A stretch of 64,000 nt of DNA, taken from Byssovorax sp. (GTDB taxonomy: Bacteria > Myxococcota_A > Polyangia > Polyangiales > Polyangiaceae). The stretch is taken from positions 130,118 to 194,117 of the forward strand of contig JANYGI010000026.1 in the NCBI GenBank assembly GCA_025362495.1. Direction: 5' to 3'. The notes under the pieces are model-generated. The model was not told the DNA's origin, made no database searches, and saw nothing but the letters and a program-made list of their open reading frames with translations. This document shows positions 1-64,000 of the stretch, piece by piece (position 1 is the stretch's first letter; each line of letters opens with the position of its first letter). Position numbers and translations under genes: made by a program.

Positions 1-704
1 TCGAGCGCCGGCGGCGCGCCCTCGCCGCGCCACTTCTCCCAGACGTCGAGCCCGTAGGTCGCGCCGCTCTCCTTGTCCTTCGCCCACTTCGCGAGGTGAG
101 TCTCGAGGCGCGGCTCGTACTCTTTGAGATCAGCGGCGGTGGGGAGGCGCGCGTAGACCGGGCCGCCGCGCGTGGCGATCCCGTACATGTACGGGAGCTT
201 CTGCGTGGTGTCGGGGCGCCGCGTCGAGGCGCGCACGATCGGGTTGTCGAGATCGCGCGTGGCCTCGGGGCCGAGGCAGACGAAGCCGTACGGCTTGATC
301 TTGCGCCATCCACCGGGGCAGCCGCCCTTGCCGTGCTCGTCCGGGTCCATCTCGATCACGGCGCCGGCGCGGAGATAGCCGACCTTGGTCGCGTTCGGAT
401 CCGGCCGCGCGCGCACCACGGTGAGCATGGCGATCGAGGCCAGGCGCGGCGCGCCCTCGGGGATCGGCGACGGAGGCGTGGACTTGCCGCGCAAGTCGAC
501 GACGGGCGGCCCGTTCGGCGAGGGCGGCGGCGCCGGATCCGGATCGGCGGCGCTGCCCTCGGCCGTCGGGGTGGCGACCGCTGCCGGCGCCGAGCTGTCC
601 GCGGGAGCCTCGGCAGAGAGCCCCGGGGCGGGGCCCGCGGGACGACGACACCCCGGCAGCACCAGGAGCGCGAGGAGCGAGAGTGACCACCGGACGAACG
701 ACAT
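1..704 (-). CDS. Lipoprotein with SH3-like segment (3' end beyond left edge)
   Basis: Only the first 234 codons lie in the window; the gene runs off the left edge. The ATG at 704 gives a signal peptide with a clear lipobox (LPGC, Cys19), so the product should be an anchored lipoprotein. An Ala/Pro-rich linker (about residues 20-75) is followed by a segment reading TVVRARPDP...VGYLRAG...YGFVCLG, which resembles a bacterial SH3-like fold. Inference: Polyangiales proteins with this layout often continue into an L,D-transpeptidase or other cell-wall domain, but that part is not visible. It lies 49 bp downstream of a CDP-alcohol phosphatidyltransferase on the same strand. The existence of the gene is secure; the function is not. 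Confidence 0.7.
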   Translation of the reverse strand, partial: MSFVRWSLSLLALLVLPGCRRPAGPAPGLSAEAPADSSAPAAVATPTAEGSAADPDPAPPPSPNGPPVVDLRGKSTPPSPIPEGAPRLASIAMLTVVRARPDPNATKVGYLRAGAVIEMDPDEHGKGGCPGGWRKIKPYGFVCLGPEATRDLDNPIVRASTRRPDTTQKLPYMYGIATRGGPVYARLPTAADLKEYEPRLETHLAKWAKDKESGATYGLDVWEKWRGEGAPPAL

Positions 705-753
705 CGCCCGAGCAGCTACCCAGAAATGCGAGGCGTCGTCCAGTTTTCGGCGA

Positions 754-1542
754 TCAGCCCTCGGCCCGCGGAGCCTTCGGAAAGCGACCGAAGCGCACCA
801 CGAGGCCGAGCCAGCCGCGCGCCAGGTAGAGCGCGTTGATCGCCACGTAGATCCAGAAGAACGCGTCGAGCCGCCCCGCGAGCGCGAAGATCCAGATGTG
901 GCTCGGGTAGTGATTGAGGAAGCGCAGGAAGGTGAGCGCGAGCTCGGCGACGCGGCCCACGAGTGATCGCTTCGGCCCGCTGCCCTGCGTCTCGTAGAAG
1001 GCCTCGACGGTCACCTCCTTGCCGCTGATCTCCGGGCGTCGCACGAAGTTCGTGAGCGAGATCCCCGAGGCGACGATGATCGTGCCGGCGATCCCCGCGT
1101 AGAGAAAACCGACGTTTCCCGCGGGCCAGAGCGTCAGATCGAGGCTGAGGCCGAGGCCGCCGCCGCGGAAGAGCCGGATCGCGAGCGAGCCGGCGAGCAC
1201 GACGGCCTTGCCCTCGTCGGTGAAGAAATCGAAGAGGTGGCCCTCTTTGGAGGCGATCTTCTTGTGTCGGGCCAGCATCCCGTCGGTGCAGTCGAAGAGG
1301 TAGCTGACCTCGAGCACGCCCGCGGCGATGACGCCGCCGACGAAGGTCGGCAGCGCCGCGAAGAGCCCCGCCGCGACGAGGAAGATGAACAGGTTCAGCA
1401 GCGTCAGCTGGTTCGGCGTGATCGGCGTCGGCGCGAGGATCGCCACCACCCCCGCGGCCAGCGGGCGCATGAGGTAGGTGTTGAAGAGCTGATCGTGCTT
1501 CTTGCGGGTGGCGAGGTAGATCGCCTTGACGGTTCCGAGCAT
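754..1542 (-). CDS. CDP-alcohol phosphatidyltransferase family membrane protein
   Basis: A 262-residue protein with the complete CDP-alcohol phosphotransferase signature D-G-x2-A-R-x8-G-x3-D-x3-D (D87, G88, A91, R92, G101, D105, D109), which binds the CDP-alcohol and the catalytic metal. Hydrophobic segments before and after the motif (about 30-80, 115-160 and 205-250) indicate an inner-membrane enzyme of phospholipid or related polyol-phosphate synthesis. The acceptor alcohol cannot be told from sequence. It differs clearly from the PgsA-like enzyme at 21224-21913. The ATG at 1542 was chosen because it puts the conserved membrane region at the usual distance from the N terminus; upstream in-frame codons overlap the neighbouring lipoprotein gene. 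Same strand as the lipoprotein ending at 1584, so possibly co-transcribed. Confidence 0.85.
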   Translation of the reverse strand: MLGTVKAIYLATRKKHDQLFNTYLMRPLAAGVVAILAPTPITPNQLTLLNLFIFLVAAGLFAALPTFVGGVIAAGVLEVSYLFDCTDGMLARHKKIASKEGHLFDFFTDEGKAVVLAGSLAIRLFRGGGLGLSLDLTLWPAGNVGFLYAGIAGTIIVASGISLTNFVRRPEISGKEVTVEAFYETQGSGPKRSLVGRVAELALTFLRFLNHYPSHIWIFALAGRLDAFFWIYVAINALYLARGWLGLVVRFGRFPKAPRAEG

Positions 1543-1583
1543 CGCGCCGCCGACCTTAGCCGAAGACGCGGCGCGGTCGTCGA

Positions 1584-2174
1584 TCAGTCCGTGCTGCAGT
1601 GCAGCGTGGGGTTCCCCGTCGTGTCGGCCGTGCACGTCATCGGCGCCGTCATGGTGCCGCAGGTCGGGATGCACGCGCACGAGGGCTTGCCGGCGCAGGA
1701 GGCCGGCGCCGGCTCGCAGGAGTAGGAGGAAGTCCCTTCGCCGCCGCCCTTCGAGGGGTCGAAGGACTCGCGGCAGAACTGGCTCCCGACCTCGCAGAAC
1801 TTCTCTCCGCACGCGAACGTCCCGCTCGGCGCCTTGCATTTACCGTTGTTGTCGACGTTGACGCCCGAGAGGGTGGCGCAGCCCTCGCTCATGTACACCG
1901 TCCCGTCGCAGCCGCAGACCTGGTCGCCGTCGGAGCAGGCCGTCCCCTTCTTCATGCAGATGAGCTGGTCCGAGAAGCCGCTGCCGCAGGTGCCGGAGAT
2001 GTCTCGGCAGAACTCGTCGGCGGCGCACGTTTTCGTGCCGCAAGGGGTGGAGGACGAGGTCGCGGTGGAGGTCGTCGCGGCCTGCCCGCCGGTGCCTCCG
2101 GGATCGACGACGGTGGAGCAACCGCTCCCGGCAAAGGTCAGGAACGCGAGCACGAACGAGGTGGTGAGTTTCAT
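1584..2174 (-). CDS. Cys-rich lipoprotein with Kazal-like segment
   Basis: A 196-residue secreted lipoprotein: the ATG at 2174 opens a signal peptide ending in a Gly-Ser-Gly-Cys lipobox. A short Gly/Thr/Ser linker (about 25-45) follows, then about 150 Cys-rich residues. The stretch VCGCDGTVYMSEGCATLSG followed by V-N-V-D-N-N-G-K-C matches the spacing of Kazal-type inhibitor domains (C-x-CDG-x-x-Y-x-x-x-C...C). Family knowledge: such domains inhibit serine proteases or act as disulfide-stabilised binding modules; the target is unknown. It could sit at the outer membrane surface. A 41-bp gap separates it from the phosphatidyltransferase downstream. No partner gene is apparent. Confidence 0.75.
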   Translation of the reverse strand: MKLTTSFVLAFLTFAGSGCSTVVDPGGTGGQAATTSTATSSSTPCGTKTCAADEFCRDISGTCGSGFSDQLICMKKGTACSDGDQVCGCDGTVYMSEGCATLSGVNVDNNGKCKAPSGTFACGEKFCEVGSQFCRESFDPSKGGGEGTSSYSCEPAPASCAGKPSCACIPTCGTMTAPMTCTADTTGNPTLHCSTD

Positions 2175-2310
2175 CGTGAGCCGGCCTGAGCAAGGCGTGG
2201 ACCAGCCTCCAGCGGCGCGCGATCGCGCGCGTTGAACCAGGCCAGCGCGGGGGCACGTGGCACAGAGCGCGACAGGGGCGTCACCGGCCACGAGCGCTCT
2301 GTCGCGCCTC

Positions 2311-2350
2311 GATACACTTGACATCATGTATCTTGATGCGAAGATAGATT
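2311..2350 (+). promoter_or_regulatory. Promoter/operator region of marR-pirin
   Basis: Just upstream of the MarR gene the sequence holds overlapping inverted repeats in an AT-rich patch: GATACA (2311-2316) pairs with TGTATC (2327-2332), CATCA (2322-2326) with TGATG (2334-2338), and TATCTT (2329-2334) with AAGATA (2341-2346). TTGACA at 2318-2323 is a perfect -35 hexamer. The layout fits an autoregulatory MarR operator overlapping a promoter; MarR dimers bind palindromes of about this size. The -10 element is unclear. Confidence 0.5.
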
Positions 2351-2392
2351 CATCATGAACGACGGGGAACAGAGCGGACCTGGAGCTCACCG

Positions 2393-2860
2393 ATGAGCCG
2401 GGCGTCCGAGGCGTCGGGCACGCACCTGTGGCTCGTGCTGATGAAGGCGCACCGCGCGCTCGCGCGTCACGCCGAGGGCAGCATCGAGGCGGCCGGGATC
2501 GGCCTCTCCGATTTCGCCACGCTCGAGCTGCTGCTCCACAAGGGCCCCCAGCCGGTGAACGAGATCGGCCGCCGCATCAACCTCACGAGCGGCTCGATCA
2601 CCTCCGCCGTCGACCGCCTCGAGCAGCGCGGCCTCGTGGCTCGCGGCTTCGATCCCGACGATCGCCGGGCCCGCATCGTGCGGCTGACCGCGGAGGGAGA
2701 GGCGCTGATCACCGAGGTGTTCAGCGGCCACAAGAAGGCCATGGACAGCGCGGCGAGCGGCCTCTCGAAGGCCGACCGCGCCACGCTCATCGATCTACTG
2801 AAACGGCTCGGCATCTCGGCCGAGGAACGATTCGAAGCAAGAGGGCATGATCATGACTGA
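2393..2860 (+). CDS. MarR family transcriptional regulator
   Basis: A 155-residue winged-helix regulator. The region around residues 45-100 (LLHKGPQPVNEIGRRINLTS, then the recognition helix SITSAVDRLEQRGLV and the wing R-G-F-D-P-D-D-R-R-A) is typical MarR: the DxRxx wing motif is present as DPDDRRAR. Start ATG 2393 has a GGAG Shine-Dalgarno at 2382-2385. Its last codons overlap the start of the pirin gene, so the two are translationally coupled. MarR-pirin pairs are a recurring arrangement in which the regulator represses both genes and responds to phenolic or oxidative signals; the ligand here is unknown. Autoregulation through the palindromes at 2311-2346 is likely. Confidence 0.9.
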   Translation: MSRASEASGTHLWLVLMKAHRALARHAEGSIEAAGIGLSDFATLELLLHKGPQPVNEIGRRINLTSGSITSAVDRLEQRGLVARGFDPDDRRARIVRLTAEGEALITEVFSGHKKAMDSAASGLSKADRATLIDLLKRLGISAEERFEARGHDHD

Positions 2861-3761
2861 CATCGTCGTCGAGCGCGCCGGGGCATCCACCGGCGAGGCA
2901 TCCTCCTCCGGCGAGCCACGCGCGCTCCCGCAGATCGAGACAGCCGCGCGGGAGCCGCGCAAAATCGTGCACCGCACGCGCGGGAGCAAGCACGGTCCGA
3001 TCATCCGCCTCGTGAGCCCGGGCGACGTCGGCGAGCTGATCAAGCCGTTCGTCTTCCTCGATCTCTTCGAGATGGACCGGGCCGGCGGCGGCGGCTTCGG
3101 CTGGCATCCCCACTCGGGGATCGCGACGCTGACTGTGCTGATCGAGGGCGCGGCCCGCTACGAGGAGACCACCGGCGTGAAGGGCGTGCTCCCTCCCGGA
3201 GGTGTGGAGTGGATGCGCGCCGGCAACGGCGTCTGGCACACCGGTGGTCCGGGCGACGCTGGACGGGTCCTCGGGTTTCAGCTCTGGGTCGCGCTGCCGC
3301 CGGAGCTCGAGAACGGCCCCGCGGCGAGCCATTACGTGCAGCCCGACGACGTGCCCGTCGAGGGGCCGGCGCGGGTGATCCTCGGCCGGCACGGAGCCGC
3401 GGTGAGCCCGATCGCCGCGCCGCCGACGATGAATTACCTCGTCGTCACGCTGAAGGCCGGCGAGCGCTGGACGTACCAGCCGCCCGCGGGCCATGCCGTG
3501 GCCTGGATCGCGTTGCACCAGGGCACGGTCCTCACGCCCGCGCCCGTGTCGAAGGGCGAGCTCGCGGTCTTCGAGGCGTCGGACGACGCGATCGATTTCG
3601 TCGCCGAGGGCGACACAGCCTTCGTGCTCGGCTCGGCGATCCCGCACGAGCACGACCTCGTGCTCGGCCGGCACTCGGTGCACACCAGCGCCGACGCGCT
3701 GAGCAAGGGTGTGGCCGAGATCCGCAGGATCGGCGAGCGAGAGCTCGGGATCCGCTATTGA
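2853..3761 (+). CDS. Pirin family cupin protein
   Basis: A 302-residue two-cupin pirin. The N-terminal cupin carries the metal-ligand pair H85-x-H87 (GWHPHSG) and the third His, H129, in MRAGNGVWHTG. In human pirin the fourth ligand is a Glu two residues after the third His (HxE); here that position is Gly131, so the metal site may be altered or metal-free. Bacterial pirins can act as quercetin 2,3-dioxygenases or as redox-sensing cofactors; no substrate can be assigned. ATG 2853 is preferred over ATG 2847 because the GAGGG at about 2840-2845 is then correctly spaced. The start overlaps the end of the MarR gene by 8 bp. Confidence 0.88.
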   Translation: MTDIVVERAGASTGEASSSGEPRALPQIETAAREPRKIVHRTRGSKHGPIIRLVSPGDVGELIKPFVFLDLFEMDRAGGGGFGWHPHSGIATLTVLIEGAARYEETTGVKGVLPPGGVEWMRAGNGVWHTGGPGDAGRVLGFQLWVALPPELENGPAASHYVQPDDVPVEGPARVILGRHGAAVSPIAAPPTMNYLVVTLKAGERWTYQPPAGHAVAWIALHQGTVLTPAPVSKGELAVFEASDDAIDFVAEGDTAFVLGSAIPHEHDLVLGRHSVHTSADALSKGVAEIRRIGERELGIRY

Positions 3762-3846
3762 TGGGCGGGTGAAGGACGACCGATCGGGCCAGCTCGTCGG
3801 CGGCTCCGCGTCGCCTGCCCGGCGCGGACGCGCTACCGTGGCGGCG

Positions 3847-8145
<4,299 letters not shown>

Positions 8146-8221
8146 TCGGGGTCGGGGCGCCGCGCCACGGGGGCCGGGCGGTGTCAGCACGAAAATGGTC
8201 CTGAAGAAAGAGCCGAGTCCC

Positions 8222-8731
8222 ATGCAAAAAATCATCAACGCCGCGCTCCTCGGAACCTTGCTCGCTGGATGCCAGCTCGCGCCCCCGAAGGATCTCGTCG
8301 GGTATCTGAACCTCCACCCGTTTCTCAACCAGCATGGCGAGCAGTTCCAGGTCACCGAAACAGCGCTCGTGAGCCCCAACACGCAGCTCTCGCGCGAGGA
8401 AGGCGTGCTCCGTGGCTGGACGTACGGCGAGCCGCTCGAACTGCGCGTCGAAGGCGACGTGATCAAGGGCTCGCGCGGCCCGATGCCCGTCGAGCTCCAC
8501 GTCGCGCGCGAAGGCGACGCCGTCGTCGCGCGCGGGATGTACGGCGGCCGGCTGGCCGATCTGGCGATGTGCTCTTCGTCATCCGAGCCGACGACCGCGC
8601 CCGGCGAGGTCGAGTCCCTCAACGGAAAGCGGGTCTGCATCCTCGACAACACGAAGACGGTCGTGAGGATGTTCAAGCAGATGGGCGACGCTCCGGCGAT
8701 GGCGATGCTCGTGGCCGCCTATTATCGCTGA
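8222..8731 (+). CDS. Hypothetical lipoprotein
   Basis: A 169-residue protein starting with a compact signal peptide and lipobox LLAGC (Cys17), so probably membrane-anchored. The mature part is mixed alpha/beta without a recognised domain; GVLRGWTYGEPLELRVEGD and the ELHVAREGDAVVARG stretch suggest beta strands. Two Cys residues (about 119 and 139) could form a disulfide. ATG 8222 is preceded by a purine-rich AAGAAAGAG. The gene follows lhr by 76 bp on the same strand and ends just before a strong hairpin. I do not recognise the family. Confidence 0.75.
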   Translation: MQKIINAALLGTLLAGCQLAPPKDLVGYLNLHPFLNQHGEQFQVTETALVSPNTQLSREEGVLRGWTYGEPLELRVEGDVIKGSRGPMPVELHVAREGDAVVARGMYGGRLADLAMCSSSSEPTTAPGEVESLNGKRVCILDNTKTVVRMFKQMGDAPAMAMLVAAYYR

Positions 8732-8738
8732 GACAGGC

Positions 8739-8762
8739 TGGCTCCCGGGAGACCGGGAGCCA
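8739..8762. terminator. Hairpin between convergent genes (bidirectional terminator candidate)
   Basis: TGGCTCCCGG-GAGA-CCGGGAGCCA is a perfect 10-bp stem with a GAGA tetraloop, 8 bp after the stop of the plus-strand lipoprotein gene and 20 bp after the stop of the minus-strand gene ending at 8783. No clear U-tract follows on either strand, as is common in high-GC genomes. Confidence 0.65.
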
Positions 8763-8782
8763 CGGTGTTCACCGGTCGACGC

Positions 8783-10651
8783 TCACTTGGGGACCGGGAC
8801 GACGACCACCTGATTGATGGACTGCACGCTCGCCCCGGCCGGGTACGCGTAGCTCACGGCCTGGGAGAAGAAGCCGCTCCCGCCGCCGAACGTGCCGCCG
8901 GCCTCGGCCGTGCCCCAGCCCCAGATCGTGAGCCCGAACGGGGCGTCGCTGTGGATCTCGTGACGGCCGTTGTCGCAGCCGTTCTGCGAGGCGAAGTTGT
9001 GGCGCACCAGATCGATGCGCGCGTACTCGTGCTCACCCGAGCTGTCGGCCGGGAGCCATCCGGTGATGAGCCCGGCGCAGTCGAGCTTCACGTCCTTGAA
9101 GCCGGAGGCCGTCTTGTTGCGCACGAGCACAAGGTTCGTCTCGGGGTACGTCGGATCGGTGAAGAACACGTACGACGAGAGGTACTGTTGCGCGGGGATG
9201 ACGTTGACGAACTCCGGATCTCCGCGGCAGTCGTCGGCGGTGGGGTTCACCTCCTGACAGCCCGTCATGTACGCGGACATGTAGAACGGGTGATCGGCGT
9301 CCTGGCTCTTGATGGTGAAGGGCCCCGCGGCGCGGAACTCGGCCACCTGGCCCACGCCGAGCGTCAGCGGAGCGTTCGCGGGGGCGGAGGGCTCGTATTT
9401 GAGCGTGGTCCCGGCCACGGCGCCGACGAGCCGCCACGGGGGCGACTCTTCCATGCCGTCGAATCGGTTGCGATAGCGGACGGCGACGTACTCGTGGCCA
9501 AGGGCCTTGATCGGCGGGATCTGCTGGTGGGCGGAGTCGCAGGCGAACTCGTTCACGTCGACGCTGAGGCACGTGGCGGCGCCCCAGAGGCCGATGGGCT
9601 TGTTGGACTGGATCGGGCTGCCAATCAGCTCTTCGTCCTGGGTGAACTGGAGGATCTGCCCGCGGTCGAGGTTGTACGTTTGCGGGACTCCCTTGCTCGT
9701 CCCGAGGACGCCGTTGCCGCCCTGGATCGCGGCCGTCGGGCTGATGGTGACCGTGGTGCCGTCCTCGGCCGCCACGATGTCGATGGAGGGCTGGGCTTCG
9801 GCCGCGATCTGGCTCTTGCGGAAGGCGTCGACGGCGATGTAGTTCGTATCCCAGACCGAGGTCGGGAGCAGCAGAGTCGCGCTGGTGGCCGCGCTCTGGC
9901 CGCCGCCGTACGGGAAGATGTCATACGCGACGACGGGCGCCGACGTGGCGATGTGGAACGCCGAGCCGATCCCCGTGCCGTGGACCGCCGCGTCCGTCGT
10001 GGTGAATCCGGGCGTGATCCCCGGCGGACAGCCCACCAGCGTCGAACCGAAGCGAGCGAGGAACAGAATGGCCACCTGGCCCGGGGGGAGCTGGCCGCCC
10101 GGGAGAGTGGCATACGTGAGCGACTGGCCTGCTCCCGAGGGGATCCGCGCGAAGCTGGACACGTCGAGCGACTGGCCGGCTCGCTCGACCGTGATGCTGA
10201 CCGGCAGCGTCCAGGTGTTGGCGATGTACGCGGCGAAGCACGAGCCGGCCGCAGCGTCGATGATGTCGGGATCGACGCTGTAGTAGTCGCAGCCGATCGA
10301 TCCCTTGTTGATCTTGGCGCTCTCGCACGCGGGGACGCAGCCGTTCGCCCCGCAGCCTTGATCCGGCGCGCACGTGGAGAGCGTGTTCCCGTTGCAGTCG
10401 ATCACGGTGTGGAGATCGCTGGAGCAGTGCGAGGCGCACCCGCCGCCCACGCCGGTGCTGGTGGTGATGAAGATCGATCCGCCGGCGCCGCCGGGGCCCG
10501 AGGCGTTGCCGCCGGCGCCCCCCGAGCCAGGGCCCGACGCGACGCTGGAGGTCTGAAAGGTGCCGCTGCCCGGCGTCGCCGAGCATGCCGCGAACCCGAC
10601 CGCGGCGACGCCGAGGCTCACGAACGCGAGTGGAAATAGTCCAAGCTTCAT
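8783..10651 (-). CDS. IgGFc-binding-domain secreted lipoprotein
   Basis: A 622-residue exported protein. Start ATG 10651 follows a GGGAG ribosome site and opens a signal peptide ending in a FAAC lipobox. A Gly/Ser/Ala linker (about 25-60) leads to a Cys-rich patch (CASHCSSDLHTVIDCNGN...CAPDQGCGANGC, about 68-105), then a long region (about 120-600) that matches the IgGFc-binding-protein N-terminal family abundant in myxobacteria: C-x-F-x-A-Y-I-A-N-T-W, ATLLLPTSVWDTNY, EDGTTVTISP, then a second half with FTIKSQDADHPFYMSAYMTG and GLTIWGWGTAEA. The family is beta-rich and predicted extracellular; adhesion is often proposed but not shown here. Divergent from the cytochrome gene at 10731 across 79 bp. 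Confidence 0.85.
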   Translation of the reverse strand: MKLGLFPLAFVSLGVAAVGFAACSATPGSGTFQTSSVASGPGSGGAGGNASGPGGAGGSIFITTSTGVGGGCASHCSSDLHTVIDCNGNTLSTCAPDQGCGANGCVPACESAKINKGSIGCDYYSVDPDIIDAAAGSCFAAYIANTWTLPVSITVERAGQSLDVSSFARIPSGAGQSLTYATLPGGQLPPGQVAILFLARFGSTLVGCPPGITPGFTTTDAAVHGTGIGSAFHIATSAPVVAYDIFPYGGGQSAATSATLLLPTSVWDTNYIAVDAFRKSQIAAEAQPSIDIVAAEDGTTVTISPTAAIQGGNGVLGTSKGVPQTYNLDRGQILQFTQDEELIGSPIQSNKPIGLWGAATCLSVDVNEFACDSAHQQIPPIKALGHEYVAVRYRNRFDGMEESPPWRLVGAVAGTTLKYEPSAPANAPLTLGVGQVAEFRAAGPFTIKSQDADHPFYMSAYMTGCQEVNPTADDCRGDPEFVNVIPAQQYLSSYVFFTDPTYPETNLVLVRNKTASGFKDVKLDCAGLITGWLPADSSGEHEYARIDLVRHNFASQNGCDNGRHEIHSDAPFGLTIWGWGTAEAGGTFGGGSGFFSQAVSYAYPAGASVQSINQVVVVPVPK

Positions 10652-10730
10652 TGCGATCTCCCGGGCAACCCGCCCCGCGCCGAGTCTATACGCTCGCGTC
10701 GGCGCGATCGACGACGTTGACCGACGGGGA

Positions 10731-12809
10731 ATGCGCGGCGCGCGGACCAGCGTTCCTCGCGCCGTGAAATCCTCACCCGCTCTGGTCTCGCTCGGCCTCG
10801 TGATCGCTCTCGCGGCGGGGTGCCGCTCTCGAAGTGAGGCGCCGACCGCGGAGCCTGCGGCCAGCGGCGTCGCGGCGTCGACGAGCGCCTCGGCCAGCGC
10901 CGCGCCGACGGACGCCCCGCATCGCGTCGGCGTTCGCGTGCGAGAAGGCAACGCGCTCGCGCGCAGCGCCGGGGACGACGCGCTCTTCCTCGCCGATGAA
11001 GATCACCACGTTCTCCGGCGGATCCCGCACGATCCCGAGGTCCCCGCCGCCGCGCTGCCGCTGCCCGGCGCGCCGGCGCAGGTGCTCGTGCTCGACGATC
11101 GGATCCTCGTCACGGTGCGCGATCCCGGGCTGCTGTTGATCCTTCGCTACGCGCCCGCGACGGGCTTCGTCGAGCTCGCGCGGGTGCCGCTCCCGGACGA
11201 CGCGTGGGGCGTCGCCGTGACGCCCGACGAGAGCCTCGCGCTGGTGACCTCGGCGTGGACGCATCAGGTGTCGGCCGTCGATCTCGCGACCGCGAAGAAG
11301 CGCTGGTCGATCGATGTACCGCGCGAGCCGCGCGCCGTGGTGATCCGCGAGGACGGGGCGGGCGCGTACGTCACGCACCTCGTCGGCCCGGACCTCACGC
11401 GGGTCTTCGATCTCGACAAACCCACGCCGCGCTCGGCGCCGCTCGTGCTCGCCGCCGCGCCGCATCGCGCTCCGCCGGGGCGGGTACTCGACGCGTCGCT
11501 CGCCTACTCGGCCGTGCTCGTCGACGCCGGAGAGCGGCTGCTCGTGCCGCGCCACGCGCTCGGCGCCATCGGCGCCAACGTCTGGTACGGGTCGCCGACG
11601 GTAGACGTGATGCTCACCAAGGACGACAGCGCGCTCGCGCCGCCGCACGACGAGGCCGCGCTCGCGCAGTCGCTGGGCGACGTCAGCGCCGCGTACCGGA
11701 GCAGCGGAGAGAGCCGCTTCGCCGATCCGATCGAGGCCGGGCCGGAGCAGGAGATCGCGCAGCCGCGCGCGGCGGTGTACCTTCGGACGCGGGCCTCGAT
11801 CCTGATCGCGCCCGAGGGGCGAGATCGCCTGTTCGAGCTCGACGCGCTGGCCCTCGATCCGGTGCGCAGCCGGCGCGCGGCGATCGCCCTCGGCGGCGGC
11901 TGCTCGGCGCCGACGGGGCTCGCCGTCTCCGCGGACGAGAGCACCGCCTACGTGTTCTGCCGGGGCTCGTACACGCTGGCGACCGTGCACCTGCACGAAG
12001 GCGATTCGAAGACGCCGCGGCTCGAGTCGGCGCGCATCGTCGAGGACGCGCTCCCCGAGGCGGCGGCCCTGGGGCGGCGCATCTTCTACGACGCGGCGGA
12101 CACGGCCTTCAGCGGGGGCCTCGCCTGCTCCGGCTGCCACCCCGAGGGCCGCGACGACGGCCACACGTACTACGAGGCCAACGTCGGCGCGGGCACGAAC
12201 AACTTCCTCGGCTTGCCCGAGAACGCGGACGGGACCTCACCCAACGACGGTGGCTATGCGCGTCAGACTCCGATGCTCGCCGGCCGCGTCGGCGCCCAGG
12301 GGCCGTATGGCTGGCACGCCCAGGACAAGGACCTGTTCTACCGGCTGCGCGCGGGCGTCGAGCTCCACCGCTGGCAGGGCAACACCGGCGGGCTCAGCTA
12401 CGATTACCGCCCCAAGCTCAATGCGCTGATGGCATTCGTGCGCACCGGGCTCGTGCCGCCGCCGCGGACGCGCCGCGAGCTCACCGCCGCCGAGGCGCAG
12501 GGCAAAGCCATCTTCGAGAGCCCCGAGACGCGCTGTGCGAGCTGCCATGTGCCGGCGACCGAGTACACCGATCGCACGGCGTACCCGCTCGCGGCGATGC
12601 CGACGTTGAAGGGGTTCCAGGAGGAGAAGGCCCGGGATTTCAAGACCCCCTCGCTGCTGTCGGTCGGCGGCACCGCGCCGTATTTTCACGACGGCAGCGT
12701 CGCCACGCTCGAGCAGGTCATCGACTTCAACCACGATCGGATGGGCAAGACGAACCAGCTCACGAAGGGCGAACGGGTCGCCCTCGTGGCTTTTCTGCGG
12801 ACGCTTTGA
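10731..12809 (+). CDS. Beta-propeller / di-haem cytochrome c peroxidase-like lipoprotein
   Basis: A 692-residue exported protein with an N-terminal signal and lipobox LAAGC (Cys32), a YncE-like repeat region (about 80-430; repeated V-L-V-L-D-D-R, G-V-A-V-T-P-D-E-S-L-A-L-V-T), and a C-terminal cytochrome region with two c-type haem sites, CSGCH (about 466) and CASCH (about 603). This matches the MauG / cytochrome c peroxidase-like proteins in which a propeller precedes two haem domains; TPTLKGFQEEK...TPSLLSVGGTAPYFHDGS is the usual distal region of that family. Likely periplasmic redox function; the substrate is unknown. ATG 10731 has GGGGA directly adjacent; GTG 10764 is an alternative that keeps the signal peptide. 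Confidence 0.82.
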   Translation: MRGARTSVPRAVKSSPALVSLGLVIALAAGCRSRSEAPTAEPAASGVAASTSASASAAPTDAPHRVGVRVREGNALARSAGDDALFLADEDHHVLRRIPHDPEVPAAALPLPGAPAQVLVLDDRILVTVRDPGLLLILRYAPATGFVELARVPLPDDAWGVAVTPDESLALVTSAWTHQVSAVDLATAKKRWSIDVPREPRAVVIREDGAGAYVTHLVGPDLTRVFDLDKPTPRSAPLVLAAAPHRAPPGRVLDASLAYSAVLVDAGERLLVPRHALGAIGANVWYGSPTVDVMLTKDDSALAPPHDEAALAQSLGDVSAAYRSSGESRFADPIEAGPEQEIAQPRAAVYLRTRASILIAPEGRDRLFELDALALDPVRSRRAAIALGGGCSAPTGLAVSADESTAYVFCRGSYTLATVHLHEGDSKTPRLESARIVEDALPEAAALGRRIFYDAADTAFSGGLACSGCHPEGRDDGHTYYEANVGAGTNNFLGLPENADGTSPNDGGYARQTPMLAGRVGAQGPYGWHAQDKDLFYRLRAGVELHRWQGNTGGLSYDYRPKLNALMAFVRTGLVPPPRTRRELTAAEAQGKAIFESPETRCASCHVPATEYTDRTAYPLAAMPTLKGFQEEKARDFKTPSLLSVGGTAPYFHDGSVATLEQVIDFNHDRMGKTNQLTKGERVALVAFLRTL

Positions 12810-12816
12810 AGCGCGG

Positions 12817-15996
<3,180 letters not shown>

Positions 15997-16005
15997 GGGA
16001 CGACC

Positions 16006-17091
16006 TCAGTTCACCGTCTGGCCGTTTTTGATAGCGTCGGTCGGCGCCGTCACGACCTTCTCGCCGGTGCGCAGCCCGCGCACCACGGAGATGACGTCGC
16101 CCTTCTGCGCGCCGACCTGCACGACCCGCTCTTCGAGGCGCGAGTCGACCACCACGAACACGTGGGTGCGGCCGTCTTTCTCGACGACGGCCGTCTTCGG
16201 GATCACCGGCAGCGGCGCCTCGCCCACGAGGAGCGAGATCGACGCGAACATGCCCGGGCGGAGCGCGCGATCGGCGTTGTCGACGACGGCCTCGGCGATC
16301 ATGTCGCGGGTCGACTCGCGCACGGCCGCGCTGATGAAGCGGACCGTCCCCGTGAACGGCTTGCCGGGGAAGGAGGGCACGGTGAACGTGAGCTTGCCGT
16401 CCTGCTTCACGGCGCCGAGCTCGGCCTCGGGGACCGAGAACTCGAGCCGGAGCGAGTCGACCGCGACGAGCGAGACGACCTTGGTGTCTTGCCGGACGAA
16501 CTCGCCCACGTTGACGTAGCGCTCGGTGATCACGCCGGCGAAGGGCGCGCGGATCATCCCGTCGCCGACCATCTGCGCCGCCGAGGCCGCGCGGGCCTGC
16601 GACGCGGCGATCGACTCGCCCGAGGTGCTGCACTGATCGGCGACCCGGTCGTAGTCGGCCTGGGCGATCGCGCCCTGCGCGAGCAGCGCCGCGTACCGGT
16701 CGCAGTCGCGCTTGGCGGTGGTGGCGCGCGTCTTCGTGATGTCGGCGTTGGCGCGGGCCTCGGCCGCCGAGAGCGCCGCGGCGCGCACGTCGAGCCGCGC
16801 GAGGAGATCGCCGCTCTTCACCTCGGAGCCGCGCTCGACGAGGGTCGCCAGCACGCGCCCGGAGGCGTTGGCGGCGAGATCCGTCTGCTGCTTTCCTTTC
16901 AACGTTCCGGTCAGCGCGAGGACGCGCGCGATCGGCTCCTCGTGGGCGTCGACGGTCTCTACGTGGATCGCCGGCGGCGGCGCCGTGGTGGCGGCGGTCG
17001 CCTTCGCCTTGCACCCGCTCACGGCGAGAGGCAGGGCGGCGAACGCGAGGAGCAGCGCGGAGATGGGCAGTCGGAGGAGGCTAGTTCTCAC
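16006..17091 (-). CDS. RND efflux periplasmic adaptor (MFP) lipoprotein
   Basis: A 361-residue membrane-fusion protein linking the RND permease to an outer-membrane channel. The signal peptide ends in a VSGC lipobox (Cys27). Visible parts: the first lipoyl half-motif (LKGKQQTDLAANASGRVLAT, about 63-82; SGDLLARLDVRAA), an alpha-helical hairpin (about 105-170), the second lipoyl part (IRAPFAGVITERYVNVGEFV, about 178-197), a beta-barrel and the membrane-proximal domain ending in V-V-R-G-L-R-T-G-E-K-V-V. Start is GTG 17091 with AAGGAA upstream. First gene of the adaptor-permease operon; probably controlled by the TetR encoded divergently. Confidence 0.93.
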   Translation of the reverse strand: MRTSLLRLPISALLLAFAALPLAVSGCKAKATAATTAPPPAIHVETVDAHEEPIARVLALTGTLKGKQQTDLAANASGRVLATLVERGSEVKSGDLLARLDVRAAALSAAEARANADITKTRATTAKRDCDRYAALLAQGAIAQADYDRVADQCSTSGESIAASQARAASAAQMVGDGMIRAPFAGVITERYVNVGEFVRQDTKVVSLVAVDSLRLEFSVPEAELGAVKQDGKLTFTVPSFPGKPFTGTVRFISAAVRESTRDMIAEAVVDNADRALRPGMFASISLLVGEAPLPVIPKTAVVEKDGRTHVFVVVDSRLEERVVQVGAQKGDVISVVRGLRTGEKVVTAPTDAIKNGQTVN

Positions 17092-17271
17092 GGGTTCCTT
17101 GGTCTGGAATCGGACACGAGGCGCGTCTGACCCGGGGCCACAGGCGTCTTGGGTCGCGCTGGAATGCCCTGCGCGTGTGAAGCGGCCGCACGGCTTCTTG
17201 TGAAGTTACGTTAATGTTTCAAGGGGAGGCGCCGCCGGGGACCCTCGAAACATCGGGGCTGTACCGCCACG

Positions 17272-17332
17272 AAAAGTTGCGATAAGGGATGTAGCCGCGG
17301 TCGCGACGGATCGCAACCAAAAGTTGCGATAA
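17272..17332. promoter_or_regulatory. Repeated operator-like sequences between RND operon and tetR
   Basis: The 14-mer AAAAGTTGCGATAA occurs twice in the same orientation, at 17272-17285 and 17319-17332, 47 bp apart. The second copy is also the right arm of a perfect inverted repeat ATCGCAAC (17310-17317)-CAAAA-GTTGCGAT (17323-17330). This sits in the 285-bp divergent region, 45-105 bp before the TetR start, and is AT-rich against its surroundings. A role as TetR operator is inferred from position and symmetry. Confidence 0.5.
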
Positions 17333-17376
17333 TCCCTGACTCGTCAAGGAGATGGGGTACGCTCGACCACTCGACC

Positions 17377-18054
17377 ATGGTTGATCGACGAAGCAGCGGG
17401 GCCCGTGCGGCGACGACGAAGCGCGCGATGGTGCGAGGTGAGCCCATCGTTCAAGGCGTTCTGTCGGCCGCGCTCGAGGTGCTGGCGCGCACGGGCTACC
17501 GCGCCCTCCGCATCGAGGACGTCGCGCTCCGCGCCGGGGTCAACAAGACGACGATCTATCGGCGCTGGCCCACGAAGATTGAGCTGGTCCGCGCCGCGCT
17601 CGCGTCGGAGGCCAGGCAGAAGATCGTCGTCCCGCAGACGGGCTCGCTCCGCGCGGATCTGCTGGTCATGGGTCGCACGTTCGTCGATCTCGCGTCCTCG
17701 CCGGAGGGCCAGAGCGTGCTGCGGATGATGGTCGCCGAGGGCTCCGATCCCGAGGTCGCCGATCTCGAGAAGTCGCTGCGGCTCACGTTCGAGGCGGTGC
17801 CGACTTCAATCGTCACCAGCGCGGTTGCGCGGGGCGATCTCGCGCCGAACGGCGATCACGCGGTCCTGCTCGACGCCTTCATCGGCGCAATCCATCACCG
17901 CATCTTCATGATGAACGAGCCCGTGACCGAGGACTTCCTCGCCCGGCTCGCCGACATCCTCCTGTTCGGAGCGCTGCTGCCCGCGGCGCGGGAGACGCGG
18001 CGGCGCCCCGCGCCCCGCGCCCGCGTCAGCGCTTCTTCTCGATCAGGTTCTTGA
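17377..18054 (+). CDS. TetR/AcrR family transcriptional regulator
   Basis: A 225-residue regulator. The N-terminal TetR helix-turn-helix is clear at about residues 25-70 (VLARTGYRALRIEDVALRAG, then V-N-K-T-T-I-Y-R-R-W-P-T-K, with the conserved YxRWxxK). The C-terminal ligand domain (about 80-205) resembles TetR_C_16/11-type domains. The Arg/Ala/Ser tail after 205 looks like read-through into the neighbour: the last 29 bp overlap the convergent gene ending at 18026. Divergent from the RND adaptor gene, so most likely the local repressor of the efflux operon, acting on the repeats at 17272-17332. ATG 17377 lacks a close ribosome site; an AAGGAGAT lies 24 bp upstream. Confidence 0.9.
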   Translation: MVDRRSSGARAATTKRAMVRGEPIVQGVLSAALEVLARTGYRALRIEDVALRAGVNKTTIYRRWPTKIELVRAALASEARQKIVVPQTGSLRADLLVMGRTFVDLASSPEGQSVLRMMVAEGSDPEVADLEKSLRLTFEAVPTSIVTSAVARGDLAPNGDHAVLLDAFIGAIHHRIFMMNEPVTEDFLARLADILLFGALLPAARETRRRPAPRARVSASSRSGS

Positions 18055-18460
18055 ACTGCACGCCGTCGAGCCGATAGACGTAGATCTTCACGAGGCCCCG
18101 ATCCCAGAGCTTGCCGGGCGCGCCGAGGTGCACGAAGTGGATCTGCCCTTTGCCGCTCGGGTGCGGGAGGGCGTGATCGTGGCCGACGCCGCTGATCAGG
18201 AACAGGCCGTCTTCCACCTTCACGGCGCGGTTCGGCAGCGGGAAGAGGGTGGCTCGCGGCATCGTCTTGCCCCAGGCCGAGCTCGGCCCGTCGGAGACGA
18301 CGAACCGCGAGAGATTGTCGTCGACCCAGGAGATCATCGGGATGCACTCGCCCACGTCGTCGAGCACCTCGGGCTGGCCGATGTGAAAGTACTTCCGCTG
18401 GGGAAGCGGCTCCTTGTCCGCGTCCTCCTTGAGAACGGTCAGGCGCTTCAGGACACTCAT
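18026..18460 (-). CDS. Conserved hypothetical protein
   Basis: A 144-residue soluble protein without signal peptide, membrane segment or known motif. Visible: KYFHIGQPEVLDDVGECIPM and HDHALPHPSGKGQIHFVHLG, and a basic C terminus. Composition and codon use (strong third-position GC) support a real gene. It begins 34 bp after the end of the hypothetical gene at 18495-19055, so the two probably form an operon. It overlaps the end of tetR by 29 bp in convergent orientation. Function unknown. Confidence 0.65.
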   Translation of the reverse strand: MSVLKRLTVLKEDADKEPLPQRKYFHIGQPEVLDDVGECIPMISWVDDNLSRFVVSDGPSSAWGKTMPRATLFPLPNRAVKVEDGLFLISGVGHDHALPHPSGKGQIHFVHLGAPGKLWDRGLVKIYVYRLDGVQFKNLIEKKR

Positions 18461-18494
18461 GGTGGCGGCAATCTCCCACAGCCGCGCCGCGGGA

Positions 18495-19055
18495 TCATCG
18501 ATCGTCGCGCCCGCGCGGAAACAACGCCCGCTTGATCGTCGCGGCCGGCGCGCCGTGGATCACCGCGAGGCGCGCGTAGACGACCGGGATGATCCGCCCG
18601 CCCGCTGGTCGCAAAACGGCCTGAACGAAGGCTGGATCGATCACCTCGCCCGCGTGGGCGGAGGCGTCATCGGCGAGATCACGGGCGCGGGCGTCGTCGA
18701 CGTCGCGCCGCTGCGTCGAGCGGATCCGGATCCGGAGCGCGGCGCGCAGGAGCGCGTGGTAGCCGGCGAGCCAGGGCATCCAGTCGAGGATCGGGCCGCC
18801 CGCCGCGGCGCCTTCGAGGGCGGCGGCGCGCGCGTCGATCTCGTCGAGGGGCAGGGTGTCGAGCTCGTTGAGGCACCCGGGGAACTCCCCGGCCAGCGCC
18901 TGGAACACCGCGCGATCGGGCACCGCCTGGCCCGCGGCCCGCGCGCGCCGCAGCTCCCCGAGCGTCCGGTATTTCTCCGCCAGGCGGAGCAGCACTGCCG
19001 GCGAGGGGACCACGCGGCGAAGCGTAGCGAAGTCGAACGGCGCGCGCGCTACCAT
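18495..19055 (-). CDS. Hypothetical protein
   Basis: A 186-residue Ala/Arg-rich, mostly helical protein. Features visible: FDFATLRRVVPSPAVLLRLA near the N terminus, an acidic helix LNELDTLPLDEIDARAAALEG, then ILDWMPWLAGYHALLRAALR. No signal peptide or catalytic motif seen. ATG 19055 is only 37 bp from the divergently transcribed SDR gene, so the two promoters must share that short gap. Followed by the hypothetical gene ending at 18026. I do not recognise the family. Confidence 0.55.
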   Translation of the reverse strand: MVARAPFDFATLRRVVPSPAVLLRLAEKYRTLGELRRARAAGQAVPDRAVFQALAGEFPGCLNELDTLPLDEIDARAAALEGAAAGGPILDWMPWLAGYHALLRAALRIRIRSTQRRDVDDARARDLADDASAHAGEVIDPAFVQAVLRPAGGRIIPVVYARLAVIHGAPAATIKRALFPRGRDDR

Positions 19056-19092
19056 CGCGCTCGATCAAGAGGACCCGAGGAGCGAGAGAGAC

Positions 19093-19866
19093 ATGCACGT
19101 TGCAATCACCGGCGCGTCGTCCGGCATCGGAGAGGCGCTGGTGCGCGCCTGGGTCGCGAAGGGCGCCTCGGTGACGCTGGTCGCGCGCCGCAAAGACAAA
19201 CTCGATCAGATCGCGAAGGAGGTCGCTGGAAAGACCTTCGTTCAGGCCGTGGATCTCTCGTTGCCGGATCGCGCGACCGACTGGATCGCGCCGGCCGAGT
19301 CCGCGCTCGGGCCGATCGACGTGCTCGTCAACAACGCCGGCGTGCAGACGATCGAGGCGACGCACCTGGCCTCGGTCGAGGACGGCGAAGCGATGCTGCG
19401 CCTCAATGTCTTCACCCCGATGCGCCTCACGCGGGCGGTGCTGCCGGGGATGCTCGCGCGCCGCAGCGGGGCCATCGTCGACATCGCCTCCATGGCCGCG
19501 CTCGGCCCGATGCCGGGAATGTTCTACTACAACGCGGCGAAGGGCGGCCTCGGCAACGCGTCGGAGGGGCTGCACGGCGAGCTGCTCGGCACCGGCGTCC
19601 ACGTGCTCACCGTGTATCCCGGCCCGGTCGACACCGAGCTGGCGCGCCGGGGCTTCGAGAAATACGAGAAGACGCTGACCGCGCGCTTCTCGCCGGTGGG
19701 CACGACGGACGTCCTCGCGCGCCTGATCGTGCGCGGCGTCGAGCGCAAGAAGCGCCGGATCATCTACCCCTGGGCGTACTCGCTCGCGCTCTCGTATCCG
19801 CGGATCACCCGCTGGTTCACCGCGCGGTTCTCGCCGCCGATCGCGACTCCCGCCCTCAAGGCGTGA
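19093..19866 (+). CDS. Short-chain dehydrogenase/reductase (SDR)
   Basis: A 257-residue classical SDR oxidoreductase. Cofactor-binding TGASSGIG (6-13), NNAG (80-83), catalytic Asn105, Ser133, Tyr146 and Lys150 (YNAAK) are all present, so it should be active with NAD(H) or NADP(H); A-R-R-K after beta-2 favours NADP(H). The C-terminal part (RRIIYPWAYSLALSYPRITR) is basic and moderately hydrophobic, as in SDRs acting on lipid-like substrates, but the substrate is unknown. GAGGAG/GAGAGAG precede ATG 19093. The end overlaps the convergent MBL gene by 11 bp. Confidence 0.92.
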   Translation: MHVAITGASSGIGEALVRAWVAKGASVTLVARRKDKLDQIAKEVAGKTFVQAVDLSLPDRATDWIAPAESALGPIDVLVNNAGVQTIEATHLASVEDGEAMLRLNVFTPMRLTRAVLPGMLARRSGAIVDIASMAALGPMPGMFYYNAAKGGLGNASEGLHGELLGTGVHVLTVYPGPVDTELARRGFEKYEKTLTARFSPVGTTDVLARLIVRGVERKKRRIIYPWAYSLALSYPRITRWFTARFSPPIATPALKA

Positions 19867-20719
19867 TCATCGAGCCATCGAGTCGGGCGGGGACGAGCTC
19901 CGGTCCACGCCCGGAGTCGCGCGCAAAGGCTGCTTCCACCAGGGGATCGTGATAGAGCACCACACCTCCGCCGATCGCCGCGAGCTCGCCAATCAAGGCT
20001 CGCTTCTCGGCGGCCGTCACGGTAGGACGGTTATCATAGGCCATCACCCAGCCCGGCTTGAGGTGGCTGCGCGTGGGGATCAGATCGGTGGGTATCGCCA
20101 GCGGCGGGCCGTCGTCGCGCTCGAGGATCCAGGGGATGATCTGGCCCTCGGTGTGACCGTGAGCGAGGCGGCCAGTCACGCCGGGCGCGAGCGGATCGCC
20201 CTCGTCCCAGAGGCGAATGGTGCCGTCGCGGCGCAACCGCGCGAGATCGTCGGGGCGAAAGCTGCCGGCGTCCTTCTCGTTCGGGTGCTCGGCGTGGGCG
20301 AGGCAGGCGCGACCGATCACGTGCTCGGCGCGCGGGAACGCCAGCGCCGGCTCGTCGCCCGAGAGCACGAGTCCGCCCGCGTGGTCCCAGTGCAGGTGGG
20401 TGAGCACCACGTGCGTCACCGTGTCGGGATCGACGCCCGCGAGGCGCAGGAGATCGGGCACGTCAGGCCCCGGCGCGAAGCCGTAGATCGCGCGCTCCTT
20501 CGGGCTCCAGCGCTGGCCGGCGCCAACCTCGATCAGCGTGCGCGCGCCGCTCGTCGCGTCGTCGACGAGGAGCGCGCGGGCCACGAGGGCGATGCGGTTC
20601 TGCGCGTCGGCCGGGTGAACGCGCTCCCAGAGCGGCTTCGGCACGATGCCGTGCATCGCGCCGCCGTCGAGCGCGAACGCGGAGAGCATCAGTGATCGAA
20701 CGGTGACGCCGGACGCCAT
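19856..20719 (-). CDS. MBL-fold metallo-hydrolase (lactonase-like)
   Basis: A 287-residue metallo-beta-lactamase-fold hydrolase. The zinc-binding motif HLHWDH (H108, H110, D112, H113) is intact, followed by the third His in GHTEGQ, the bridging Asp in PTDLIP and a final His in LYHDP: a complete two-metal site. The arrangement (about 50 residues before the motif, VGAGQRW, HVIGRACLAHAEHP) resembles N-acyl-homoserine lactone lactonases and their relatives, so hydrolysis of a lactone or similar ester is plausible but unproven. ATG 20719 is preferred over a TTG six bases upstream. Converges on the SDR gene. Confidence 0.88.
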   Translation of the reverse strand: MASGVTVRSLMLSAFALDGGAMHGIVPKPLWERVHPADAQNRIALVARALLVDDATSGARTLIEVGAGQRWSPKERAIYGFAPGPDVPDLLRLAGVDPDTVTHVVLTHLHWDHAGGLVLSGDEPALAFPRAEHVIGRACLAHAEHPNEKDAGSFRPDDLARLRRDGTIRLWDEGDPLAPGVTGRLAHGHTEGQIIPWILERDDGPPLAIPTDLIPTRSHLKPGWVMAYDNRPTVTAAEKRALIGELAAIGGGVVLYHDPLVEAAFARDSGRGPELVPARLDGSMITP

Positions 20720-20744
20720 CGTCAACGCGGCCCGCGATCGAAGC

Positions 20745-21167
20745 TTACTTGCCGCCGCCCGCGCCGCCGGCGCCGGTCGACGTGCTCGTGGCCGAGGTGC
20801 CCGTCGTCGCCGACGTACCGGTCGCCGCCGAGGTGCCCGTCACCGCCGACGTCGACGAGGTGCCGCTCCCGCCGCCCGGGTTGCTGCCGATCTGGCAGTT
20901 CGGGTTGGTGCTCGGGCCCACGGGGCAACAAATGTCCGAGTTCCCGAGGAGCACGGCCTTCGACGTGCAAACGAGGCCCAGGCTCGTATCGCAGTCGTCG
21001 TTGCCCGTCGTCGGATCGGCGGGCGTCGCGGACACGTTGCGATCACAGCGCTGGCCTTCGCCCTGGAGCCCGCAGCCGGGCGCGCTCAGGACGGCCACCG
21101 CCAGCGCTGCGGCGACGACGGCGAGGATCGCGTAAGGACGGCCTTTTCGAGAGAGCGAGCGCTTCAC
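20745..21167 (-). CDS. Small Cys-containing lipoprotein with Gly/Ser/Thr tail
   Basis: A 140-residue exported lipoprotein. GTG 21167 opens a basic n-region, a hydrophobic stretch and a S-A-P-G-C lipobox (about Cys32). Six further Cys follow in RCDRNVSATPADPTTGNDDC...CTSK...CCPVG...NCQIG, then a low-complexity tail of T-G-T-S-A repeats ending GAGGAGGGK. This is the same style as several other lipoproteins in the window and is common in Polyangiales. The tail may be a flexible or glycosylated spacer (inference). Upstream of pgsA on the opposite side, 56 bp away, no operon link certain. Confidence 0.7.
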   Translation of the reverse strand: MKRSLSRKGRPYAILAVVAAALAVAVLSAPGCGLQGEGQRCDRNVSATPADPTTGNDDCDTSLGLVCTSKAVLLGNSDICCPVGPSTNPNCQIGSNPGGGSGTSSTSAVTGTSAATGTSATTGTSATSTSTGAGGAGGGK

Positions 21168-21223
21168 GGGCGCTTGTCTAGCAGAACGCGGGCCGCCTGC
21201 CTATCGCCGGCCGTCGCCGAGCC

Positions 21224-21913
21224 TCACGAGCTCTCGAGGGCCTTGTTCTTCGCGTCGATCGCGTCGACGAACAGGCCCATGTACCTGGCCGCGCTCCAGA
21301 TCGAAAAGAAGAGCGAGCAGTAGATGAGCACGCGTCCGACGTGGACGAGATCGACCCGGCCGAAATTGATGATGCCGAGGTTGATCGTGTACGGGTAGCC
21401 CAGCAAAAGGCAGATGATCCCGATCATCTGCAGGGCCGTCTTGGCCTTGCCGCCCTCGCCTGCGGCGATGACGATGCCCTCGGTCGAGGCGATCGATCGC
21501 AGCGCGGTGATGGTGATCTCGCGCGAGATCAGGAGCACCACGGCCCACGCGGGGATGCGGCCCATCGGCACCATCCACACCAGCGTCGCGGCCACGATCA
21601 GCTTGTCGGCGAGGGGATCGAGGAACTTCCCGAGGACGCTGACCAGGCCCTGGTAGCGCGCGAGCCAGCCGTCGAGGAGATCGGTGATCGCCGCCAGCGC
21701 GTAGACCCACGCCGCCCAGTAGCAGTCGCGCGGGGCGCCGCGATCGAGGAGCACGAGCACCGCCGGGATCATCAAGATCCGCAGGAAGGTGAGCATGTTC
21801 GGCAGATTCTTCGCGTCCTGCCAGAGGGTGCGTCGGGCCTCGCGGGCGCGGGTGCGGCGCGACAGCGGCGAGAGCGGATCGGGCAGAGGGGGGAGGCGAC
21901 CGTCAGCGTCCAT
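21224..21913 (-). CDS. pgsA: CDP-diacylglycerol--glycerol-3-phosphate 3-phosphatidyltransferase
   Basis: A 229-residue inner-membrane enzyme that makes phosphatidylglycerophosphate, the committed step to phosphatidylglycerol and cardiolipin. N-P-N-M-L-T-F-L-R at about 38-45 is the typical PgsA start, and the CDP-alcohol motif is complete: D81 G82 x2 A85 R86 x8 G95 x3 D99 x3 D103. Membrane segments follow (about 105-220). The N-terminal 30 residues are a family-atypical basic extension. Start ATG 21913 overlaps the end of the TPR-AIM24 gene by 11 bp, so it is the third gene of a hisA/TPR/pgsA operon. Confidence 0.93.
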   Translation of the reverse strand: MDADGRLPPLPDPLSPLSRRTRAREARRTLWQDAKNLPNMLTFLRILMIPAVLVLLDRGAPRDCYWAAWVYALAAITDLLDGWLARYQGLVSVLGKFLDPLADKLIVAATLVWMVPMGRIPAWAVVLLISREITITALRSIASTEGIVIAAGEGGKAKTALQMIGIICLLLGYPYTINLGIINFGRVDLVHVGRVLIYCSLFFSIWSAARYMGLFVDAIDAKNKALESS

Positions 21914-23459
21914 CGAGCAGCACCATACCTTCGCCGGCGAAGGCGACGAAGCCTCGCGCCCCCGCGGGCGCCTCGCTCGCTAGCAGCGCGCGCGGCACGA
22001 GCCGCCCGAGCCAGCCCAGCACCGTGACGGCGCGCACCGCGGTGGTGCGCGCGTCGATGATCTCCAGCGCCGTCGCGCCCTCGGGGAGCTGCGCGATGAC
22101 CGTGCCCGGCCCGCGGAGCTGGACCATGGGGATCGACTCGCCGTCGCCGACCGGGAGCCGGCCGTTCTCGTAGGCCACGCTGGTCTCGAAGCCGGAGAGC
22201 GCGTCCTCGCGCAGGTAGAGCGGATCGTCTTCGAGCAGGATCGCCTCGAGGCGCTGACCGCGCAGGGGCCCGAGCACCAGCTCGCCCTTGCCGGTGATCT
22301 CCGAGATCGGCGACGCGAGGCCGCCGAGCGGCTCGTCCGAGGTGCGCCCGCGCGTGCGGCGGACGAGCTGCGACGTGCCGTAGCCCGTCGCGTACGAGAG
22401 CGACCGCACCAGATCGAGGCGCGCCGCGAAGCCGCTCGCGGCCTGCACCAGCACCAGGCCCGAAGCGTGGACGGCGATGCGCAGATCCCTCGGGAAAACG
22501 AGGAGATTCTCGCGCGCGAGCTCGCTCGCCTTCTTCGCCCCGACGGCCATCGGACGCGCCGGCACGCTGGGCGGGCCGGCGGGCGCGACCGATCCCATCG
22601 CGGCCGCGACGGCGAGCTGATGGGTGTTGGTGGTGGCGATCGCCGCGCCGTGCTCGAGGCCGAACGGCATGGTCACCGGCCCGGCGAACACCGGCAGGCG
22701 CGGCGGCAGCGGGGCCATGGCCTCGCGCCCCGGCTCGATCGCCGACCAGCTCCCCGTACGGCGTGACATCGGCGCGCGCGCCGACGCGGGCGGCCCGAGC
22801 GCGTCGCGCGAGAGCGGAGCGTTCTCGGGCAGGCGCTCGGGATCGTCGGTGCGGAACGCCTGGACCTCGCGATCGAGCTCCTGGAACGCGACGCCGGCGA
22901 CCTTGCGGATCTCCTCCTGCGCGGGCGGCGGATCGGGCGGCGCCGGCCGCAGCGACATCGACGAGGCCGCCGTCATCGACAGCTCGACGAGGCGCCGCGC
23001 CATCCCGTCGTGGCCGCCGGCCGAGAACGCGTAGCCGGCGCGCTCGAAGTCGCCGAGACGCTGGAACGCGAGCCCGAGGTAGCCCCACGCGCGGCTGTGC
23101 CCCGGGTTGAGCTCGACGACGCGCTCGAGCTCGCTCCGCGCCTGCGCCGGTTGCCCGGTCTTGAGGTACGAGAGCGCGAGGTTGATCCGCGGCTCGAGCG
23201 CCTCGGGGTGGAGCTGGATCAGCCGCTCGTAGATGGCGATCGCCCGCGGGTAGAGCCCGAGCCGGAAGTACACGATGCCGAGGAGATCTTGCCCCTTCGG
23301 ATCGCTCGGCTGGAGCGAGAGCGCCTGCTCGAGCTCGGCCTTGGCGTCGTGGACGCGGTTGTCCTGGAGCAGCTCGCTCCCGCGGTAGAGATGGAAAAGA
23401 AAGTCTTCCCCGGCGACGTCGCGGGACGGGGGCGGCCTTCGGTCATCGCGCTCGGCCAT
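21903..23459 (-). CDS. TPR protein with C-terminal AIM24-like domain
   Basis: A 518-residue protein. Residues about 20-165 are tandem TPRs (ELEQALSLQPSDPKGQDLLG; ALEPRINLALSYLKTGQPAQ; LNPGHSRAWGYLGLAFQRLG). A proline-rich linker (about 170-270) precedes a C-terminal beta-rich domain (about 300-518) like AIM24 / TIGR00266-type proteins: EITGKGELVLGP, FETSVAYENGRLP, MVQLRGPGTVIAQ, VTVLGWLGRLVPRAL. In bacteria this domain is of unknown function; TPRs suggest protein partners. ATG 23459 was chosen because it opens the acidic helix before the first TPR; it lies 13 bp after hisA. The end overlaps pgsA by 11 bp. Confidence 0.82.
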   Translation of the reverse strand: MAERDDRRPPPSRDVAGEDFLFHLYRGSELLQDNRVHDAKAELEQALSLQPSDPKGQDLLGIVYFRLGLYPRAIAIYERLIQLHPEALEPRINLALSYLKTGQPAQARSELERVVELNPGHSRAWGYLGLAFQRLGDFERAGYAFSAGGHDGMARRLVELSMTAASSMSLRPAPPDPPPAQEEIRKVAGVAFQELDREVQAFRTDDPERLPENAPLSRDALGPPASARAPMSRRTGSWSAIEPGREAMAPLPPRLPVFAGPVTMPFGLEHGAAIATTNTHQLAVAAAMGSVAPAGPPSVPARPMAVGAKKASELARENLLVFPRDLRIAVHASGLVLVQAASGFAARLDLVRSLSYATGYGTSQLVRRTRGRTSDEPLGGLASPISEITGKGELVLGPLRGQRLEAILLEDDPLYLREDALSGFETSVAYENGRLPVGDGESIPMVQLRGPGTVIAQLPEGATALEIIDARTTAVRAVTVLGWLGRLVPRALLASEAPAGARGFVAFAGEGMVLLDGR

Positions 23460-23472
23460 TTCGCGGCGAAGC

Positions 23473-24204
23473 CTACACGAAAGCCGACGCGGCGATCGCG
23501 TCGTCGAGGGAGAACGCGCCCTCGTAGAGCGCCCGGCCGACGATCGCCCCGACCACGTTCGGGAGCCGCGAAAGGACGCGCAGGTGATCGAGGGTGCCGA
23601 CCCCGCCCGAGGCGAACACCGGGATCTTCGTCGCCGCCGCGAGCTCGGCCGTGGCCACCATGTTGGGCCCGATCTGCGTCCCGTCGCGCGCGACATCGGT
23701 GTACAGGATCGCCGCGATTTCGAGCCCCGCGAGCTCCTTCGCGACCTCGAGCACCGTCTTCGACGAGGTCTCTTCCCAGCCTTGCAGCGCGACCATCCCG
23801 TCCTTCGCGTCGAGCGCCACGACGATCTGGTTCGGATAGCGCAGCGCCGCCGCGCGGATCAGCTCGGGATCGCGCACCGCCGCCGTCCCGAGGACGACCC
23901 GCTTGGCGCCGAGCGCGAGGTACTCGCCGATGGCCTCGATCGAGCGCACCCCGCCGCCGATCTGGACGCCCGACTCCGGCGTCGACTGGAACGCGTCGAT
24001 CACCGCGCGCACGAGATCCTTCTGCACCGGGCTCCCCGCGCGCGCCCCCTCGAGATCCACCACGTGCAGGATCGGGATCTTCCCCCGCAGCGTGGCCGCG
24101 AGCGCCGCCGGATCCTCCGAGTACACGGTGACCTTGTCGTAGTTGCCCTGGCGCAGCCGCACGGCCTTCCCGTCGAGGAGATCGATGGCGGGGATGACGA
24201 TCAT
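23473..24204 (-). CDS. hisA: ProFAR isomerase (HisA), histidine biosynthesis
   Basis: A 243-residue (beta-alpha)8 barrel that isomerises ProFAR to PRFAR in histidine biosynthesis. Catalytic Asp8 (PAIDLLDGKAVRL) and Asp132 (VVALDAKDG) are present, with both phosphate-binding halves, IGGGVRS (82-88) and FASGGVGT near residue 200. Length is normal. It leads the operon hisA-TPR/AIM24-pgsA, and no other his gene is visible, so histidine biosynthesis is scattered in this genome. Start ATG 24204 gives the standard MIVIPAIDL N terminus. Confidence 0.96.
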   Translation of the reverse strand: MIVIPAIDLLDGKAVRLRQGNYDKVTVYSEDPAALAATLRGKIPILHVVDLEGARAGSPVQKDLVRAVIDAFQSTPESGVQIGGGVRSIEAIGEYLALGAKRVVLGTAAVRDPELIRAAALRYPNQIVVALDAKDGMVALQGWEETSSKTVLEVAKELAGLEIAAILYTDVARDGTQIGPNMVATAELAAATKIPVFASGGVGTLDHLRVLSRLPNVVGAIVGRALYEGAFSLDDAIAASAFV

Positions 24205-24240
24205 GGCCGCGACCCTAGCACTCGGAGGGATCTGGCGCGG

Positions 24241-24286
24241 GCACAGGCTCGATCTCGCCCCTCTTTCACGATCCCCATCTCGAACG
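24241..24286. repeat. Dispersed intergenic repeat, copy A
   Basis: The core CTCTTTCACGATCCCCATCT (24261-24280) followed by CGAACG, preceded by GCACAGGCTCGATCTCG, recurs with few changes at 24681-24720 (copy C, shorter) and 29711-29764 (copy B). All three lie in gene-free DNA and in the same orientation. Function unknown. Confidence 0.55.
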
Positions 24287-24368
24287 GGTCGGAGCGGAGC
24301 GGAGCAAACCGGCCGGTTCCCCGGGTATCATCGGTCACGCTGTCCAGAGCGCGCCACGGCGGCGCGTC

Positions 24369-24596
24369 GTGGACGTGGGCTCGGAGTGCACGACCGCCGA
24401 CGCCGGCGTGCCCGCCTCCGACTGCGGCTCTCTCCAGTGTTTCTGCCCCGTCGGTGCAGTGCCGGGAGTCTGCTCCAAGTCGTGCACGAAGGCCGCCGAC
24501 TGCGCCAGCCTCGGCGACGACATGATCTGCGCAAAGGACTTCTGCACCGGGGTCAACGTCTGCTTGCAAGGCTATACCGGACCGAAGCTGCCCTGA
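24369..24596 (+). CDS. Small Cys-rich protein, possibly a 5'-truncated lipoprotein gene
   Basis: A 75-codon frame from GTG 24369 encodes a Cys-rich sequence with eleven Cys: SECTTADAG, CGSLQCFCPVG, CSKSCTKAADCASLG, ICAKDFCTGVNVC, then CLQGYTGPKLP. The C-x3-4-ADC and C-x-x-G-x-C spacings are those of the mature parts of myxobacterial Cys-rich lipoproteins, so the frame is probably genuine. There is no signal peptide: the in-frame sequence upstream is Arg-rich and has no usable ATG. It is therefore either a fragment that lost its 5' end or a gene with an unusual start. It is flanked by two copies of the dispersed repeat (24241 and 24681). Confidence 0.4.
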   Translation: MDVGSECTTADAGVPASDCGSLQCFCPVGAVPGVCSKSCTKAADCASLGDDMICAKDFCTGVNVCLQGYTGPKLP

Positions 24597-24680
24597 CGGA
24601 TTGGTCACCTGGTCGGGCGAGCGTCGACATCTTCCCGGTAGCCGTCCTCGTCTCCCGATCTTCGTCTCCAGTCTTCCGTG

Positions 24681-24720
24681 CGCCTGCGCGATCTCTCGCT
24701 CCTCTTTCATGATCGAACGG
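24681..24720. repeat. Dispersed intergenic repeat, copy C
   Basis: CGCCTGCGCGATCTCTCGCT (24681-24700) then CCTCTTTCATGATCGAACGG (24701-24720). Compared with copies A and B it lacks the CCATCTC spacer between GATC and GAACG. Same orientation as the other copies. Confidence 0.5.
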
Positions 24721-24923
24721 ACGAGAGAGAATCGGAGCACGCACCCGCCCGAAGACGAATGACGAGCGATGCACGATCGTCGCCCCTCGATAGTCCGCAA
24801 AAAGCGTGTCTGCACATCAGGACAACCCTGATTCGCCAGGAGACTCCCCTCCTTGATCGGGGGAATTCCACGGTCGCGTCAGGCCCTGATGGATGCCGTG
24901 TGTCCACAGCAAACAGTCGAATT

Positions 24924-24953
24924 TTGCCGCTGAATACAGATGACGCCGATAAT
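24924..24953 (+). promoter_or_regulatory. Sigma70-type promoter candidate for the NALxS gene
   Basis: TTGCCG (24924-24929), an 18-bp spacer and GATAAT (24948-24953) lie 22 bp before ATG 24975 in locally AT-rich DNA. The hexamers match the housekeeping consensus at 4 of 6 and 5 of 6 positions. A leader of about 15 nt would result. Confidence 0.45.
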
Positions 24954-24974
24954 TCAGATGATACGGTATCCAGT

Positions 24975-25793
24975 ATGAACCCTATTTCCAGCAGGACGGC
25001 TTCATGCATGATCGTGGTCCTCTCGGCGCCGGGCTGGATGGGATGCCTCGGAGAGGCTGACGTGGAGGAGCTCGGGGTCGTGGCCCAGGAGGCCGAGGCG
25101 TCCAACGCGCTTGCGTCCAACGCGCTTGCGTCCAACGCCCTCACCACCAACGCGCTTGCTTCCAATGCGCTCCTCTCCAACGCTCTCACCTCCAGCGCGC
25201 TCACCTCCAGCTCCCTGGTGACCGACGCCCTGGGCGACTGGAAGGCGCGCTCAGTCTTCAAGTACATCGTGAGCTGCGCGCTGCCCGCCGACCGGCACAT
25301 CAGCGTCACCATCGACGGCACGACGTACGGCTACGACGGCGGCGTGGGCGTCGCGCAGTCGTGGGGCGACCCCAATGGACACTGCGACAACAACTGCGTG
25401 AAGTGGGTCTCCGGCTGCGTCCTCTCGCGGGTCAACTACCTCGGCGTGCCGGTCCCGCTGTCGATCCGCGGCAACCAAGGCGCGCTGTCCTCGTCCGCCA
25501 CCGAGCGGTCGGCCTACCCGAACCGCGAGGCGACCTATTACGGCGACATCTTCCAGAATCCGCAGCTCCGCTATGCGTGCCTGTCGCCCGGCGCCACGTC
25601 GGACCACCGGGTCTGCGGGCCGTCACTCCAGGGCTGCGTCATGACGGTGGTCGGCGCGTGCGACGACGCGTGTGACGGCGTCCACGCCGACGGGAGCTTC
25701 CCCAACTGCCGCGATGGCGTGCGCGACGCCAAGAACAAGTTTTCGCCCGGCGTCACCTCGTTCCCGGGGGCGATCACCGTCTTCCTCCAGTGA
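24975..25793 (+). CDS. Secreted protein with NALxS pentapeptide repeats
   Basis: A 272-residue exported protein. The N terminus (PISSRTASCMIVVLSAPGWM, then GC) is a signal peptide with a weak lipobox (WMGC). After a short acidic segment come nine pentapeptides (residues about 42-86): ASNAL three times, then TTNAL, ASNAL, LSNAL, TSSAL, TSSSL, VTDAL. The order N-A-L differs from the classical A-(D/N)-L-x-x pentapeptide repeat. The C-terminal 185 residues hold about ten Cys (DNNCVKWVSGCVLSRVNYLG; CGPSLQGCVMTVVGACDDAC) and look like an extracellular disulfide-rich domain that I do not recognise. The stop TGA overlaps the GTG start of the kinase gene (4-bp overlap), implying coupled translation. 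Promoter candidate at 24924. Confidence 0.75.
   Translation: MNPISSRTASCMIVVLSAPGWMGCLGEADVEELGVVAQEAEASNALASNALASNALTTNALASNALLSNALTSSALTSSSLVTDALGDWKARSVFKYIVSCALPADRHISVTIDGTTYGYDGGVGVAQSWGDPNGHCDNNCVKWVSGCVLSRVNYLGVPVPLSIRGNQGALSSSATERSAYPNREATYYGDIFQNPQLRYACLSPGATSDHRVCGPSLQGCVMTVVGACDDACDGVHADGSFPNCRDGVRDAKNKFSPGVTSFPGAITVFLQ
25098..25232 (+). repeat. 15-bp tandem repeat, 9 units, coding
   Basis: Nine 15-bp units beginning GCGTCCAACGCGCTT (first two identical, later ones diverged) encode the NALxS pentapeptides. The gradient from identical to diverged units suggests growth by unit duplication at the 5' end. Confidence 0.85.
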
Positions 25794-28700
25794 GGCGCGG
25801 CGAGGGCGCGAGGGCGCTCATCGGCGGCCGCTTCGCCGTCGACCGCGAGGTCGGCTCCGGCGGCATGGGCACCGTGTTCCGGTGCGTCGATCGCCTCGGC
25901 GGCGCGACGGTGGCGGTGAAGATCCTCCGCGGGCGCGAGGAGCTCGACATCCAGCGGTTCGAGCGCGAGGCGGCGATCCTGGCCGAGCTCTGCGATCCGG
26001 GGGTGGTGCGCTACGTCGCCCACGGCGTCGCGGCCACGGGCGAGCACTACCTGGCGATGGAATGGCTCGACGGCGAGGATCTCGCCGCCCGCCTCGCGCG
26101 CGGGGGACTCTCCTTTGCGGAGAGCGTCGCTGTCCTCCGTCGCGCCGGGGAGGCGCTCGCCGGCGTCCACGCCCGCGGCATGGTCCACCGCGATCTCAAG
26201 CCGCAGAACCTGTTCCTGGCCGGCGGCGACGTGGAGCGCCTCAAGGTGCTGGACTTCGGCATCGCGCGCGTCGCGGGGGGCTCGGCGCGGCTCACCCGCA
26301 CCGGCGTGCTCCTGGGAACGCCCGCGTACCTCGCGCCGGAGCAGATCCACGATCCCGGAATCCACGATCCGCGCACCGACGTGTTCTCGCTCGGCTGCGT
26401 CTTCTACGAGTGCCTCGCCGGTCGCCCCGCGTTCGAGGGCGCGCACGCCATGGCGGTGCTCGCCAAGATCCTTTTTCAGGAGACCCCGCGCCTCCGCGAC
26501 GCGCGCCCGGACGCGCCCGAGGCCTTCGATCGCCTGGTCGCGCGCATGCTCGCCAAGGATCCCGGCGATCGGCCGCGGGACGCCGGCGAGCTAGCCGCGG
26601 AGGTCGCCGGGCTCGGCGACGGGCCGGCGGCGACCGCGTCGATCGCGGCGATCGCGGCGCGGACCGAGCGGAGCCTGCTCGCGCCGCCCGGATCGACGCC
26701 GCTCCCGGATGAGGCGCCGGCGTCGCTGGGGCACCGCGAGCACCGCCTGGTCAGCGTGGTGCTCGCGGGCGATCCGGACGCCACGTCCGCGGATCTGGAC
26801 TGGCCCGAGGAGGATCTGGAGGCCGCGGTTCTCCGCCTCGGCGGGCACCTGAGCCTGCTCGCGGGCGGCTCGCTGGTCGTGACCATCTGGGGCGCGGGGA
26901 GCGCGACCGATCGGGCCGAGCGGGCGGCGCAGTGCGCGCTCGATCTCCGCGCCCGCTTCCGCGACCTGCCGATCTGCGTGGTGACGGGCCGCGGCCTGGT
27001 CTCGGCGAAGCTCGTGGAGGGTGCGGTGATCGAGCGCGGCGTGCGGGATCTCCGCGCGGCGCGGCCAGGCGAGATCGCGCTCGACGACGTGACCGCCGGG
27101 ATGGTCGCGGGGCGCTTTCAGGTCGACCGCGAGGGATCTGCCGCCGTGCTGCGCGGCGAGGGCGCGCGGCGCGAGATCACGCCGCTCCTCCTCGGCAAGG
27201 CCACGCCTTGCTTGGGGCGCGGCCGCGAGCTGGCGATCCTCGATGCGATGCTCTCGGGCTGCGTGGAGGAGCAGATCGCCAGCGCCGTGCTCGTGGTCGG
27301 CCCGGCCGGCTCCGGCAAGTCGCGTCTGCGCCGCGAGTTCCTCGAGCAGATCCGGCGGCGCGGCGACCGGATCACCGTCCTCTCGGGCCGCGGCGATGTG
27401 CTCGGCGAGGGCTCGCCGTTCGGCCTGATCACCGACGCGATCCGCCGGACGGCGGAGATAGCCGACGAGCCCGTCGAGGCGCGGCGCCGCAAGCTCGTCG
27501 ACCGGCTCGGGCGCCACCTCGCGGGCGCGGAGCTCACGCGCGTGGCTGCGTTCCTGGGCGAGCTCTCGGGGACGCCGTTCTCCCACGGCGACGATCCCGC
27601 GCTCCGCGCCGCGCGGGGCAGCGCGCTCCTGATGAGCGACGCGACCCGGGTCGCCTGGGAGGACTGGCTAGCGGCCGAGTGCGCCGCGGGGCCGGTCCTG
27701 CTCGTGCTCGAGGATCTGCACTGGGGCGACGCGGCGACCGTCAGCCTCGTCGACTCGACTCTGCGCAACCTGCGGGAGCTGCCGCTGATGGCGCTGGTGC
27801 TGGCGCGGCCCGAGGTGTACGCGCGCTTCCCCGCGCTGTGGGCGGAGCGCGAGGTGCAGTCGATCAAGCTCGGCCCCCTCGGGCGCAAGGCGAGCGAGGC
27901 CTTGGCGCGCGAGGCGCTGAGCGCGACGATCGACGCCGACCGCGTCGCGCGCATCGTCGAGCGAGCCTGTGGCAACCCGTTCTATCTGGAAGAGCTGATC
28001 CGCGCCGTCGTCGCCGGCCGCGAGGACGCGCTGCCCGACTCGGTGCTGGGCACCGTCGAGGCGCGCCTCGACGCCGAGGGCGACGAGGCCAAGCGCGTCC
28101 TCCGCGCCGCGGCCGTCTTCGGCGACCGCTTCACGAGCGGCGGCGTCGCCTCGCTGCTCGGCGGCGACACCAGCGCGACCCGCGCGTGGCTCGACGCGCT
28201 GACCGAGCGCGAGCTCATCGGCCCCGCCAGCGGCGCGGCGCCGTCGATCGACGCCCAGTACGCCTTCCAGCACGCGCTCGTGCGCGACGCCGCGTACGCG
28301 ACCCTCACCGACGGGGATCGCGTGCTCGGCCACCGCCTCGCCGGTGACTGGCTCGAGCGGACCTCGCACCCCAGCGCCGTCGCCGTCGCCGAGCACTTCC
28401 ATCGCGGCGGCGAGCGCGGCCGCTCCGCGCAGTGGTGCCGCCGCGCCGCCGAGCAGGCGCTCGACGCCAACGATCTACCCGCGGCCCTCGAGAGCGCGGG
28501 CCGCGGGGTGGAGCGCGGCGCGGCGGGCCTCGATCTGGGGATGCTTCGGTTGATCGAGGCGGAGGCCACGCTGTGGCGCGGCGAGCTCGCCCTCGCCGAG
28601 CGGCGCGGGCTCGAGGCGATCGATCTCCTCGCCCCGGGATCGGCCGCGTGGTTCAAGGCAGTGACCCGGGTCGTGAGCGCGGCGGGCAAGCTCGGCCGTT

Positions 28701-29683
28701 ACGATCACGTCGAGGTCTGGCTCGGCCCCGCGCGCTCCACGCCGCCCGAGCCGGGCGCGCGCAGCTTGCAGATCGTCTGCCTGAGCGAGTGCGCGGCGCA
28801 GCTCGTCTTCGGCGCGCGCTTCGCCGCGGCCGACGAGCTGCTCGAGGCCCTCGATCGCAACGCGCCGGATCCGGGCGCGCTCGAGGCCGGCGTGGCCGGC
28901 TGGCTCTACCAGGCGCGCTCGTTCCGGGCCTCGGCCGCGGGGGATCCCGCCGCCTGCGTCGAGGGCTTCACCGCGGCGCTCGCGGCGTTCGAGCAGGCCG
29001 CCGATCGCCGCAACGCGTCCTCGGTGCGAGGCAACCTCGGCTACGTGCTCGCCGAGCTCGGCGATTTCGAGGGCGCCGAGGCGGCGATGCGCGCCGCGCT
29101 GGAGGCGGCGCACCGCATGGGCCTCAACGACGTCGCCACGACGATCGAGCACAACCTCGGCCACGCCCTCGTGTACTGCGGCCGGCTCGACGAGGCGCGC
29201 ATCCTGGAGCAGCGCGCCGTCGAGGCGTTCCGTACCCAGGGGGATCCTCGCCTGGAGGGCGCCGCGCGGACCTACCTCGCCAAGGCAGCGCTCCTCTCGG
29301 GCGACGTGGAGACCGCCGAGCGCGAGGCGCGCGCCGCCGCCGCAATGCTGGAGATAGCGCCCCAGCTCCGCGCTCCGGCGGTCGGCGTGCTCGCCCGCGC
29401 GCTGCTCGGCCTCGGGCGTGTCGGCGAGGCGCTCGCCGCGGCGCGCGAGGCGGCCTCGGCCATCGACGCGCTCGGCGCGATCGACGAGGGCGAGTCCCTC
29501 GTCCGGCTCGCCTTCGTCGAGGCGCTCGCGGCGGCAGGAGAGACCGACGAGCTCGCGGTGGCCATCGCCGTCGCCCGCGATCGCCTGCTGGCGCGCGCCG
29601 ACCGGATCAAGGATCCGGCGTGGCGCGAGCGGTTCCTCACCTGCGTGCCCGACAACGCGAGGACGATCGCGCTCGGGCGGTGA
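25790..29683 (+). CDS. Ser/Thr protein kinase fused to AAA-type ATPase and TPR region
   Basis: A 1297-residue cytoplasmic signalling protein. Kinase domain about 11-270: glycine loop GSGGMGTV, Lys in VAVKIL, catalytic loop HRDLKPQN, DFG in VLDFGIARV, APE in YLAPEQ. Residues about 316-430 (LVSVVLAGDPDA...GGHLSLLAGGSLVVTIWGAG...CALDLR) resemble a degenerate class III nucleotide-cyclase domain without its metal Asp residues. An AAA/NACHT-like ATPase follows (Walker A GPAGSGKSR near 503-511; Walker B VLLVLEDLHWGD), then helical TPR-like repeats (about 870-1290). This is the PknB-cyclase-ATPase-TPR layout common in large actinobacterial and myxobacterial regulators. Start is GTG 25790, overlapping the NALxS gene by 4 bp, so the pair may form one sensing unit. 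Confidence 0.9.
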   Translation: MRRGEGARALIGGRFAVDREVGSGGMGTVFRCVDRLGGATVAVKILRGREELDIQRFEREAAILAELCDPGVVRYVAHGVAATGEHYLAMEWLDGEDLAARLARGGLSFAESVAVLRRAGEALAGVHARGMVHRDLKPQNLFLAGGDVERLKVLDFGIARVAGGSARLTRTGVLLGTPAYLAPEQIHDPGIHDPRTDVFSLGCVFYECLAGRPAFEGAHAMAVLAKILFQETPRLRDARPDAPEAFDRLVARMLAKDPGDRPRDAGELAAEVAGLGDGPAATASIAAIAARTERSLLAPPGSTPLPDEAPASLGHREHRLVSVVLAGDPDATSADLDWPEEDLEAAVLRLGGHLSLLAGGSLVVTIWGAGSATDRAERAAQCALDLRARFRDLPICVVTGRGLVSAKLVEGAVIERGVRDLRAARPGEIALDDVTAGMVAGRFQVDREGSAAVLRGEGARREITPLLLGKATPCLGRGRELAILDAMLSGCVEEQIASAVLVVGPAGSGKSRLRREFLEQIRRRGDRITVLSGRGDVLGEGSPFGLITDAIRRTAEIADEPVEARRRKLVDRLGRHLAGAELTRVAAFLGELSGTPFSHGDDPALRAARGSALLMSDATRVAWEDWLAAECAAGPVLLVLEDLHWGDAATVSLVDSTLRNLRELPLMALVLARPEVYARFPALWAEREVQSIKLGPLGRKASEALAREALSATIDADRVARIVERACGNPFYLEELIRAVVAGREDALPDSVLGTVEARLDAEGDEAKRVLRAAAVFGDRFTSGGVASLLGGDTSATRAWLDALTERELIGPASGAAPSIDAQYAFQHALVRDAAYATLTDGDRVLGHRLAGDWLERTSHPSAVAVAEHFHRGGERGRSAQWCRRAAEQALDANDLPAALESAGRGVERGAAGLDLGMLRLIEAEATLWRGELALAERRGLEAIDLLAPGSAAWFKAVTRVVSAAGKLGRYDHVEVWLGPARSTPPEPGARSLQIVCLSECAAQLVFGARFAAADELLEALDRNAPDPGALEAGVAGWLYQARSFRASAAGDPAACVEGFTAALAAFEQAADRRNASSVRGNLGYVLAELGDFEGAEAAMRAALEAAHRMGLNDVATTIEHNLGHALVYCGRLDEARILEQRAVEAFRTQGDPRLEGAARTYLAKAALLSGDVETAEREARAAAAMLEIAPQLRAPAVGVLARALLGLGRVGEALAAAREAASAIDALGAIDEGESLVRLAFVEALAAAGETDELAVAIAVARDRLLARADRIKDPAWRERFLTCVPDNARTIALGR

Positions 29684-29710
29684 ACGTCATCGTCGTCTGT
29701 CGTCCTCCGG

Positions 29711-29764
29711 GCGCAGGCGCGGCCGCGATTTCTCGCGCTGCTTTCATGATCTCCATCTCGAACG
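29711..29764. repeat. Dispersed intergenic repeat, copy B
   Basis: GCGCAGGCGC...CTGCTTTCATGATCTCCATC (29738-29757) TCGAACG. The final 26 bp match copy A at 24261-24286 with only four or so differences; it begins 27 bp after the kinase stop codon. Confidence 0.55.
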
Positions 29765-29909
29765 ACCCGACCCGGACCGGAGATCGGAGAGAGCCAAGCG
29801 CCGGGCTCGCCTGCGGGAAAGGACGCGGAGGAGCTCGCTCGGCGCGTCGGGAGCGGAGGGGCAACCGTGCGTGGACGTGTTCCAAGCACCGGCAGAGGTG
29901 GGTAGGGGT

Positions 29910-29995
29910 GAGATCGGGTGCTCCTGCGGGCGGCAGCAGGTCGTCGGGAGGCGAGATCGGGTGCTCCTGCGGGCGGCAGCGGGTCGTCGGAAGGC
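29910..29995. repeat. Tandem direct repeat, 2 x 43 bp
   Basis: Units 29910-29952 and 29953-29995 both begin GAGATCGGGTGCTCCTGCGG and differ at two positions. A decayed third unit (GAGGTGATACTGCGGGCGGG at 30001-30020) follows. Non-coding by all signs. Confidence 0.8.
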
Positions 29996-30413
29996 GGCGC
30001 GAGGTGATACTGCGGGCGGGACGAGGCGACGCGGTCGGCAGGGTAGGTGGGATGGGGTTGGTGTCAACGTGGGTTGATGGCCGTCGCAATGGCGGTGATA
30101 GGCAGATCGGTATGAAATGTTTCGACGGCGGTTGTGGCTTGCGTGGGTTCCGGAGATCGGCGAGCCTCGCGTCGTTGGTAGGAATAGGCCGGTCGGGCGC
30201 GAGGGATCGGTAGGTCAGGCGAAGTGGAATGAGTCGAGCTCGGCAGCCCGGTCGTCGCAATCGAATGCATGTTGGGCGGTCAGCCCGGACCGGCGGGCGG
30301 CGGCCTCCACCCGTCTCGCTCAAGCGGGGTCGTCTGAGGTGACCGGCGGCGCGCGCGTGACGATCCCGGGCGACCGGGTTGCGTCCTGCCGCGCGCGCCG
30401 GTACCACTGAAAC

Positions 30414-31400
30414 GTGGCATTCGCGGATCTCACCAACGACTTCGTTTTCCGGCGCATCTTCGCGACGCACCCGGACATTCTCCGCGGCTTGCTCAACGAT
30501 CTGCTCGATCGGCAAGGCCACCAGGCCATCGACACAATCGAGTACCTGCCGAGCGAGCAACTCCCGCTGGTGATGGGCGCGAAGCTGTCGATTCTGGACG
30601 TTCGCTGCAAAGACCGCGAGGGGACGACGTTCGTTGTGGAGATGCAGCTCATCCATCATCCGGGCTTCATCAACCGCGTCGTCGACAACGCCTGCAAAGC
30701 CTACGTCGGCCAGCTCAAGGCGGGAGCCTGGTACGACTCGCTGACGAACGTCGTGGCGATCTCGATCTGTGACTTTGAGCTGTGGCCCGACAAGGCACAG
30801 GAGGCGCAGGGGCTGAAGGCCGTACCGATGCTGAGCCGGTGGGCCGTCACCGAGAACTCGTCGAAGAGTCATACTCTCCAGCACGTTCAATATGCCTTTC
30901 TGGAGCTGCCCAAGCTGCCCGAGCGCAAGCCAGATACGGGAGCGCTGCAATGGGCCTGGCTCTTCGTGCATGCCCCGGAGCTGACCGAGATCCCTGCCGA
31001 TCTTCCCGCGCCGTATCGGGAAGCCCTGGAGCTTGCCAATCAGGCCAAGTTCACGCAGGCGGAGCTCGACGCTTATGAAAAAGTGAGAGACGAGATCCGG
31101 CAGGTGCTCGCAGTCGCGGATGCCGGGTGGGCCGAGGGCAACGCCGAAGGCAAGGCCGAGGGCAAAGCCGAAGGCGAGGCTGCTGGGTTTGCGAAGGGGG
31201 AGGCCGTCGGCCTCGCTCGAGGCAAAGCCGTGGCCGTCCTCGCGATCCTCGCGGCGCGCAGCATTCATATGAGCCCGGAAGCTCGCGCGCTCATCGAAGG
31301 GTGTGAGGATACGGTGATCCTCGATCAGTGGATAGCGCAGGCCACCACGGCCGCCTCTGCTGAGGAGATCATCGCTGCGGCGTCCCCATCGCACCCGTGA
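30414..31400 (+). CDS. Rpn family PD-(D/E)XK nuclease / putative transposase
   Basis: A 328-residue member of the Rpn (recombination-promoting nuclease; PDDEXK_2) family. The start MAFADLTNDFVFRRIF and the nuclease signature are typical: Asp62 (ILDVRCKD) and Glu76-x-Gln78 (VVEMQ). Family knowledge: E. coli RpnA-D are DNA endonucleases that raise recombination and behave like mobile genes. The C-terminal part has the usual charged repeats (AEGKAEGKAEGEAAG, about 241-255), encoded by 12-bp DNA repeats at about 31134-31185. Start is GTG 30414 without a strong ribosome site. Intact, so possibly active; it sits between a repeat-rich gap and the malic enzyme gene, consistent with an insertion hot spot. 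Confidence 0.88.
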   Translation: MAFADLTNDFVFRRIFATHPDILRGLLNDLLDRQGHQAIDTIEYLPSEQLPLVMGAKLSILDVRCKDREGTTFVVEMQLIHHPGFINRVVDNACKAYVGQLKAGAWYDSLTNVVAISICDFELWPDKAQEAQGLKAVPMLSRWAVTENSSKSHTLQHVQYAFLELPKLPERKPDTGALQWAWLFVHAPELTEIPADLPAPYREALELANQAKFTQAELDAYEKVRDEIRQVLAVADAGWAEGNAEGKAEGKAEGEAAGFAKGEAVGLARGKAVAVLAILAARSIHMSPEARALIEGCEDTVILDQWIAQATTAASAEEIIAAASPSHP

Positions 31401-31491
31401 GCTTTGACGTACAGTCCAGAGACAAGCTGGCCAGCATCGCCCTCCGCGGACACGCGTGCGCCCCGAGGTCGCCGGGGCGCACGCGGTGATC

Positions 31492-32832
31492 TCACCTCCG
31501 ACCGAGCTTCGCCGTCCCCGCGAGCCCGAGCCTCTGGGCCTCCGCGATCACCGCGTCTCGAACCGCGGTATGCACCGCCGGCACGAGCGGTGAGGGCACG
31601 ACGTCCCCCGGCTCCGCGCACGCCGCGATGGCGCGGGCGGCGGCGATCATCATGTCTCGCGTGATCGCCCGGCTCCGCACGTCGAGCGCGCCGCGAAAGA
31701 TCCCCGGGTAAGCGAGGGCGTTGTTGATCGTCCGCCCGTCGGTCGCAAACGCAGCTCCCGCGGCCATGGCTTCTCCGGGATCGATCTCCGGGTAAGGATT
31801 GGAGAGCGGGAAGAGCACCTGTCCCGGCCGCACCTGCTTCGGATCGATGAGGTTCGGCCGCCCCGTGGTGGCGATCACGATGTCGGACTCGCGCATCAAG
31901 GTGGCGAGATCGACCGGGCGCGCCCCGAGCGAACCGAGCCAGGTCATCGCCTCTTCCGAGCGATCGTGGACGAGCACGTCGCCGACTCCATAAGCCATCA
32001 TCAGGCGCGCGATGGCGCTGCCGGCCGCGCCGAGGCCGATCTGACCGACCCTGGCGCGAGCGAGCTCTACGCCGGTGATCTTGCAAGCGTTGATGACCGC
32101 CGCCAGCGCCACCGTGGCAGTCCCGTGCTGATCGTCGTGCATCACCGGCTTCTCCAGGCGCTCGATCAGCTGCTCTTCGATCCGGTAGCAGTCGGGGTTG
32201 CGGATGTCCTCGAGGTGGATGCCACCGAACGTGGGCGAGAGGCGGAGCACGGTGTCGACGAACTCGCGGACATCGGTGGTGTCGACGAGCAGCGGAGTGG
32301 CGCTGATCTTGACGAAGGCGTCGTAGATCACGGCCTTTCCCTCCATCACCGGGAGCGCCGCGAGAGGGCCGATGTCGCCGAGCCCGAGCACGCGAGTCCC
32401 GTTGGTGAAGATGCCGACCGAGCGCGCGATGCCGGTGTACTCCCACGCCAGCGCGGGATCGCGGTGAATCGCCGTGGAGACGCGGGCGACGCCTGGCGTG
32501 TAGATGTAGCGGAGATCCCGGAGATGGCGGAGCTCGACCCGGCTCGTCGAGTGGAGCTTGCCGCCCTTGTGCAGCGCGAAGACGCGATCGACCGTGCCCA
32601 GCAACTCGATGCCTTCGACGGCGCGGACCGCGGCGAGGACCCGATCGGTGTGGGCGTCGTCGTCGGTCTCGACCGTCACCTCGCGAACGGTGTCGTCCTC
32701 GCCCATGCGAACGGTGGTGATGTCCGAGAGCAGGCCTCCCTCCGACGCGACCGCGGAGGCGAGCGCGGCGAGCTGGCCGGGACGGTGCTTGAGGCGCACC
32801 TCGAGCACGGTGTCGATGCTGGTCTTCCTCAT
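31492..32832 (-). CDS. NAD(P)-dependent malic enzyme with N-terminal ACT domain
   Basis: A 446-residue enzyme that decarboxylates malate to pyruvate, feeding NAD(P)H and pyruvate pools. Residues about 8-80 form an ACT-like regulatory domain (LKHRPGQLAALASAVASEGG). The malic part has the catalytic Tyr111 (YIYTPGV), Lys166 (MEGKAVIYDAF), metal ligands in HLEDI and HDDQHGTA, and the Rossmann GLGAAGSAIARL. It lacks the phosphotransacetylase-like C-terminal domain of MaeB, so it is the short YtsJ-like form; cofactor preference cannot be read with certainty. The ACT domain suggests control by a small ligand. Monocistronic in appearance. Confidence 0.93.
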   Translation of the reverse strand: MRKTSIDTVLEVRLKHRPGQLAALASAVASEGGLLSDITTVRMGEDDTVREVTVETDDDAHTDRVLAAVRAVEGIELLGTVDRVFALHKGGKLHSTSRVELRHLRDLRYIYTPGVARVSTAIHRDPALAWEYTGIARSVGIFTNGTRVLGLGDIGPLAALPVMEGKAVIYDAFVKISATPLLVDTTDVREFVDTVLRLSPTFGGIHLEDIRNPDCYRIEEQLIERLEKPVMHDDQHGTATVALAAVINACKITGVELARARVGQIGLGAAGSAIARLMMAYGVGDVLVHDRSEEAMTWLGSLGARPVDLATLMRESDIVIATTGRPNLIDPKQVRPGQVLFPLSNPYPEIDPGEAMAAGAAFATDGRTINNALAYPGIFRGALDVRSRAITRDMMIAAARAIAACAEPGDVVPSPLVPAVHTAVRDAVIAEAQRLGLAGTAKLGRR

Positions 32833-32886
32833 GGCGCGGCCGACGATAGTTCAACCGCGTACGATCGGACAGCGCCTTCGGCGAGC

Positions 32887-35250
32887 TCACCTGGCTGCGG
32901 CCGCCTGCTCCTCGGCCGCCTTCACCTCGGCGATGCGCTGGTTCAACCACGCTTCGCCGGCCAGGAACTTCACGTGGCTCTCGCCTCCGGAGAAGCCGAC
33001 TCCGACCGAGACCAGGTTGGTGTCGACCTTCACGGCGCCGGTGAGCGTCTTGCCGATGTCGTGGAGCTGCACGGTGACGTTGGCCGAGCTGCCGTGCGCG
33101 CTGAGGCCGAGATCGAGCGCGCCGTGCGCCCGTCGCAGCTCGGCCGCGGCCGTGAGGCCCTTCATCGGGAAGATCGCGCCGACCCAGCCCGGAATGACGT
33201 CCTCGCTGGCGAGGATGGCGTTGAAGGGCGAGCCGTCCTTGCAGCGCGCGTCGCCGCGCAGCTCGAGGCTCATCGGATCCTTCGTCCCGACGTCGAGCCG
33301 CGAGACATCGAATTTGCCCCACCACCCTCCCTTCGGTGCGTGGCCGCCATAGACGGTGAGATCGCGGGTGATGGCGTGGAGCGCGCGGAGCTCGATCAGG
33401 CCCCGGCCCAGGTCGAGGCGCTGGAGCTGCCCTGTCGCCTCCACGTCGCCGCGGAGGGTCGTCCCCGCGAACCGCGCGTCGCCGGCGCCGCTGAGGCCGA
33501 GAGAGCCCACGATGGCTGCTTCTTCCGGCGTCCCGTCGAGGAGCGACGCGGGGTGGGCGATCCGCAGCCTGGCGTCGAGGTTGGCGGCGCGCGCCGTGAG
33601 AAGCATCCTGCTCTGGGTCGGGTTTCGCCAGAAGAGCCAGCCGAGATCGGGGCTCGTCGCCGCGACCGCGAGCGCGAAATCGCGCGGTACGCCCGCGTCG
33701 ACGCGCCCTTCGGTAACGTCGACGTGCACCGCGCCTCCGGGGTGAGCGTGGCTGTCGCGCGTGACGGTGATCGCCTCGGCGACCACCGTGCTCGGATCGA
33801 GGACGACGCTCTTCGTTCGCACGTCGCCCTCGTGGAACCGAGCCGTCGTCGCCAGCTCGAAGCCCACCTGGAACCGGCGCGCGTCGATCTTCACGCCGCG
33901 CGCGCTGGCCGAGAGGGTCCCGGCGGCCTTCATGGCCTCGTTCACGTCGACGCGGGCGCGGAGCGCGCCGGATCCAGCGAGGCTCACCCGAGGAGGGTGG
34001 GCGGGCAGGAGCCAGCGGAGCTCGGGGATCGTCGCGGGGACGTCGAGCTCCGTCTTCTCGATGGTGATCGGGCCGGCGAGATCGCGCGGAAGTCCTTTGA
34101 AATGAGCGCGCGCGTTCTCCAGGGTGGGGGACGCGCCCTCGGCGCCGGCGCGCTCGATCGTGGCTTTGCGGATCAGGAGATCGCCAGTCGCCACGGGCTC
34201 GGGCGAGGCATCGTCGACCCGCACGTCGAGGCGATAATCGAGCGTGGCGGTGTACTCCGCGGCGCCGAGCACGACGCGGTCGCACACGGCCGTCGCCGCG
34301 GTCGGAGGCATCGCGCGGCCATGGGCGAGGTAGTAGTCGACGTGAAAAGCGCCGCTGCCTTCCGCGACGCGGAGCGCCGGCGGCTCACCGAGGTAGAGGC
34401 GAACGAACTCCATTCCAGGCGTGCGCCCGTCGAGCCGCGCGTGGCCCGAGATCTGGCGCAACGCCGCCTCCCTGGAGCCGCGGAGATCGATGACGCCGAG
34501 AGTGGCAGTCACGTGGAGGTCGACGGGGCTCATCGCGACCTCTCCGCCAATGCGGAGCACCCCACCGTCGAGGTCGACCTCCGTCGCGCCCACGTGAACG
34601 AGGCGATCGGGGATGACGTAGACGCCGCCGCGCACCCGGATCGCCCCCGTGAGCCGGTGCTCGTCCATCCAGACCTCGCGGGCGAGCGCGTCGACGTCGC
34701 CTATGTGCACGCGCCAGGCGTCGAAATCGGCGTCGCTCACCGGCGGCGCGTCGGGCCCGACCAGCGCCAGCGGGGGATCTTCGAAGCCCTCGATCGGGGC
34801 CGCGGCCCGCGCGCGCGCCGTGGTCGCGCCGGCGTCGTCGAGCAGGCGACGCAACCGAAACGCGACACCTGTGGCGCGCACGCGCGTGGCGCTGAACTTC
34901 TTGCCGAACAGCGCGAGCAGATCGACGGTGACGTCCGCCTCGTCGATTTCGAGCCGAAACTGGACCTTCCAGCTCTGGTCGCGCAGACGAAACCCCTCCA
35001 CGCGCGCGACGCCGGGCCAGAGCGTATAGGCACGCTCGTAGCCCATCAGGAAGCGGTCCGGGTGCCGGTTCAGGAGCGGCAGCAGCCCGAAGCGCAGGAA
35101 CAGATTCCCCGCGAGGAGGTAGAAGATCTGGAGCGCCAGCAGCGTGGCGCCGAGCCACAAAAAGCGCCTGGTGAGGCCGCGGAGCCTCGATTGCCGGGGG
35201 CGCACGATCGCCGGGGCGGGCGCGGCAGGGACGTTGACCAGGGTCGTCAC
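32887..35250 (-). CDS. AsmA-like / DUF748-type envelope protein
   Basis: A 787-residue protein with one N-terminal membrane helix (FLWLGATLLALQIFYLLAGN, about 30-49) and a large, beta-rich extracytoplasmic part. The segment after the helix (YTLWPGVARVEGFRLRDQSW, EADVTVDLLALFGKKFSATR) and recurring ...LDLGGG...RGDVEATG-type strands resemble the AsmA/TamB/YhdP group, which forms long hydrophobic grooves for lipid transport between membranes. Assignment is by architecture, not by a diagnostic motif. Start is GTG 35250; no better codon is close. Lies between the malic enzyme and MBL genes on the same strand, with gaps of 54 and 74 bp. Confidence 0.72.
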   Translation of the reverse strand: MTTLVNVPAAPAPAIVRPRQSRLRGLTRRFLWLGATLLALQIFYLLAGNLFLRFGLLPLLNRHPDRFLMGYERAYTLWPGVARVEGFRLRDQSWKVQFRLEIDEADVTVDLLALFGKKFSATRVRATGVAFRLRRLLDDAGATTARARAAAPIEGFEDPPLALVGPDAPPVSDADFDAWRVHIGDVDALAREVWMDEHRLTGAIRVRGGVYVIPDRLVHVGATEVDLDGGVLRIGGEVAMSPVDLHVTATLGVIDLRGSREAALRQISGHARLDGRTPGMEFVRLYLGEPPALRVAEGSGAFHVDYYLAHGRAMPPTAATAVCDRVVLGAAEYTATLDYRLDVRVDDASPEPVATGDLLIRKATIERAGAEGASPTLENARAHFKGLPRDLAGPITIEKTELDVPATIPELRWLLPAHPPRVSLAGSGALRARVDVNEAMKAAGTLSASARGVKIDARRFQVGFELATTARFHEGDVRTKSVVLDPSTVVAEAITVTRDSHAHPGGAVHVDVTEGRVDAGVPRDFALAVAATSPDLGWLFWRNPTQSRMLLTARAANLDARLRIAHPASLLDGTPEEAAIVGSLGLSGAGDARFAGTTLRGDVEATGQLQRLDLGRGLIELRALHAITRDLTVYGGHAPKGGWWGKFDVSRLDVGTKDPMSLELRGDARCKDGSPFNAILASEDVIPGWVGAIFPMKGLTAAAELRRAHGALDLGLSAHGSSANVTVQLHDIGKTLTGAVKVDTNLVSVGVGFSGGESHVKFLAGEAWLNQRIAEVKAAEEQAAAAR

Positions 35251-35324
35251 AGGGGTAAGGACGGCGCGCGAAATCGCGCAGCCGAGCGCCCCTGATCAAG
35301 AACGCGGCCAACCCGCGGCGGGGC

Positions 35325-36137
35325 TCACCCGAAGAGCGAGAGCTGCGCCGCTCTCCCGCGGGCCCCCGCGAGCGGAGGCCACGCTTCGGCCGGGGCGGCG
35401 TCGAGCGCGAGGCACGCGTCCTGGGTCGCCGCGAGGAGGCGAACGCGCCGCCCCGAGAGCGCGTCTTGCGCCGATTCGAGCGCGAGCTCCGGGCGATTGT
35501 TGCTCTTCGAGAGGTGCATGAGCACGACGGTGTGGGCCTCGACCGGCAGCGCGCGGAGCAGCGCGTGGGCCTGCGCGTTCGAGAGGTGCCCGCGCGCGCT
35601 GGCGATCCGACGCTTCAAGAACGCGGGATAGTGCCCGTTTTGCAGCAGCTCGGCGTCGTGGTTCGACTCGATCAGCACGAGCTCGCAGCCCGCGAGGTGG
35701 GCCGCCAGGCCGGGCGGGACCTCGCCGAGATCGGTGACGATCGCGGCGCGGTGGCCGCCGCCCTCGACCACGAGCGCCACCTGCGCGGCGTCGTGAGGGA
35801 GCGGCATCGGCGCGATCGTCAGCGCGCCGATGGCGAAGGGCTCGCGCGCGCTGAACACCTTCACCTCGTCCCGCCCGTGGAGCGCCTCGGTGCGCGCCGT
35901 CGCCTCGCTCGCGTAGATCGGGATCTTCAAGCGCCGCGCCAGACGGAGCGACTGGCCCACGTGATCCTGGTGCGCGTGCGTCACCACGATGGCGTCCGGG
36001 AGCCGCGCGCCCGCCGTCGCGAGCTTGGCCTCCAGCGCGCGCGGCGCGATCCCCGCGTCGACCAGCACGCTGGTGCCCGCCGCCTCGAACCACGAAGCAT
36101 TCCCCGCGCTCCCGCTGGCCAGGACGATCACGCGCAT
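35325..36137 (-). CDS. MBL-fold metallo-hydrolase (YycJ/WalJ-like)
   Basis: A 270-residue MBL-fold protein beginning MRVIVLASGSAGNASWFEA, the hallmark of the YycJ family (a bacterial exonuclease-like MBL protein linked to DNA mismatch repair or cell-wall regulation in Bacillus). Metal site HAHQDH (H54, H56, D58, H59) is complete, with further ligands in LPHDA and ARGHLSN. ATG 36137 was chosen over upstream in-frame ATG 36176 because it matches the family start and has GGGAG 6-10 bases before it. The C-terminal 40 residues are extra. Followed by AsmA-like gene; preceded by rbgA. Confidence 0.87.
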   Translation of the reverse strand: MRVIVLASGSAGNASWFEAAGTSVLVDAGIAPRALEAKLATAGARLPDAIVVTHAHQDHVGQSLRLARRLKIPIYASEATARTEALHGRDEVKVFSAREPFAIGALTIAPMPLPHDAAQVALVVEGGGHRAAIVTDLGEVPPGLAAHLAGCELVLIESNHDAELLQNGHYPAFLKRRIASARGHLSNAQAHALLRALPVEAHTVVLMHLSKSNNRPELALESAQDALSGRRVRLLAATQDACLALDAAPAEAWPPLAGARGRAAQLSLFG

Positions 36138-36198
36138 CAGGCTCCCAGCCTTGAGCGAGCGCTGCGCGTCTGTCACGTGGAATCGTCGCCCGGGCGCG

Positions 36199-37146
36199 CT
36201 ACTTCGGCGGAGCGGGGATCTCGATCTCGGTCTCGAGCGCCGCCGGATCGCTCGGCGCCTCGACGACCGGGGGCGCGGGGATCACGATGTCGCTCGGCGA
36301 TTCGAGGCTGATCCGCCCGAGGCCGCCGCTGCGAAACTCGTGGACGAGGATCTCGGCGGCCTTGTGGAGATCGATCCCGCCGCCGTTCTTGAGGCAGCCA
36401 CGACGGCGTCCGATCTCGGCGATCAAGGCCTCTGGCGTGGGGGGCAGCGCGGCGAGCTTGAAGCGCGCGAGGAGGCGATCGGCGTAGCGCGCGAGGAAGA
36501 GCTCGGCGCCGAACATGGCGACGTTGAAATAGTCGATGGCGGTGTCGGGGATCGAGCCGGCCAGCGCCAGGCGGTGCGAGCCGGCCTCGTCTTCGAGCTT
36601 CGGCCACATCAACCCTGGGCTGTCCCAGAGCACCATGCCGTTGCTCAAGACGACCTGTTGCTGAGCCTTGGTGACAGCGGGCTTGTCGCCCACGACGGCG
36701 ACGACGCGGCTCATCAGGGTGTTGATCAGCGTCGACTTACCCACGTTGGGGACGCCGACGATCATCGCGCGCACGGCCTTCGCGCCGCTCTGGCGCGGCG
36801 AGAGGCGCTTGCAGAGCTCGGCGATGCGGGCCCGGGTCTCGCCCGGACGATCGGTGCTGAGCGCGACAGCGAGCACCGGGCCGCCCGGCCGTCGCCCCTC
36901 GATCGGGGCCGGCGGGGACTCGAAGTGACGCATCCACTGCTCGGTGATCTGCGGATCGGCGATATCGCTTTTGCTCAGCACCTTGACGCAGGGCTTGTCG
37001 GCCCGGAGCTCGGTCACGACGGGGTTCGAGCTCGCCCAGGGCATGCGCGCGTCGAGGACCTCGATGATCACGTCCTGCGCGGGCATCGCGGCCGCCATCT
37101 CGCGCCGCGCCTTCGTCATGTGCCCCGGGTACCACTGGATCAGCAT
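36199..37146 (-). CDS. rbgA: Ribosome biogenesis GTPase RbgA/YlqF
   Basis: A 315-residue circularly permuted GTPase that assists maturation of the large ribosomal subunit. Motif order is permuted as expected: G4 SKSD (58-61), then G1 GVPNVGKST (131-139), G2 T159, G3 DSPG (175-178). The N terminus IQWYPGHMTKARREM is the family hallmark. The C terminus beyond about 280 is a Pro/Glu-rich extension not usual in Bacillus RbgA. ATG 37146 sits 10 bp after the stop of the MYXO-CTERM gene, which may be co-transcribed. Confidence 0.94.
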   Translation of the reverse strand: MLIQWYPGHMTKARREMAAAMPAQDVIIEVLDARMPWASSNPVVTELRADKPCVKVLSKSDIADPQITEQWMRHFESPPAPIEGRRPGGPVLAVALSTDRPGETRARIAELCKRLSPRQSGAKAVRAMIVGVPNVGKSTLINTLMSRVVAVVGDKPAVTKAQQQVVLSNGMVLWDSPGLMWPKLEDEAGSHRLALAGSIPDTAIDYFNVAMFGAELFLARYADRLLARFKLAALPPTPEALIAEIGRRRGCLKNGGGIDLHKAAEILVHEFRSGGLGRISLESPSDIVIPAPPVVEAPSDPAALETEIEIPAPPK

Positions 37147-37156
37147 CGGCGCCCTT

Positions 37157-38476
37157 CTAGCACCGAACGCCCCGGGATCGGCGGCGCCGGGCCGCGAGCA
37201 CGGCCGCGGCGAGCAGCCCGAGCGCGGCCGCGCCGGGCGCGCCGCTGCCCTGTTCGCCGCCGACGCGGCAGCCACACCCGCTGTCCTCGGCTCCGCCGCT
37301 GCTGCCGCCGCCCGCGCCCGAGGTGCTGGCGCTCGCGGTCGTCGCGCTCGCGCTCGCGCCGCCGACGCTGCCCGTGGTGACAGCGCTGCTCCCGCCGGCT
37401 CCGCCCGCTCCGCCGGCCCCCGTCTCCAGGCCGTGAGTGACAATCTCCAGCGTCCCGCGGGTGGCCGTCGCGGCATGAAACGCCGGTGCCAGGCCCGCTG
37501 CGATCGGATCGAAGATGGCAGTCGCGGCGGCGACGTCGGCGTCGGTATCGGACTTGGACGTCAGCAGCACGATCCCGAGCTTCCACGATGTCGGCGAGAC
37601 GCCAAAGGCCGGATCGCGCGTGCCCGTCGCGGTGATCACGTCATCGATGGTCACCGTCTTGCGCGTCGCGGTGACGGTGAACGACTTCGTGGCGTCGAAC
37701 CACGGGAACGAGTGGGGCGCATAGACGCCGCCCCACAGCGGATCGGTCGTCGTCGGTGGCACATTCACGCCCTCCAGCACGCCGAACGGAGGCACCTCGG
37801 CGGCGCTCGCCAGGCCCATCATGTAGAGATCGAGCTTCGAATACGCGATCGTCGAGGGGACGGCGGCGATGGCGGTGTACGTACCATCGCCGTTGTCCTT
37901 CCACTGGTTGCCGCCCGCCGGCGAGCCGCCCGCGTCCATGAAGAAGGACCAGTGAAACGGGAACCCGGTGAGCTCGTCCGGCGTGGGGCCGGGGACCCGG
38001 AGCGCGGGGCCCCAGTTGTGGGAGAGCTCGAGCAGAAAGAGGTAATTGGCAAAGCCCTCTTCGAGCGCCGCCTGCTTCGCCGCGCGCTGCTTCAGCTTCA
38101 GGATGCTGTTGTGGAAGAGCACGCTCCGCAGCGGCGGCTTCGACGAGGTGAACGTGCCGTCGGGCGGGTAAAAGGCCTCGATCCCGATGCCCTTCACGTC
38201 GAGCCCCTGGGGATCGAAGATGGTGCTGATGTAGTCGCCGCCGCTGAACGGGAACGTGGTCCACACGCTGAGGACCTGGGGGATGGGCTGCCCCGCCGCG
38301 GCGTAGAGCGCGAAGAGCTTCTTCTCGATCACCTTGGCGTGAGCCTGGGTATCGAATTTCGTCCCTTCGATGGTGCCGTCGTCCTGGAGCACGACGTAGG
38401 GAGGCGGGGCGGCGCCCGCCGAGGCGGCGAGCGTGAGACCGAAGGAAGCGGCGAGGGCGAGGGGGGCGAGGCGCAT
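37157..38476 (-). CDS. Secreted MYXO-CTERM-type protein, metalloprotease-like core
   Basis: A 439-residue exported protein: cleavable signal peptide (LAASAGAA, about 15-22), a core of about 320 residues, a Gly/Ser/Thr/Ala linker (about 345-395), then EDSGCGCRVGG, a hydrophobic helix and ARRRRSRG. That tail matches MYXO-CTERM sorting signals, which retain proteins at the myxobacterial surface. The core has ELSHNWGPALR, then FHWSFFMDAGGS...NGDGTYTAI...YSKLDLYMMGL, which resembles predicted secreted metallopeptidases where the first motif is HELxH; here the first His is Leu (LLELSH), so catalysis may be lost. ATG 38476 is preferred over TTG 38494. Lies just upstream of rbgA. Confidence 0.75.
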   Translation of the reverse strand: MRLAPLALAASFGLTLAASAGAAPPPYVVLQDDGTIEGTKFDTQAHAKVIEKKLFALYAAAGQPIPQVLSVWTTFPFSGGDYISTIFDPQGLDVKGIGIEAFYPPDGTFTSSKPPLRSVLFHNSILKLKQRAAKQAALEEGFANYLFLLELSHNWGPALRVPGPTPDELTGFPFHWSFFMDAGGSPAGGNQWKDNGDGTYTAIAAVPSTIAYSKLDLYMMGLASAAEVPPFGVLEGVNVPPTTTDPLWGGVYAPHSFPWFDATKSFTVTATRKTVTIDDVITATGTRDPAFGVSPTSWKLGIVLLTSKSDTDADVAAATAIFDPIAAGLAPAFHAATATRGTLEIVTHGLETGAGGAGGAGGSSAVTTGSVGGASASATTASASTSGAGGGSSGGAEDSGCGCRVGGEQGSGAPGAAALGLLAAAVLAARRRRSRGVRC

Positions 38477-38598
38477 GAGGCGCGTGGCAAGCAAGCGAGG
38501 TGCCGTGGTCGGATCGCCTGCAATTCAGCCGTTTCTGGCGTCGTCGTCACTCCGCTGACGGCGCGCGCGCCCGACCCCGTGCGCTCGCGGGACGGCGC

Positions 38599-40143
38599 CT
38601 ACAGCTCGTGCGGGAGCAGATCCCGCGGGCTCCGGTAATATTGCAGCGGCGAGTACGCCAGCAGATTGGACACCTTGGAGGTGTAAAGACAGGCATACTC
38701 CTCCACCTGATCTCCGAAGCTCGAGGTCTCGTGGGCCTCCTTGAGCAGGGAGCCCCAGTAGGGGTGGAAGCGCCGCGCGATCTCGCGCTCGAGCTTGCCA
38801 GTCTCGGCGTCGAGGGTGCGCAGCTGCCCGCGGATCCGCTCGACGGCGCGCTTGACCCGGGTGCGCTCGAGCTCGTTCTGCGAGGCCCCGTTCATGCGGA
38901 GCACCGGCGGCGGGACCAGGATCGAGAGGGCCGGGGCCTCGACCACCTGGGTCGCCGGATCGTCCTCGAGCTTGCGGGTGAGGTCCTTGAAGCGCTGCTG
39001 GTAATACCGAAGCTGGTCCTCGAGCTCTTCGCGCCGCTCTTCCAGCAAACCGCTCTTCTCGTGCTCCTGGCGACAGGCCTCGTGGGCGTTCACCTCGGCT
39101 TCCATCTCCTGGATGATCATCGCCGTGCGCCAGGCGCTCTCTTTCTTGGAGCGGAGGATGTCGCCGTAGATGTGGTCGCCGACGTAGAGGACCCGATCGC
39201 CGGTGACGCCGAGGGCCTTCTCGAAGTCGTGGAGATTGCCACCCTCGTAGATCGTGCCGCGCTCGAGCGGCAGCGTCGCCGGGATGAGCTCGTCGCCGGA
39301 TCGCTGCATCATCGGCCGGCGCTCCTGGAAGAACGCGGGCTTCTGCGAGGCGACGATGATCACGTCGAAGTAGTGACGGAAGCTCGGGTACTCCGGCATC
39401 GCCCCGCCGAGGAGGTAATGCATCATCTGCTCGGTGTAGAGCCAGCGGCTGTTGGTGAGCAGGAAGAGCTTCTTGCCGGCGCTCCGCAGCTTGTGGAGTG
39501 TCTGGGCCAGGTTGGGATCGCGATCGACGTAGCCGGGGAGGTTCCCGTTGAGGGTGTCGAGGATCGTCCCGTCGCGGTGGGCCTCGTCGATGCACTCGCG
39601 GATGTCGGTGAAGAGCCGCGCGAAGTCGAGCTGGAGGCCGCGCGACTCGAAGGCGTCGACGATGCCGGTGTACATCGTGGCCTCGGACAGGGCGTAGAGG
39701 GTGTCGATCCAGTGGTAGCGCGCCGTGGTGGGGCGGATCTTCTTCGACTGGTAGAGCGCGCGGATCTCGTCCTTCGAGAGCTCGCGCAGGCCGTGGTAGC
39801 CCTGCTGCACCACCTTGAAGCGATCCATCTTCAGGATGTGCCCGAAGCGCTTGTCGATCAGCAGGCCGCGGATCGGAAAGTCGATCGGGTACTGGATGTT
39901 CTGGATCACGTCCGGCGGGTAGCCCCGCGTCGCCAGCTTCTTCACCGTGGCCTGGATGGAGAGCTTGTCCATCTCGGCCTGGTTGTAGATGGCGAGGGTG
40001 TAGTCCATGTCGAACCCAACCCAGTCGATGCCGGACATCTTCAGGTTGCGGTTGACGAACACGCGCCGGGTCCGCGGGATCCGCGTGGGCTCGGGCGGGG
40101 GCCGGAGGCCGGTGATGGGCAGGTCGAGCTGTTCGAACGTCAC
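38599..40143 (-). CDS. HAD-IG family 5'-nucleotidase
   Basis: A 514-residue HAD-superfamily protein of the cytosolic purine 5'-nucleotidase (HAD-IG) type, dephosphorylating IMP/GMP-like nucleotides. Catalytic DMDYT (D45, D47), motif II LLTNS, and motif III/IV VLYVGDHIYGDIL are all present. The segment around 380-420 is a coiled coil (EKSGLLEERREELEDQLRYY). Length and motifs fit bacterial homologues widespread in Deltaproteobacteria. Start GTG 40143 gives MTFEQLDLPI. Divergent from the ABC transporter gene at 40314 across 170 bp. Confidence 0.92.
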   Translation of the reverse strand: MTFEQLDLPITGLRPPPEPTRIPRTRRVFVNRNLKMSGIDWVGFDMDYTLAIYNQAEMDKLSIQATVKKLATRGYPPDVIQNIQYPIDFPIRGLLIDKRFGHILKMDRFKVVQQGYHGLRELSKDEIRALYQSKKIRPTTARYHWIDTLYALSEATMYTGIVDAFESRGLQLDFARLFTDIRECIDEAHRDGTILDTLNGNLPGYVDRDPNLAQTLHKLRSAGKKLFLLTNSRWLYTEQMMHYLLGGAMPEYPSFRHYFDVIIVASQKPAFFQERRPMMQRSGDELIPATLPLERGTIYEGGNLHDFEKALGVTGDRVLYVGDHIYGDILRSKKESAWRTAMIIQEMEAEVNAHEACRQEHEKSGLLEERREELEDQLRYYQQRFKDLTRKLEDDPATQVVEAPALSILVPPPVLRMNGASQNELERTRVKRAVERIRGQLRTLDAETGKLEREIARRFHPYWGSLLKEAHETSSFGDQVEEYACLYTSKVSNLLAYSPLQYYRSPRDLLPHEL

Positions 40144-40313
40144 GGGTCACGGCGAGACTAACCTACCCGGCCCTCGACGTCGAAAACCCTGCTCGCCCGG
40201 GGAGCGCGCCGTCTGTCCGGACCGGGAAAACAAGCCCCGGTCTCTCCCGCGCGGAGGATGCGAGGCGGTCTCTTCCGTCGTCGCCGGAGAGCGGTGCTAC
40301 GACGCCCGGCGTG

Positions 40314-40985
40314 ATGATCCGCGCGACCGGGTTGCGAAAGCTCTACGGCGACGCCCGCGCCCGGCGCGCCGCGCTCGACGGCGTCGATTTCTCGGTGGAA
40401 CCGGGGGATTTCGTCGCCGTGCTCGGGCCGAGCGGATCGGGGAAGAGCACGCTGCTGGCGATCCTCGGGGGGCTCGATCGCGACTACGAAGGTCGGCTCG
40501 AAATCTTCGGGAGCGAGCTGCGCGGGCTTGGGGACGCGGCGCTGGCGCGGCTCCGAGGCGCGCGGATTGGCTTCATTTTCCAGGCATTTCACCTGCTCTC
40601 GCACCTCTCGGTGATCGACAACGTCCTCGCTCCGTCGCTGTTCGCCGAGGGCGCCGGGGATCTCCGGCTGCGCGCGCTCGCGCTCCTCGATCGGGTCGGT
40701 CTCGTCGACCGCCGCGACGATCCGCCGACCGAGCTCTCCGGCGGTCAGCGGCAGCGCGTCTCGATCGCGCGGGCGCTGCTGCGGAAGCCCGATCTCGTGC
40801 TCTGCGACGAGCCGACCGGGAACCTCGACGCCGAGACCGGCGAGCGCATCGTCGACCTGTTCCGCGAGCTGCACGTCGAGGAGAAGCTCACCCTCGTGGC
40901 CGTGACGCACGAGGAGCGGCTGGCCCGCGCGGCGACGCGGACGGTGCGGCTCCGCGCCGGGAAGATCGACGGAGGCGAGGCGTGA
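40314..40985 (+). CDS. ABC transporter ATP-binding protein (LolD/MacB-like)
   Basis: A 223-residue ABC ATPase of the type VII (MacB/LolD/FtsE) group. Walker A GPSGSGKST (38-46), Q-loop FIFQAFHLL, signature LSGGQRQRVS (about 142-151), Walker B DLVLCDEP and the H-loop VTHE are intact. LPRDYEG-type Gly-Gly-Leu-Asp near 52-55 is usual for LolD. ATG 40314 or GTG 40311 may serve as start. Its stop overlaps the GTG of the permease gene by 4 bp, so both products form one transporter. Such systems extract lipoproteins or export peptides; the cargo is unknown. Confidence 0.93.
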   Translation: MIRATGLRKLYGDARARRAALDGVDFSVEPGDFVAVLGPSGSGKSTLLAILGGLDRDYEGRLEIFGSELRGLGDAALARLRGARIGFIFQAFHLLSHLSVIDNVLAPSLFAEGAGDLRLRALALLDRVGLVDRRDDPPTELSGGQRQRVSIARALLRKPDLVLCDEPTGNLDAETGERIVDLFRELHVEEKLTLVAVTHEERLARAATRTVRLRAGKIDGGEA

Positions 40986-42373
40986 GGCTCGGCGCGCTCT
41001 CGACCTTGATCCGCCGCGATCTGCGGCGCACCCGCGGCGCGCTCGTGACGAGCGGCTTCGGCATCGCCGCGGGCACGGCGGCGCTGGTGTTCTTCCTGGC
41101 GCTCGGCCTCGGCGTGCGCGCTGTGCTGCTCGGCGAGGTGTTCCCGATCGATCAGATCGAGCTCGAGCCGCCGAAGCAAGGCGATCCCGGGCTGCTCGGG
41201 CTGCTCGTCGGCTCGGGCGGCCCGCCGGGGATCGGTGAGGGCTCGGTCCGCGATCTCGCGATGGTGCCGGGCGTGCTGTCGGTCGATCCCAGGCTGCGCT
41301 TCGCGTTTCCGTCGAGCGGGCGCGGCGGCAAAGAGATCTTCGGCCACGATGTCGGCACGAGCGAGCTGCTCGGCGACGGGATCGAGCCGTCGCTCACGCG
41401 CGGCGAGTCGTTCGGATCGATCGCGTTCGAAGATCCGCTGACGCACCCGGGCGCGGCGTGCGCCGACGACGGCGGGTGCGCGGCGCCGCAGTACTGTGAG
41501 CGCCCGAGCGACGCCGCGGCGGGCGCGTGCTCGGATCCCGTCCCGGTGCTGGTGAGCCGCTATCTCGTGGAGATCTTCGACAAGAGCATCGCGCCGGCGC
41601 ACGGCCTGCCGCCGATCGGCGAGACGCTGGTGGGGCGGGCCCAGGGGGTGACCTTCGCGCTCCGGCTGGGCGAGTCGCTGCTCGGCCGCGCAAAAAGCGG
41701 CGAGCCGCGGACGGTGCGCGCGCGCGTCGCCGGCGTCTCGCGGCGCGCCGTCGATCTCGGGATCACGCTGCCGCTCTCGGTCGTGCGCCGGTGGAACCGC
41801 GAGTACGCGGGCGCGGGCGCGGCCGACAGCTTCTCCAGCGTCGTGGTGCGGGCGAAGGACGCCAGCGCGATCGGCCTCGCGCTCGAGCGGGGCAAGGCGC
41901 TCGGGCTCGAGCCCCACGACACCCGCGCGCGCGACGTGTCGGTGCTCATCACCGGCGTGATGGCGCTGCTCTCGCTCGTCGCGGCGGTGATCCTCGTCGT
42001 GTCGGCCTCGAACATCGCCTACACGTTCCGCGTGCTCGTGAGCGAGCGCCGCGCCGAGATCGCGCTCTACCGGGCCGTCGGCGCGACCGGGGCCGACATG
42101 CGCGCGTGGATGCTCGGCCTCGCCGCCGCGGTGGGCCTCGTCGGCGGAGCGGCCGGCCTCGTGATCGCGCGCGCTCTGGCGCTGCTCACCGACGAGATCG
42201 CGGCGAGGAAGCTCCCCGATTTCCCGTTCAAGCCCGCTTCGTTCTTCGCGTTCCCACCGTGGTTGTGGGCGGCTGGCCTCGGCTTCGCGGCGCTGTTCGC
42301 GGCCCTCGGCGCCTTCCGCCCGGCGCGTCGCGCCTCGCGCGTGGAGCCCGCGGCGGCGCTGTCGGGGAGCTGA
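40982..42373 (+). CDS. FtsX/MacB-type ABC permease with Cys-rich insertion
   Basis: A 463-residue inner-membrane permease. One N-terminal helix (GALVTSGFGIAAGTAALVFF) is followed by a periplasmic domain and three C-terminal helices (about 310-460), with the FtsX motif FRVLVSERRAEIALYRAVGA. Inside the periplasmic domain, about residues 155-185, is an insertion rich in Cys: AACADDGGCAAPQYCERP followed by ...GACSDP, the same spacing as in local Cys-rich lipoproteins. I do not know this in MacB/LolE proteins. GTG 40982 overlaps the ATPase stop. It ends 8 bp before the convergent lipoprotein gene. Confidence 0.88.
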   Translation: MRLGALSTLIRRDLRRTRGALVTSGFGIAAGTAALVFFLALGLGVRAVLLGEVFPIDQIELEPPKQGDPGLLGLLVGSGGPPGIGEGSVRDLAMVPGVLSVDPRLRFAFPSSGRGGKEIFGHDVGTSELLGDGIEPSLTRGESFGSIAFEDPLTHPGAACADDGGCAAPQYCERPSDAAAGACSDPVPVLVSRYLVEIFDKSIAPAHGLPPIGETLVGRAQGVTFALRLGESLLGRAKSGEPRTVRARVAGVSRRAVDLGITLPLSVVRRWNREYAGAGAADSFSSVVVRAKDASAIGLALERGKALGLEPHDTRARDVSVLITGVMALLSLVAAVILVVSASNIAYTFRVLVSERRAEIALYRAVGATGADMRAWMLGLAAAVGLVGGAAGLVIARALALLTDEIAARKLPDFPFKPASFFAFPPWLWAAGLGFAALFAALGAFRPARRASRVEPAAALSGS

Positions 42374-42381
42374 GCTTTGAT

Positions 42382-42843
42382 TCAGTTCTTCGCGCAGAAG
42401 TTCGGCGCGCCGAAGTCCTTGAACTTGTCGCTGCAATATCCGCCGACAGGGCAGGTGTCGGCAGCGCCGGTCTCGCACGGGCCTCGGGTGCAGTAGAGCG
42501 TGGTCGACGGCGGAGGGGCCGTGGTCGTGCAAGTGGGCGTCTGACCACCGCAGTCGGCGTCGGTGGCGCACGTCTTGTAAGAGTACATGTCGGCCGCGGG
42601 CTGGCCGCCGGTCGTCGCGCCTCCGCCGCCACCACCGCTTCCGCTGCTGCTCGCGCCCGCGGACGTGGTGCCGCCGCCCGCGTCCGGAGGGGCTGCATGG
42701 CACATGTTGAGAATGACGATCTCCCCCGGATCGCAGGGATTGGAGTCCCAGCAACCCGCGAGCACCACCACCGCGGTGGCGCCGAGTGCAGAGAGGGTCG
42801 GGGCGAGGGCCGCCGACCGCGGGATACGAGAGCGCGTGTTCAT
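42382..42843 (-). CDS. Cys-rich lipoprotein
   Basis: A 153-residue exported lipoprotein. ATG 42843 opens a basic n-region, hydrophobic stretch and lipobox LAGC (Cys31). The mature part starts with two Cys (CDPGEIVILNMC), continues in a Gly/Ser/Thr linker (about 56-85) and a Cys-rich end: CATDADCGGQTPTC, CTRGPC, CPVGGYC, ending NFCAKN. The CxxDADC motif is that of many myxobacterial lipoproteins. Third gene of the porin-PBP-lipoprotein operon, 22 bp after the PBP gene; convergent with the ABC permease. Confidence 0.75.
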   Translation of the reverse strand: MNTRSRIPRSAALAPTLSALGATAVVVLAGCWDSNPCDPGEIVILNMCHAAPPDAGGGTTSAGASSSGSGGGGGGATTGGQPAADMYSYKTCATDADCGGQTPTCTTTAPPPSTTLYCTRGPCETGAADTCPVGGYCSDKFKDFGAPNFCAKN

Positions 42844-42865
42844 CTTCGGGCTTCTCCGCCGGCGC

Positions 42866-43324
42866 TCAGGGCGCCAGGACCTGGCCGCCACGGATGCGAC
42901 CGATGATCTTCACCGCGGGGGTGACGTCCCCCATGGCCACGTAACCCACGCCGCCGGTGTCCTCGCTCACGGCGCGGACCACGGCGCTCGCGGACGACAC
43001 CTTGCGCGGAGGCCGCTCGCCGCCGCGGATCTTGCGATCGGTCCAGTAGCGGGCCGAGCGATCGGGATCGAGCCCCAGCACCGCTGCGTCGAAGCCTTTC
43101 CGGAGCGCGTTGTCCTCCGGGAGGTTCACCGGGGCGGCCGCCGTGCCGCTCGACCACTGGGTCTGCGTCGTCTGGAACAACGGACGAAGGGTGTCCCGGT
43201 CGACGGACTTCGCGGGGTTGGACTTGTTGACGATGATGGCAATCTCATCGCCCTCCGCCTGCGAGTGGGAGGACAGCGTCCCGCCCAGCAGTGACATGCC
43301 AAGAATCAAAAGGAGACGTCGCAT
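42866..43324 (-). CDS. Small PstS-like periplasmic binding protein
   Basis: A 152-residue exported protein that looks like a single lobe of a phosphate-type (PBP_like) binding protein: signal peptide RRLLLILGMSLLGGTLSSHS to about residue 24, then EIAIIVNKSNPAKSVDRDTL and LFQTTQTQW, with the end ...VRAVSEDTGGVGYVAMGDV as in PstS relatives (SxxGxIGY). It is about half the usual PstS length. ATG 43324 is chosen because GAGG lies just upstream; ATG 43336 is an alternative. 15 bp after the porin gene. Likely captures an oxyanion in the periplasm, but the ligand is not known. Confidence 0.78.
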   Translation of the reverse strand: MRRLLLILGMSLLGGTLSSHSQAEGDEIAIIVNKSNPAKSVDRDTLRPLFQTTQTQWSSGTAAAPVNLPEDNALRKGFDAAVLGLDPDRSARYWTDRKIRGGERPPRKVSSASAVVRAVSEDTGGVGYVAMGDVTPAVKIIGRIRGGQVLAP

Positions 43325-43339
43325 GTATCCTCGCATCGG

Positions 43340-44818
43340 TCAAAACGACATGATCAGCCGCGACATCGCCGTGGTGACATCCTGCTCGGGCGCGATCTTC
43401 TCGGTGTCGGCCGTCCCTGCGATGCTCGCGAACCACGCGCGCGACACCTGGCTTCGGAATGTGACGGAGCTTGTGATGTAGAAGTTCAATCCTCCGCCGA
43501 GCTCGAAGAGCGTGTCGGCAAACGACCAGGGGGTGCGATGAAAGGAGCCAGTGACATAGGGCTCCATGTTCAGGAACGAGAGGCGGTGCGCGACGATGGC
43601 GTAGGCCGACGTCGTCCAGGAGTTGGGCGTGGTGGCGTTGAGCGCGAACGTGGCCAGGACCGGCTCGCGCGCGCCCGGATCGTAGACCTTGCGCGCCACC
43701 GCGGCTTCCAGCCGCACGCGGGTCGCTCCGACGTCGAACGACGCGTCAACGCCGCCGATGGACTCGCGGAACGCGTAGGTGCTGTGCCCGTTGGCGACGA
43801 GCGATCCTCCGGGGCCGAGCGTGATGTCAACGACCTCGTCCGAGACTCGGCCCGTGTAGAACGAGGCTCCGAACTTCATCGACAGAGCGCCGCTCTGCTC
43901 GTTCGCCGCCGAGATACGGCCGCCGAAGCCGCGGTCGTCCTCGAAGGTGATCGGCGCGAGATCGGTGCGCCCGTTGCTGACATAGGCGCTGTACCCGAGC
44001 TCCCACGGGCCCGCGAAGGTGCTGCCATGGATCATGACGCCGGTCTGTCGCGTGGGGAACATGCGCGAAGAAATGAAGAACGGGACCTTGGTGGTGATCA
44101 CCACCGGTGTCCCGTGGTCGACGTTGTAGACACCGAACGGTGTGAAGAACTGGCCGACGCGCACCTTGAGGAAGCTGAAATGGGTCCAGTCGAGGTGGGC
44201 GCGCTCGATCGAGACGAGCCCACCGAACACGTACGTGCCGTCGGGCTGAGCGGGATCGGGGTGGCCATACTGCCGCTCGGTCAGCCGCGCCAGGACACCT
44301 GCAGGAGGCGAGGTGTTCGACTGCTCGGGGCTGCCGCCGGGCGCGTTCGAGAAGTGTACCTCGCCGAGGAAGCGCCAGTCTTTGCTGGGCTGGGCGTCGA
44401 GATACAGATTCAGGTTACCGACGACGAAGTTCGTGGCGTTCGACGAGGCGAGGTACGGCGCGATCAGCGACGTCTCCGAGATCCACGTGCGCTGGACGCC
44501 CATGTCGGTGAAACCGTAGATCCGGAACAGGTTCTTGCTGTCGTCCTTGTCGGCCGTGCTCTGCGCGCTCTCGACGGCGGCGAGTCGCTCCTCGAGGTCG
44601 GCGAGGCGCTTCTCCGCGGCGGTGGGCTGCGGCCGGACCTCGCCGGCGGGCGCAGGGATCGCGGGCGGCGCGGCGGTGACAGGCGCACTTTCGGCCGCCT
44701 GGGCGTGCGCGAGCGACGTCAGCAACAGCACTCCTCCAAGGCCTCCTCCAAGGCCTCGTCCGAGGCGCGCCGCAGGACAGGCACCCGCTCGCGAGCCGTG
44801 AATCTCTCCCATTCTCAT
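43340..44818 (-). CDS. Outer-membrane porin-like beta-barrel protein
   Basis: A 492-residue outer-membrane protein. A signal peptide (GGGLGGVLLLTSLAHAQA, cleavage about residue 40) and Ala/Pro linker precede a coiled-coil segment (AAEKRLADLEERLAAVESAQ, about 67-86), then a beta-rich barrel of about 390 residues ending in Phe (SRLIMSF), the usual barrel-assembly signal. Strands such as WRFLGEVHFSN, FLKVRVGQFFTPFGVYNVDH and NFYITSSVTFRSQ fit phosphate-selective-porin-like barrels. A 12-bp DNA repeat encodes the Gly-Leu-Gly-Gly part of the signal. ATG 44818 has AGGGAG upstream. First gene of an operon with a PstS-like protein; divergent from a sensor kinase. Confidence 0.8.
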   Translation of the reverse strand: MRMGEIHGSRAGACPAARLGRGLGGGLGGVLLLTSLAHAQAAESAPVTAAPPAIPAPAGEVRPQPTAAEKRLADLEERLAAVESAQSTADKDDSKNLFRIYGFTDMGVQRTWISETSLIAPYLASSNATNFVVGNLNLYLDAQPSKDWRFLGEVHFSNAPGGSPEQSNTSPPAGVLARLTERQYGHPDPAQPDGTYVFGGLVSIERAHLDWTHFSFLKVRVGQFFTPFGVYNVDHGTPVVITTKVPFFISSRMFPTRQTGVMIHGSTFAGPWELGYSAYVSNGRTDLAPITFEDDRGFGGRISAANEQSGALSMKFGASFYTGRVSDEVVDITLGPGGSLVANGHSTYAFRESIGGVDASFDVGATRVRLEAAVARKVYDPGAREPVLATFALNATTPNSWTTSAYAIVAHRLSFLNMEPYVTGSFHRTPWSFADTLFELGGGLNFYITSSVTFRSQVSRAWFASIAGTADTEKIAPEQDVTTAMSRLIMSF

Positions 44819-45021
44819 AGGACGCTCCCTGGTCTCCTGGCAGCAGCGCGCCGCCGCGCAGCTGGCCTGCTCGCCGCGCGCAACGGCCGCGTCGTACTGA
44901 CGATGCCGTCCCTTCCAGACGACGGGCGGAACGGCAGACGGGACGCGCGCTTGAGCAACATTCCTCGTGGCGGGGCGCGGCCTCGCTCAAGGAAGACGCT
45001 CTGCCCGCCGTATCGAGGGCC

Positions 45022-45028
45022 GGAGGAG
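45022..45028 (+). promoter_or_regulatory. Ribosome-binding site of the NIT sensor kinase gene
   Basis: GGAGGAG, 8 bp before ATG 45037, is the strongest Shine-Dalgarno in this region and fixes the start. Confidence 0.75.
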
Positions 45029-45036
45029 ACTGCGTA

Positions 45037-47736
45037 ATGTCGAGAATGGGTCGAGTCTCGATCAAGGTGAAGCTGTGGGGGCTGGCCGGAGTGCCGGTCA
45101 TCGGCGCGCTCCTCCTGGCGTCGATGGTCATCGGCGATTCGCGCCAGCAGGCGGCGAAGGCCGCGGCGATCGGCTCGATTGAAGATCTCGCGCAGCTCAC
45201 CGGCACCATGACCGGCGCGCTGCACGCCCTCCAGACGGAGCGAGCGGCGACCGCGCTCTCCGAAGGGCTGGAGGCGCGCCCGGTCACCGTGAGCGAGGGT
45301 GGCGGCGAGGCGCGGCGGTCCACGCCGGCGAGCGTCGCGGCGGCCGCGAAGCGCGCGCGCGATCGGCTCGTCGAGGCGAGGACAGCGACGGACGAGTGCC
45401 TCCGCGTGCTCGAGAGGATCCTCACGTCAGTCGATCTCTCCCGGCTGCCTCCGCGGCTCGGCCGGGATCTCGCCGCCGCGCGCGCTCGGCTCGGCGGGCT
45501 AGGCGCGTTCCGCGTCCACCTCGACGCCGACCCGGTAGCGATCGACGACGTGCTCAAGCCCCTCAGTGACGTCGACGCGAGCCTGATCCGCGCCGCCGCG
45601 GGGATGTCCGAGCTCACCGACGACGGCGAGCTGCTGCGCAACATCCAGTCGCTCGTCGCGGTGCTCGAGCTCGAGGAGCGCGCCAGCCGCCAGCACGCGC
45701 TGCTGGCGCACACGTTCGCCTCGACCCAGTTCGCGCCCGGCGCCTTCAAGACCTTCGTGACGTTGACGACCGAGGAGCAGATCTACCGCGAGGTGTTCAC
45801 CACCAACGCCTCGGAGTCGGCGCTCTCGCTCTACAGCGCCTCGCTCTCCGACCCGCGGGTGAAGAGGGCCGACGAGATGCGGCGCGTGGCGCTGGAGTCG
45901 ACCGACGACTCGCTCATCGTCGACTACGACGCCTGGTCCGAGGCGCAGCAGGGGCGCATCGATCAGCTCGTCACGATCGAGCACGAGGCGATGAACGGGA
46001 TGAAGCGCGCGGCCTCGACCAAGGTCGTGGCCACGCAAAAGACGGTGCGCAACAGCGTCGGGCTCTCGGTCGTGGTGCTGGCGCTCTCGGCCGCGCTGGC
46101 GCTCGTGATCATGCGCGGCATCTCCCGATCGCTGGAGGACCTCGGCCTGGCCGCGGCCCGCGTCCGGCAGACGCGCGACTACGCCACCCGCGCGCGCAAG
46201 ACCACCGACGACGAGCTCGGCGTGCTCACCGACGCGTTCAACGAGATGCTCGCCGGCATCCAGGCGCGCGACGAGGAGCTCGAGCATCACCGGAAGAACC
46301 TCGAGGCGCTGGTGGCCGCGCGGACAAGCGAGCTCGGGAAGCGTAACGAGGCGATGCGCCTCGTCCTCGACAACGTCGAGCAAGCGCTGGTGACGGTCCG
46401 GGCCGACGGCACGATGGAGTCGGAGCGATCGGCCGCGTTCGAGCGCATCTTCGGCTGTCCCGCCAGCCATCAGCACTTCGCCGACCGCATCGCCGACAAC
46501 GATCCTCGAACCAGGGAGTTCCTGCGGATGACCTGGGAAGCGGCGGTCGAGGACCTGATGCCGCTCGAGCTGATCCTCGATCAGATGCCGAAGAGCCTCC
46601 ACCGCGAGGGCCGTCACCTCACCATCGACGTCAAGCCCATCGCGCCCGATGGAACCTTCGGCGGCGCGCTGATGATGATCACCGACGTCACCGCCGCCGT
46701 CGAGGCGAGGCGAGAGCAGGAGTCGCAGCGCGAGTACGTCAAGGTGTTCGAGCGCGTGATGCGCGACCGCGCCGGTACGATCGAGTTCGTCGCCGAGACC
46801 GGCCGGCTCGTGGACGCGGTGGTGGGCCGGACGAAGACCGATCTCGCGCTCGTGATGCGCGACGTACACACCATCAAGGGGAACGCGGCGATCTGGGACG
46901 TGGTGAGCGTCGCCAAGGTGGCCCACGAGCTCGAGACCTTCGTCGTCGACGAGCAGGCGCTCCCCGGAGGCGAGCAGATCGCCGCGCTCTCCGCCGTGTG
47001 GAAGCGGTTCGCCGCGCGCGCGGCCGAGCTGCTCGAGGCCACGACGTCCGCTACCCGCGCCGAGGTGTCGCGCGACGAGATCGAGGCGATCCTCGTCGAG
47101 GTGCGCAAGATCGACAATCACGACGCGCTGGAGCGGACCATCGATCGACTCGGCCATGAGCCGACGCAGGTGCGCTTCGAGCGGGTGAAGGTGCAGGCCG
47201 AGACGCTCGCGCGCAAGCTGCACAAGCCGACGCCGACGGTGGTCATCGACGCCGCCGGCGTGAGGCTGCCCGCGCCGCGCTTCGCGCCCTTCTGGCAGTC
47301 GTTGATCCACGTCGTGCGCAACACGATGGACCACGGGATCGAGGCGCCGGAGGCGCGCGAGGCCGCGGGAAAGCAGCCCAGCGGCACCCTCACGCTGCGG
47401 TCGCGCGTCACGGCGGACGAGCTATCGATCGAGGTCGGCGACGACGGCGCGGGCATCGACTGGGACCGCGTGCGGGCCAAGGCCGGCGCCATGGGCCTGC
47501 CAGCGAAGACGCGGCGGGACCTCGAGCAGGCGCTGCTCTCCTCGGGCTTCAGCACTGCGGAGAAGGTGACGGAGATCTCGGGTCGCGGCGTCGGGCTCGG
47601 CGCGACGCTCGGCGAGTGCCAGCGCCTCGGCGGCCGCGTCGAGATCGTCACGGAAATCCGCCGCGGAACGACGTTCCGCTTCCTGTTCCCGCGTCGAAAG
47701 AACGAGCTCTCCCGCCCTGCGTCCGCAGCCGCTTGA
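45037..47736 (+). CDS. NIT-domain sensor kinase with Hpt and CheA-like ATPase
   Basis: An 899-residue membrane sensor. N-terminal helix (about 10-32), then an extracytoplasmic NIT-like region (about 45-330; HALQTERAATAL is the typical NIT start), a second helix (VGLSVVVLALSAALALVIMR, about 339-358), HAMP (about 355-410), coiled coil and PAS-like part (about 440-560), an Hpt domain with the phospho-accepting His610 (RDVHTIKGNAA), and a CheA-type ATPase (HVVRNTMDHGIE; VGDDGAGIDW; SGRGVGLGAT). No CheW or receiver domain, and no response regulator gene nearby. NIT domains sense nitrate/nitrite in NasR-type proteins; ligand here unknown. Divergent from the porin/PBP operon, a plausible target. Confidence 0.88.
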   Translation: MSRMGRVSIKVKLWGLAGVPVIGALLLASMVIGDSRQQAAKAAAIGSIEDLAQLTGTMTGALHALQTERAATALSEGLEARPVTVSEGGGEARRSTPASVAAAAKRARDRLVEARTATDECLRVLERILTSVDLSRLPPRLGRDLAAARARLGGLGAFRVHLDADPVAIDDVLKPLSDVDASLIRAAAGMSELTDDGELLRNIQSLVAVLELEERASRQHALLAHTFASTQFAPGAFKTFVTLTTEEQIYREVFTTNASESALSLYSASLSDPRVKRADEMRRVALESTDDSLIVDYDAWSEAQQGRIDQLVTIEHEAMNGMKRAASTKVVATQKTVRNSVGLSVVVLALSAALALVIMRGISRSLEDLGLAAARVRQTRDYATRARKTTDDELGVLTDAFNEMLAGIQARDEELEHHRKNLEALVAARTSELGKRNEAMRLVLDNVEQALVTVRADGTMESERSAAFERIFGCPASHQHFADRIADNDPRTREFLRMTWEAAVEDLMPLELILDQMPKSLHREGRHLTIDVKPIAPDGTFGGALMMITDVTAAVEARREQESQREYVKVFERVMRDRAGTIEFVAETGRLVDAVVGRTKTDLALVMRDVHTIKGNAAIWDVVSVAKVAHELETFVVDEQALPGGEQIAALSAVWKRFAARAAELLEATTSATRAEVSRDEIEAILVEVRKIDNHDALERTIDRLGHEPTQVRFERVKVQAETLARKLHKPTPTVVIDAAGVRLPAPRFAPFWQSLIHVVRNTMDHGIEAPEAREAAGKQPSGTLTLRSRVTADELSIEVGDDGAGIDWDRVRAKAGAMGLPAKTRRDLEQALLSSGFSTAEKVTEISGRGVGLGATLGECQRLGGRVEIVTEIRRGTTFRFLFPRRKNELSRPASAAA

Positions 47737-47935
47737 CGGGCGCTCCCCGGGCGTGCGCGCGACGCGCCGCCCTCAAGGTGCGGCCGGCCCAGTCGATTCC
47801 AGATCGTTCGCGCGCTGATGGATGCAGGCCTCAGTCAACGAGGCCTCACCCCTCGAATCGACTGCGATCACGCCTGAAAATCCCCTGGGTTGGCCGCGGC
47901 GCGACTCTTGATCCGCATCCCGGGAGGAAGCTGTC

Positions 47936-48526
47936 ATGACGCCGAACCTCGCTCTCCAGGCCTCCGTCGCGCCGCCGGCGCTCGCCGTCCTCGTCTCGCG
48001 CAACCGCCACGCCCTCGTGGCAGGGTTGACGTTCCTCGAGCGCGCCGCGCAGCGCACCCTCGACGTGGCCGCGCTCGACGCCTGGTTCCAGCGCCACCTC
48101 GTCGGCACCGGGTGGATGGCGTGGCCCGGGCAGGTCTCGGAGCGCGTCGTCGGCGGGATGGCGCTCGATCCCGGATCGGCGACGCCGGAGCTCGCGGCGC
48201 GCTGCGAGGCGATCGTCCAGGAGGCGCGGGCCCTGGTGGTGATCACGCTGCGCGGGTTCATCGCCGTCGAGAGCGATGATCGTTTCCTGTCGGCGGCCAT
48301 CTTCCGGGACCGCGTCCAGCCCGACGCGCGCGGGATGATGGCCGGCTGGGTGCCGCGCCCGCGCGTCGAGGATCCGCTGAGCGAGATCGTGCTCAGCCTC
48401 TTCGCGGCCGACATCCTCGGGAACCGCGAGACCTACGATCGCGCGCTCGGCGTGTGCCGGATCTGCGGCCGCGTCGCCTTCGATCCCACGGGCCTCGAGC
48501 GGCCGCGCTGCTCCGCGCATGGCTGA
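47936..48526 (+). CDS. Hypothetical protein with C-terminal Cys pair motif
   Basis: A 196-residue protein without signal peptide. Body is helical (VAGLTFLERAAQRTLDVAAL; EIVLSLFAADILGNRETYD), and the C terminus CRICGRVAFDPTGLERPRC followed by S-A-H-G could form a small zinc site (C-x2-C...C-x2-H). ATG 47936 has a good GGGAGGA site. Same strand as the sensor kinase, 199 bp downstream, and convergent with the kinase ending at 48542. Family not recognised; zinc binding is inference. Confidence 0.7.
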   Translation: MTPNLALQASVAPPALAVLVSRNRHALVAGLTFLERAAQRTLDVAALDAWFQRHLVGTGWMAWPGQVSERVVGGMALDPGSATPELAARCEAIVQEARALVVITLRGFIAVESDDRFLSAAIFRDRVQPDARGMMAGWVPRPRVEDPLSEIVLSLFAADILGNRETYDRALGVCRICGRVAFDPTGLERPRCSAHG

Positions 48527-48541
48527 TCGCGCGCGTCGGTC

Positions 48542-49495
48542 TCAGGCGCGACGACGCGCGAGGATCGGCGGCATGGGCTCGGTGCTCGCCCAGCGCGGGC
48601 GCGGGGTGCGCGCCTGATCGAGCGCCAGCGCGAAGCTCGGCGCGTCGGCGAAGCGATCCTCGGGGCGCTTGGCCATGGCGCGGGCGATGACCTCGTCGAG
48701 GCCCTCGGGCAGAGGCGACGGCGCGATGGTCGACGGCCGCGGCGGATCGAGCGTGCGGTGCGCGGCGAGGAGCTCCTCGACATCGACGAGGTCGGCGAAG
48801 GGGCCGCGCCCGGTCACCATCGTGTAGAGCACGATCCCCATCGCGTAGAGATCGGTGCGCGCGTCGACGCGCGAGCCCGAGGCCTGCTCGGGCGAGAAGA
48901 AGCGCGGCGTGCCCATCGTCACGCCCTCCTCGGTGCTGGCGGAGAGCGGCTTCGGTGCGCGCCCGCCCGCGCTGCCGAGCACCTTGGCGAGCCCGAAATC
49001 GAGGAGCTTGAGCACGCGACCCACCGCGCCGGCGCGCGGCTCGCAGAGGAACAGGTTCGCCAGGGTCACGTCGCGATGCACGACGCCGGCCTCGTGCGCG
49101 GCGCCGAGCCCGGCCAGCGCTTGCCGCGCGAGATCGATGGCCTCGGCCGCGGGGAGCGCGCCGCGGACCTCGAGCTCCTCGCGCAGCGTGCGGCCGCGGA
49201 GGCGCTCCATCACGAGGTACGGCCGCCCCTCCATCGTCACCTGGAGATCGAGCACGGCGACCAGGTTCTCGTGCTCGAGGCGCGCCAGCGTCTGCCCTTC
49301 GAGGCGCATCCGATCGACGACGTCCGGCCGGCCGGCCAGATCGCGCTGCAGCAGCTTCACCGCCACCGTCTTGCCGAGCGCGCGGTGCTCGGCCTCGACG
49401 ACTTCGCCGGTCGCGCCGCGGCCGATCGGCGCGATCGAGCGGTACGGGGTTCCAACCAGTGGATCGAGGGCGATGGAGGTGGGGCTTCGGGTCAC
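48542..49495 (-). CDS. Serine/threonine protein kinase (soluble)
   Basis: A 317-residue Hanks-type kinase filling nearly the whole protein: glycine loop GRGATGEV, VAVKLL, DFG in LLDFGLAKV and the APE equivalent FFSPEQA. The catalytic loop reads HRDVTLAN in place of HRDLKPxN: the catalytic Asp is kept but Lys is Thr, a change seen in other myxobacterial kinases (often Ser/Thr), so activity is uncertain. No membrane segment or extra domain; only a short basic tail. GTG start 49495. Followed closely by other signalling genes on the same strand. Confidence 0.9.
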   Translation of the reverse strand: MTRSPTSIALDPLVGTPYRSIAPIGRGATGEVVEAEHRALGKTVAVKLLQRDLAGRPDVVDRMRLEGQTLARLEHENLVAVLDLQVTMEGRPYLVMERLRGRTLREELEVRGALPAAEAIDLARQALAGLGAAHEAGVVHRDVTLANLFLCEPRAGAVGRVLKLLDFGLAKVLGSAGGRAPKPLSASTEEGVTMGTPRFFSPEQASGSRVDARTDLYAMGIVLYTMVTGRGPFADLVDVEELLAAHRTLDPPRPSTIAPSPLPEGLDEVIARAMAKRPEDRFADAPSFALALDQARTPRPRWASTEPMPPILARRRA

Positions 49496-49588
49496 GAGGG
49501 ACGAGGAGTGTGCCCGCTTCCCTCGGTGAATTGCGAATGATCCGCGACGATTTCTCGCGCGTCGCCCCGGCGCTGCCGGCCACGGCGC

Positions 49589-50059
49589 TCAGTTCTGGGC
49601 GCGCGGATCCGCGGACCAGAGGCGCCGGAAGCCCACGCCGAGCACCGTGCCGTCGCCGCGCTCGACCAGCGCGCCGAAGCGGCATTTCTCGACCAGCGCG
49701 CCCTCGCCGACGCCGGCGTCGTGGCCGTAGAAGACCCGCTGCCCCTCGGACAGCGCGGCGAAGATCCGGGCCGCGCGCGCGATCGATTGCAGCGCATCGC
49801 CGGCGCCCTCGGCCTTCACGGTGCGCGCTCGGCGCGTCCGCCGCACCACGCCGCCCTCGAGCCACACGTCGAGCGCGTCGCCGTGCACGAAGAGCACGAC
49901 GCCGGTGCGCGCCTCCCCCGCGTCGCTCGCCACGGCGACGAGCTCGCCCGCGCCCGGCTCCGTCGACGCGCGCCCGCCGAGGCGCCGACGGACCGCATCG
50001 ACCGTCGGGTTCGCGTCGGGATTGCCGGCGGCGAGAGGCAAAAAGAGGCGTCGAGCCAT
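49589..50059 (-). CDS. Hypothetical protein between two kinase genes
   Basis: A 156-residue soluble protein; no signal peptide or motif recognised. Begins MARRLFLPLAAGNPDANPTV; the middle has alternating strands (TGVVLFVHGDALDVWLEGG) and a VFYGHDAG segment, suggesting a small beta-rich fold. Only 16 bp separate it from the kinase ending at 50076 and 93 bp from the next kinase start, so it probably belongs to a kinase operon. A role as regulator or substrate would be a guess. Confidence 0.6.
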   Translation of the reverse strand: MARRLFLPLAAGNPDANPTVDAVRRRLGGRASTEPGAGELVAVASDAGEARTGVVLFVHGDALDVWLEGGVVRRTRRARTVKAEGAGDALQSIARAARIFAALSEGQRVFYGHDAGVGEGALVEKCRFGALVERGDGTVLGVGFRRLWSADPRAQN

Positions 50060-50075
50060 CCGGCGCAGGGTACCA

Positions 50076-51587
50076 CTATCCGCGGAGCAACAGCACGTAG
50101 GCGGCGATCATCAGCGCGACGATCGAGAGCCCGATCGCGAGGCCGAGCGCGCCGCTCACGGGCGAGGTCGCGGCGCGGGCCGGCGGGCGCGTGAACGCGG
50201 CCGGGGCCGGGGCCGGGGCCGGAGCCGGGGCGAAGTACGCGCCGGGCGCGAGCGGCGGCGGCGCCACCACGTTCACGGCGGCCGCCGCGTGGCCGCGCGC
50301 GTGGGGGATCACGTCCGACGAGATGGACTTCTCGGTCCGCGCGAAGGCAACGACGGGCGCCGGCACCGGCGGAGGCGGCCCGAACGTGGGCGCCAGGGGC
50401 GGCGCCGCGAAGCCGCGCGGAGACACGGCGATGTCTGCCGACGACGTCCGCACCAGGGTGCGCTGATCATCGGACGAGTCCGGCATCTCGTCGTCGCGCT
50501 CGCGGCCTTCGCCGATCGGCGTCTTCACGCCGGGGAGCGCGCCGGCGCTCGGCGCGGCGCGCGGGGGCGACGGCGGAGGCACGTCGAGCGTCACCGCGGT
50601 CGGTCGCGTCGACGTGCCCGCGCCGTGCGCGTCGCCGCGCGCGAGGCCGACCCGCGTCTCGGGGATGTCCGGGAGCAGCTTGCGCAGCGACGCGCCGAGG
50701 TGCCGCGCCGTCTGGTGCCGCTCGGCGGGGCGCTTCGACAGCGTCTTCAAGATCAGGGCCGCGAGCCGCGGATCGATGTCGGGGGAGAAGCTCGACGGCG
50801 ACGGTGGAGGCTCGTGGATGTGCAGCACCGAGGTGTGGAGCGGCGTCTGCCCCTCGAACGGCAGGCGCCCCGTCACGAGCTGGAACAGGAGCACGCCGCA
50901 CGTGTAGATGTCGGCCCGCGTATCGACCGGCAGGAGCGCGCATTGCTCGGGCGACATGTACGCCGGGGTCCCGATGAACGTGCCCGCGCGCGTCACCGCC
51001 GAGGCCGGATCGAGCCGGGGATCGCGCCGGTCGCCCTGATCGGCGGCGATGGCGTCGGCCGCCAGGATCTTGGCGATCCCGAAGTCGAGCACCTTCACCC
51101 GCTCGCCGCTCGGGTGCGTGGGATCGGCGATCACCATGATGTTCTCGGGCTTGAGGTCCCGGTGCACGATCCCGAGCTCGTGGGCGACGATCAGCGCGTC
51201 GCAGACGTCGATCAGGATCCGCACCGCGCGGGCCTGCGGGAGCGAGCCCTGCTGCTCGAGCAGCACGTAGAGATCGCTGCCGACCAGGAGCTCCATCGCG
51301 ATGTAGCTGAGGCCGTCGGCCACGCCGTAATCAATGATTTGCACCGAGCAGGCGTGCTTGACGCGGGCCGAGGCCTTGGCCTCGCGCTCGAAGCGGCGGA
51401 CGAACGTGCGATCGTTCGTCAGGTCCTGGTTCATGATCTTGAGCGCGACCTCGCGCGGCTCGGCGGCCTGCTCGGCGACATAGACCGTGGCCATCCCGCC
51501 CTCGCCGAGGAAACTCTTGATGGTGAACCGGCCGGCAACCTGCTTTCCCACGAGCGCTTTGTGCTTGAAGGCCACGGGTCCGACCAA
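50076..51587 (-). CDS. Membrane-anchored Ser/Thr protein kinase (PknB-like)
   Basis: A 503-residue Hanks-type kinase. Kinase domain about 18-285: GEGGMATV, VALKIM, HRDLKPEN, VLDFGIAKI, YMSPEQ, all intact. A long Pro/Ala-rich juxtamembrane linker (about 300-475, with A-P-A-P repeats) leads to a C-terminal helix GLAIGLSIVALMIAAYVLLL and only two residues outside, so there is no sensor domain. Start TTG 51587 is chosen because GGGGAG lies 8 bases upstream; the next options upstream lack a site. Leads the run of kinase and hypothetical genes on the minus strand; the FHA protein at 52973-56464 may read its phosphorylations (inference). Confidence 0.87.
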   Translation of the reverse strand: MVGPVAFKHKALVGKQVAGRFTIKSFLGEGGMATVYVAEQAAEPREVALKIMNQDLTNDRTFVRRFEREAKASARVKHACSVQIIDYGVADGLSYIAMELLVGSDLYVLLEQQGSLPQARAVRILIDVCDALIVAHELGIVHRDLKPENIMVIADPTHPSGERVKVLDFGIAKILAADAIAADQGDRRDPRLDPASAVTRAGTFIGTPAYMSPEQCALLPVDTRADIYTCGVLLFQLVTGRLPFEGQTPLHTSVLHIHEPPPSPSSFSPDIDPRLAALILKTLSKRPAERHQTARHLGASLRKLLPDIPETRVGLARGDAHGAGTSTRPTAVTLDVPPPSPPRAAPSAGALPGVKTPIGEGRERDDEMPDSSDDQRTLVRTSSADIAVSPRGFAAPPLAPTFGPPPPVPAPVVAFARTEKSISSDVIPHARGHAAAAVNVVAPPPLAPGAYFAPAPAPAPAPAAFTRPPARAATSPVSGALGLAIGLSIVALMIAAYVLLLRG

Positions 51588-51595
51588 GGTGAGTT

Positions 51596-51601
51596 CTCCC
51601 C
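51596..51601 (-). promoter_or_regulatory. Ribosome-binding site supporting TTG start of the kinase gene
   Basis: GGGGAG on the minus strand, 8 bases before TTG 51587; no equally good site exists for other start codons in frame. Confidence 0.55.
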
Positions 51602-51771
51602 GAAAACGAGAGTCTACCAACAAACCGCCCGCGTCCCGGAGCGAAGATCATGCGCCGGGGATCGACGCCTCGTCGTCGCGGTGAGGCGCCCCGGGCGGCG
51701 TCCGCGATGGACTCGCGCGTTTCGATCTGTCCAGGAAAGCCCGCGTGCGAGTAGCATCCGCGGATCCCCAC

Positions 51772-52932
51772 ATGGCACCTCGAATCTCCCCTCTTCTCGG
51801 CGCGACCCTCGTCTCTCTGCTCACCGCCTGCGGTCCGACGCGCGTGGCGATAAGCCCTCGCGACGTCGTCGACGTCGTCGTGCGGCCGGCCGCGGGGCCC
51901 GCGGTGTTCTGCCCCGGAGAGGCCTTCAAGGTCGAGGTCGTGGCTCACCTCCAGAACGGGCAATACTGCAGCAGCACCGATCGCACGCGCGGCTGCATGA
52001 AAGAGCAAGACGCCGTCATCGATCCCGTGCAGGTCCACCTCGAGGGCTCGACCGGCGGGATCCAGGGCAACCCGAAGAAGTTCCTCTGGGCCACCAGCGA
52101 CGATCCCCTCGTCACCGCGTCGACCGGCCTCGCGCTCAAAGCCTGGATCGAGCAGGCGGCGCCCGGCGGTGTCGAGCGATCCATGGTCGCGCAGACTCGC
52201 CTCGTGCCGATCTATGCGTGTCAGTCCCGCGCCCTCTTCGGCGGCGGGAGCGGCGGCTTTCGCGGCGAGAACGGCGGCCCCGGCCCTGATCTCGACATCG
52301 CCGTGACCACGCTCGCCAGCCCGTTTTACCCGGAGGCGGCGCTGATCCGGGTGATCAGCGGGACACATCGAGTCTATTACATCAGCCCCTCTCCGGCCGA
52401 GCCCGTGCAGATCACCTCGGCGGCCGAGGCCGGCGGCCAGGGCGCGTCGGGCCAGAACGGGTTCGACGGCGCGGCGGGCCAGGACGGCTCGGCCGCGTGC
52501 TCGCGCGGCGGCAACGGCGAGCACGGGAGGCACGGTTTCCCGGGCTCGAACGGCGGTAACGGCGGGCCCGGGGGGTTCATCCGGGTAACGCTCGACCGCG
52601 CCGCGGCAGGGCGCCTGCGCGGGCGGGTCCTGGCCACGAGCCAGGGCGGAGACGCCGGGCGCGCGGGCAACGGCGGCACCGGCGGCAGGGGCGGTCGAGC
52701 CGGTAACGGCGGGCCGTCGAGCCCCGATTGCCCCTCGGGCGGCGTCGCCGGCGAGAGCGGGCGCAATGGCAACGACGGCATGAGCGGGCAAGCGGGGTAT
52801 GCCGGGCCCAACGGGCCTTTGCCGGAGGTCGGGACGGCGAACCGAGAGGCCCTGTTCGGCACCGAGATGACGCTGATCCGTCAGATCGAGGCGACGAGGC
52901 TCCAGGAAGCCCCGGCGGCGACGACGAGGTGA
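51772..52932 (+). CDS. Gly-rich lipoprotein with collagen-like segment
   Basis: A 386-residue exported lipoprotein. ATG 51772 opens a signal peptide with lipobox LLTAC (Cys20). A conserved-looking N-terminal domain (about 30-160; VAHLQNGQYCSSTDRTRGCM) is followed by Gly-rich sequence twice: FGGGSGGFRGENGGPGPD (about 164-181) and a longer run (about 226-370) of irregular G-x-x repeats such as GQNGFDGAAGQDG and GRAGNGGTGGRGGRAGNGG, reminiscent of collagen-like or Gly-rich surface proteins. The stop codon lies within the hairpin shared with the convergent FHA gene. Surface location and structural role are inferred. Confidence 0.78.
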   Translation: MAPRISPLLGATLVSLLTACGPTRVAISPRDVVDVVVRPAAGPAVFCPGEAFKVEVVAHLQNGQYCSSTDRTRGCMKEQDAVIDPVQVHLEGSTGGIQGNPKKFLWATSDDPLVTASTGLALKAWIEQAAPGGVERSMVAQTRLVPIYACQSRALFGGGSGGFRGENGGPGPDLDIAVTTLASPFYPEAALIRVISGTHRVYYISPSPAEPVQITSAAEAGGQGASGQNGFDGAAGQDGSAACSRGGNGEHGRHGFPGSNGGNGGPGGFIRVTLDRAAAGRLRGRVLATSQGGDAGRAGNGGTGGRGGRAGNGGPSSPDCPSGGVAGESGRNGNDGMSGQAGYAGPNGPLPEVGTANREALFGTEMTLIRQIEATRLQEAPAATTR

Positions 52933-52976
52933 GCGACCGGGTCGCGCGACGCTCTCTCGCGCCGCGCGACGCTCAC
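52929..52976. terminator. Large inverted repeat spanning two convergent stop codons
   Basis: GTGAGCG (52929-52935) pairs with CGCTCAC (52970-52976), and GTCGCGCG (52941-52948) with CGCGCGAC (52963-52970). The repeat contains the stop codons of both convergent genes. No U-tract; probably a bidirectional intrinsic or Rho-assisted end. Confidence 0.5.
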
Positions 52977-55900
52977 TTCTCGAAGAGGGCCCGCAGCCCG
53001 GCCGGGATCCGCAGCGACTCGTGAGGCACCTTGAGCGAGGCTGTCCCGATCACCGCGCTGAGCACGCACAGCCCCTGCCGCGGCAGGTGATCGAGCCAGT
53101 AAAGGCCGACGGTCCCCTCGGGGGCCATGCGCCGCATCAGGGGCTCCAGAGGCACCATGACGCCCTCGCGCCACCGCACCAGATAGACCACGTTGGCGAG
53201 GCGCGCCGGCGTGGAGAGGCCGATGCGGCGGCGCACTCCCCCGTCGAAAGGGCCAGTGTGATCGAGGTAATCGACGGTCTGCGCGTCGCCGTAGGGATCG
53301 GGATCCGTCTTCTCGACCGTGACCAGCGTCCAGGCCCGGAGCGGGCGCAGGGCGCGGAGGAGCGTGCGAGTCATCTGCTCGAGCTCGGGCAGATCCGCCG
53401 CGGCGCGGGCCTCGCTGTACTGACCGTGCGCGAAGCCGTTGCGCTCCGACTGCATCAGGTTGGAGAGCGTCTCGAAGGTCTGGTTGGAGCCGAGCTTGAC
53501 GTCGAGGATCTCGCGCGCCGTGGCGCCGAACGCGTCGCGCGCCGGATCGAGGAGCCCCGCGGCGGTGCGGGCGAGCTCGCGCCAGGTGCCGAGCGGATAC
53601 CCGGCGCGGGTGCCGAGGCGCTTGGCGAGGCGCACCAGCGGCTCCAGCGACGCCGGGGTCGCCTCGGCGCGGGCAAACACGGCAGCGAGAGTCGCCACCG
53701 CGAGGAAACGCCAGGTGCTCTCCAGCACGTCGAAGAGCATCTTCACGCGCTCGATCGCGCTCGACGCCGAGATGGCCGCGTGCACCGTGCCGGCGATCGG
53801 GTAGGGGAGCCCGCCGCTCAGCGCCGATAGCACGCCGAGGGCCTCGCCGTGCTCGCGGGAGAGCTCCGCCGCGCGCTCGGCGGCGCCATCCTTGTGCAGG
53901 ATCTCCCAGGAAACCGAGCGTGGCAGCTCCGACAGGCCATCGGTCACGGCCGGGCGAGCGTGCCAGTCGCACTGGACGTGACTGGCAATCTCGCGGGCCT
54001 CGACGCTCTGGGGGACGACGGCGGCGATCACGCCCGGCGCGAGCGCGGCCACCAGGGATCCCGGCGGCGCGTGGCCGGCGACGACGGCGGCGAGCTCGCC
54101 CTCGAGCGCGTCGAGGACCTGGGGGCCAATCTCGCGGAGCGCGCTCTGCTCTTCCACGGCGAAGAGCAGCGTCGTGCGGCGGGCGCTGGTCGAGGCCGCG
54201 AGCGCCTCGCCCGCGGTGGTGATCCGGGCCCCCTGTGCCACGTCGCGGAGGTTCTTCGCCGCTGTGGTCGTGGCGTCGGCGGGGACGCGGATCATCGCCG
54301 AGAGCGAGAGCTCGAGCTCGCTCGCGGCCAGGGTCGCCTCGCCGGCGAAGGACCATGTTCCGTGCGCGAGCGACGCCAGGCCGGCGCCGCGGCAGAGCCC
54401 CGCGAGCAGCACCGCGGCCGAGGCGATCTCGTTCGGCCGGCCCGGCGCGAGCACGACGAACGTGCCTTCGACGAGGCCCACGGCGAGCGTCGGCCAGCGG
54501 CGGTGAACGGCCATCGCGGCGCGCACCATCGGAGAATGTGACCCGTCGCTCGGCGTCGGCGAGGCGGGCGCGGCGCGGGAGCCGCCTTCTCCGGCGCGCA
54601 CCAGCATCATCGCGCCGGCGCCGCGCTGCTCCAGGAAACAGCCAATCTCGAGCTCGAGGCCCGCCCGGCCGAGCAGGCCAGTCCCGGGATCCACCGTGCC
54701 CGCGGCGACCGCCGGCGTGAGGTAGCGTCGGTCGGCGAGGACCGCGCGCATGTCGCCGATCACGATCGGCACGGCGTGGACGAGCGGCGCTTCCTCGCCG
54801 CGGGCGAGCGTCCGCGCGCCGACCTCGACTGGCACGCTGCACTCGTCGCGGCGCCGCAGCCACCAGCGGATTCCATCGTGGCGCAGCGTGGCCGCGAAGC
54901 GCGAGGCCACGTCGGGCACCACCAGCTCGTTGCGCTCGGCGCCCTCGCCGGCGATCCTCCCGAGGCGCAGCGGCCCCGGCAAATCCAGGCGGAGCTCGGT
55001 GACGGCGCCGTCGCGCGCCTCGATCCGCAGCCGATCGGGAGGATCGATGTCGCCCCGCCACACCGCTTGACGTCGCCAGAGCGTCGGCACCGGCGCCGTC
55101 GCCGCGCGGGTGGGGGGAGCCACGGTGATCGACGGAGGTGTGATGTCCGGCGGAGGTGCGATGACCGGCGGAGGTGCGATGACCGGCGGAGGTGCGATGA
55201 CCGGCGGAGAGGCGATGACCGGCGGAGAGGCGATGACCGGCGGAGAGGCGATGACCGGAGCAGGAGCGATGACCGGCGGAGAGGCGATGACCGGGACAGG
55301 CTGGATCGCGGCCGGCGGCGGCGGCGCGGGAGGCACGGGGAGGCGGGGTGGCGGAGAGGGCCAGTCCATGGGCATCGTCCCGTGGAGGCCCGCGGGGCGC
55401 GCCGTCGCTGTGTCGACCGCCGGTGCGGCGAGGTAGGCCACGACGCCGGCATTTCCCGCCTGGATCGCGGCGTCAACGGGCCACACCAGCGCGGCGCCCG
55501 GGTGCTCGAGGGCGACGGCGACGCGCAGCCCGCGCAGATCCGCCTCGCCGCCGCGGAGAGGGAACGCGCCGCGCCACACCACGCTGAACGTCTCGGCGTC
55601 GGCGTCGATGGTCAAGGTGTCGACGACGAGGCCGAGATCGCGGACCGGGTCCCGGCTCTCCGGGTGGACGCGGGCCCGCGCGTGGATGCCGGGGAGCTGC
55701 GTTTGCAGGCGCGCTCGCGCGGCGTGCATCCCATCGAGGACCAGCCACTCATCGCCGTGGAGCTGGGCTATCCGCTGGTCGTCGGGGGCGCTGTGAAAGT
55801 AGTCCCAGGCGAACGAGTCCGGGACCTCGAGAATGGCCCCCTCGGCGCGCTTCTTCGGCGCATCGCCGAGGAGCTTGCGGCGCTCGGCGCCGTAGCGCGA

Positions 55901-56464
55901 GATCGGGCCGAAGCCCGCCACGCGCGTCGGAGCCTTCGGATCCACCAGGTTGGGGAGCGCCACGGCGTCGCGGCCGGCGCCGATCCCGAGCGGGTTCTTC
56001 TCGAAGAGCAGGCCGCCATAGGCCCGCTCGTAGCGCAGCGGGATCCGCTCGAAGCGCGCGATCTGCGTCGGCGTGGCCACGGCGCGATCGCCGAAGACGT
56101 GGACTGTCTTGTCGAGCAGCGGGGCGCCGCGATAGAGGGCCAGCCGCACGGCGAGCGCGGTCAACGGCTGGCCGGCGGGCGCGCAGGCGTGGCCCACCGC
56201 CGTGACGTCGACAGCGGGCCGGTAGGGGACGAGATCGCTGGCGGCGCGCACAGTCCGCATCGGGCTGTTGTCGAAGCGGATCTCGTCGCGCACGATCGGC
56301 GCGGGCGCGACGAGGGCCGCGACGCCGCCCGGCGTGAACGCGAAGGTGGCCTTCGCGACGACGGTGACGCGGAGCACGCCGTGATGGCGGAACACCAGCG
56401 CAGCGGCCGCAACGGGCCCGGCGGCGACGAGGAGAACGGGTGAGGGCGGGGCGATCGTCGACAC
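52973..56464 (-). CDS. DUF2169-FHA-degenerate GGDEF protein with HEPN-like motif
   Basis: A 1163-residue cytoplasmic multidomain protein. Residues about 20-350 match DUF2169, a domain found next to type VI secretion genes: VVAKATFAF, RPAVDVTAVGHACAPAGQPL, VFGDRA, PLRYERAYGGLLFEKNPLG and ALPNLVDP. Next a linker of VIASPP/VIAPPP hexapeptides (about 390-443), an FHA-like domain (about 490-570; RLGRIAGEGAERNELVV, DVASRFAATL; the usual His is absent), and DPGTGLLGRAGLELEIG (about 591), a GGDEF start without a GGDEF active site. Near the C terminus SERNGFAHG (R1008-N-x3-H1013) fits the Rx4-6H motif of HEPN domains. Start GTG 56464. No other secretion gene is in the window, so the T6SS link rests on family knowledge only. 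Confidence 0.78.
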   Translation of the reverse strand: MSTIAPPSPVLLVAAGPVAAAALVFRHHGVLRVTVVAKATFAFTPGGVAALVAPAPIVRDEIRFDNSPMRTVRAASDLVPYRPAVDVTAVGHACAPAGQPLTALAVRLALYRGAPLLDKTVHVFGDRAVATPTQIARFERIPLRYERAYGGLLFEKNPLGIGAGRDAVALPNLVDPKAPTRVAGFGPISRYGAERRKLLGDAPKKRAEGAILEVPDSFAWDYFHSAPDDQRIAQLHGDEWLVLDGMHAARARLQTQLPGIHARARVHPESRDPVRDLGLVVDTLTIDADAETFSVVWRGAFPLRGGEADLRGLRVAVALEHPGAALVWPVDAAIQAGNAGVVAYLAAPAVDTATARPAGLHGTMPMDWPSPPPRLPVPPAPPPPAAIQPVPVIASPPVIAPAPVIASPPVIASPPVIASPPVIAPPPVIAPPPVIAPPPDITPPSITVAPPTRAATAPVPTLWRRQAVWRGDIDPPDRLRIEARDGAVTELRLDLPGPLRLGRIAGEGAERNELVVPDVASRFAATLRHDGIRWWLRRRDECSVPVEVGARTLARGEEAPLVHAVPIVIGDMRAVLADRRYLTPAVAAGTVDPGTGLLGRAGLELEIGCFLEQRGAGAMMLVRAGEGGSRAAPASPTPSDGSHSPMVRAAMAVHRRWPTLAVGLVEGTFVVLAPGRPNEIASAAVLLAGLCRGAGLASLAHGTWSFAGEATLAASELELSLSAMIRVPADATTTAAKNLRDVAQGARITTAGEALAASTSARRTTLLFAVEEQSALREIGPQVLDALEGELAAVVAGHAPPGSLVAALAPGVIAAVVPQSVEAREIASHVQCDWHARPAVTDGLSELPRSVSWEILHKDGAAERAAELSREHGEALGVLSALSGGLPYPIAGTVHAAISASSAIERVKMLFDVLESTWRFLAVATLAAVFARAEATPASLEPLVRLAKRLGTRAGYPLGTWRELARTAAGLLDPARDAFGATAREILDVKLGSNQTFETLSNLMQSERNGFAHGQYSEARAAADLPELEQMTRTLLRALRPLRAWTLVTVEKTDPDPYGDAQTVDYLDHTGPFDGGVRRRIGLSTPARLANVVYLVRWREGVMVPLEPLMRRMAPEGTVGLYWLDHLPRQGLCVLSAVIGTASLKVPHESLRIPAGLRALFEK
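55134..55295 (-). repeat. 18-bp tandem repeat, about 9 units, coding
   Basis: Plus-strand unit GGAGGTGCGATGACCGGC (three exact copies at 55152-55205), with GGAGAGGCGATGACCGGC variants downstream. It encodes the Pro-Val-Ile-Ala hexapeptides of the DUF2169-FHA linker. Near-identity of units suggests recent copy-number change. Confidence 0.88.
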
Positions 56465-56587
56465 GGGCGGGGAGGGACCTTAGCCCCGTCGGCGCACCAT
56501 GGGGAAAGTACCCGCGCGCGATCGACGGAGGGCGGCCCCCCGCGCCCCGGAGCCTCGCGCGGCGTCTCCGGCTCGACGCCTCACCGG

Positions 56588-56719
56588 GAAGCGCGGCAGC
56601 TCGTTGTCGTAATTGGCCTTCACCTGCGCCGGGGTGAGCTGCCCGTCGTGGATCCGCACCACGGCGAGGGCCAGTGTCCCGAACAGCGTGAACCCGTTTC
56701 CGTTGCGGCCCCACCCCTG
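56588..56719 (-). pseudogene. Decayed 3' end of a LamG-domain gene
   Basis: On the minus strand the frame from 56719 to 56588 reads GRNGNGFTLFGTLALAVVRI then HDGQLTPAQVKANYDNELPR, which is the characteristic last strand and tail of LamG/concanavalin-like domains (V-R-I-H-D-G-x-L-T-x-A-Q-V-x-A-N-Y). An in-frame stop (TAG, 56720-56722) cuts off everything upstream, and the frame after Phe becomes Arg-rich read-through. No full gene is present. Confidence 0.55.
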
Positions 56720-56734
56720 CTAGGCTCGCGCGCC

Positions 56735-57346
56735 ATGGGCCTCATTCTTTACGGCAACCACTCCTCCGGGCACGCGTACAAGCCGGCGCTGTTCCTCGCG
56801 CTCGCAGGGATCCCGTTCGAGTACCGGCCGATCAACCTCGATCTGCCGCGGATCGAGCGGCCGGCCGATTTCGTCGCCGTCAGCCCCTTCGGCGAGGTCC
56901 CGGTGCTCATCGAAGAGGGGGTGTCGCTCGCGCAGTCGAATGCCATCCTTCTTCACCTCGCGCGGCGCCATCATCGCTTTGGCGCCGCCGACGAGGCCGG
57001 GTGGGATCGCCTGACGCAATGGCTCTTCTGGGAGGCCAACCGGGTGGGCTTCTCGGTGCCGAACCTCCGCTTCGCGTACCGCGTCGCGCGCGACACTCCG
57101 GCCGACGTCGTGCGGTGGCTGCACGCCCGCGCCGTCGACGATCTCGGCCGCCTCGAAGGCGAGCTTCAGGACAGATCCTTCTTGCTCGGGACCGAGCCGA
57201 GCATCGCCGACATCGCCTGTTCTGCGTACCTGTTCTGGCTCGATCAGGCGGGGATCGACGGCGCCGAATATCCGGCTGTCGGCGCCTGGCTCGCGCGCAT
57301 CGCCTCGCTCCCCGGCTGGCGATCACCCGACGATCTGCTCGGCTGA
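56735..57346 (+). CDS. Glutathione S-transferase family protein
   Basis: A 203-residue GST. N-terminal thioredoxin-fold: LILYGNHSSGHAYKPALFLA (Ser near residue 9-10 as catalytic candidate), cis-Pro in GEVPVLIEEG, and S-N-A-I after VSLAQ for glutathione binding. C-terminal helical domain holds FLLGTEPSIADIACSAYLFW, with the conserved N-capping box S-x-x-D. Transfers glutathione to electrophiles or acts in detoxification; substrate unknown. ATG 56735 is the natural start. Not linked to neighbours: it converges on the flagellar cluster. Confidence 0.92.
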   Translation: MGLILYGNHSSGHAYKPALFLALAGIPFEYRPINLDLPRIERPADFVAVSPFGEVPVLIEEGVSLAQSNAILLHLARRHHRFGAADEAGWDRLTQWLFWEANRVGFSVPNLRFAYRVARDTPADVVRWLHARAVDDLGRLEGELQDRSFLLGTEPSIADIACSAYLFWLDQAGIDGAEYPAVGAWLARIASLPGWRSPDDLLG

Positions 57347-57448
57347 ACCGAGCGCGCCGGCGGCGCCCCGCGACGCCGCGGCGCGAGCGTGCTCGGCGCC
57401 GCGACGGCGATCCTCCAGGCGACGATCACGCCGGGGGGGCGCGGTTCG

Positions 57449-57940
57449 CTAGGGCGCGTGAGGCGCGGGATGCGCCGCCACCGGAGGCTGATTCTCCTTG
57501 ATGGCGCCCTTGCCGACGGCGATCGAGACGGCGGTCGCCGTCCGGTAGAGCCGCGGATCGAGCACGACCTGCGCCGCCTTGCGCGATGTCAAATCCACGA
57601 CGATGGGTGCCAGCAGATTGGCAACCAGGCCTCCCGCGGCGCCGCCCGAGGCGAGCGTCACGAGGACGGCGACGTTGCCGTCGGACAGGCCCGCGGCCCC
57701 GGCCAGATCGGTCGCGCCGGGGCGCGGGTACGTCGGCCCGAACAGCGCGCCATCCACGACCGGGAGGGCCACCGCCGGCGTGAGCAGCGATTGCAGGTGG
57801 GCAATCTCGCCCTCGCCTTCGCCTTGCAGGAAGGCAAAGCGGGTCTCCGAGGGGAAGCCCACGAGGCCACCTGGAAACTCGATGACGGTCGCCTCGGGGA
57901 TGTCGAGGGTGCCAAACCGTGTCGTCTCGATTCGAATCAT
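57449..57940 (-). CDS. fliW: Flagellar assembly factor FliW
   Basis: A 163-residue FliW. RIETTRFGTLDIPEATVIEF, then P-G-G-L-V-G-F, is the family start, with FAFLQGEGEGEIAHLQSL and VVLDPRLY in the usual order. FliW binds flagellin and also CsrA; free FliW relieves CsrA repression of flagellin translation. The C-terminal 15 residues are an extra Pro/His/Ala tail. ATG 57940 overlaps the csrA stop by 4 bp (ATGA), so the two partners are co-translated. Last gene of the flagellar run. Confidence 0.93.
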   Translation of the reverse strand: MIRIETTRFGTLDIPEATVIEFPGGLVGFPSETRFAFLQGEGEGEIAHLQSLLTPAVALPVVDGALFGPTYPRPGATDLAGAAGLSDGNVAVLVTLASGGAAGGLVANLLAPIVVDLTSRKAAQVVLDPRLYRTATAVSIAVGKGAIKENQPPVAAHPAPHAP

Positions 57941-58179
57941 TCCGGATCCTCCTGCGGAGCTGTGGCCTCGGCCGACAGCGCCCCTTTGAGCGGCGGTGAG
58001 CTCGTCGCCGCGGTGTTGGCGGCCACGATCGAGTCGTGGACTTCGCCGCGAAGCACGAGCACGCCGCGCGGCGCGATCACGCCGAGCCGCACGCCGCGCG
58101 AGCCTACTTCGGTCACCATGACCTCGATTCCATTCCCGATGACGATCCGCTCGCCCACGCGCCTTTGAACAATCAGCAT
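57937..58179 (-). CDS. csrA: Carbon storage / translational regulator CsrA
   Basis: An 80-residue CsrA, an RNA-binding dimer recognising GGA motifs in leader regions. The core LIVQRRVGERIVIGNGIEVM, V-R-L-G-V-I-A-P-R and the VHDSI box are family standard; core length is about 60 residues and a 20-residue Ala/Pro/Ser tail is added. Lies between flgL and fliW, as in many flagellated bacteria, where CsrA controls flagellin synthesis. Separated from flgL by 189 bp that include a hairpin, so it may have its own promoter. Confidence 0.93.
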   Translation of the reverse strand: MLIVQRRVGERIVIGNGIEVMVTEVGSRGVRLGVIAPRGVLVLRGEVHDSIVAANTAATSSPPLKGALSAEATAPQEDPE

Positions 58180-58310
58180 GTTGCTCGCTCCTCCCCGGTG
58201 TTGCGCGGGGACCTCTCGAATCGCGCTCCTCGTCCCCCCCGCGGGAGACGATGGTATAGCGCGGGGCACAGCGGTTCATCCATCAACAGACGGACTCCAC
58301 AAAGCAGGAA

Positions 58311-58338
58311 GCGCGCCAGACCTTCCGGTGTGGCGCGC
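58311..58338 (-). terminator. Hairpin downstream of flgL
   Basis: GCGCGCCA-GACCTTCCGGTG-TGGCGCGC: 8-bp perfect stem, with ACC/GGT pairing inside the loop. It lies 31 bp after the flgL stop; the minus strand continues TTCCTGCTTTG, moderately U-rich. It would separate the flgH-L transcript from csrA-fliW. Confidence 0.5.
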
Positions 58339-58368
58339 CTCGCTGCTCGCGGTCGCGATCGTCGCCCG

Positions 58369-59247
58369 CTACCCGTGGGCGAGGCTCGGGAGGCTGAGGA
58401 GCTGGCCAGTCACCGCGATGCTCTGCTCGTAGGCCGTCTTGGCCCGCGAGAGATCGGAGTACGCGGCGACGGGATCGGCCTCGACCGCCGAGGCGCGGGC
58501 CTTGGCGATCGTCAGCAGGGCCGAGCTCGTGATGCTGTCGGCCGATCGAAATCGATCGCCGAGGATCCCGGCCTGCGTGCGCGCATTGACCACCTGAGCG
58601 TGCGACGCCGTCATGTTGTCGATCCCCACCTGAACGCCGGCGAGGTTGTTGGTCGACAGCGCCGTCGAGAGATCGGCGAGATCCTGGAGCACGTCGCGCC
58701 CGCCCTTGGCGGTGAACGCCGTCGCGCCGCTGACGTTCGACGAGACGACGACGTTGTCGGCGATCTCCACCCCGATGACGTTGTCGTTGCCGACGAACGC
58801 GCCCGCGGCGTTCACCGGCGGGGTCGACGTGGACGTCCCGCCGAAGAGGTAGCCGCTGGTGCCGCGCGCGTTGGCGTAGCTCAGCATCGTGCTGCGGAGC
58901 ACGTCAATCTGGGAGGCCGCGATGGCGCGCTGGGCTGGGCCCTTGTCGCCGCTGGCCATGTCGATGGCGAGCTCCTGCGCCCGCACGAGCACGTCACTCG
59001 CGGAGGCCAGCGTCGTCTCGGCGAGATCGAGCTGTGAGCCTGCGCGGCTCATCGTCTCGTGGCGCGAGTTGAGCCGCGACGTGGCGCCGTCGGCCTGCGC
59101 CGCCGCCGCGTACGCCGCGGGGCCCTCGGACGGCGTCTGGATGGCCAGGCCCGACGAGGCCTGCGCGGAGGCCTTGGCGAGGCGTTCGGCGCTGTGCTGG
59201 CGATCGAGGGTCATCTGCGCGAAGCGCATGTTGTCGGTGATTCTCAT
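58369..59247 (-). CDS. flgL: Flagellar hook-associated protein 3 (FlgL)
   Basis: A 292-residue hook-filament junction protein of the flagellin superfamily. Starts MRITDNMRFAQMTLDRQ; N- and C-terminal helices (ERLAKASAQASSGLAIQTPS; LSRAKTAYEQSIAVTGQLLS) are the conserved D0/D1 coiled-coil parts; SGYLFGGT is the typical middle. ATG 59247 lies 2 bp after the flgK stop; a GTG at 59253 is an alternative. Acts outside the cell, at the hook tip after FlgK. No flagellin gene is in the window. Confidence 0.93.
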   Translation of the reverse strand: MRITDNMRFAQMTLDRQHSAERLAKASAQASSGLAIQTPSEGPAAYAAAAQADGATSRLNSRHETMSRAGSQLDLAETTLASASDVLVRAQELAIDMASGDKGPAQRAIAASQIDVLRSTMLSYANARGTSGYLFGGTSTSTPPVNAAGAFVGNDNVIGVEIADNVVVSSNVSGATAFTAKGGRDVLQDLADLSTALSTNNLAGVQVGIDNMTASHAQVVNARTQAGILGDRFRSADSITSSALLTIAKARASAVEADPVAAYSDLSRAKTAYEQSIAVTGQLLSLPSLAHG

Positions 59248-59249
59248 GG

Positions 59250-60617
59250 TCACATCCCCTTGATGAGATCGTCGAGGAGGCCGCTGATGGTGGAGATCAC
59301 CCGCATCGAAGCCTCGAACGATTTCTGGTAGCGAGTGAGGTTGATCATCTCGTCGTCGACCGAGACGCCGGCCGAGCTCTCCCGGAGGTTGTCGGCCTGA
59401 GCGACGGTGTTGTCGCGGAGCTTGACGTCGGAGTCGGCCGCCGCCTTCGTCGTGCCGAGCCCGCCGAGGATGGCCACGAAGGCCTGCTCGGGCGTGGACG
59501 CGCCGCCCTGCGGGGCCTCGCCGAGCATGGCAATCGCCAGCGCGTTGTCGTTACCGCCCGGGAGGTCGGCGGCCGACTTGGCCGCGCCGATCGCGTCGGG
59601 CTTGCCCGCGACGCTGGCGTCGACGGCCATCGCGTAGGCGGCGCCGGCGACGGCGGCGGGCGGCTTGAAGAGCGGCCTACCCGTCTGCCCGTCGAGCCCG
59701 TAGCCGGCCGAGTGAACGGCGTTGACGCTCGTGGAGAGGTCGTAGGCGTACTGGTCGAGCTGGGCCATGATCTTCGGCGCGTCGACGTCGCGCGCCTCGC
59801 GGATCCCGCCGAGCGCCCCGCCGACGACCTTGGTGGTGACGTTGTCAACGGCGCCGCCGGGGTGGCGGAACTTGATCGAGAGATCCCCGGTCGCGCCGAG
59901 CGAGACATCGACCGACGAGACGTGGTTGCCTTCGAGCAGCGTCGATCCCGACGAGAGCAGCGTCACCGCGCCGGTGCCGTCCTCGATCGCCGTGACGTCG
60001 ATGCGCGTGCCGACGTCGCGCACCAGCGTGTCGCGCTGATCGCGCAGCGAGTTGCTGTCGGCGCTCACGGCCGTGGCGTCGGCGATCTGCTGGTTGAGCT
60101 TGCCGATCTGGCCGAGCTTCTGGTTGAGCTCGCCCGCGGTGTCCTGGCCTCGCGCGAGGAGCGCGGCGCGCTCCGTCAGCAGCGACGCGGCCGTCGAGGA
60201 GATGTTGCCCGCGAGCTGCTGCGCCGAGGCGAGCACCACGTTGCGCGACGTGGCGTCCGCCGGGCTCTGCGAGAGCGCGTTCATGGCCGCGAACATCGAC
60301 GAGGTCTGATCGCCGATGGTCTGTCCCTGCGAGGGCGCGAGGATCTGCTCGAGGTTCGCGAGGGCGCCGGCGCGGGCCGTCGCGGCGCCCTGGAGGCCAG
60401 TCTCGGTGATGACGCGTGCGGCGGCGAAGCGGTCGAGTGATCGGCCGATGCCGGCGAGCGCGACGCCCATCCCGGGCAGCGTCTCGAGCTGGGCCACGCG
60501 CCGCGCGTAGCCCGGCGTGTTGACGTTGGCGACGTTCTGCCCGGCGATGTCGATGCCGGCGGCCTGGACCCCCATGGCCTGCCCCGACGTCGCCATGATT
60601 GCGAGTAGTGAAGTCAT
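59250..60617 (-). CDS. flgK: Flagellar hook-associated protein 1 (FlgK)
   Basis: A 455-residue hook-junction protein. GQAMGVQAAGIDIAGQNVAN then V-N-T-P-G-Y-A-R-R matches the FlgK N-terminal rod motif (NIANVNTPGY). The central domain (DQYAYDLSTSVNAVHSAGYG) and C-terminal helix (EEMINLTRYQKSFEASMRVI here as D-E-M-I-N-L) are as in the family. Slightly short compared with enterobacterial FlgK. Overlaps into flgL spacing of 2 bp; preceded by the flgN-like gene with 4 bp gap. Secreted by the flagellar type III export system. Confidence 0.95.
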   Translation of the reverse strand: MTSLLAIMATSGQAMGVQAAGIDIAGQNVANVNTPGYARRVAQLETLPGMGVALAGIGRSLDRFAAARVITETGLQGAATARAGALANLEQILAPSQGQTIGDQTSSMFAAMNALSQSPADATSRNVVLASAQQLAGNISSTAASLLTERAALLARGQDTAGELNQKLGQIGKLNQQIADATAVSADSNSLRDQRDTLVRDVGTRIDVTAIEDGTGAVTLLSSGSTLLEGNHVSSVDVSLGATGDLSIKFRHPGGAVDNVTTKVVGGALGGIREARDVDAPKIMAQLDQYAYDLSTSVNAVHSAGYGLDGQTGRPLFKPPAAVAGAAYAMAVDASVAGKPDAIGAAKSAADLPGGNDNALAIAMLGEAPQGGASTPEQAFVAILGGLGTTKAAADSDVKLRDNTVAQADNLRESSAGVSVDDEMINLTRYQKSFEASMRVISTISGLLDDLIKGM

Positions 60618-60621
60618 CTGT

Positions 60622-60897
60622 TCAACCCCTTATGGACATGCGAGCACCCGGTCGCGGCGCGTTGCGCGAAGGCCTGCGCCCGCCCGGATCCTCGTGGTGA
60701 AATGCGGCGAGCGCGTCGCGCAGGCAATCGCGCGCGTGGGCGAGCAGCACCGCGTTGTTGCGGAGCGCGTCCCGGAGGACATGCAGGCGCGGGCGGTGCT
60801 CGGGCCCGAGCGCGGGGAGCCCCTCGCGCAGCGCGCCGATGAGGGACTCTTTCTCTTCCGCGATGCGCACCACCTCGACCGCGTCGAGGAGGATCAT
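60622..60897 (-). CDS. FlgN-like flagellar chaperone (start uncertain)
   Basis: A small helical protein placed where flgN normally is, between flgM and flgK. The frame LLDAVEVVRIAEEKESLIGA and L-R-N-N-A-V-L-L-A-H-A-R-D resembles FlgN (Lys-Glu centre; L-x-N-N near the end), the export chaperone for FlgK and FlgL. ATG 60897 gives 91 residues, but FlgN-like residues (LAALTTLEALLIDERGAM) continue upstream to about 60954 with no ATG, GTG or TTG in frame before the flgM stop at 60963. The start, or the local sequence, therefore needs attention. The C terminus is Arg-rich. Confidence 0.6.
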   Translation of the reverse strand: MILLDAVEVVRIAEEKESLIGALREGLPALGPEHRPRLHVLRDALRNNAVLLAHARDCLRDALAAFHHEDPGGRRPSRNAPRPGARMSIRG

Positions 60898-60962
60898 CGC
60901 GCCGCGCTCGTCGATGAGCAGGGCCTCGAGGGTGGTGAGCGCCGCGAGGGCGTCGAGGCCGC

Positions 60963-61265
60963 CTAGGCCGCTGCTTCCAGCATCGCGTGGGCGATCCGAG
61001 CCGGCTGCACCACGTACGTGTTCGTCGCCAGCGCCTCGCGGAGCTTGTGAACCTTGGCGAGGTCCACCGGCGGGCTCGCCGCCGAGAGGCGCCGGGCCTC
61101 CGCGGAGATGTGCACCGTCGTCGCGCCGACGGTCTCGGCCTTCCGGGGCGCCTCGTTGGCTCGCGCGGTGGTCGAGCGCACGCTCGGCGTCGTTGCTTGA
61201 GTCGTTGTTTGGCGGGTTCGCGAATCGTCGGGGATGCGCATTGTTGGCCAGGGAGGGGGCGTCAT
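60963..61265 (-). CDS. flgM: Anti-sigma-28 factor FlgM
   Basis: A 100-residue FlgM, which holds sigma28 (FliA) until the hook is finished and FlgM is exported. The C-terminal sigma-binding half is clear: TTVHISAEARRLSAASPPVD, KVHKLREALATNTYVVQPAR and I-A-H-A-M-L. The N-terminal half is polar and disordered, as expected. ATG 61265 has AGGG upstream; ATG 61241 (MRIPDDS) would be closer to typical FlgM starts. Lies 54 bp after flgJ. Confidence 0.85.
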   Translation of the reverse strand: MTPPPWPTMRIPDDSRTRQTTTQATTPSVRSTTARANEAPRKAETVGATTVHISAEARRLSAASPPVDLAKVHKLREALATNTYVVQPARIAHAMLEAAA

Positions 61266-61319
61266 TCGCCGACCCTGTCATTTGTTCAACGGTCCCACCG
61301 TCATGATCTTGAGCGCGTG

Positions 61320-61637
61320 TCATCGTTTTACCTCTCGTGTCGTGGGATTGGCGGTCTCGAGCTGGTGCTGGCGATCGAGCGCGGCCTCGATCTGGCGCGC
61401 GAGGCCGAGCCCGCCGCCGGACTGGATGCCTTTCGCGAGCGCGTCGACGGCCATGGAGCCGTAGCCCTTCTCGGCCCCCTTGCCGCCGATCTTGGCGGAC
61501 TCGAGGAGCTGGTGGATGAAGGTCGTCTCGAGCTCTTCGGCGGCCCGGTGGAGGGCGCTCGGCGCCTCCTTCTTGTGCGGCTGCGCGATCGCGTGAGCGG
61601 CGCCGGGCGGCGTGGCGGTCATGGCTTTGATGTTCAC
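61320..61637 (-). CDS. flgJ: Rod-binding protein FlgJ (N-terminal domain only)
   Basis: A 105-residue protein equal to the rod-binding half of FlgJ: SALHRAAEELETTFIHQLLE then S-A-K and YGSMAVDALAKGIQSGGGLG, LARQIEAAL. It lacks the C-terminal muramidase of enterobacterial FlgJ, as in many Deltaproteobacteria, so another cell-wall hydrolase must open the peptidoglycan. The start GTG 61637 overlaps the flgI stop by 4 bp. Confidence 0.9.
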   Translation of the reverse strand: MNIKAMTATPPGAAHAIAQPHKKEAPSALHRAAEELETTFIHQLLESAKIGGKGAEKGYGSMAVDALAKGIQSGGGLGLARQIEAALDRQHQLETANPTTREVKR

Positions 61638-62743
61638 TGGATCACCACCTCTGCTTCGAGGGCCCCCGCGGTGCGCAGCGCCTCGAGGACTCCTGCGAGC
61701 TCGCGCGGCGACAGGCCGAGCGCGCCCAGCGCAGAGGCCACGTCGGCGAGCTTCGCCGCCGCGGGCATCAAGCGCACGTCTTTCTCCCCCTCGTTCACGT
61801 CGATGGTCGTGCGCGGCACGACGGCCGTGGTGCCTTTGCCGAACGGGGCCGCTGGCTGCGACACCACGGGGTTCTCCTTCACGACGATGGTCAGCCCGCC
61901 GTGCACGATGACCGCGGGCGAGAGCCGCACGTCGCCGCCGGCGACGATGGTCTGCGTCCGCTCGCTCACCACCACCCGCGCGCGGCGGACGACGCCGACC
62001 TCGATCTCCTCGAGCGCGGCGATGAGATCCACGGGGCTTTTCTGGTACTTCGCGGGGATCTTCACCACCACGGTGCCGCTGTCGTCGGCGTGCGCCGTGC
62101 CCTCGCCGAGGCTCTTGTCGATGGCCGCGACCGCGTGCGAAGCGACGGTGAAGCTCGGGGTGCGGAGCGAGAGCTTGAGCGCGCCGTCGGTCACGAACGT
62201 GGTCGGGACCTCGCGCTCGATGATCGCGCCCTCGGGGATCCGCGCCGCCGTCGTCGAGCCCGACTGCACCGAGCTGCCGCTCGATCCGCCGGCCTTGAAG
62301 CCGCCCGTGAGGATGTTGCCCTGCGCGACGGCGTACGTCTTCTGATCCGCTCCTTTGAGGAGGGTCTGCACCAGCACGCCGCCCGCGAGGGACTTGGCGT
62401 TGCCGATCGACGAGACGGTGATGTCGAGCTTGGTCCCGGTCTTCGCGAAGGCGCCGAGCGATCCCGTGACGACGACGGCGGCGACGTTCTTCAGGCGCAC
62501 CTGCCGGGGATCGACCTGCACGCCGAGGCGGCGCAGCATCGAGAGCACCGTCTGCGCCGCGATGGGAGAGGTGGTGTCGTCGCCGGTGCCGTTGAGCCCC
62601 GTGACGATGCCGTAGCCGAGGAGCTGGTTCTCGCGCACCCCCGAGACGTCGGTCAGATCGCGGAGCTTGTCGGCGCGGGCCGGCCCGGTGAGGGCGAGCG
62701 CCGCCGTGAGCAGCGCGAGGGTGATTGGCAATCTCTTGTTCAT
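61634..62743 (-). CDS. flgI: Flagellar P-ring protein FlgI
   Basis: A 369-residue periplasmic ring protein. Signal peptide to about Ala24 (GPARA-DK), then the hallmark LRDLTDVSGVRENQLLGYGI and V-T-G-L-N-G-T-G-D, ...RLGVQVDP...VKNVAAV-type region, and the end GVLEALRTAGALEAEVVIQ. Length is normal. Builds the P-ring around the rod in the peptidoglycan. Flanked by flgH (16 bp) and flgJ (overlap), all on one transcript. Confidence 0.96.
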   Translation of the reverse strand: MNKRLPITLALLTAALALTGPARADKLRDLTDVSGVRENQLLGYGIVTGLNGTGDDTTSPIAAQTVLSMLRRLGVQVDPRQVRLKNVAAVVVTGSLGAFAKTGTKLDITVSSIGNAKSLAGGVLVQTLLKGADQKTYAVAQGNILTGGFKAGGSSGSSVQSGSTTAARIPEGAIIEREVPTTFVTDGALKLSLRTPSFTVASHAVAAIDKSLGEGTAHADDSGTVVVKIPAKYQKSPVDLIAALEEIEVGVVRRARVVVSERTQTIVAGGDVRLSPAVIVHGGLTIVVKENPVVSQPAAPFGKGTTAVVPRTTIDVNEGEKDVRLMPAAAKLADVASALGALGLSPRELAGVLEALRTAGALEAEVVIQ

Positions 62744-62759
62744 GATCAGGGCTCCTCGG

Positions 62760-63473
62760 TCAAAGCGGGTTGAGCGTGTCGAGGATCCGGCCGAGCCAGC
62801 CCTTGCGGTTCTGATCGGCGACGTCCCCGCGGCCCGTGAACTCCACCTGGGCGTCGGCGATGCGCTGCGACGCGACGGTGTTGTCCTGCGCGATGTCGGC
62901 GGGGCGGACGATGCCGGAGATGTAAAGGTGGTACTCCTCGCTGTTGATGAGGATCACCTTGGTCCCCTCGAGGAACAGATCGCCGTTGGGCATCTCGCGC
63001 GAGACGCGCACCGCGATCTGGGCCGAGAGCTGGCCCTTGCGGGTGGTGCTGCCGTCGCCCGCGAAGTTCGATTTCCCCGCGTAGGAGAGCAGCTTTCCGG
63101 GATCGATCCCCGGGTGCGCCTTCGCGAGCGCGCCCATCACGCCGAGGAACGAGTCGACTCCCATCGTCGCGCTCGAGTCCTTGTTGAGCTTGGTGCTGGC
63201 GTCGCCCTGCGCGTCGGCGGCCTCGCTGATCACCACGACGACGACATCGCCCACGCGAACGGCGCGGGTATCTTCGAGGTAGCCGCCGGCGGCCTCGCTG
63301 AAGAGCGATCCCGGAGAGCGCTTGGCGGAAGGATCCTTCTGCGCGTAGGCGCCCGGCGTGTACGCGCGCTCTCGCGGGGTGAACGGGGCGATGTGCGGCG
63401 GGCCGCACGCCGCGAGGGCGAGCGACGCGAGAGCGAGAGCGAGAGTGAGAGTGAGCGCGGGACGAGAGACCAT
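62760..63473 (-). CDS. flgH: Flagellar L-ring lipoprotein FlgH
   Basis: A 237-residue outer-membrane ring lipoprotein. Lipobox LAAC with Cys23, then the conserved SLFSEAAGGYLEDTRAVRVG and D-V-V-V-V-V-I-S, NFAGDGSTTRKGQLSAQIAV, NGDLFLEGTKVILINSEEYH and LYISGIVRPADIAQDNTVAS. ATG 63473 is chosen for the signal peptide; its DNA contains hexanucleotide GAGAGC/GAGAGT repeats. First flagellar gene of the operon here; 40 bp after the end of the edge lipoprotein gene. No sigma54 or sigma28 promoter was recognised in that gap. Confidence 0.96.
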   Translation of the reverse strand: MVSRPALTLTLALALASLALAACGPPHIAPFTPRERAYTPGAYAQKDPSAKRSPGSLFSEAAGGYLEDTRAVRVGDVVVVVISEAADAQGDASTKLNKDSSATMGVDSFLGVMGALAKAHPGIDPGKLLSYAGKSNFAGDGSTTRKGQLSAQIAVRVSREMPNGDLFLEGTKVILINSEEYHLYISGIVRPADIAQDNTVASQRIADAQVEFTGRGDVADQNRKGWLGRILDTLNPL

Positions 63474-63513
63474 GTGCGAACCCCTTGCGAGTTCGGTGCC
63501 AGTCTCGTGCACG

Positions 63514-64000
63514 TCAGTGCGCGCCGCCCGCGCCATTACCGCCTGCTCCCCCGGCTCCGCTGGTGCTGGTCGCGCCGCCGGCTCCGCTGGTGCTGATCGC
63601 GCCGCCGGCTCCGCTCGTGGTCGCGCTGCTCGTGCTCGACGCCGTGCTGCTCGCGCTGCTGCTCGACGTCGTGCCGGTGGTCGTGCCGTCGCTTCCATCC
63701 TCGGCATCCGCGGGGTCGCCGTCGGTCGCGTCATCGGCGTCGCTCGCGTCGCCGGCGTCCGCGTCGTGATCCGCGTCGGCGTCGCTCGCGTCGTTCGCGT
63801 CGGCGTCGTTCGCGTCGGCGTCGTCGTTCGCGGCGTCGACGGTGCCGCCGTCGGCGGGGATCGCGCAGCGTCCGGCGAGGCACATCTGGCCGTCCTCGCA
63901 CTCGGAGTTGAGCAGGCACGCGTCCTTCGGCATGCACGCCGGGCCGAGCAGCGCGACGGCGAGACCGGACAGGACGAGCCCGAGGCCGGCGGCGCGCGCG
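63514..64000 (-). CDS. Asp/Ala-rich lipoprotein (5' end beyond right edge)
   Basis: The frame is open from the right edge; the visible part starts inside a signal peptide (GLVLSGLAVALLGPAC, lipobox GPAC), so the start codon lies beyond 64000. After the Cys: CLLNSECEDGQMCLAGRC, the short Cys-rich motif of local lipoproteins, then about 45 residues made mostly of Asp and Ala (DADANDADANDAS), a Ser/Thr stretch and GAGGA repeats (STSGAGG three times). Low-complexity spacer typical of Polyangiales surface lipoproteins. Upstream of flgH on the same strand; any functional link is unproven. Confidence 0.7.
   Translation of the reverse strand, partial: ARAAGLGLVLSGLAVALLGPACMPKDACLLNSECEDGQMCLAGRCAIPADGGTVDAANDDADANDADANDASDADADHDADAGDASDADDATDGDPADAEDGSDGTTTGTTSSSSASSTASSTSSATTSGAGGAISTSGAGGATSTSGAGGAGGNGAGGAH

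Follow-up and report, generated by a model that had tools for sequence, protein, structure and literature searches.

Myxobacterial genomes encode hundreds of eukaryote-like kinases, most of which have no known input. In a 64,000-nucleotide stretch of a Byssovorax genome (the window), a kinase gene overlaps a gene for a small, probably exported repeat protein, which raises the question of whether the two proteins act together across the envelope. The initial annotation had read them as an outside component and an inside responder made together, possibly a new sensing or defence pair. Our analysis places the repeat protein in a family that recurs beside kinases, which makes it a concrete handle on kinase inputs or outputs.

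An overlapping gene pair

Both predicted genes, P0001 and P0002, are present (Table 1), and the codon overlap noted between them is confirmed: the TGA stop of P0001 (25791-25793) overlaps the GTG start of P0002 (25790-25792). This overlap is not general in the family. In relatives' loci, the gap between the lipoprotein and kinase genes can be anything between -3 and several hundred bases, and the kinase gene is sometimes the upstream one. A repeat of about 43 bp, present in 2.6 copies at 29910-30019, lies between P0002 and the next plus-strand gene.

Table 1. Features of the gene pair, in window positions, and of the split plasmid genes, in the coordinates of their own loci
Feature	Position	Strand	Remarks
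NAL-repeat lipoprotein gene P0001	24975..25793	+	272 aa, ATG start; relatives form a family
Signal peptide to conserved Cys24	24975..25046	+	Probable lipidation site; W at -3, lipobox atypical
Nine five-residue units, residues 42-86	25098..25232	+	From sequence, Tandem Repeats Finder and model
C-terminal domain (CTD), ten Cys	25233..25790	+	No family-library match, no PDB fold match
GTGA stop/start overlap	25790..25793	+	P0001 stop, P0002 start
Kinase gene P0002 (Ser/Thr kinase, cyclase-like region, AAA_16, TPR)	25790..29683	+	1297 aa, GTG start; no TM helix by hydropathy
Protein kinase domain, residues 16-262	25835..26575	+	PF00069, 149.2 bits vs cut-off 31.7; HRD motif
Degenerate cyclase-like region, approximate bounds	26735..27175	+	Weak: adenylate cyclase, E 0.034
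AAA_16 ATPase, residues 474-666	27209..27787	+	68.3 bits vs cut-off 32.6; Walker A
TPR region, best TPR_12 stretch, residues 1049-1107	28934..29110	+	TPR matches just under Pfam cut-offs
Split NG-repeat and CTD genes	L237 5533-6409; L238 5594-6558		Roseobacteraceae plasmids

The repeat protein is a probable lipoprotein with a five-residue period

P0001 had been described as secreted. It is better called a probable lipoprotein, because Cys24 is nearly invariant after the signal peptide. In an alignment of 64 sequences (P0001 and, from the 66 references left after filtering by length, 63), this column holds a cysteine in 62 and a gap in the other two. Only 33 of the 64 aligned members fit the loose lipobox pattern [LVIMFA]x[GASN]C, and P0001 itself has W at -3, but the conserved cysteine makes Cys24 a probable lipid anchor.

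The repeat runs ASNAL, ASNAL, ASNAL, TTNAL, ASNAL, LSNAL, TSSAL, TSSSL, VTDAL. The initial annotation's nine units and 15-bp period are both correct, whereas its strict xSNAL form is confined to five of the nine; NAL occurs in six, and the final three are degenerate. At the DNA level, the second unit repeats the first exactly, and the third carries two silent changes. In Tandem Repeats Finder, the array appears at 25101-25209 with a 15-bp unit (7.3 copies, score 106); a version with a 45-bp unit scores 137. Across the 64 aligned relatives, the spacing between N[AGSR][LIFM] motifs is exactly 5 in 262 of 293 cases, which places the five-residue repeat beyond chance.

P0001 resembles the Pfam pentapeptide repeat proteins in having a period of five residues in which Leu keeps a constant position. 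However, it differs in its N-A-L order and its predicted extracytoplasmic location, and no Pfam pentapeptide model matches it or the eight relatives scanned with it. In AlphaFold2 models of P0001 and a distant relative, the repeat forms short helices with no strands of three or more residues (pLDDT roughly 57-95). We therefore reject a classical pentapeptide beta-helix, in line with the earlier judgement that the repeat does not fit the A(D/N)LXX pattern.

The CTD had been called a Cys-rich domain of unknown family, and that description stands in the family libraries that we tried. Neither Pfam nor NCBIfam matches the CTD; over whole proteins, Pfam gave nothing for P0001 and seven of eight relatives, and one sub-threshold GLTT match for the eighth. 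The AlphaFold2 models have mean pLDDT values of 86.6 (P0001) and 84.6 (the distant relative), with confident CTDs in both. Sequence searches against solved structures led nowhere, as did structural searches with the lipoprotein models: Foldseek returned no PDB match at E ≤0.001 for either model, and VIA-align gave no PDB match at Z ≥2 for the P0001 model. Because VIA-align covered Foldseek's own candidates only, the models suggest, rather than establish, that the CTD is a new fold. Two of its cysteines, Cys137 and Cys141, are present together in 25 of the 64 aligned sequences and absent together from 39, with no mixed cases. This joint gain or loss is as expected for a disulfide in an oxidising compartment.

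The partner is a kinase without a predicted TM helix

P0002 is a Hanks-type Ser/Thr kinase, as judged by a Pkinase match above the cut-off and an HRD motif. The fuller architecture first proposed for it, with a kinase, a pseudo-cyclase, an AAA ATPase and TPRs, is borne out by Pfam for the kinase and AAA_16 parts. The TPRs lie just under the cut-offs, and the cyclase has weak backing: in a profile comparison with the PDB, an adenylate cyclase is the best match to this region but a weak one (Table 1), and a Pfam cyclase match is absent from P0002 and from the 15 members scanned.

Two known kinase classes come close to P0002. By E-value, its best NCBIfam match is the TOMM system kinase/cyclase fusion protein (TIGR03903), with which it aligns across residues 38-891. 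However, its score of 253.4 bits compares with a required 705.75, so that P0002 is not a member by this cut-off, and six partner kinases likewise fall under it. The PknB/Stk1-type PASTA kinases (NF033483) share the Hanks-type kinase domain, but P0002 scores 229 bits against a cut-off of 450 and has neither a TM helix nor a PASTA domain; its outside part is a separate protein.

By hydropathy, most of the partner kinases, like P0002, have no TM helix. A single predicted TM helix is found in five adjoining kinases (L119, L138, L142, L148 and L149). Proteins matching P0002 are abundant, with at least 92 to 99 per genome in seven genomes. Two more kinase-domain genes lie on the minus strand of the window (48542-49495 and 50076-51575) and are unlinked on the kinase tree.

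The lipoprotein family is recurrently linked to kinase genes

P0001 has matches in at least 35 of 193 relatives, and the lipoprotein profile matches at least 23 of 377 genomes of the phylum, both counts being lower bounds because few candidates were scored per genome. Paralogues are numerous: one Sorangium genome has 17 matches and another genome of its family has 15, counts in which some proteins are matched twice and some matches are to the repeat only. When named genomes were scanned, 138 relatives came up, and 77 loci were kept from these, mostly of Sorangium, Polyangium and Minicystis, with others from Archangium, Pyxidicoccus, Paraliomyxa and MAGs. In total, 85 family ORFs were found across 80 loci. 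One CTD (L096) lies on a contig of a MAG labelled Klebsiella pneumoniae, a label that is probably wrong, because the CTD is otherwise found mostly in Myxococcota among the loci examined.

The pairing seen in the window is conserved. Where both neighbours were called, 52 of 80 family members adjoin a kinase gene, compared with 68 of the 622 other genes of these loci that served as background (Fisher odds ratio 15, p 2e-25), with the caveats that related loci are not independent and that the simple gene caller missed some frameshifted or contig-end kinases. Clustering at 50% identity leaves 27 clusters, 16 with at least one kinase-linked member and 14 mostly linked. In the Byssovorax genome itself, a homologous kinase gene immediately follows each of the three intact copies. 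Among the papers within reach of our literature search, which took in few of the subscription papers, none dealt with this pairing or with the ADYC domain described below.

Linkage is frequent but not obligate. The initial annotation had set repeat proteins occurring alone against the idea of a pair, and such proteins do occur, which weakens the idea in part: for 28 of the 85 members, no kinase gene was called within a distance of two genes, although close to four of these (L082, L086, L097 and L098) there are sequences similar to kinase, ATPase or TPR parts that escaped the gene caller. Within the same distance, 21 members have both a long and a short kinase, 20 have a kinase of the window type, seven another long type alone, five a TM type and two a short kinase alone; the last two lie at contig ends.

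A trio of lipoprotein, long kinase-ATPase-TPR protein and short kinase occurs in Archangium, a Myxococcaceae MAG, a Nannocystineae MAG, Polyangium, Sorangium and Minicystis. Because it is shared by such distant Myxococcota, we suggest that the trio is old. The pair in the window looks like a derived version of it, a polarity that we infer, as the trees are unrooted.

Several loci deserve separate mention. Elsewhere in the Byssovorax genome (contig C231; L175 and L206), a 55-aa CTD fragment lies beside fragments that resemble the window-type kinase and ATPase. This is apparently a decayed fourth pair, the kinase fragments having been judged by eye. Three tandem lipoprotein genes stand between two kinase genes at L211 (8539-11319) and L212 (7131-9883), in two genomes of one genus. 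At five Sorangium loci, the conserved upstream genes look, by eye, like housekeeping synteny.

Lipoproteins and kinases have been re-paired

Along the lipoprotein tree, linked members have switched partner type (W, B/S or TM) at least seven times. On the kinase tree (105 sequences gathered, 77 with a kinase domain of the set length, 76 distinct ones used), the linked kinases are scattered, with 15 label changes, nine of them forced by starred branches. Since the partner kinases belong to several kinase clades, re-pairing has occurred, and the changes of partner type together with this scatter indicate that linkage has been renewed, not merely inherited. The L131 locus is an example: its lipoprotein is 59-68% identical to those of L126 and L136, but its kinase is only 36-37% identical to theirs and 63% identical to that of L087.

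Lipoprotein and kinase divergence correlates strongly over all 35 downstream pairs (r 0.81), a value that mixes species and paralogue effects. Within three genomes, r is 0.39, 0.33 and 0.67, which is weak in two of them; these tests covered members of up to 360 aa. A kinase family dedicated to the lipoprotein is rejected, because none of 20 sampled P0002-like kinases has a lipoprotein gene nearby, in a sample biased toward this outcome by its choice of strong P0002 matches without a known adjoining lipoprotein.

A second lipoprotein family shows the same habit. Two NG-repeat lipoproteins of the Byssovorax genome lie downstream of kinase-nSTAND1-FGE genes and belong to a family with the ADYC domain (PF20032), which was assigned by a Pfam match in P0003 and in the others by phmmer similarity to P0003. 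Like P0001, these proteins have a lipoprotein-like signal, N-rich five-residue repeats, a Cys-bearing C-terminal domain and an adjoining kinase gene. Of the 15 regions examined, 9 have the kinase gene immediately ahead of the lipoprotein gene and in the same orientation. The ADYC proteins differ in that their C-terminal domain is of another family and their partner is a kinase-nSTAND1-FGE protein (both added domains confirmed by Pfam in two of the nine linked genes).

Kinase-free copies occur on plasmids and viral contigs

Two Roseobacteraceae plasmids carry a small gene for a secreted NG-repeat protein followed by a separate CTD gene (Table 1). The profile search detected both repeat and CTD on one plasmid and the CTD alone on the other, and no kinase was found in the annotated stretch near the split genes. 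On three viral contigs from IMG/VR (L239, L240 and L241), the CTD is a lone protein with a lipoprotein-like signal. One of these genes has SSB on one side and a UvsX-like recombinase on the other and sits within a replication module that also includes a DNA polymerase. In a tree that left out three lipoprotein rows, the viral CTDs belong to a starred set of ten rows with four kinase-linked and three unlinked host proteins, and the grouping of the three viral rows has a support of only 18. The presence of the CTD in viral contigs, combined with its lack of Pfam, NCBIfam or, in two models, PDB fold matches, makes it a good target for structural and phage studies.

Phage superinfection-exclusion lipoproteins are small and phage-encoded, as are the three viral-contig proteins. 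Among annotated phage records, we found no match in 50,697 phages. P0001 matches no PADLOC model. P0002 matches 36 PADLOC families, the best 25 of which fall within about residues 7-316, its kinase part; by this test, the pair does not belong to a known anti-phage system in PADLOC.

Possible roles of the pair

We tentatively favour, with somewhat less than even confidence, the reading that the P0001 family is an envelope recognition lipoprotein that has been recruited to kinase signalling and passes its state to the kinase. In P0001, a lipid anchor would be joined through an acidic linker to a short stalk of NAL repeats and a disulfide-rich recognition domain, and the protein would work at the envelope with the co-encoded cytoplasmic kinase. 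Binding of a ligand to the lipoprotein, or a disturbance of the envelope there, would then alter how active the kinase-ATPase-TPR protein is. Partners with a TM helix would be affected directly, and those that lack one by way of a presumed membrane link. The strongest reasons for this reading are the recurrent linkage with renewed partners and the TM kinases among them; the three intact Byssovorax copies, the trio, the ADYC parallel and the Cys137/Cys141 pattern also favour it. Its weakest point is the link across the membrane, which is missing for P0002 and most partners. It is further weakened by the 28 kinase-free members, the plasmid and viral copies, the weak within-genome co-divergence and the 20 kinases that lack a lipoprotein neighbour. 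Lipidation, surface location, ligand binding and an outside-to-inside signal are presumptive elements of this reading, as is the sensing or defence role first proposed, for which the phage copies are a lead only.

The order of events could be reversed. The kinase may sense a cytoplasmic cue through its ATPase-TPR and cyclase-like parts, and the lipoprotein would then be a kinase-controlled product, for example an adhesin or a shield on the envelope. We consider this somewhat unlikely, but it and envelope recognition are about equally good fits to the soluble kinases and the stand-alone heads. The kinase architecture is common without the lipoprotein, both in the genome-wide counts and among the 20 sampled kinases, which suggests that it works alone; most partner kinases are soluble; and the repeat-CTD unit also stands alone on plasmids and viral contigs. 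On its own, however, control by the kinase leaves unexplained why the lipoprotein repeatedly gains partners of different clades, and why TM kinases are among them. Re-pairing also bears on a more sceptical view, in which an old pair was simply copied many times along with large kinase families and the adjacency carries no function. Kinases are indeed common even beside the background genes of these loci, paralogues are numerous, and near-orthologues inflate the counts, as the clustering makes clear. We nevertheless judge adjacency without function improbable, given that kinases of other clades have been acquired, that gene order and orientation change while the kinase is kept, and that the unrelated ADYC family has the same habit.

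A role tied to phages seems equally hard to favour. The envelope lipoprotein could be a factor of the superinfection-exclusion type or a receptor that triggers the kinase, and phages would carry the CTD either as an exclusion lipoprotein of their own or to act as a decoy. The lone lipoprotein-like CTDs of the viral contigs, one of them inside a replication module, and their place in the set shared with linked and unlinked host proteins are consistent with such a role, whereas the annotated phages, the PADLOC results and the low support for the viral grouping argue against it, and we hold it to be quite unlikely. We would also give little weight, at present, to a broader version of envelope recognition, namely that Asn-rich five-residue stalks with interchangeable heads (CTD or ADYC), plugged into Ser/Thr kinase-ATPase proteins, may form a modular class of myxobacterial receptors that senses phages or neighbours, with phages using the isolated head for exclusion or as a decoy.

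Other features of the window

Further downstream, at 57449-63473, lies a gene run that we take, by eye, to be flagellar and associated genes (FliW, CsrA, hook and ring proteins). An 18-bp repeat at 55133-55294, with nine copies and 91% matches, is contained in a long minus-strand ORF.

What the first reader, a model, noticed from the sequence alone, without database searches (positions are those of the whole stretch)
52973..56464. DUF2169-FHA-pseudo-GGDEF protein ending in a HEPN-like R-N-x3-H motif
DUF2169 (PLRYERAYGG, VFGDRA) is known mainly as a T6SS-linked domain. Here it is joined through a variable hexapeptide linker to an FHA-like domain, a GGDEF-like start without its active site and, at R1008-H1013 in SERNGFAHG, a motif matching the Rx4-6H of HEPN RNases (polar residue after R, small residue after H). 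If the last match is real, this could be a phospho-Thr-addressed effector or adaptor with RNase activity. The architecture is not one I know as described.
Basis: partly seen in the sequence, partly recalled or inferred. Interest (0 to 1): 0.66.

Follow-up and report, generated by a model that had tools for sequence, protein, structure and literature searches.

The report
Swapped-kinase protein with HEPN-like RNase domain
A myxobacterial gene joins a secretion-chaperone domain to a signalling module that usually follows a protein kinase and ends in a predicted RNA-cutting HEPN domain, which suggests (but does not show) a kinase-linked RNase comparable in layout to eukaryotic Ire1 and RNase L.

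Summary
The minus-strand ORF 52973-56464 (1163 aa) has DUF2169 (Pfam 3.9e-56), a VIAxPP-repeat linker, an FHA fold, a GGDEF fold without the GGDEF motif, and an all-helical C-terminal region with R1008-N-x3-H1013. R1008 and N1009 are invariant in 24/24 rows that reach them, H1013 in 23/23; the spacer varies. The motif sits at the end of a helix, with an invariant acidic residue (E915-x3-R919) upstream, as described for HEPN domains. In 22 distant relatives the acidic residue and RNx(3-4)H are kept together (12/12) and mostly lost together (8/10). Relatives carry the domain on type I restriction HsdR, NACHT-like ATPases, kinases and FHA proteins. No library names it HEPN, and fold and profile comparisons are only suggestive: membership is likely, not proven; RNase activity is untested. 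The module is normally fused to a Ser/Thr kinase, as in the genome's own paralogue (57% identity). DUF2169 replaces the kinase only here; two kinase genes lie 1.3 and 3.5 kb downstream. A T6SS role lacks local support: no VgrG or DUF4150 gene was found nearby. The FHA phosphopeptide signature is partly eroded. New variant of a known kind.

The parts
52973..56464 (-). whole gene, 1163 aa: DUF2169 - repeat linker - FHA fold - pseudo-GGDEF fold - second alpha/beta domain - HEPN-like domain - C-terminal beta domain
   Evidence: ORF and translation; codon-position GC supports this frame; homologues
55571..56380 (-). DUF2169 domain, residues 29-298
   Evidence: Pfam PF09937 E 3.9e-56; about 20 further DUF2169 matches in the same genome
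55133..55297 (-). Pro-rich (VIAxPP)n linker, residues 390-444
   Evidence: sequence
54719..55045 (-). FHA-fold domain, residues about 474-582; Gly502-Arg503 and Ser521 invariant, FHA His and Asn replaced
   Evidence: model; VIA-align Z 14.3, 2.2 A over 100 residues to Bdellovibrio DgcB FHA 6hc0; conservation; FHA Pfam hits in relatives L074, L100, L102
54239..54709 (-). pseudo-GGDEF domain, residues about 586-742; the D-x2-TGLLxR start is kept, the GGDEF motif is absent
   Evidence: VIA-align Z 12-13 to several GGDEF structures; collinear relative L102 has a Pfam GGDEF at 9.5e-39
53879..54229 (-). second alpha/beta domain, residues about 746-862, beta-alpha-alpha-beta-beta-alpha order, unassigned
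   Evidence: AlphaFold secondary structure, pLDDT mostly 80-96
53327..53818 (-). HEPN-like all-helical domain, residues about 883-1046
   Evidence: two AlphaFold models; motif anatomy; hhalign to HepT and DUF4145 in register
53426..53443 (-). R1008-N-G-F-A-H1013, candidate HEPN active-site motif (Rx4H)
   Evidence: invariant in all homologous rows that reach it; end of helix 997-1012
53708..53722 (-). E915-x3-R919, candidate second HEPN motif (Ex3[KR])
   Evidence: invariant 24/24; acidic residue kept in 12/12 distant relatives that keep RNx(3-4)H, lost in 8/10 that lost it
52976..53329 (-). C-terminal beta-rich domain, residues 1046-1163, accompanies the HEPN-like domain in distant relatives
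   Evidence: model; alignment with distant relatives
50076..51623 (-). neighbouring Ser/Thr protein kinase gene, same strand, possible in-trans partner (not shown)
   Evidence: Pfam Pkinase 1.5e-40
48542..49495 (-). second neighbouring Ser/Thr protein kinase gene, same strand
   Evidence: Pfam Pkinase 7.6e-38

Best explanation
The protein is a phosphorylation-linked signalling protein whose output is a HEPN-type, metal-independent RNase acting on RNA in the cell that makes it. In most complete relatives the same module (FHA fold, pseudo-GGDEF, HEPN-like domain, beta domain) sits directly behind a Ser/Thr kinase, so the likely mechanism is: the kinase state is sensed by the FHA/pseudo-GGDEF part, which changes the position or pairing of the HEPN domain and exposes R1008/H1013 and E915 for RNA cleavage, in layout like Ire1/RNase L (kinase plus HEPN-fold KEN domain). 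In this protein the kinase has been exchanged for a DUF2169 docking domain, so kinase input, if any, would come in trans (two kinase genes lie nearby) and DUF2169 would give the module a new binding partner. Shown: domain order, FHA and GGDEF folds, helical C-terminal region, invariant motif residues, kinase fusion in relatives. Inferred: HEPN homology (likely), RNase activity, phospho-control, the role of DUF2169.
For: DUF2169 3.9e-56. Module in the genome's own paralogue (57% identity) behind a kinase domain, and in 30 of 183 genomes of the order, almost all one family. Of 24 GTDB loci 12 carry the kinase motif HRDLK and none carries DUF2169. FHA and GGDEF folds. R1008, N1009 24/24; F1011, A1012, H1013 23/23; E915, R919 24/24. 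R1008 near the end of a helix and H1013 just after it in two models, as the HEPN literature describes (PMC3710099). Acidic residue and RNx(3-4)H co-retained 12/12 and mostly co-lost, hypergeometric P 1.4e-4 ignoring phylogeny. hhalign places RNx3H on the HepT RNxLVH and on the DUF4145 GNxAxH, E 0.003-0.006, against 0.02-0.5 for Hpt and reversed controls. VIA-align second look lists HEPN toxin 8xdj Z 6.8, 8xeh Z 6.0 and MtlR-type proteins. Relatives on HsdR, NACHT/AAA, kinase, FHA and FHA-GGDEF.
Against: Pfam, NCBIfam and PADLOC name no HEPN here. Foldseek finds no HEPN structure at a meaningful E-value, and the VIA-align Z values are in the range where helical bundles match by chance. Some relatives of the same architecture (L077, L098: kinase-FHA-GGDEF) have lost the motif, so a role without catalysis exists in this family. 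The FHA His and Asn are lost. The two neighbouring kinase genes are separated from the gene by a convergent lipoprotein-like gene.
Confidence: 0.5

Rival explanations
1. The C-terminal region is a HEPN-fold scaffold or RNA-binding adaptor without catalytic activity; the protein works as an assembly or signalling hub and the conserved R, N and H are structural or bind a ligand.
For: Several relatives with the same or similar architecture have lost RNxxxH (L077, L098, the ATPase-linked L103, L109, L110, L112, L114, L115). The GGDEF and FHA parts are themselves degenerate, so the whole chain could be non-catalytic.
Against: In the window's own subfamily every motif residue is invariant while neighbours vary, and the acidic residue is lost together with RNxxxH in most degenerate relatives, the pattern of an active site rather than of a structural core.
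Confidence: 0.27
2. The helical C-terminal domain is not HEPN at all but an unrelated helical bundle in which RNxxAHG arose independently.
For: No significant library, Foldseek or Pfam match to HEPN.
Against: Helix placement of both motifs, co-retention of E and RNx(3-4)H, in-register profile alignment with HepT and DUF4145 above controls, and association with HsdR, NACHT and kinases.
Confidence: 0.13
3. A T6SS-linked protein: DUF2169 docks it on a PAAR-like/VgrG spike, and the FHA-HEPN part is cargo injected into competitors or reports phospho-state to T6SS assembly.
For: DUF2169 proteins chaperone VgrG-DUF4150 spikes (PMC11883445; PMC13373197). The genome has a T6SS gene (TssF) and ten DUF4150 matches.
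Against: Neither DUF4150 nor VgrG was found among the window genes tested, and none of the DUF4150 matches is on contig C154; neighbours on the other side are flagellar genes. No immunity gene was recognised. The HEPN-bearing module in all other homologues is not linked to DUF2169. DUF2169 is described as a chaperone, not as exported cargo.
Confidence: 0.1

Closest known systems
HEPN superfamily (Anantharaman et al. 2013, PMC3710099), including the KEN domain of Ire1/RNase L
   Same: All-helical domain, Rx4-6H with N after R at the end of a helix, Ex3[KR] in an upstream helix; kinase-HEPN order in half of the relatives, as in Ire1 and RNase L; association with restriction and STAND-type ATPases.
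   Different: No significant sequence or fold match to any named HEPN family; the domain is followed by its own beta-rich domain; FHA and pseudo-GGDEF lie between kinase and HEPN.
Bdellovibrio DgcB, FHA-GGDEF diguanylate cyclase (PMC6733907)
   Same: FHA followed by GGDEF; best structural match of the model.
   Different: DgcB has a consensus phosphopeptide-binding FHA and an active GGDEF; here the GGDEF motif is absent, the FHA His and Asn are lost, and a HEPN-like domain follows.
DUF2169 T6SS chaperones (Tap2, TvpA; PMC11883445, PMC13373197)
   Same: N-terminal DUF2169 domain, Pfam 3.9e-56.
   Different: Known multidomain forms mostly carry a pentapeptide-repeat domain; no VgrG or DUF4150 neighbour here; the C-terminal FHA/pseudo-GGDEF/HEPN-like module is not described in the papers searched.

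Membership tests
HEPN superfamily | Rx4-6H motif with a polar residue (N, D or H) after R | tested here: met
   RNGFAH at 1008-1013; R, N and H invariant in all homologous rows that reach them; definition from PMC3710099
HEPN superfamily | all-helical domain with the motif at the end of a helix and the start of the following loop | tested here: met
   helix 997-1012 then loop in two AlphaFold models; pLDDT about 82-85 overall but 67-74 around the motif in the short model
HEPN superfamily | acidic Ex3[KR] motif in an upstream helix | tested here: met
   E915-x3-R919 invariant 24/24; E or D kept in all motif-bearing distant relatives, the basic residue in most
HEPN superfamily | significant profile or fold match to a known HEPN family | tested here: inconclusive
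   hhalign E 0.003-0.006 single pair, in register, better than controls; Foldseek not significant; VIA-align Z 6.8 and 6.0 to HEPN toxins among other helical matches; no Pfam hit
HEPN superfamily | metal-independent RNase activity | not testable with these tools
   needs an assay
FHA domain | FHA beta-sandwich fold | tested here: met
   VIA-align Z up to 14.3, rmsd about 2 A over about 100 residues
FHA domain | conserved phosphopeptide-binding signature G-R, S, H, N | tested here: not met
   G502-R503 and S521 invariant, but His replaced by Ala524 and the N of NG lost; therefore filed as FHA fold only
GGDEF diguanylate cyclase | GGDEF fold | tested here: met
   VIA-align Z 12-13
GGDEF diguanylate cyclase | GG(D/E)EF active-site motif | tested here: not met
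   absent from the sequence and from the homologues aligned; collinear relative L102 has a GGDEF domain by Pfam
DUF2169 T6SS chaperone | DUF2169 domain | tested here: met
   Pfam 3.9e-56
DUF2169 T6SS chaperone | neighbouring VgrG and DUF4150 genes | tested here: not met
   no such Pfam hit in the window genes tested; no DUF4150 match on contig C154; VgrG was not searched genome-wide

The most novel reading that the evidence does not exclude
Myxobacteria have a kinase-controlled HEPN RNase with the same working logic as eukaryotic Ire1/RNase L (kinase state switches a HEPN RNase), built on an undescribed HEPN family that also arms HsdR and NACHT-like proteins, and this protein is a re-wired form in which a DUF2169 docking domain replaces the kinase.
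Probability: 0.25. Interest if true: 0.78.

Novelty: new variant of a known kind. Interest (0 to 1): 0.52.

Why it matters
If the HEPN assignment is right, a family of HEPN-like domains that the libraries searched here do not name sits at the end of bacterial Ser/Thr kinases, FHA-GGDEF proteins, type I restriction subunits and on NACHT-like ATPases in one phylum. That makes a kinase-to-RNase switch in bacteria directly testable, with natural motif-less relatives as controls, and gives the library builders a new profile to make.

Tried and rejected
Viral contigs: no relative. Plasmids by tblastn: none. Profile search of PDB sequences: nothing relevant. HEPN_Apea (PF18739) gave only two loci in 140 genomes, too few for a profile. 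Foldseek of the HEPN-only model: no meaningful match; no HEPN structure in its first 50 rows. hhalign of the FHA part to L102's FHA alone is weak, although the full module aligns collinearly with L102 over 586 columns (E 0.0013). The weak match in G461 (L048/L078) falls in an unrelated protein without the motif and was left out. Considered and rejected: spurious antisense ORF (codon-position GC). Papers searched for HEPN with FHA or kinase, DUF2169 with FHA, HEPN with HsdR: none describes this architecture; absence from that library is not proof.

Full report
Observation. The ORF 52973-56464 lies on the minus strand, starts with GTG and gives 1163 residues. Its codon-position GC (0.77/0.55/0.90) marks it as the coding frame among several long overlapping ORFs. 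Pfam finds one family, DUF2169 at residues 29-298, E 3.9e-56. A VIA[SPA]PP repeat linker spans residues 390-444.

The module and its usual partner. A whole-genome search gave about 20 DUF2169 matches and one match to the C-terminal half (57% identity, residues 390-1160) elsewhere in the same genome. That paralogue is a Ser/Thr kinase followed by the same module. In the order, 30 of 183 genomes have the HEPN-like region at E <= 0.001, nearly all in one family; a scan of GTDB genomes gave 24 named loci, mostly Polyangium, Sorangium and Polyangiaceae MAGs. Twelve of these ORFs carry the kinase motif HRDLK; the others are kinase-less or cut by contig ends; none has DUF2169. The window protein is therefore best read as a domain exchange: DUF2169 in place of the kinase. 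In three loci inspected (L050, L059, L063) the kinase-fused gene is followed on the same strand by another large kinase-like gene.

Folds. AlphaFold of residues 467-1163 with 25 rows: mean pLDDT 84.7, pTM 0.66. Foldseek and VIA-align place an FHA fold at residues about 474-582 (Z up to 14.3) and a GGDEF fold at about 586-742 (Z 12-13), with the Bdellovibrio FHA-GGDEF protein DgcB on top. In the FHA part Gly502-Arg503 and Ser521 are invariant but the signature His and Asn are lost. The GGDEF motif itself is absent. A second alpha/beta domain (about 746-862) is unassigned. A distant relative, L102, aligns collinearly with the whole module (586 columns, hhalign E 0.0013) and has FHA (1.4e-18) and GGDEF (9.5e-39) by Pfam, which supports both assignments.

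HEPN-like domain. Two models give helices only for residues about 878-1044, with the helix 997-1012 carrying R1008 and N1009 near its end and H1013 just after it. The HEPN review (PMC3710099) describes this place for Rx4-6H, with N, D or H after the R, and an acidic Ex3[KR] motif in an upstream helix; here E915-x3-R919. In the family alignment R1008 and N1009 are 24/24, F1011, A1012, H1013 23/23, E915 and R919 24/24, while residue 1010 takes six letters. In 22 distant relatives (21-27% identity to the window in the three that were measured), 12 keep RNx(3-4)H and all 12 keep the acidic residue; 10 lost the motif and 8 of these lost the acidic residue (P 1.4e-4 ignoring phylogeny). hhalign aligns RNx3H in register with HepT (E 0.003-0.006) and DUF4145 (0.0035); Hpt and reversed controls give 0.02-0.5. 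VIA-align of the HEPN-only model lists HEPN toxins 8xdj (Z 6.8) and 8xeh (Z 6.0) and MtlR-type structures, together with unrelated helical proteins; Foldseek alone is not significant. No library names the domain. I take HEPN membership as likely, not proven.

Company of the domain. Distant relatives carry it behind type I restriction HsdR (L075, L099, L101), before NACHT/AAA-like ATPases (L106, L108), before or behind kinases (L104, L077, L098), behind FHA (L074, L100) and FHA-GGDEF (L102). Motif loss is found in kinase-FHA-GGDEF relatives L077 and L098 and in ATPase-linked ones, so a non-catalytic role exists.

Context. The 3' neighbour 51745-52932 is on the plus strand and has no Pfam hit; its translation looks like a Gly-rich lipoprotein. 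Beyond it, two Ser/Thr kinase genes (50076-51623, 48542-49495) are on the gene's strand. Upstream are a glutathione S-transferase gene and flagellar genes. The genome has TssF on contig C211 and ten DUF4150 matches on other contigs. DUF2169 proteins are described as chaperones of VgrG-DUF4150 spikes, linked to those genes (PMC11883445), so a T6SS role for this protein is not supported by its surroundings.

Mechanism, with steps marked. Shown here: architecture, kinase fusion in relatives, conserved motifs. Inferred: HEPN fold (likely), RNase activity (plausible), phospho-control through FHA/pseudo-GGDEF (plausible, weakened by the eroded FHA signature), a docking role of DUF2169 (from family knowledge). 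The nearest working analogue is Ire1/RNase L, a kinase next to a HEPN-fold RNase.

Noticed in passing
window genome, contigs C173, C26, C59, C64, C41, C132, C113, C24, C94, C95, C48, C30, C46 (loci L003-L008, L209-L218): About 20 DUF2169 matches with different C-terminal parts behind Pro-rich linkers (tandem DUF2169; a recurring LWFDPE...LEQRxYxKR module; a recurring AAIAAAL helical module), more than the ten DUF4150 matches, unlike the 1:1 ratio reported in PMC11883445.
   Followed up: partly
G000:C173:110726-111106 (L219): A Ser/Thr kinase-like protein in the same genome carries a VIAAPPVIAPP repeat like the focal linker.
   Followed up: no
L069:7686-8765, L070:7725-8765: Kinase-less module genes lie directly behind a gene whose product begins GRPxGxFTQHRR...LYELADALxVTARSMRR, by eye a DNA-binding regulator.
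   Followed up: no
L050:11239-15780, L059:11397-15893, L063:11358-15926: A large kinase-like gene of about 1500 codons follows the kinase-fused HEPN-like gene on the same strand in all three loci.
   Followed up: no
L111 and L105: By eye, relatives of the HEPN-like domain behind a TIR-like N-terminus (L111, motif lost) and behind a cyclic-nucleotide-binding-like N-terminus (L105, RNDLRH kept).
   Followed up: no
L107: A relative with RNTWKGH sits behind a methyltransferase-like region that hits the PADLOC mad2 profile (2.7e-13).
   Followed up: no
window 51745-52932 (+): Gly-rich, lipoprotein-like protein (TACGPTRVAI...GGSGGFRGENGGPG) without Pfam hit, convergent with the focal gene.
   Followed up: no
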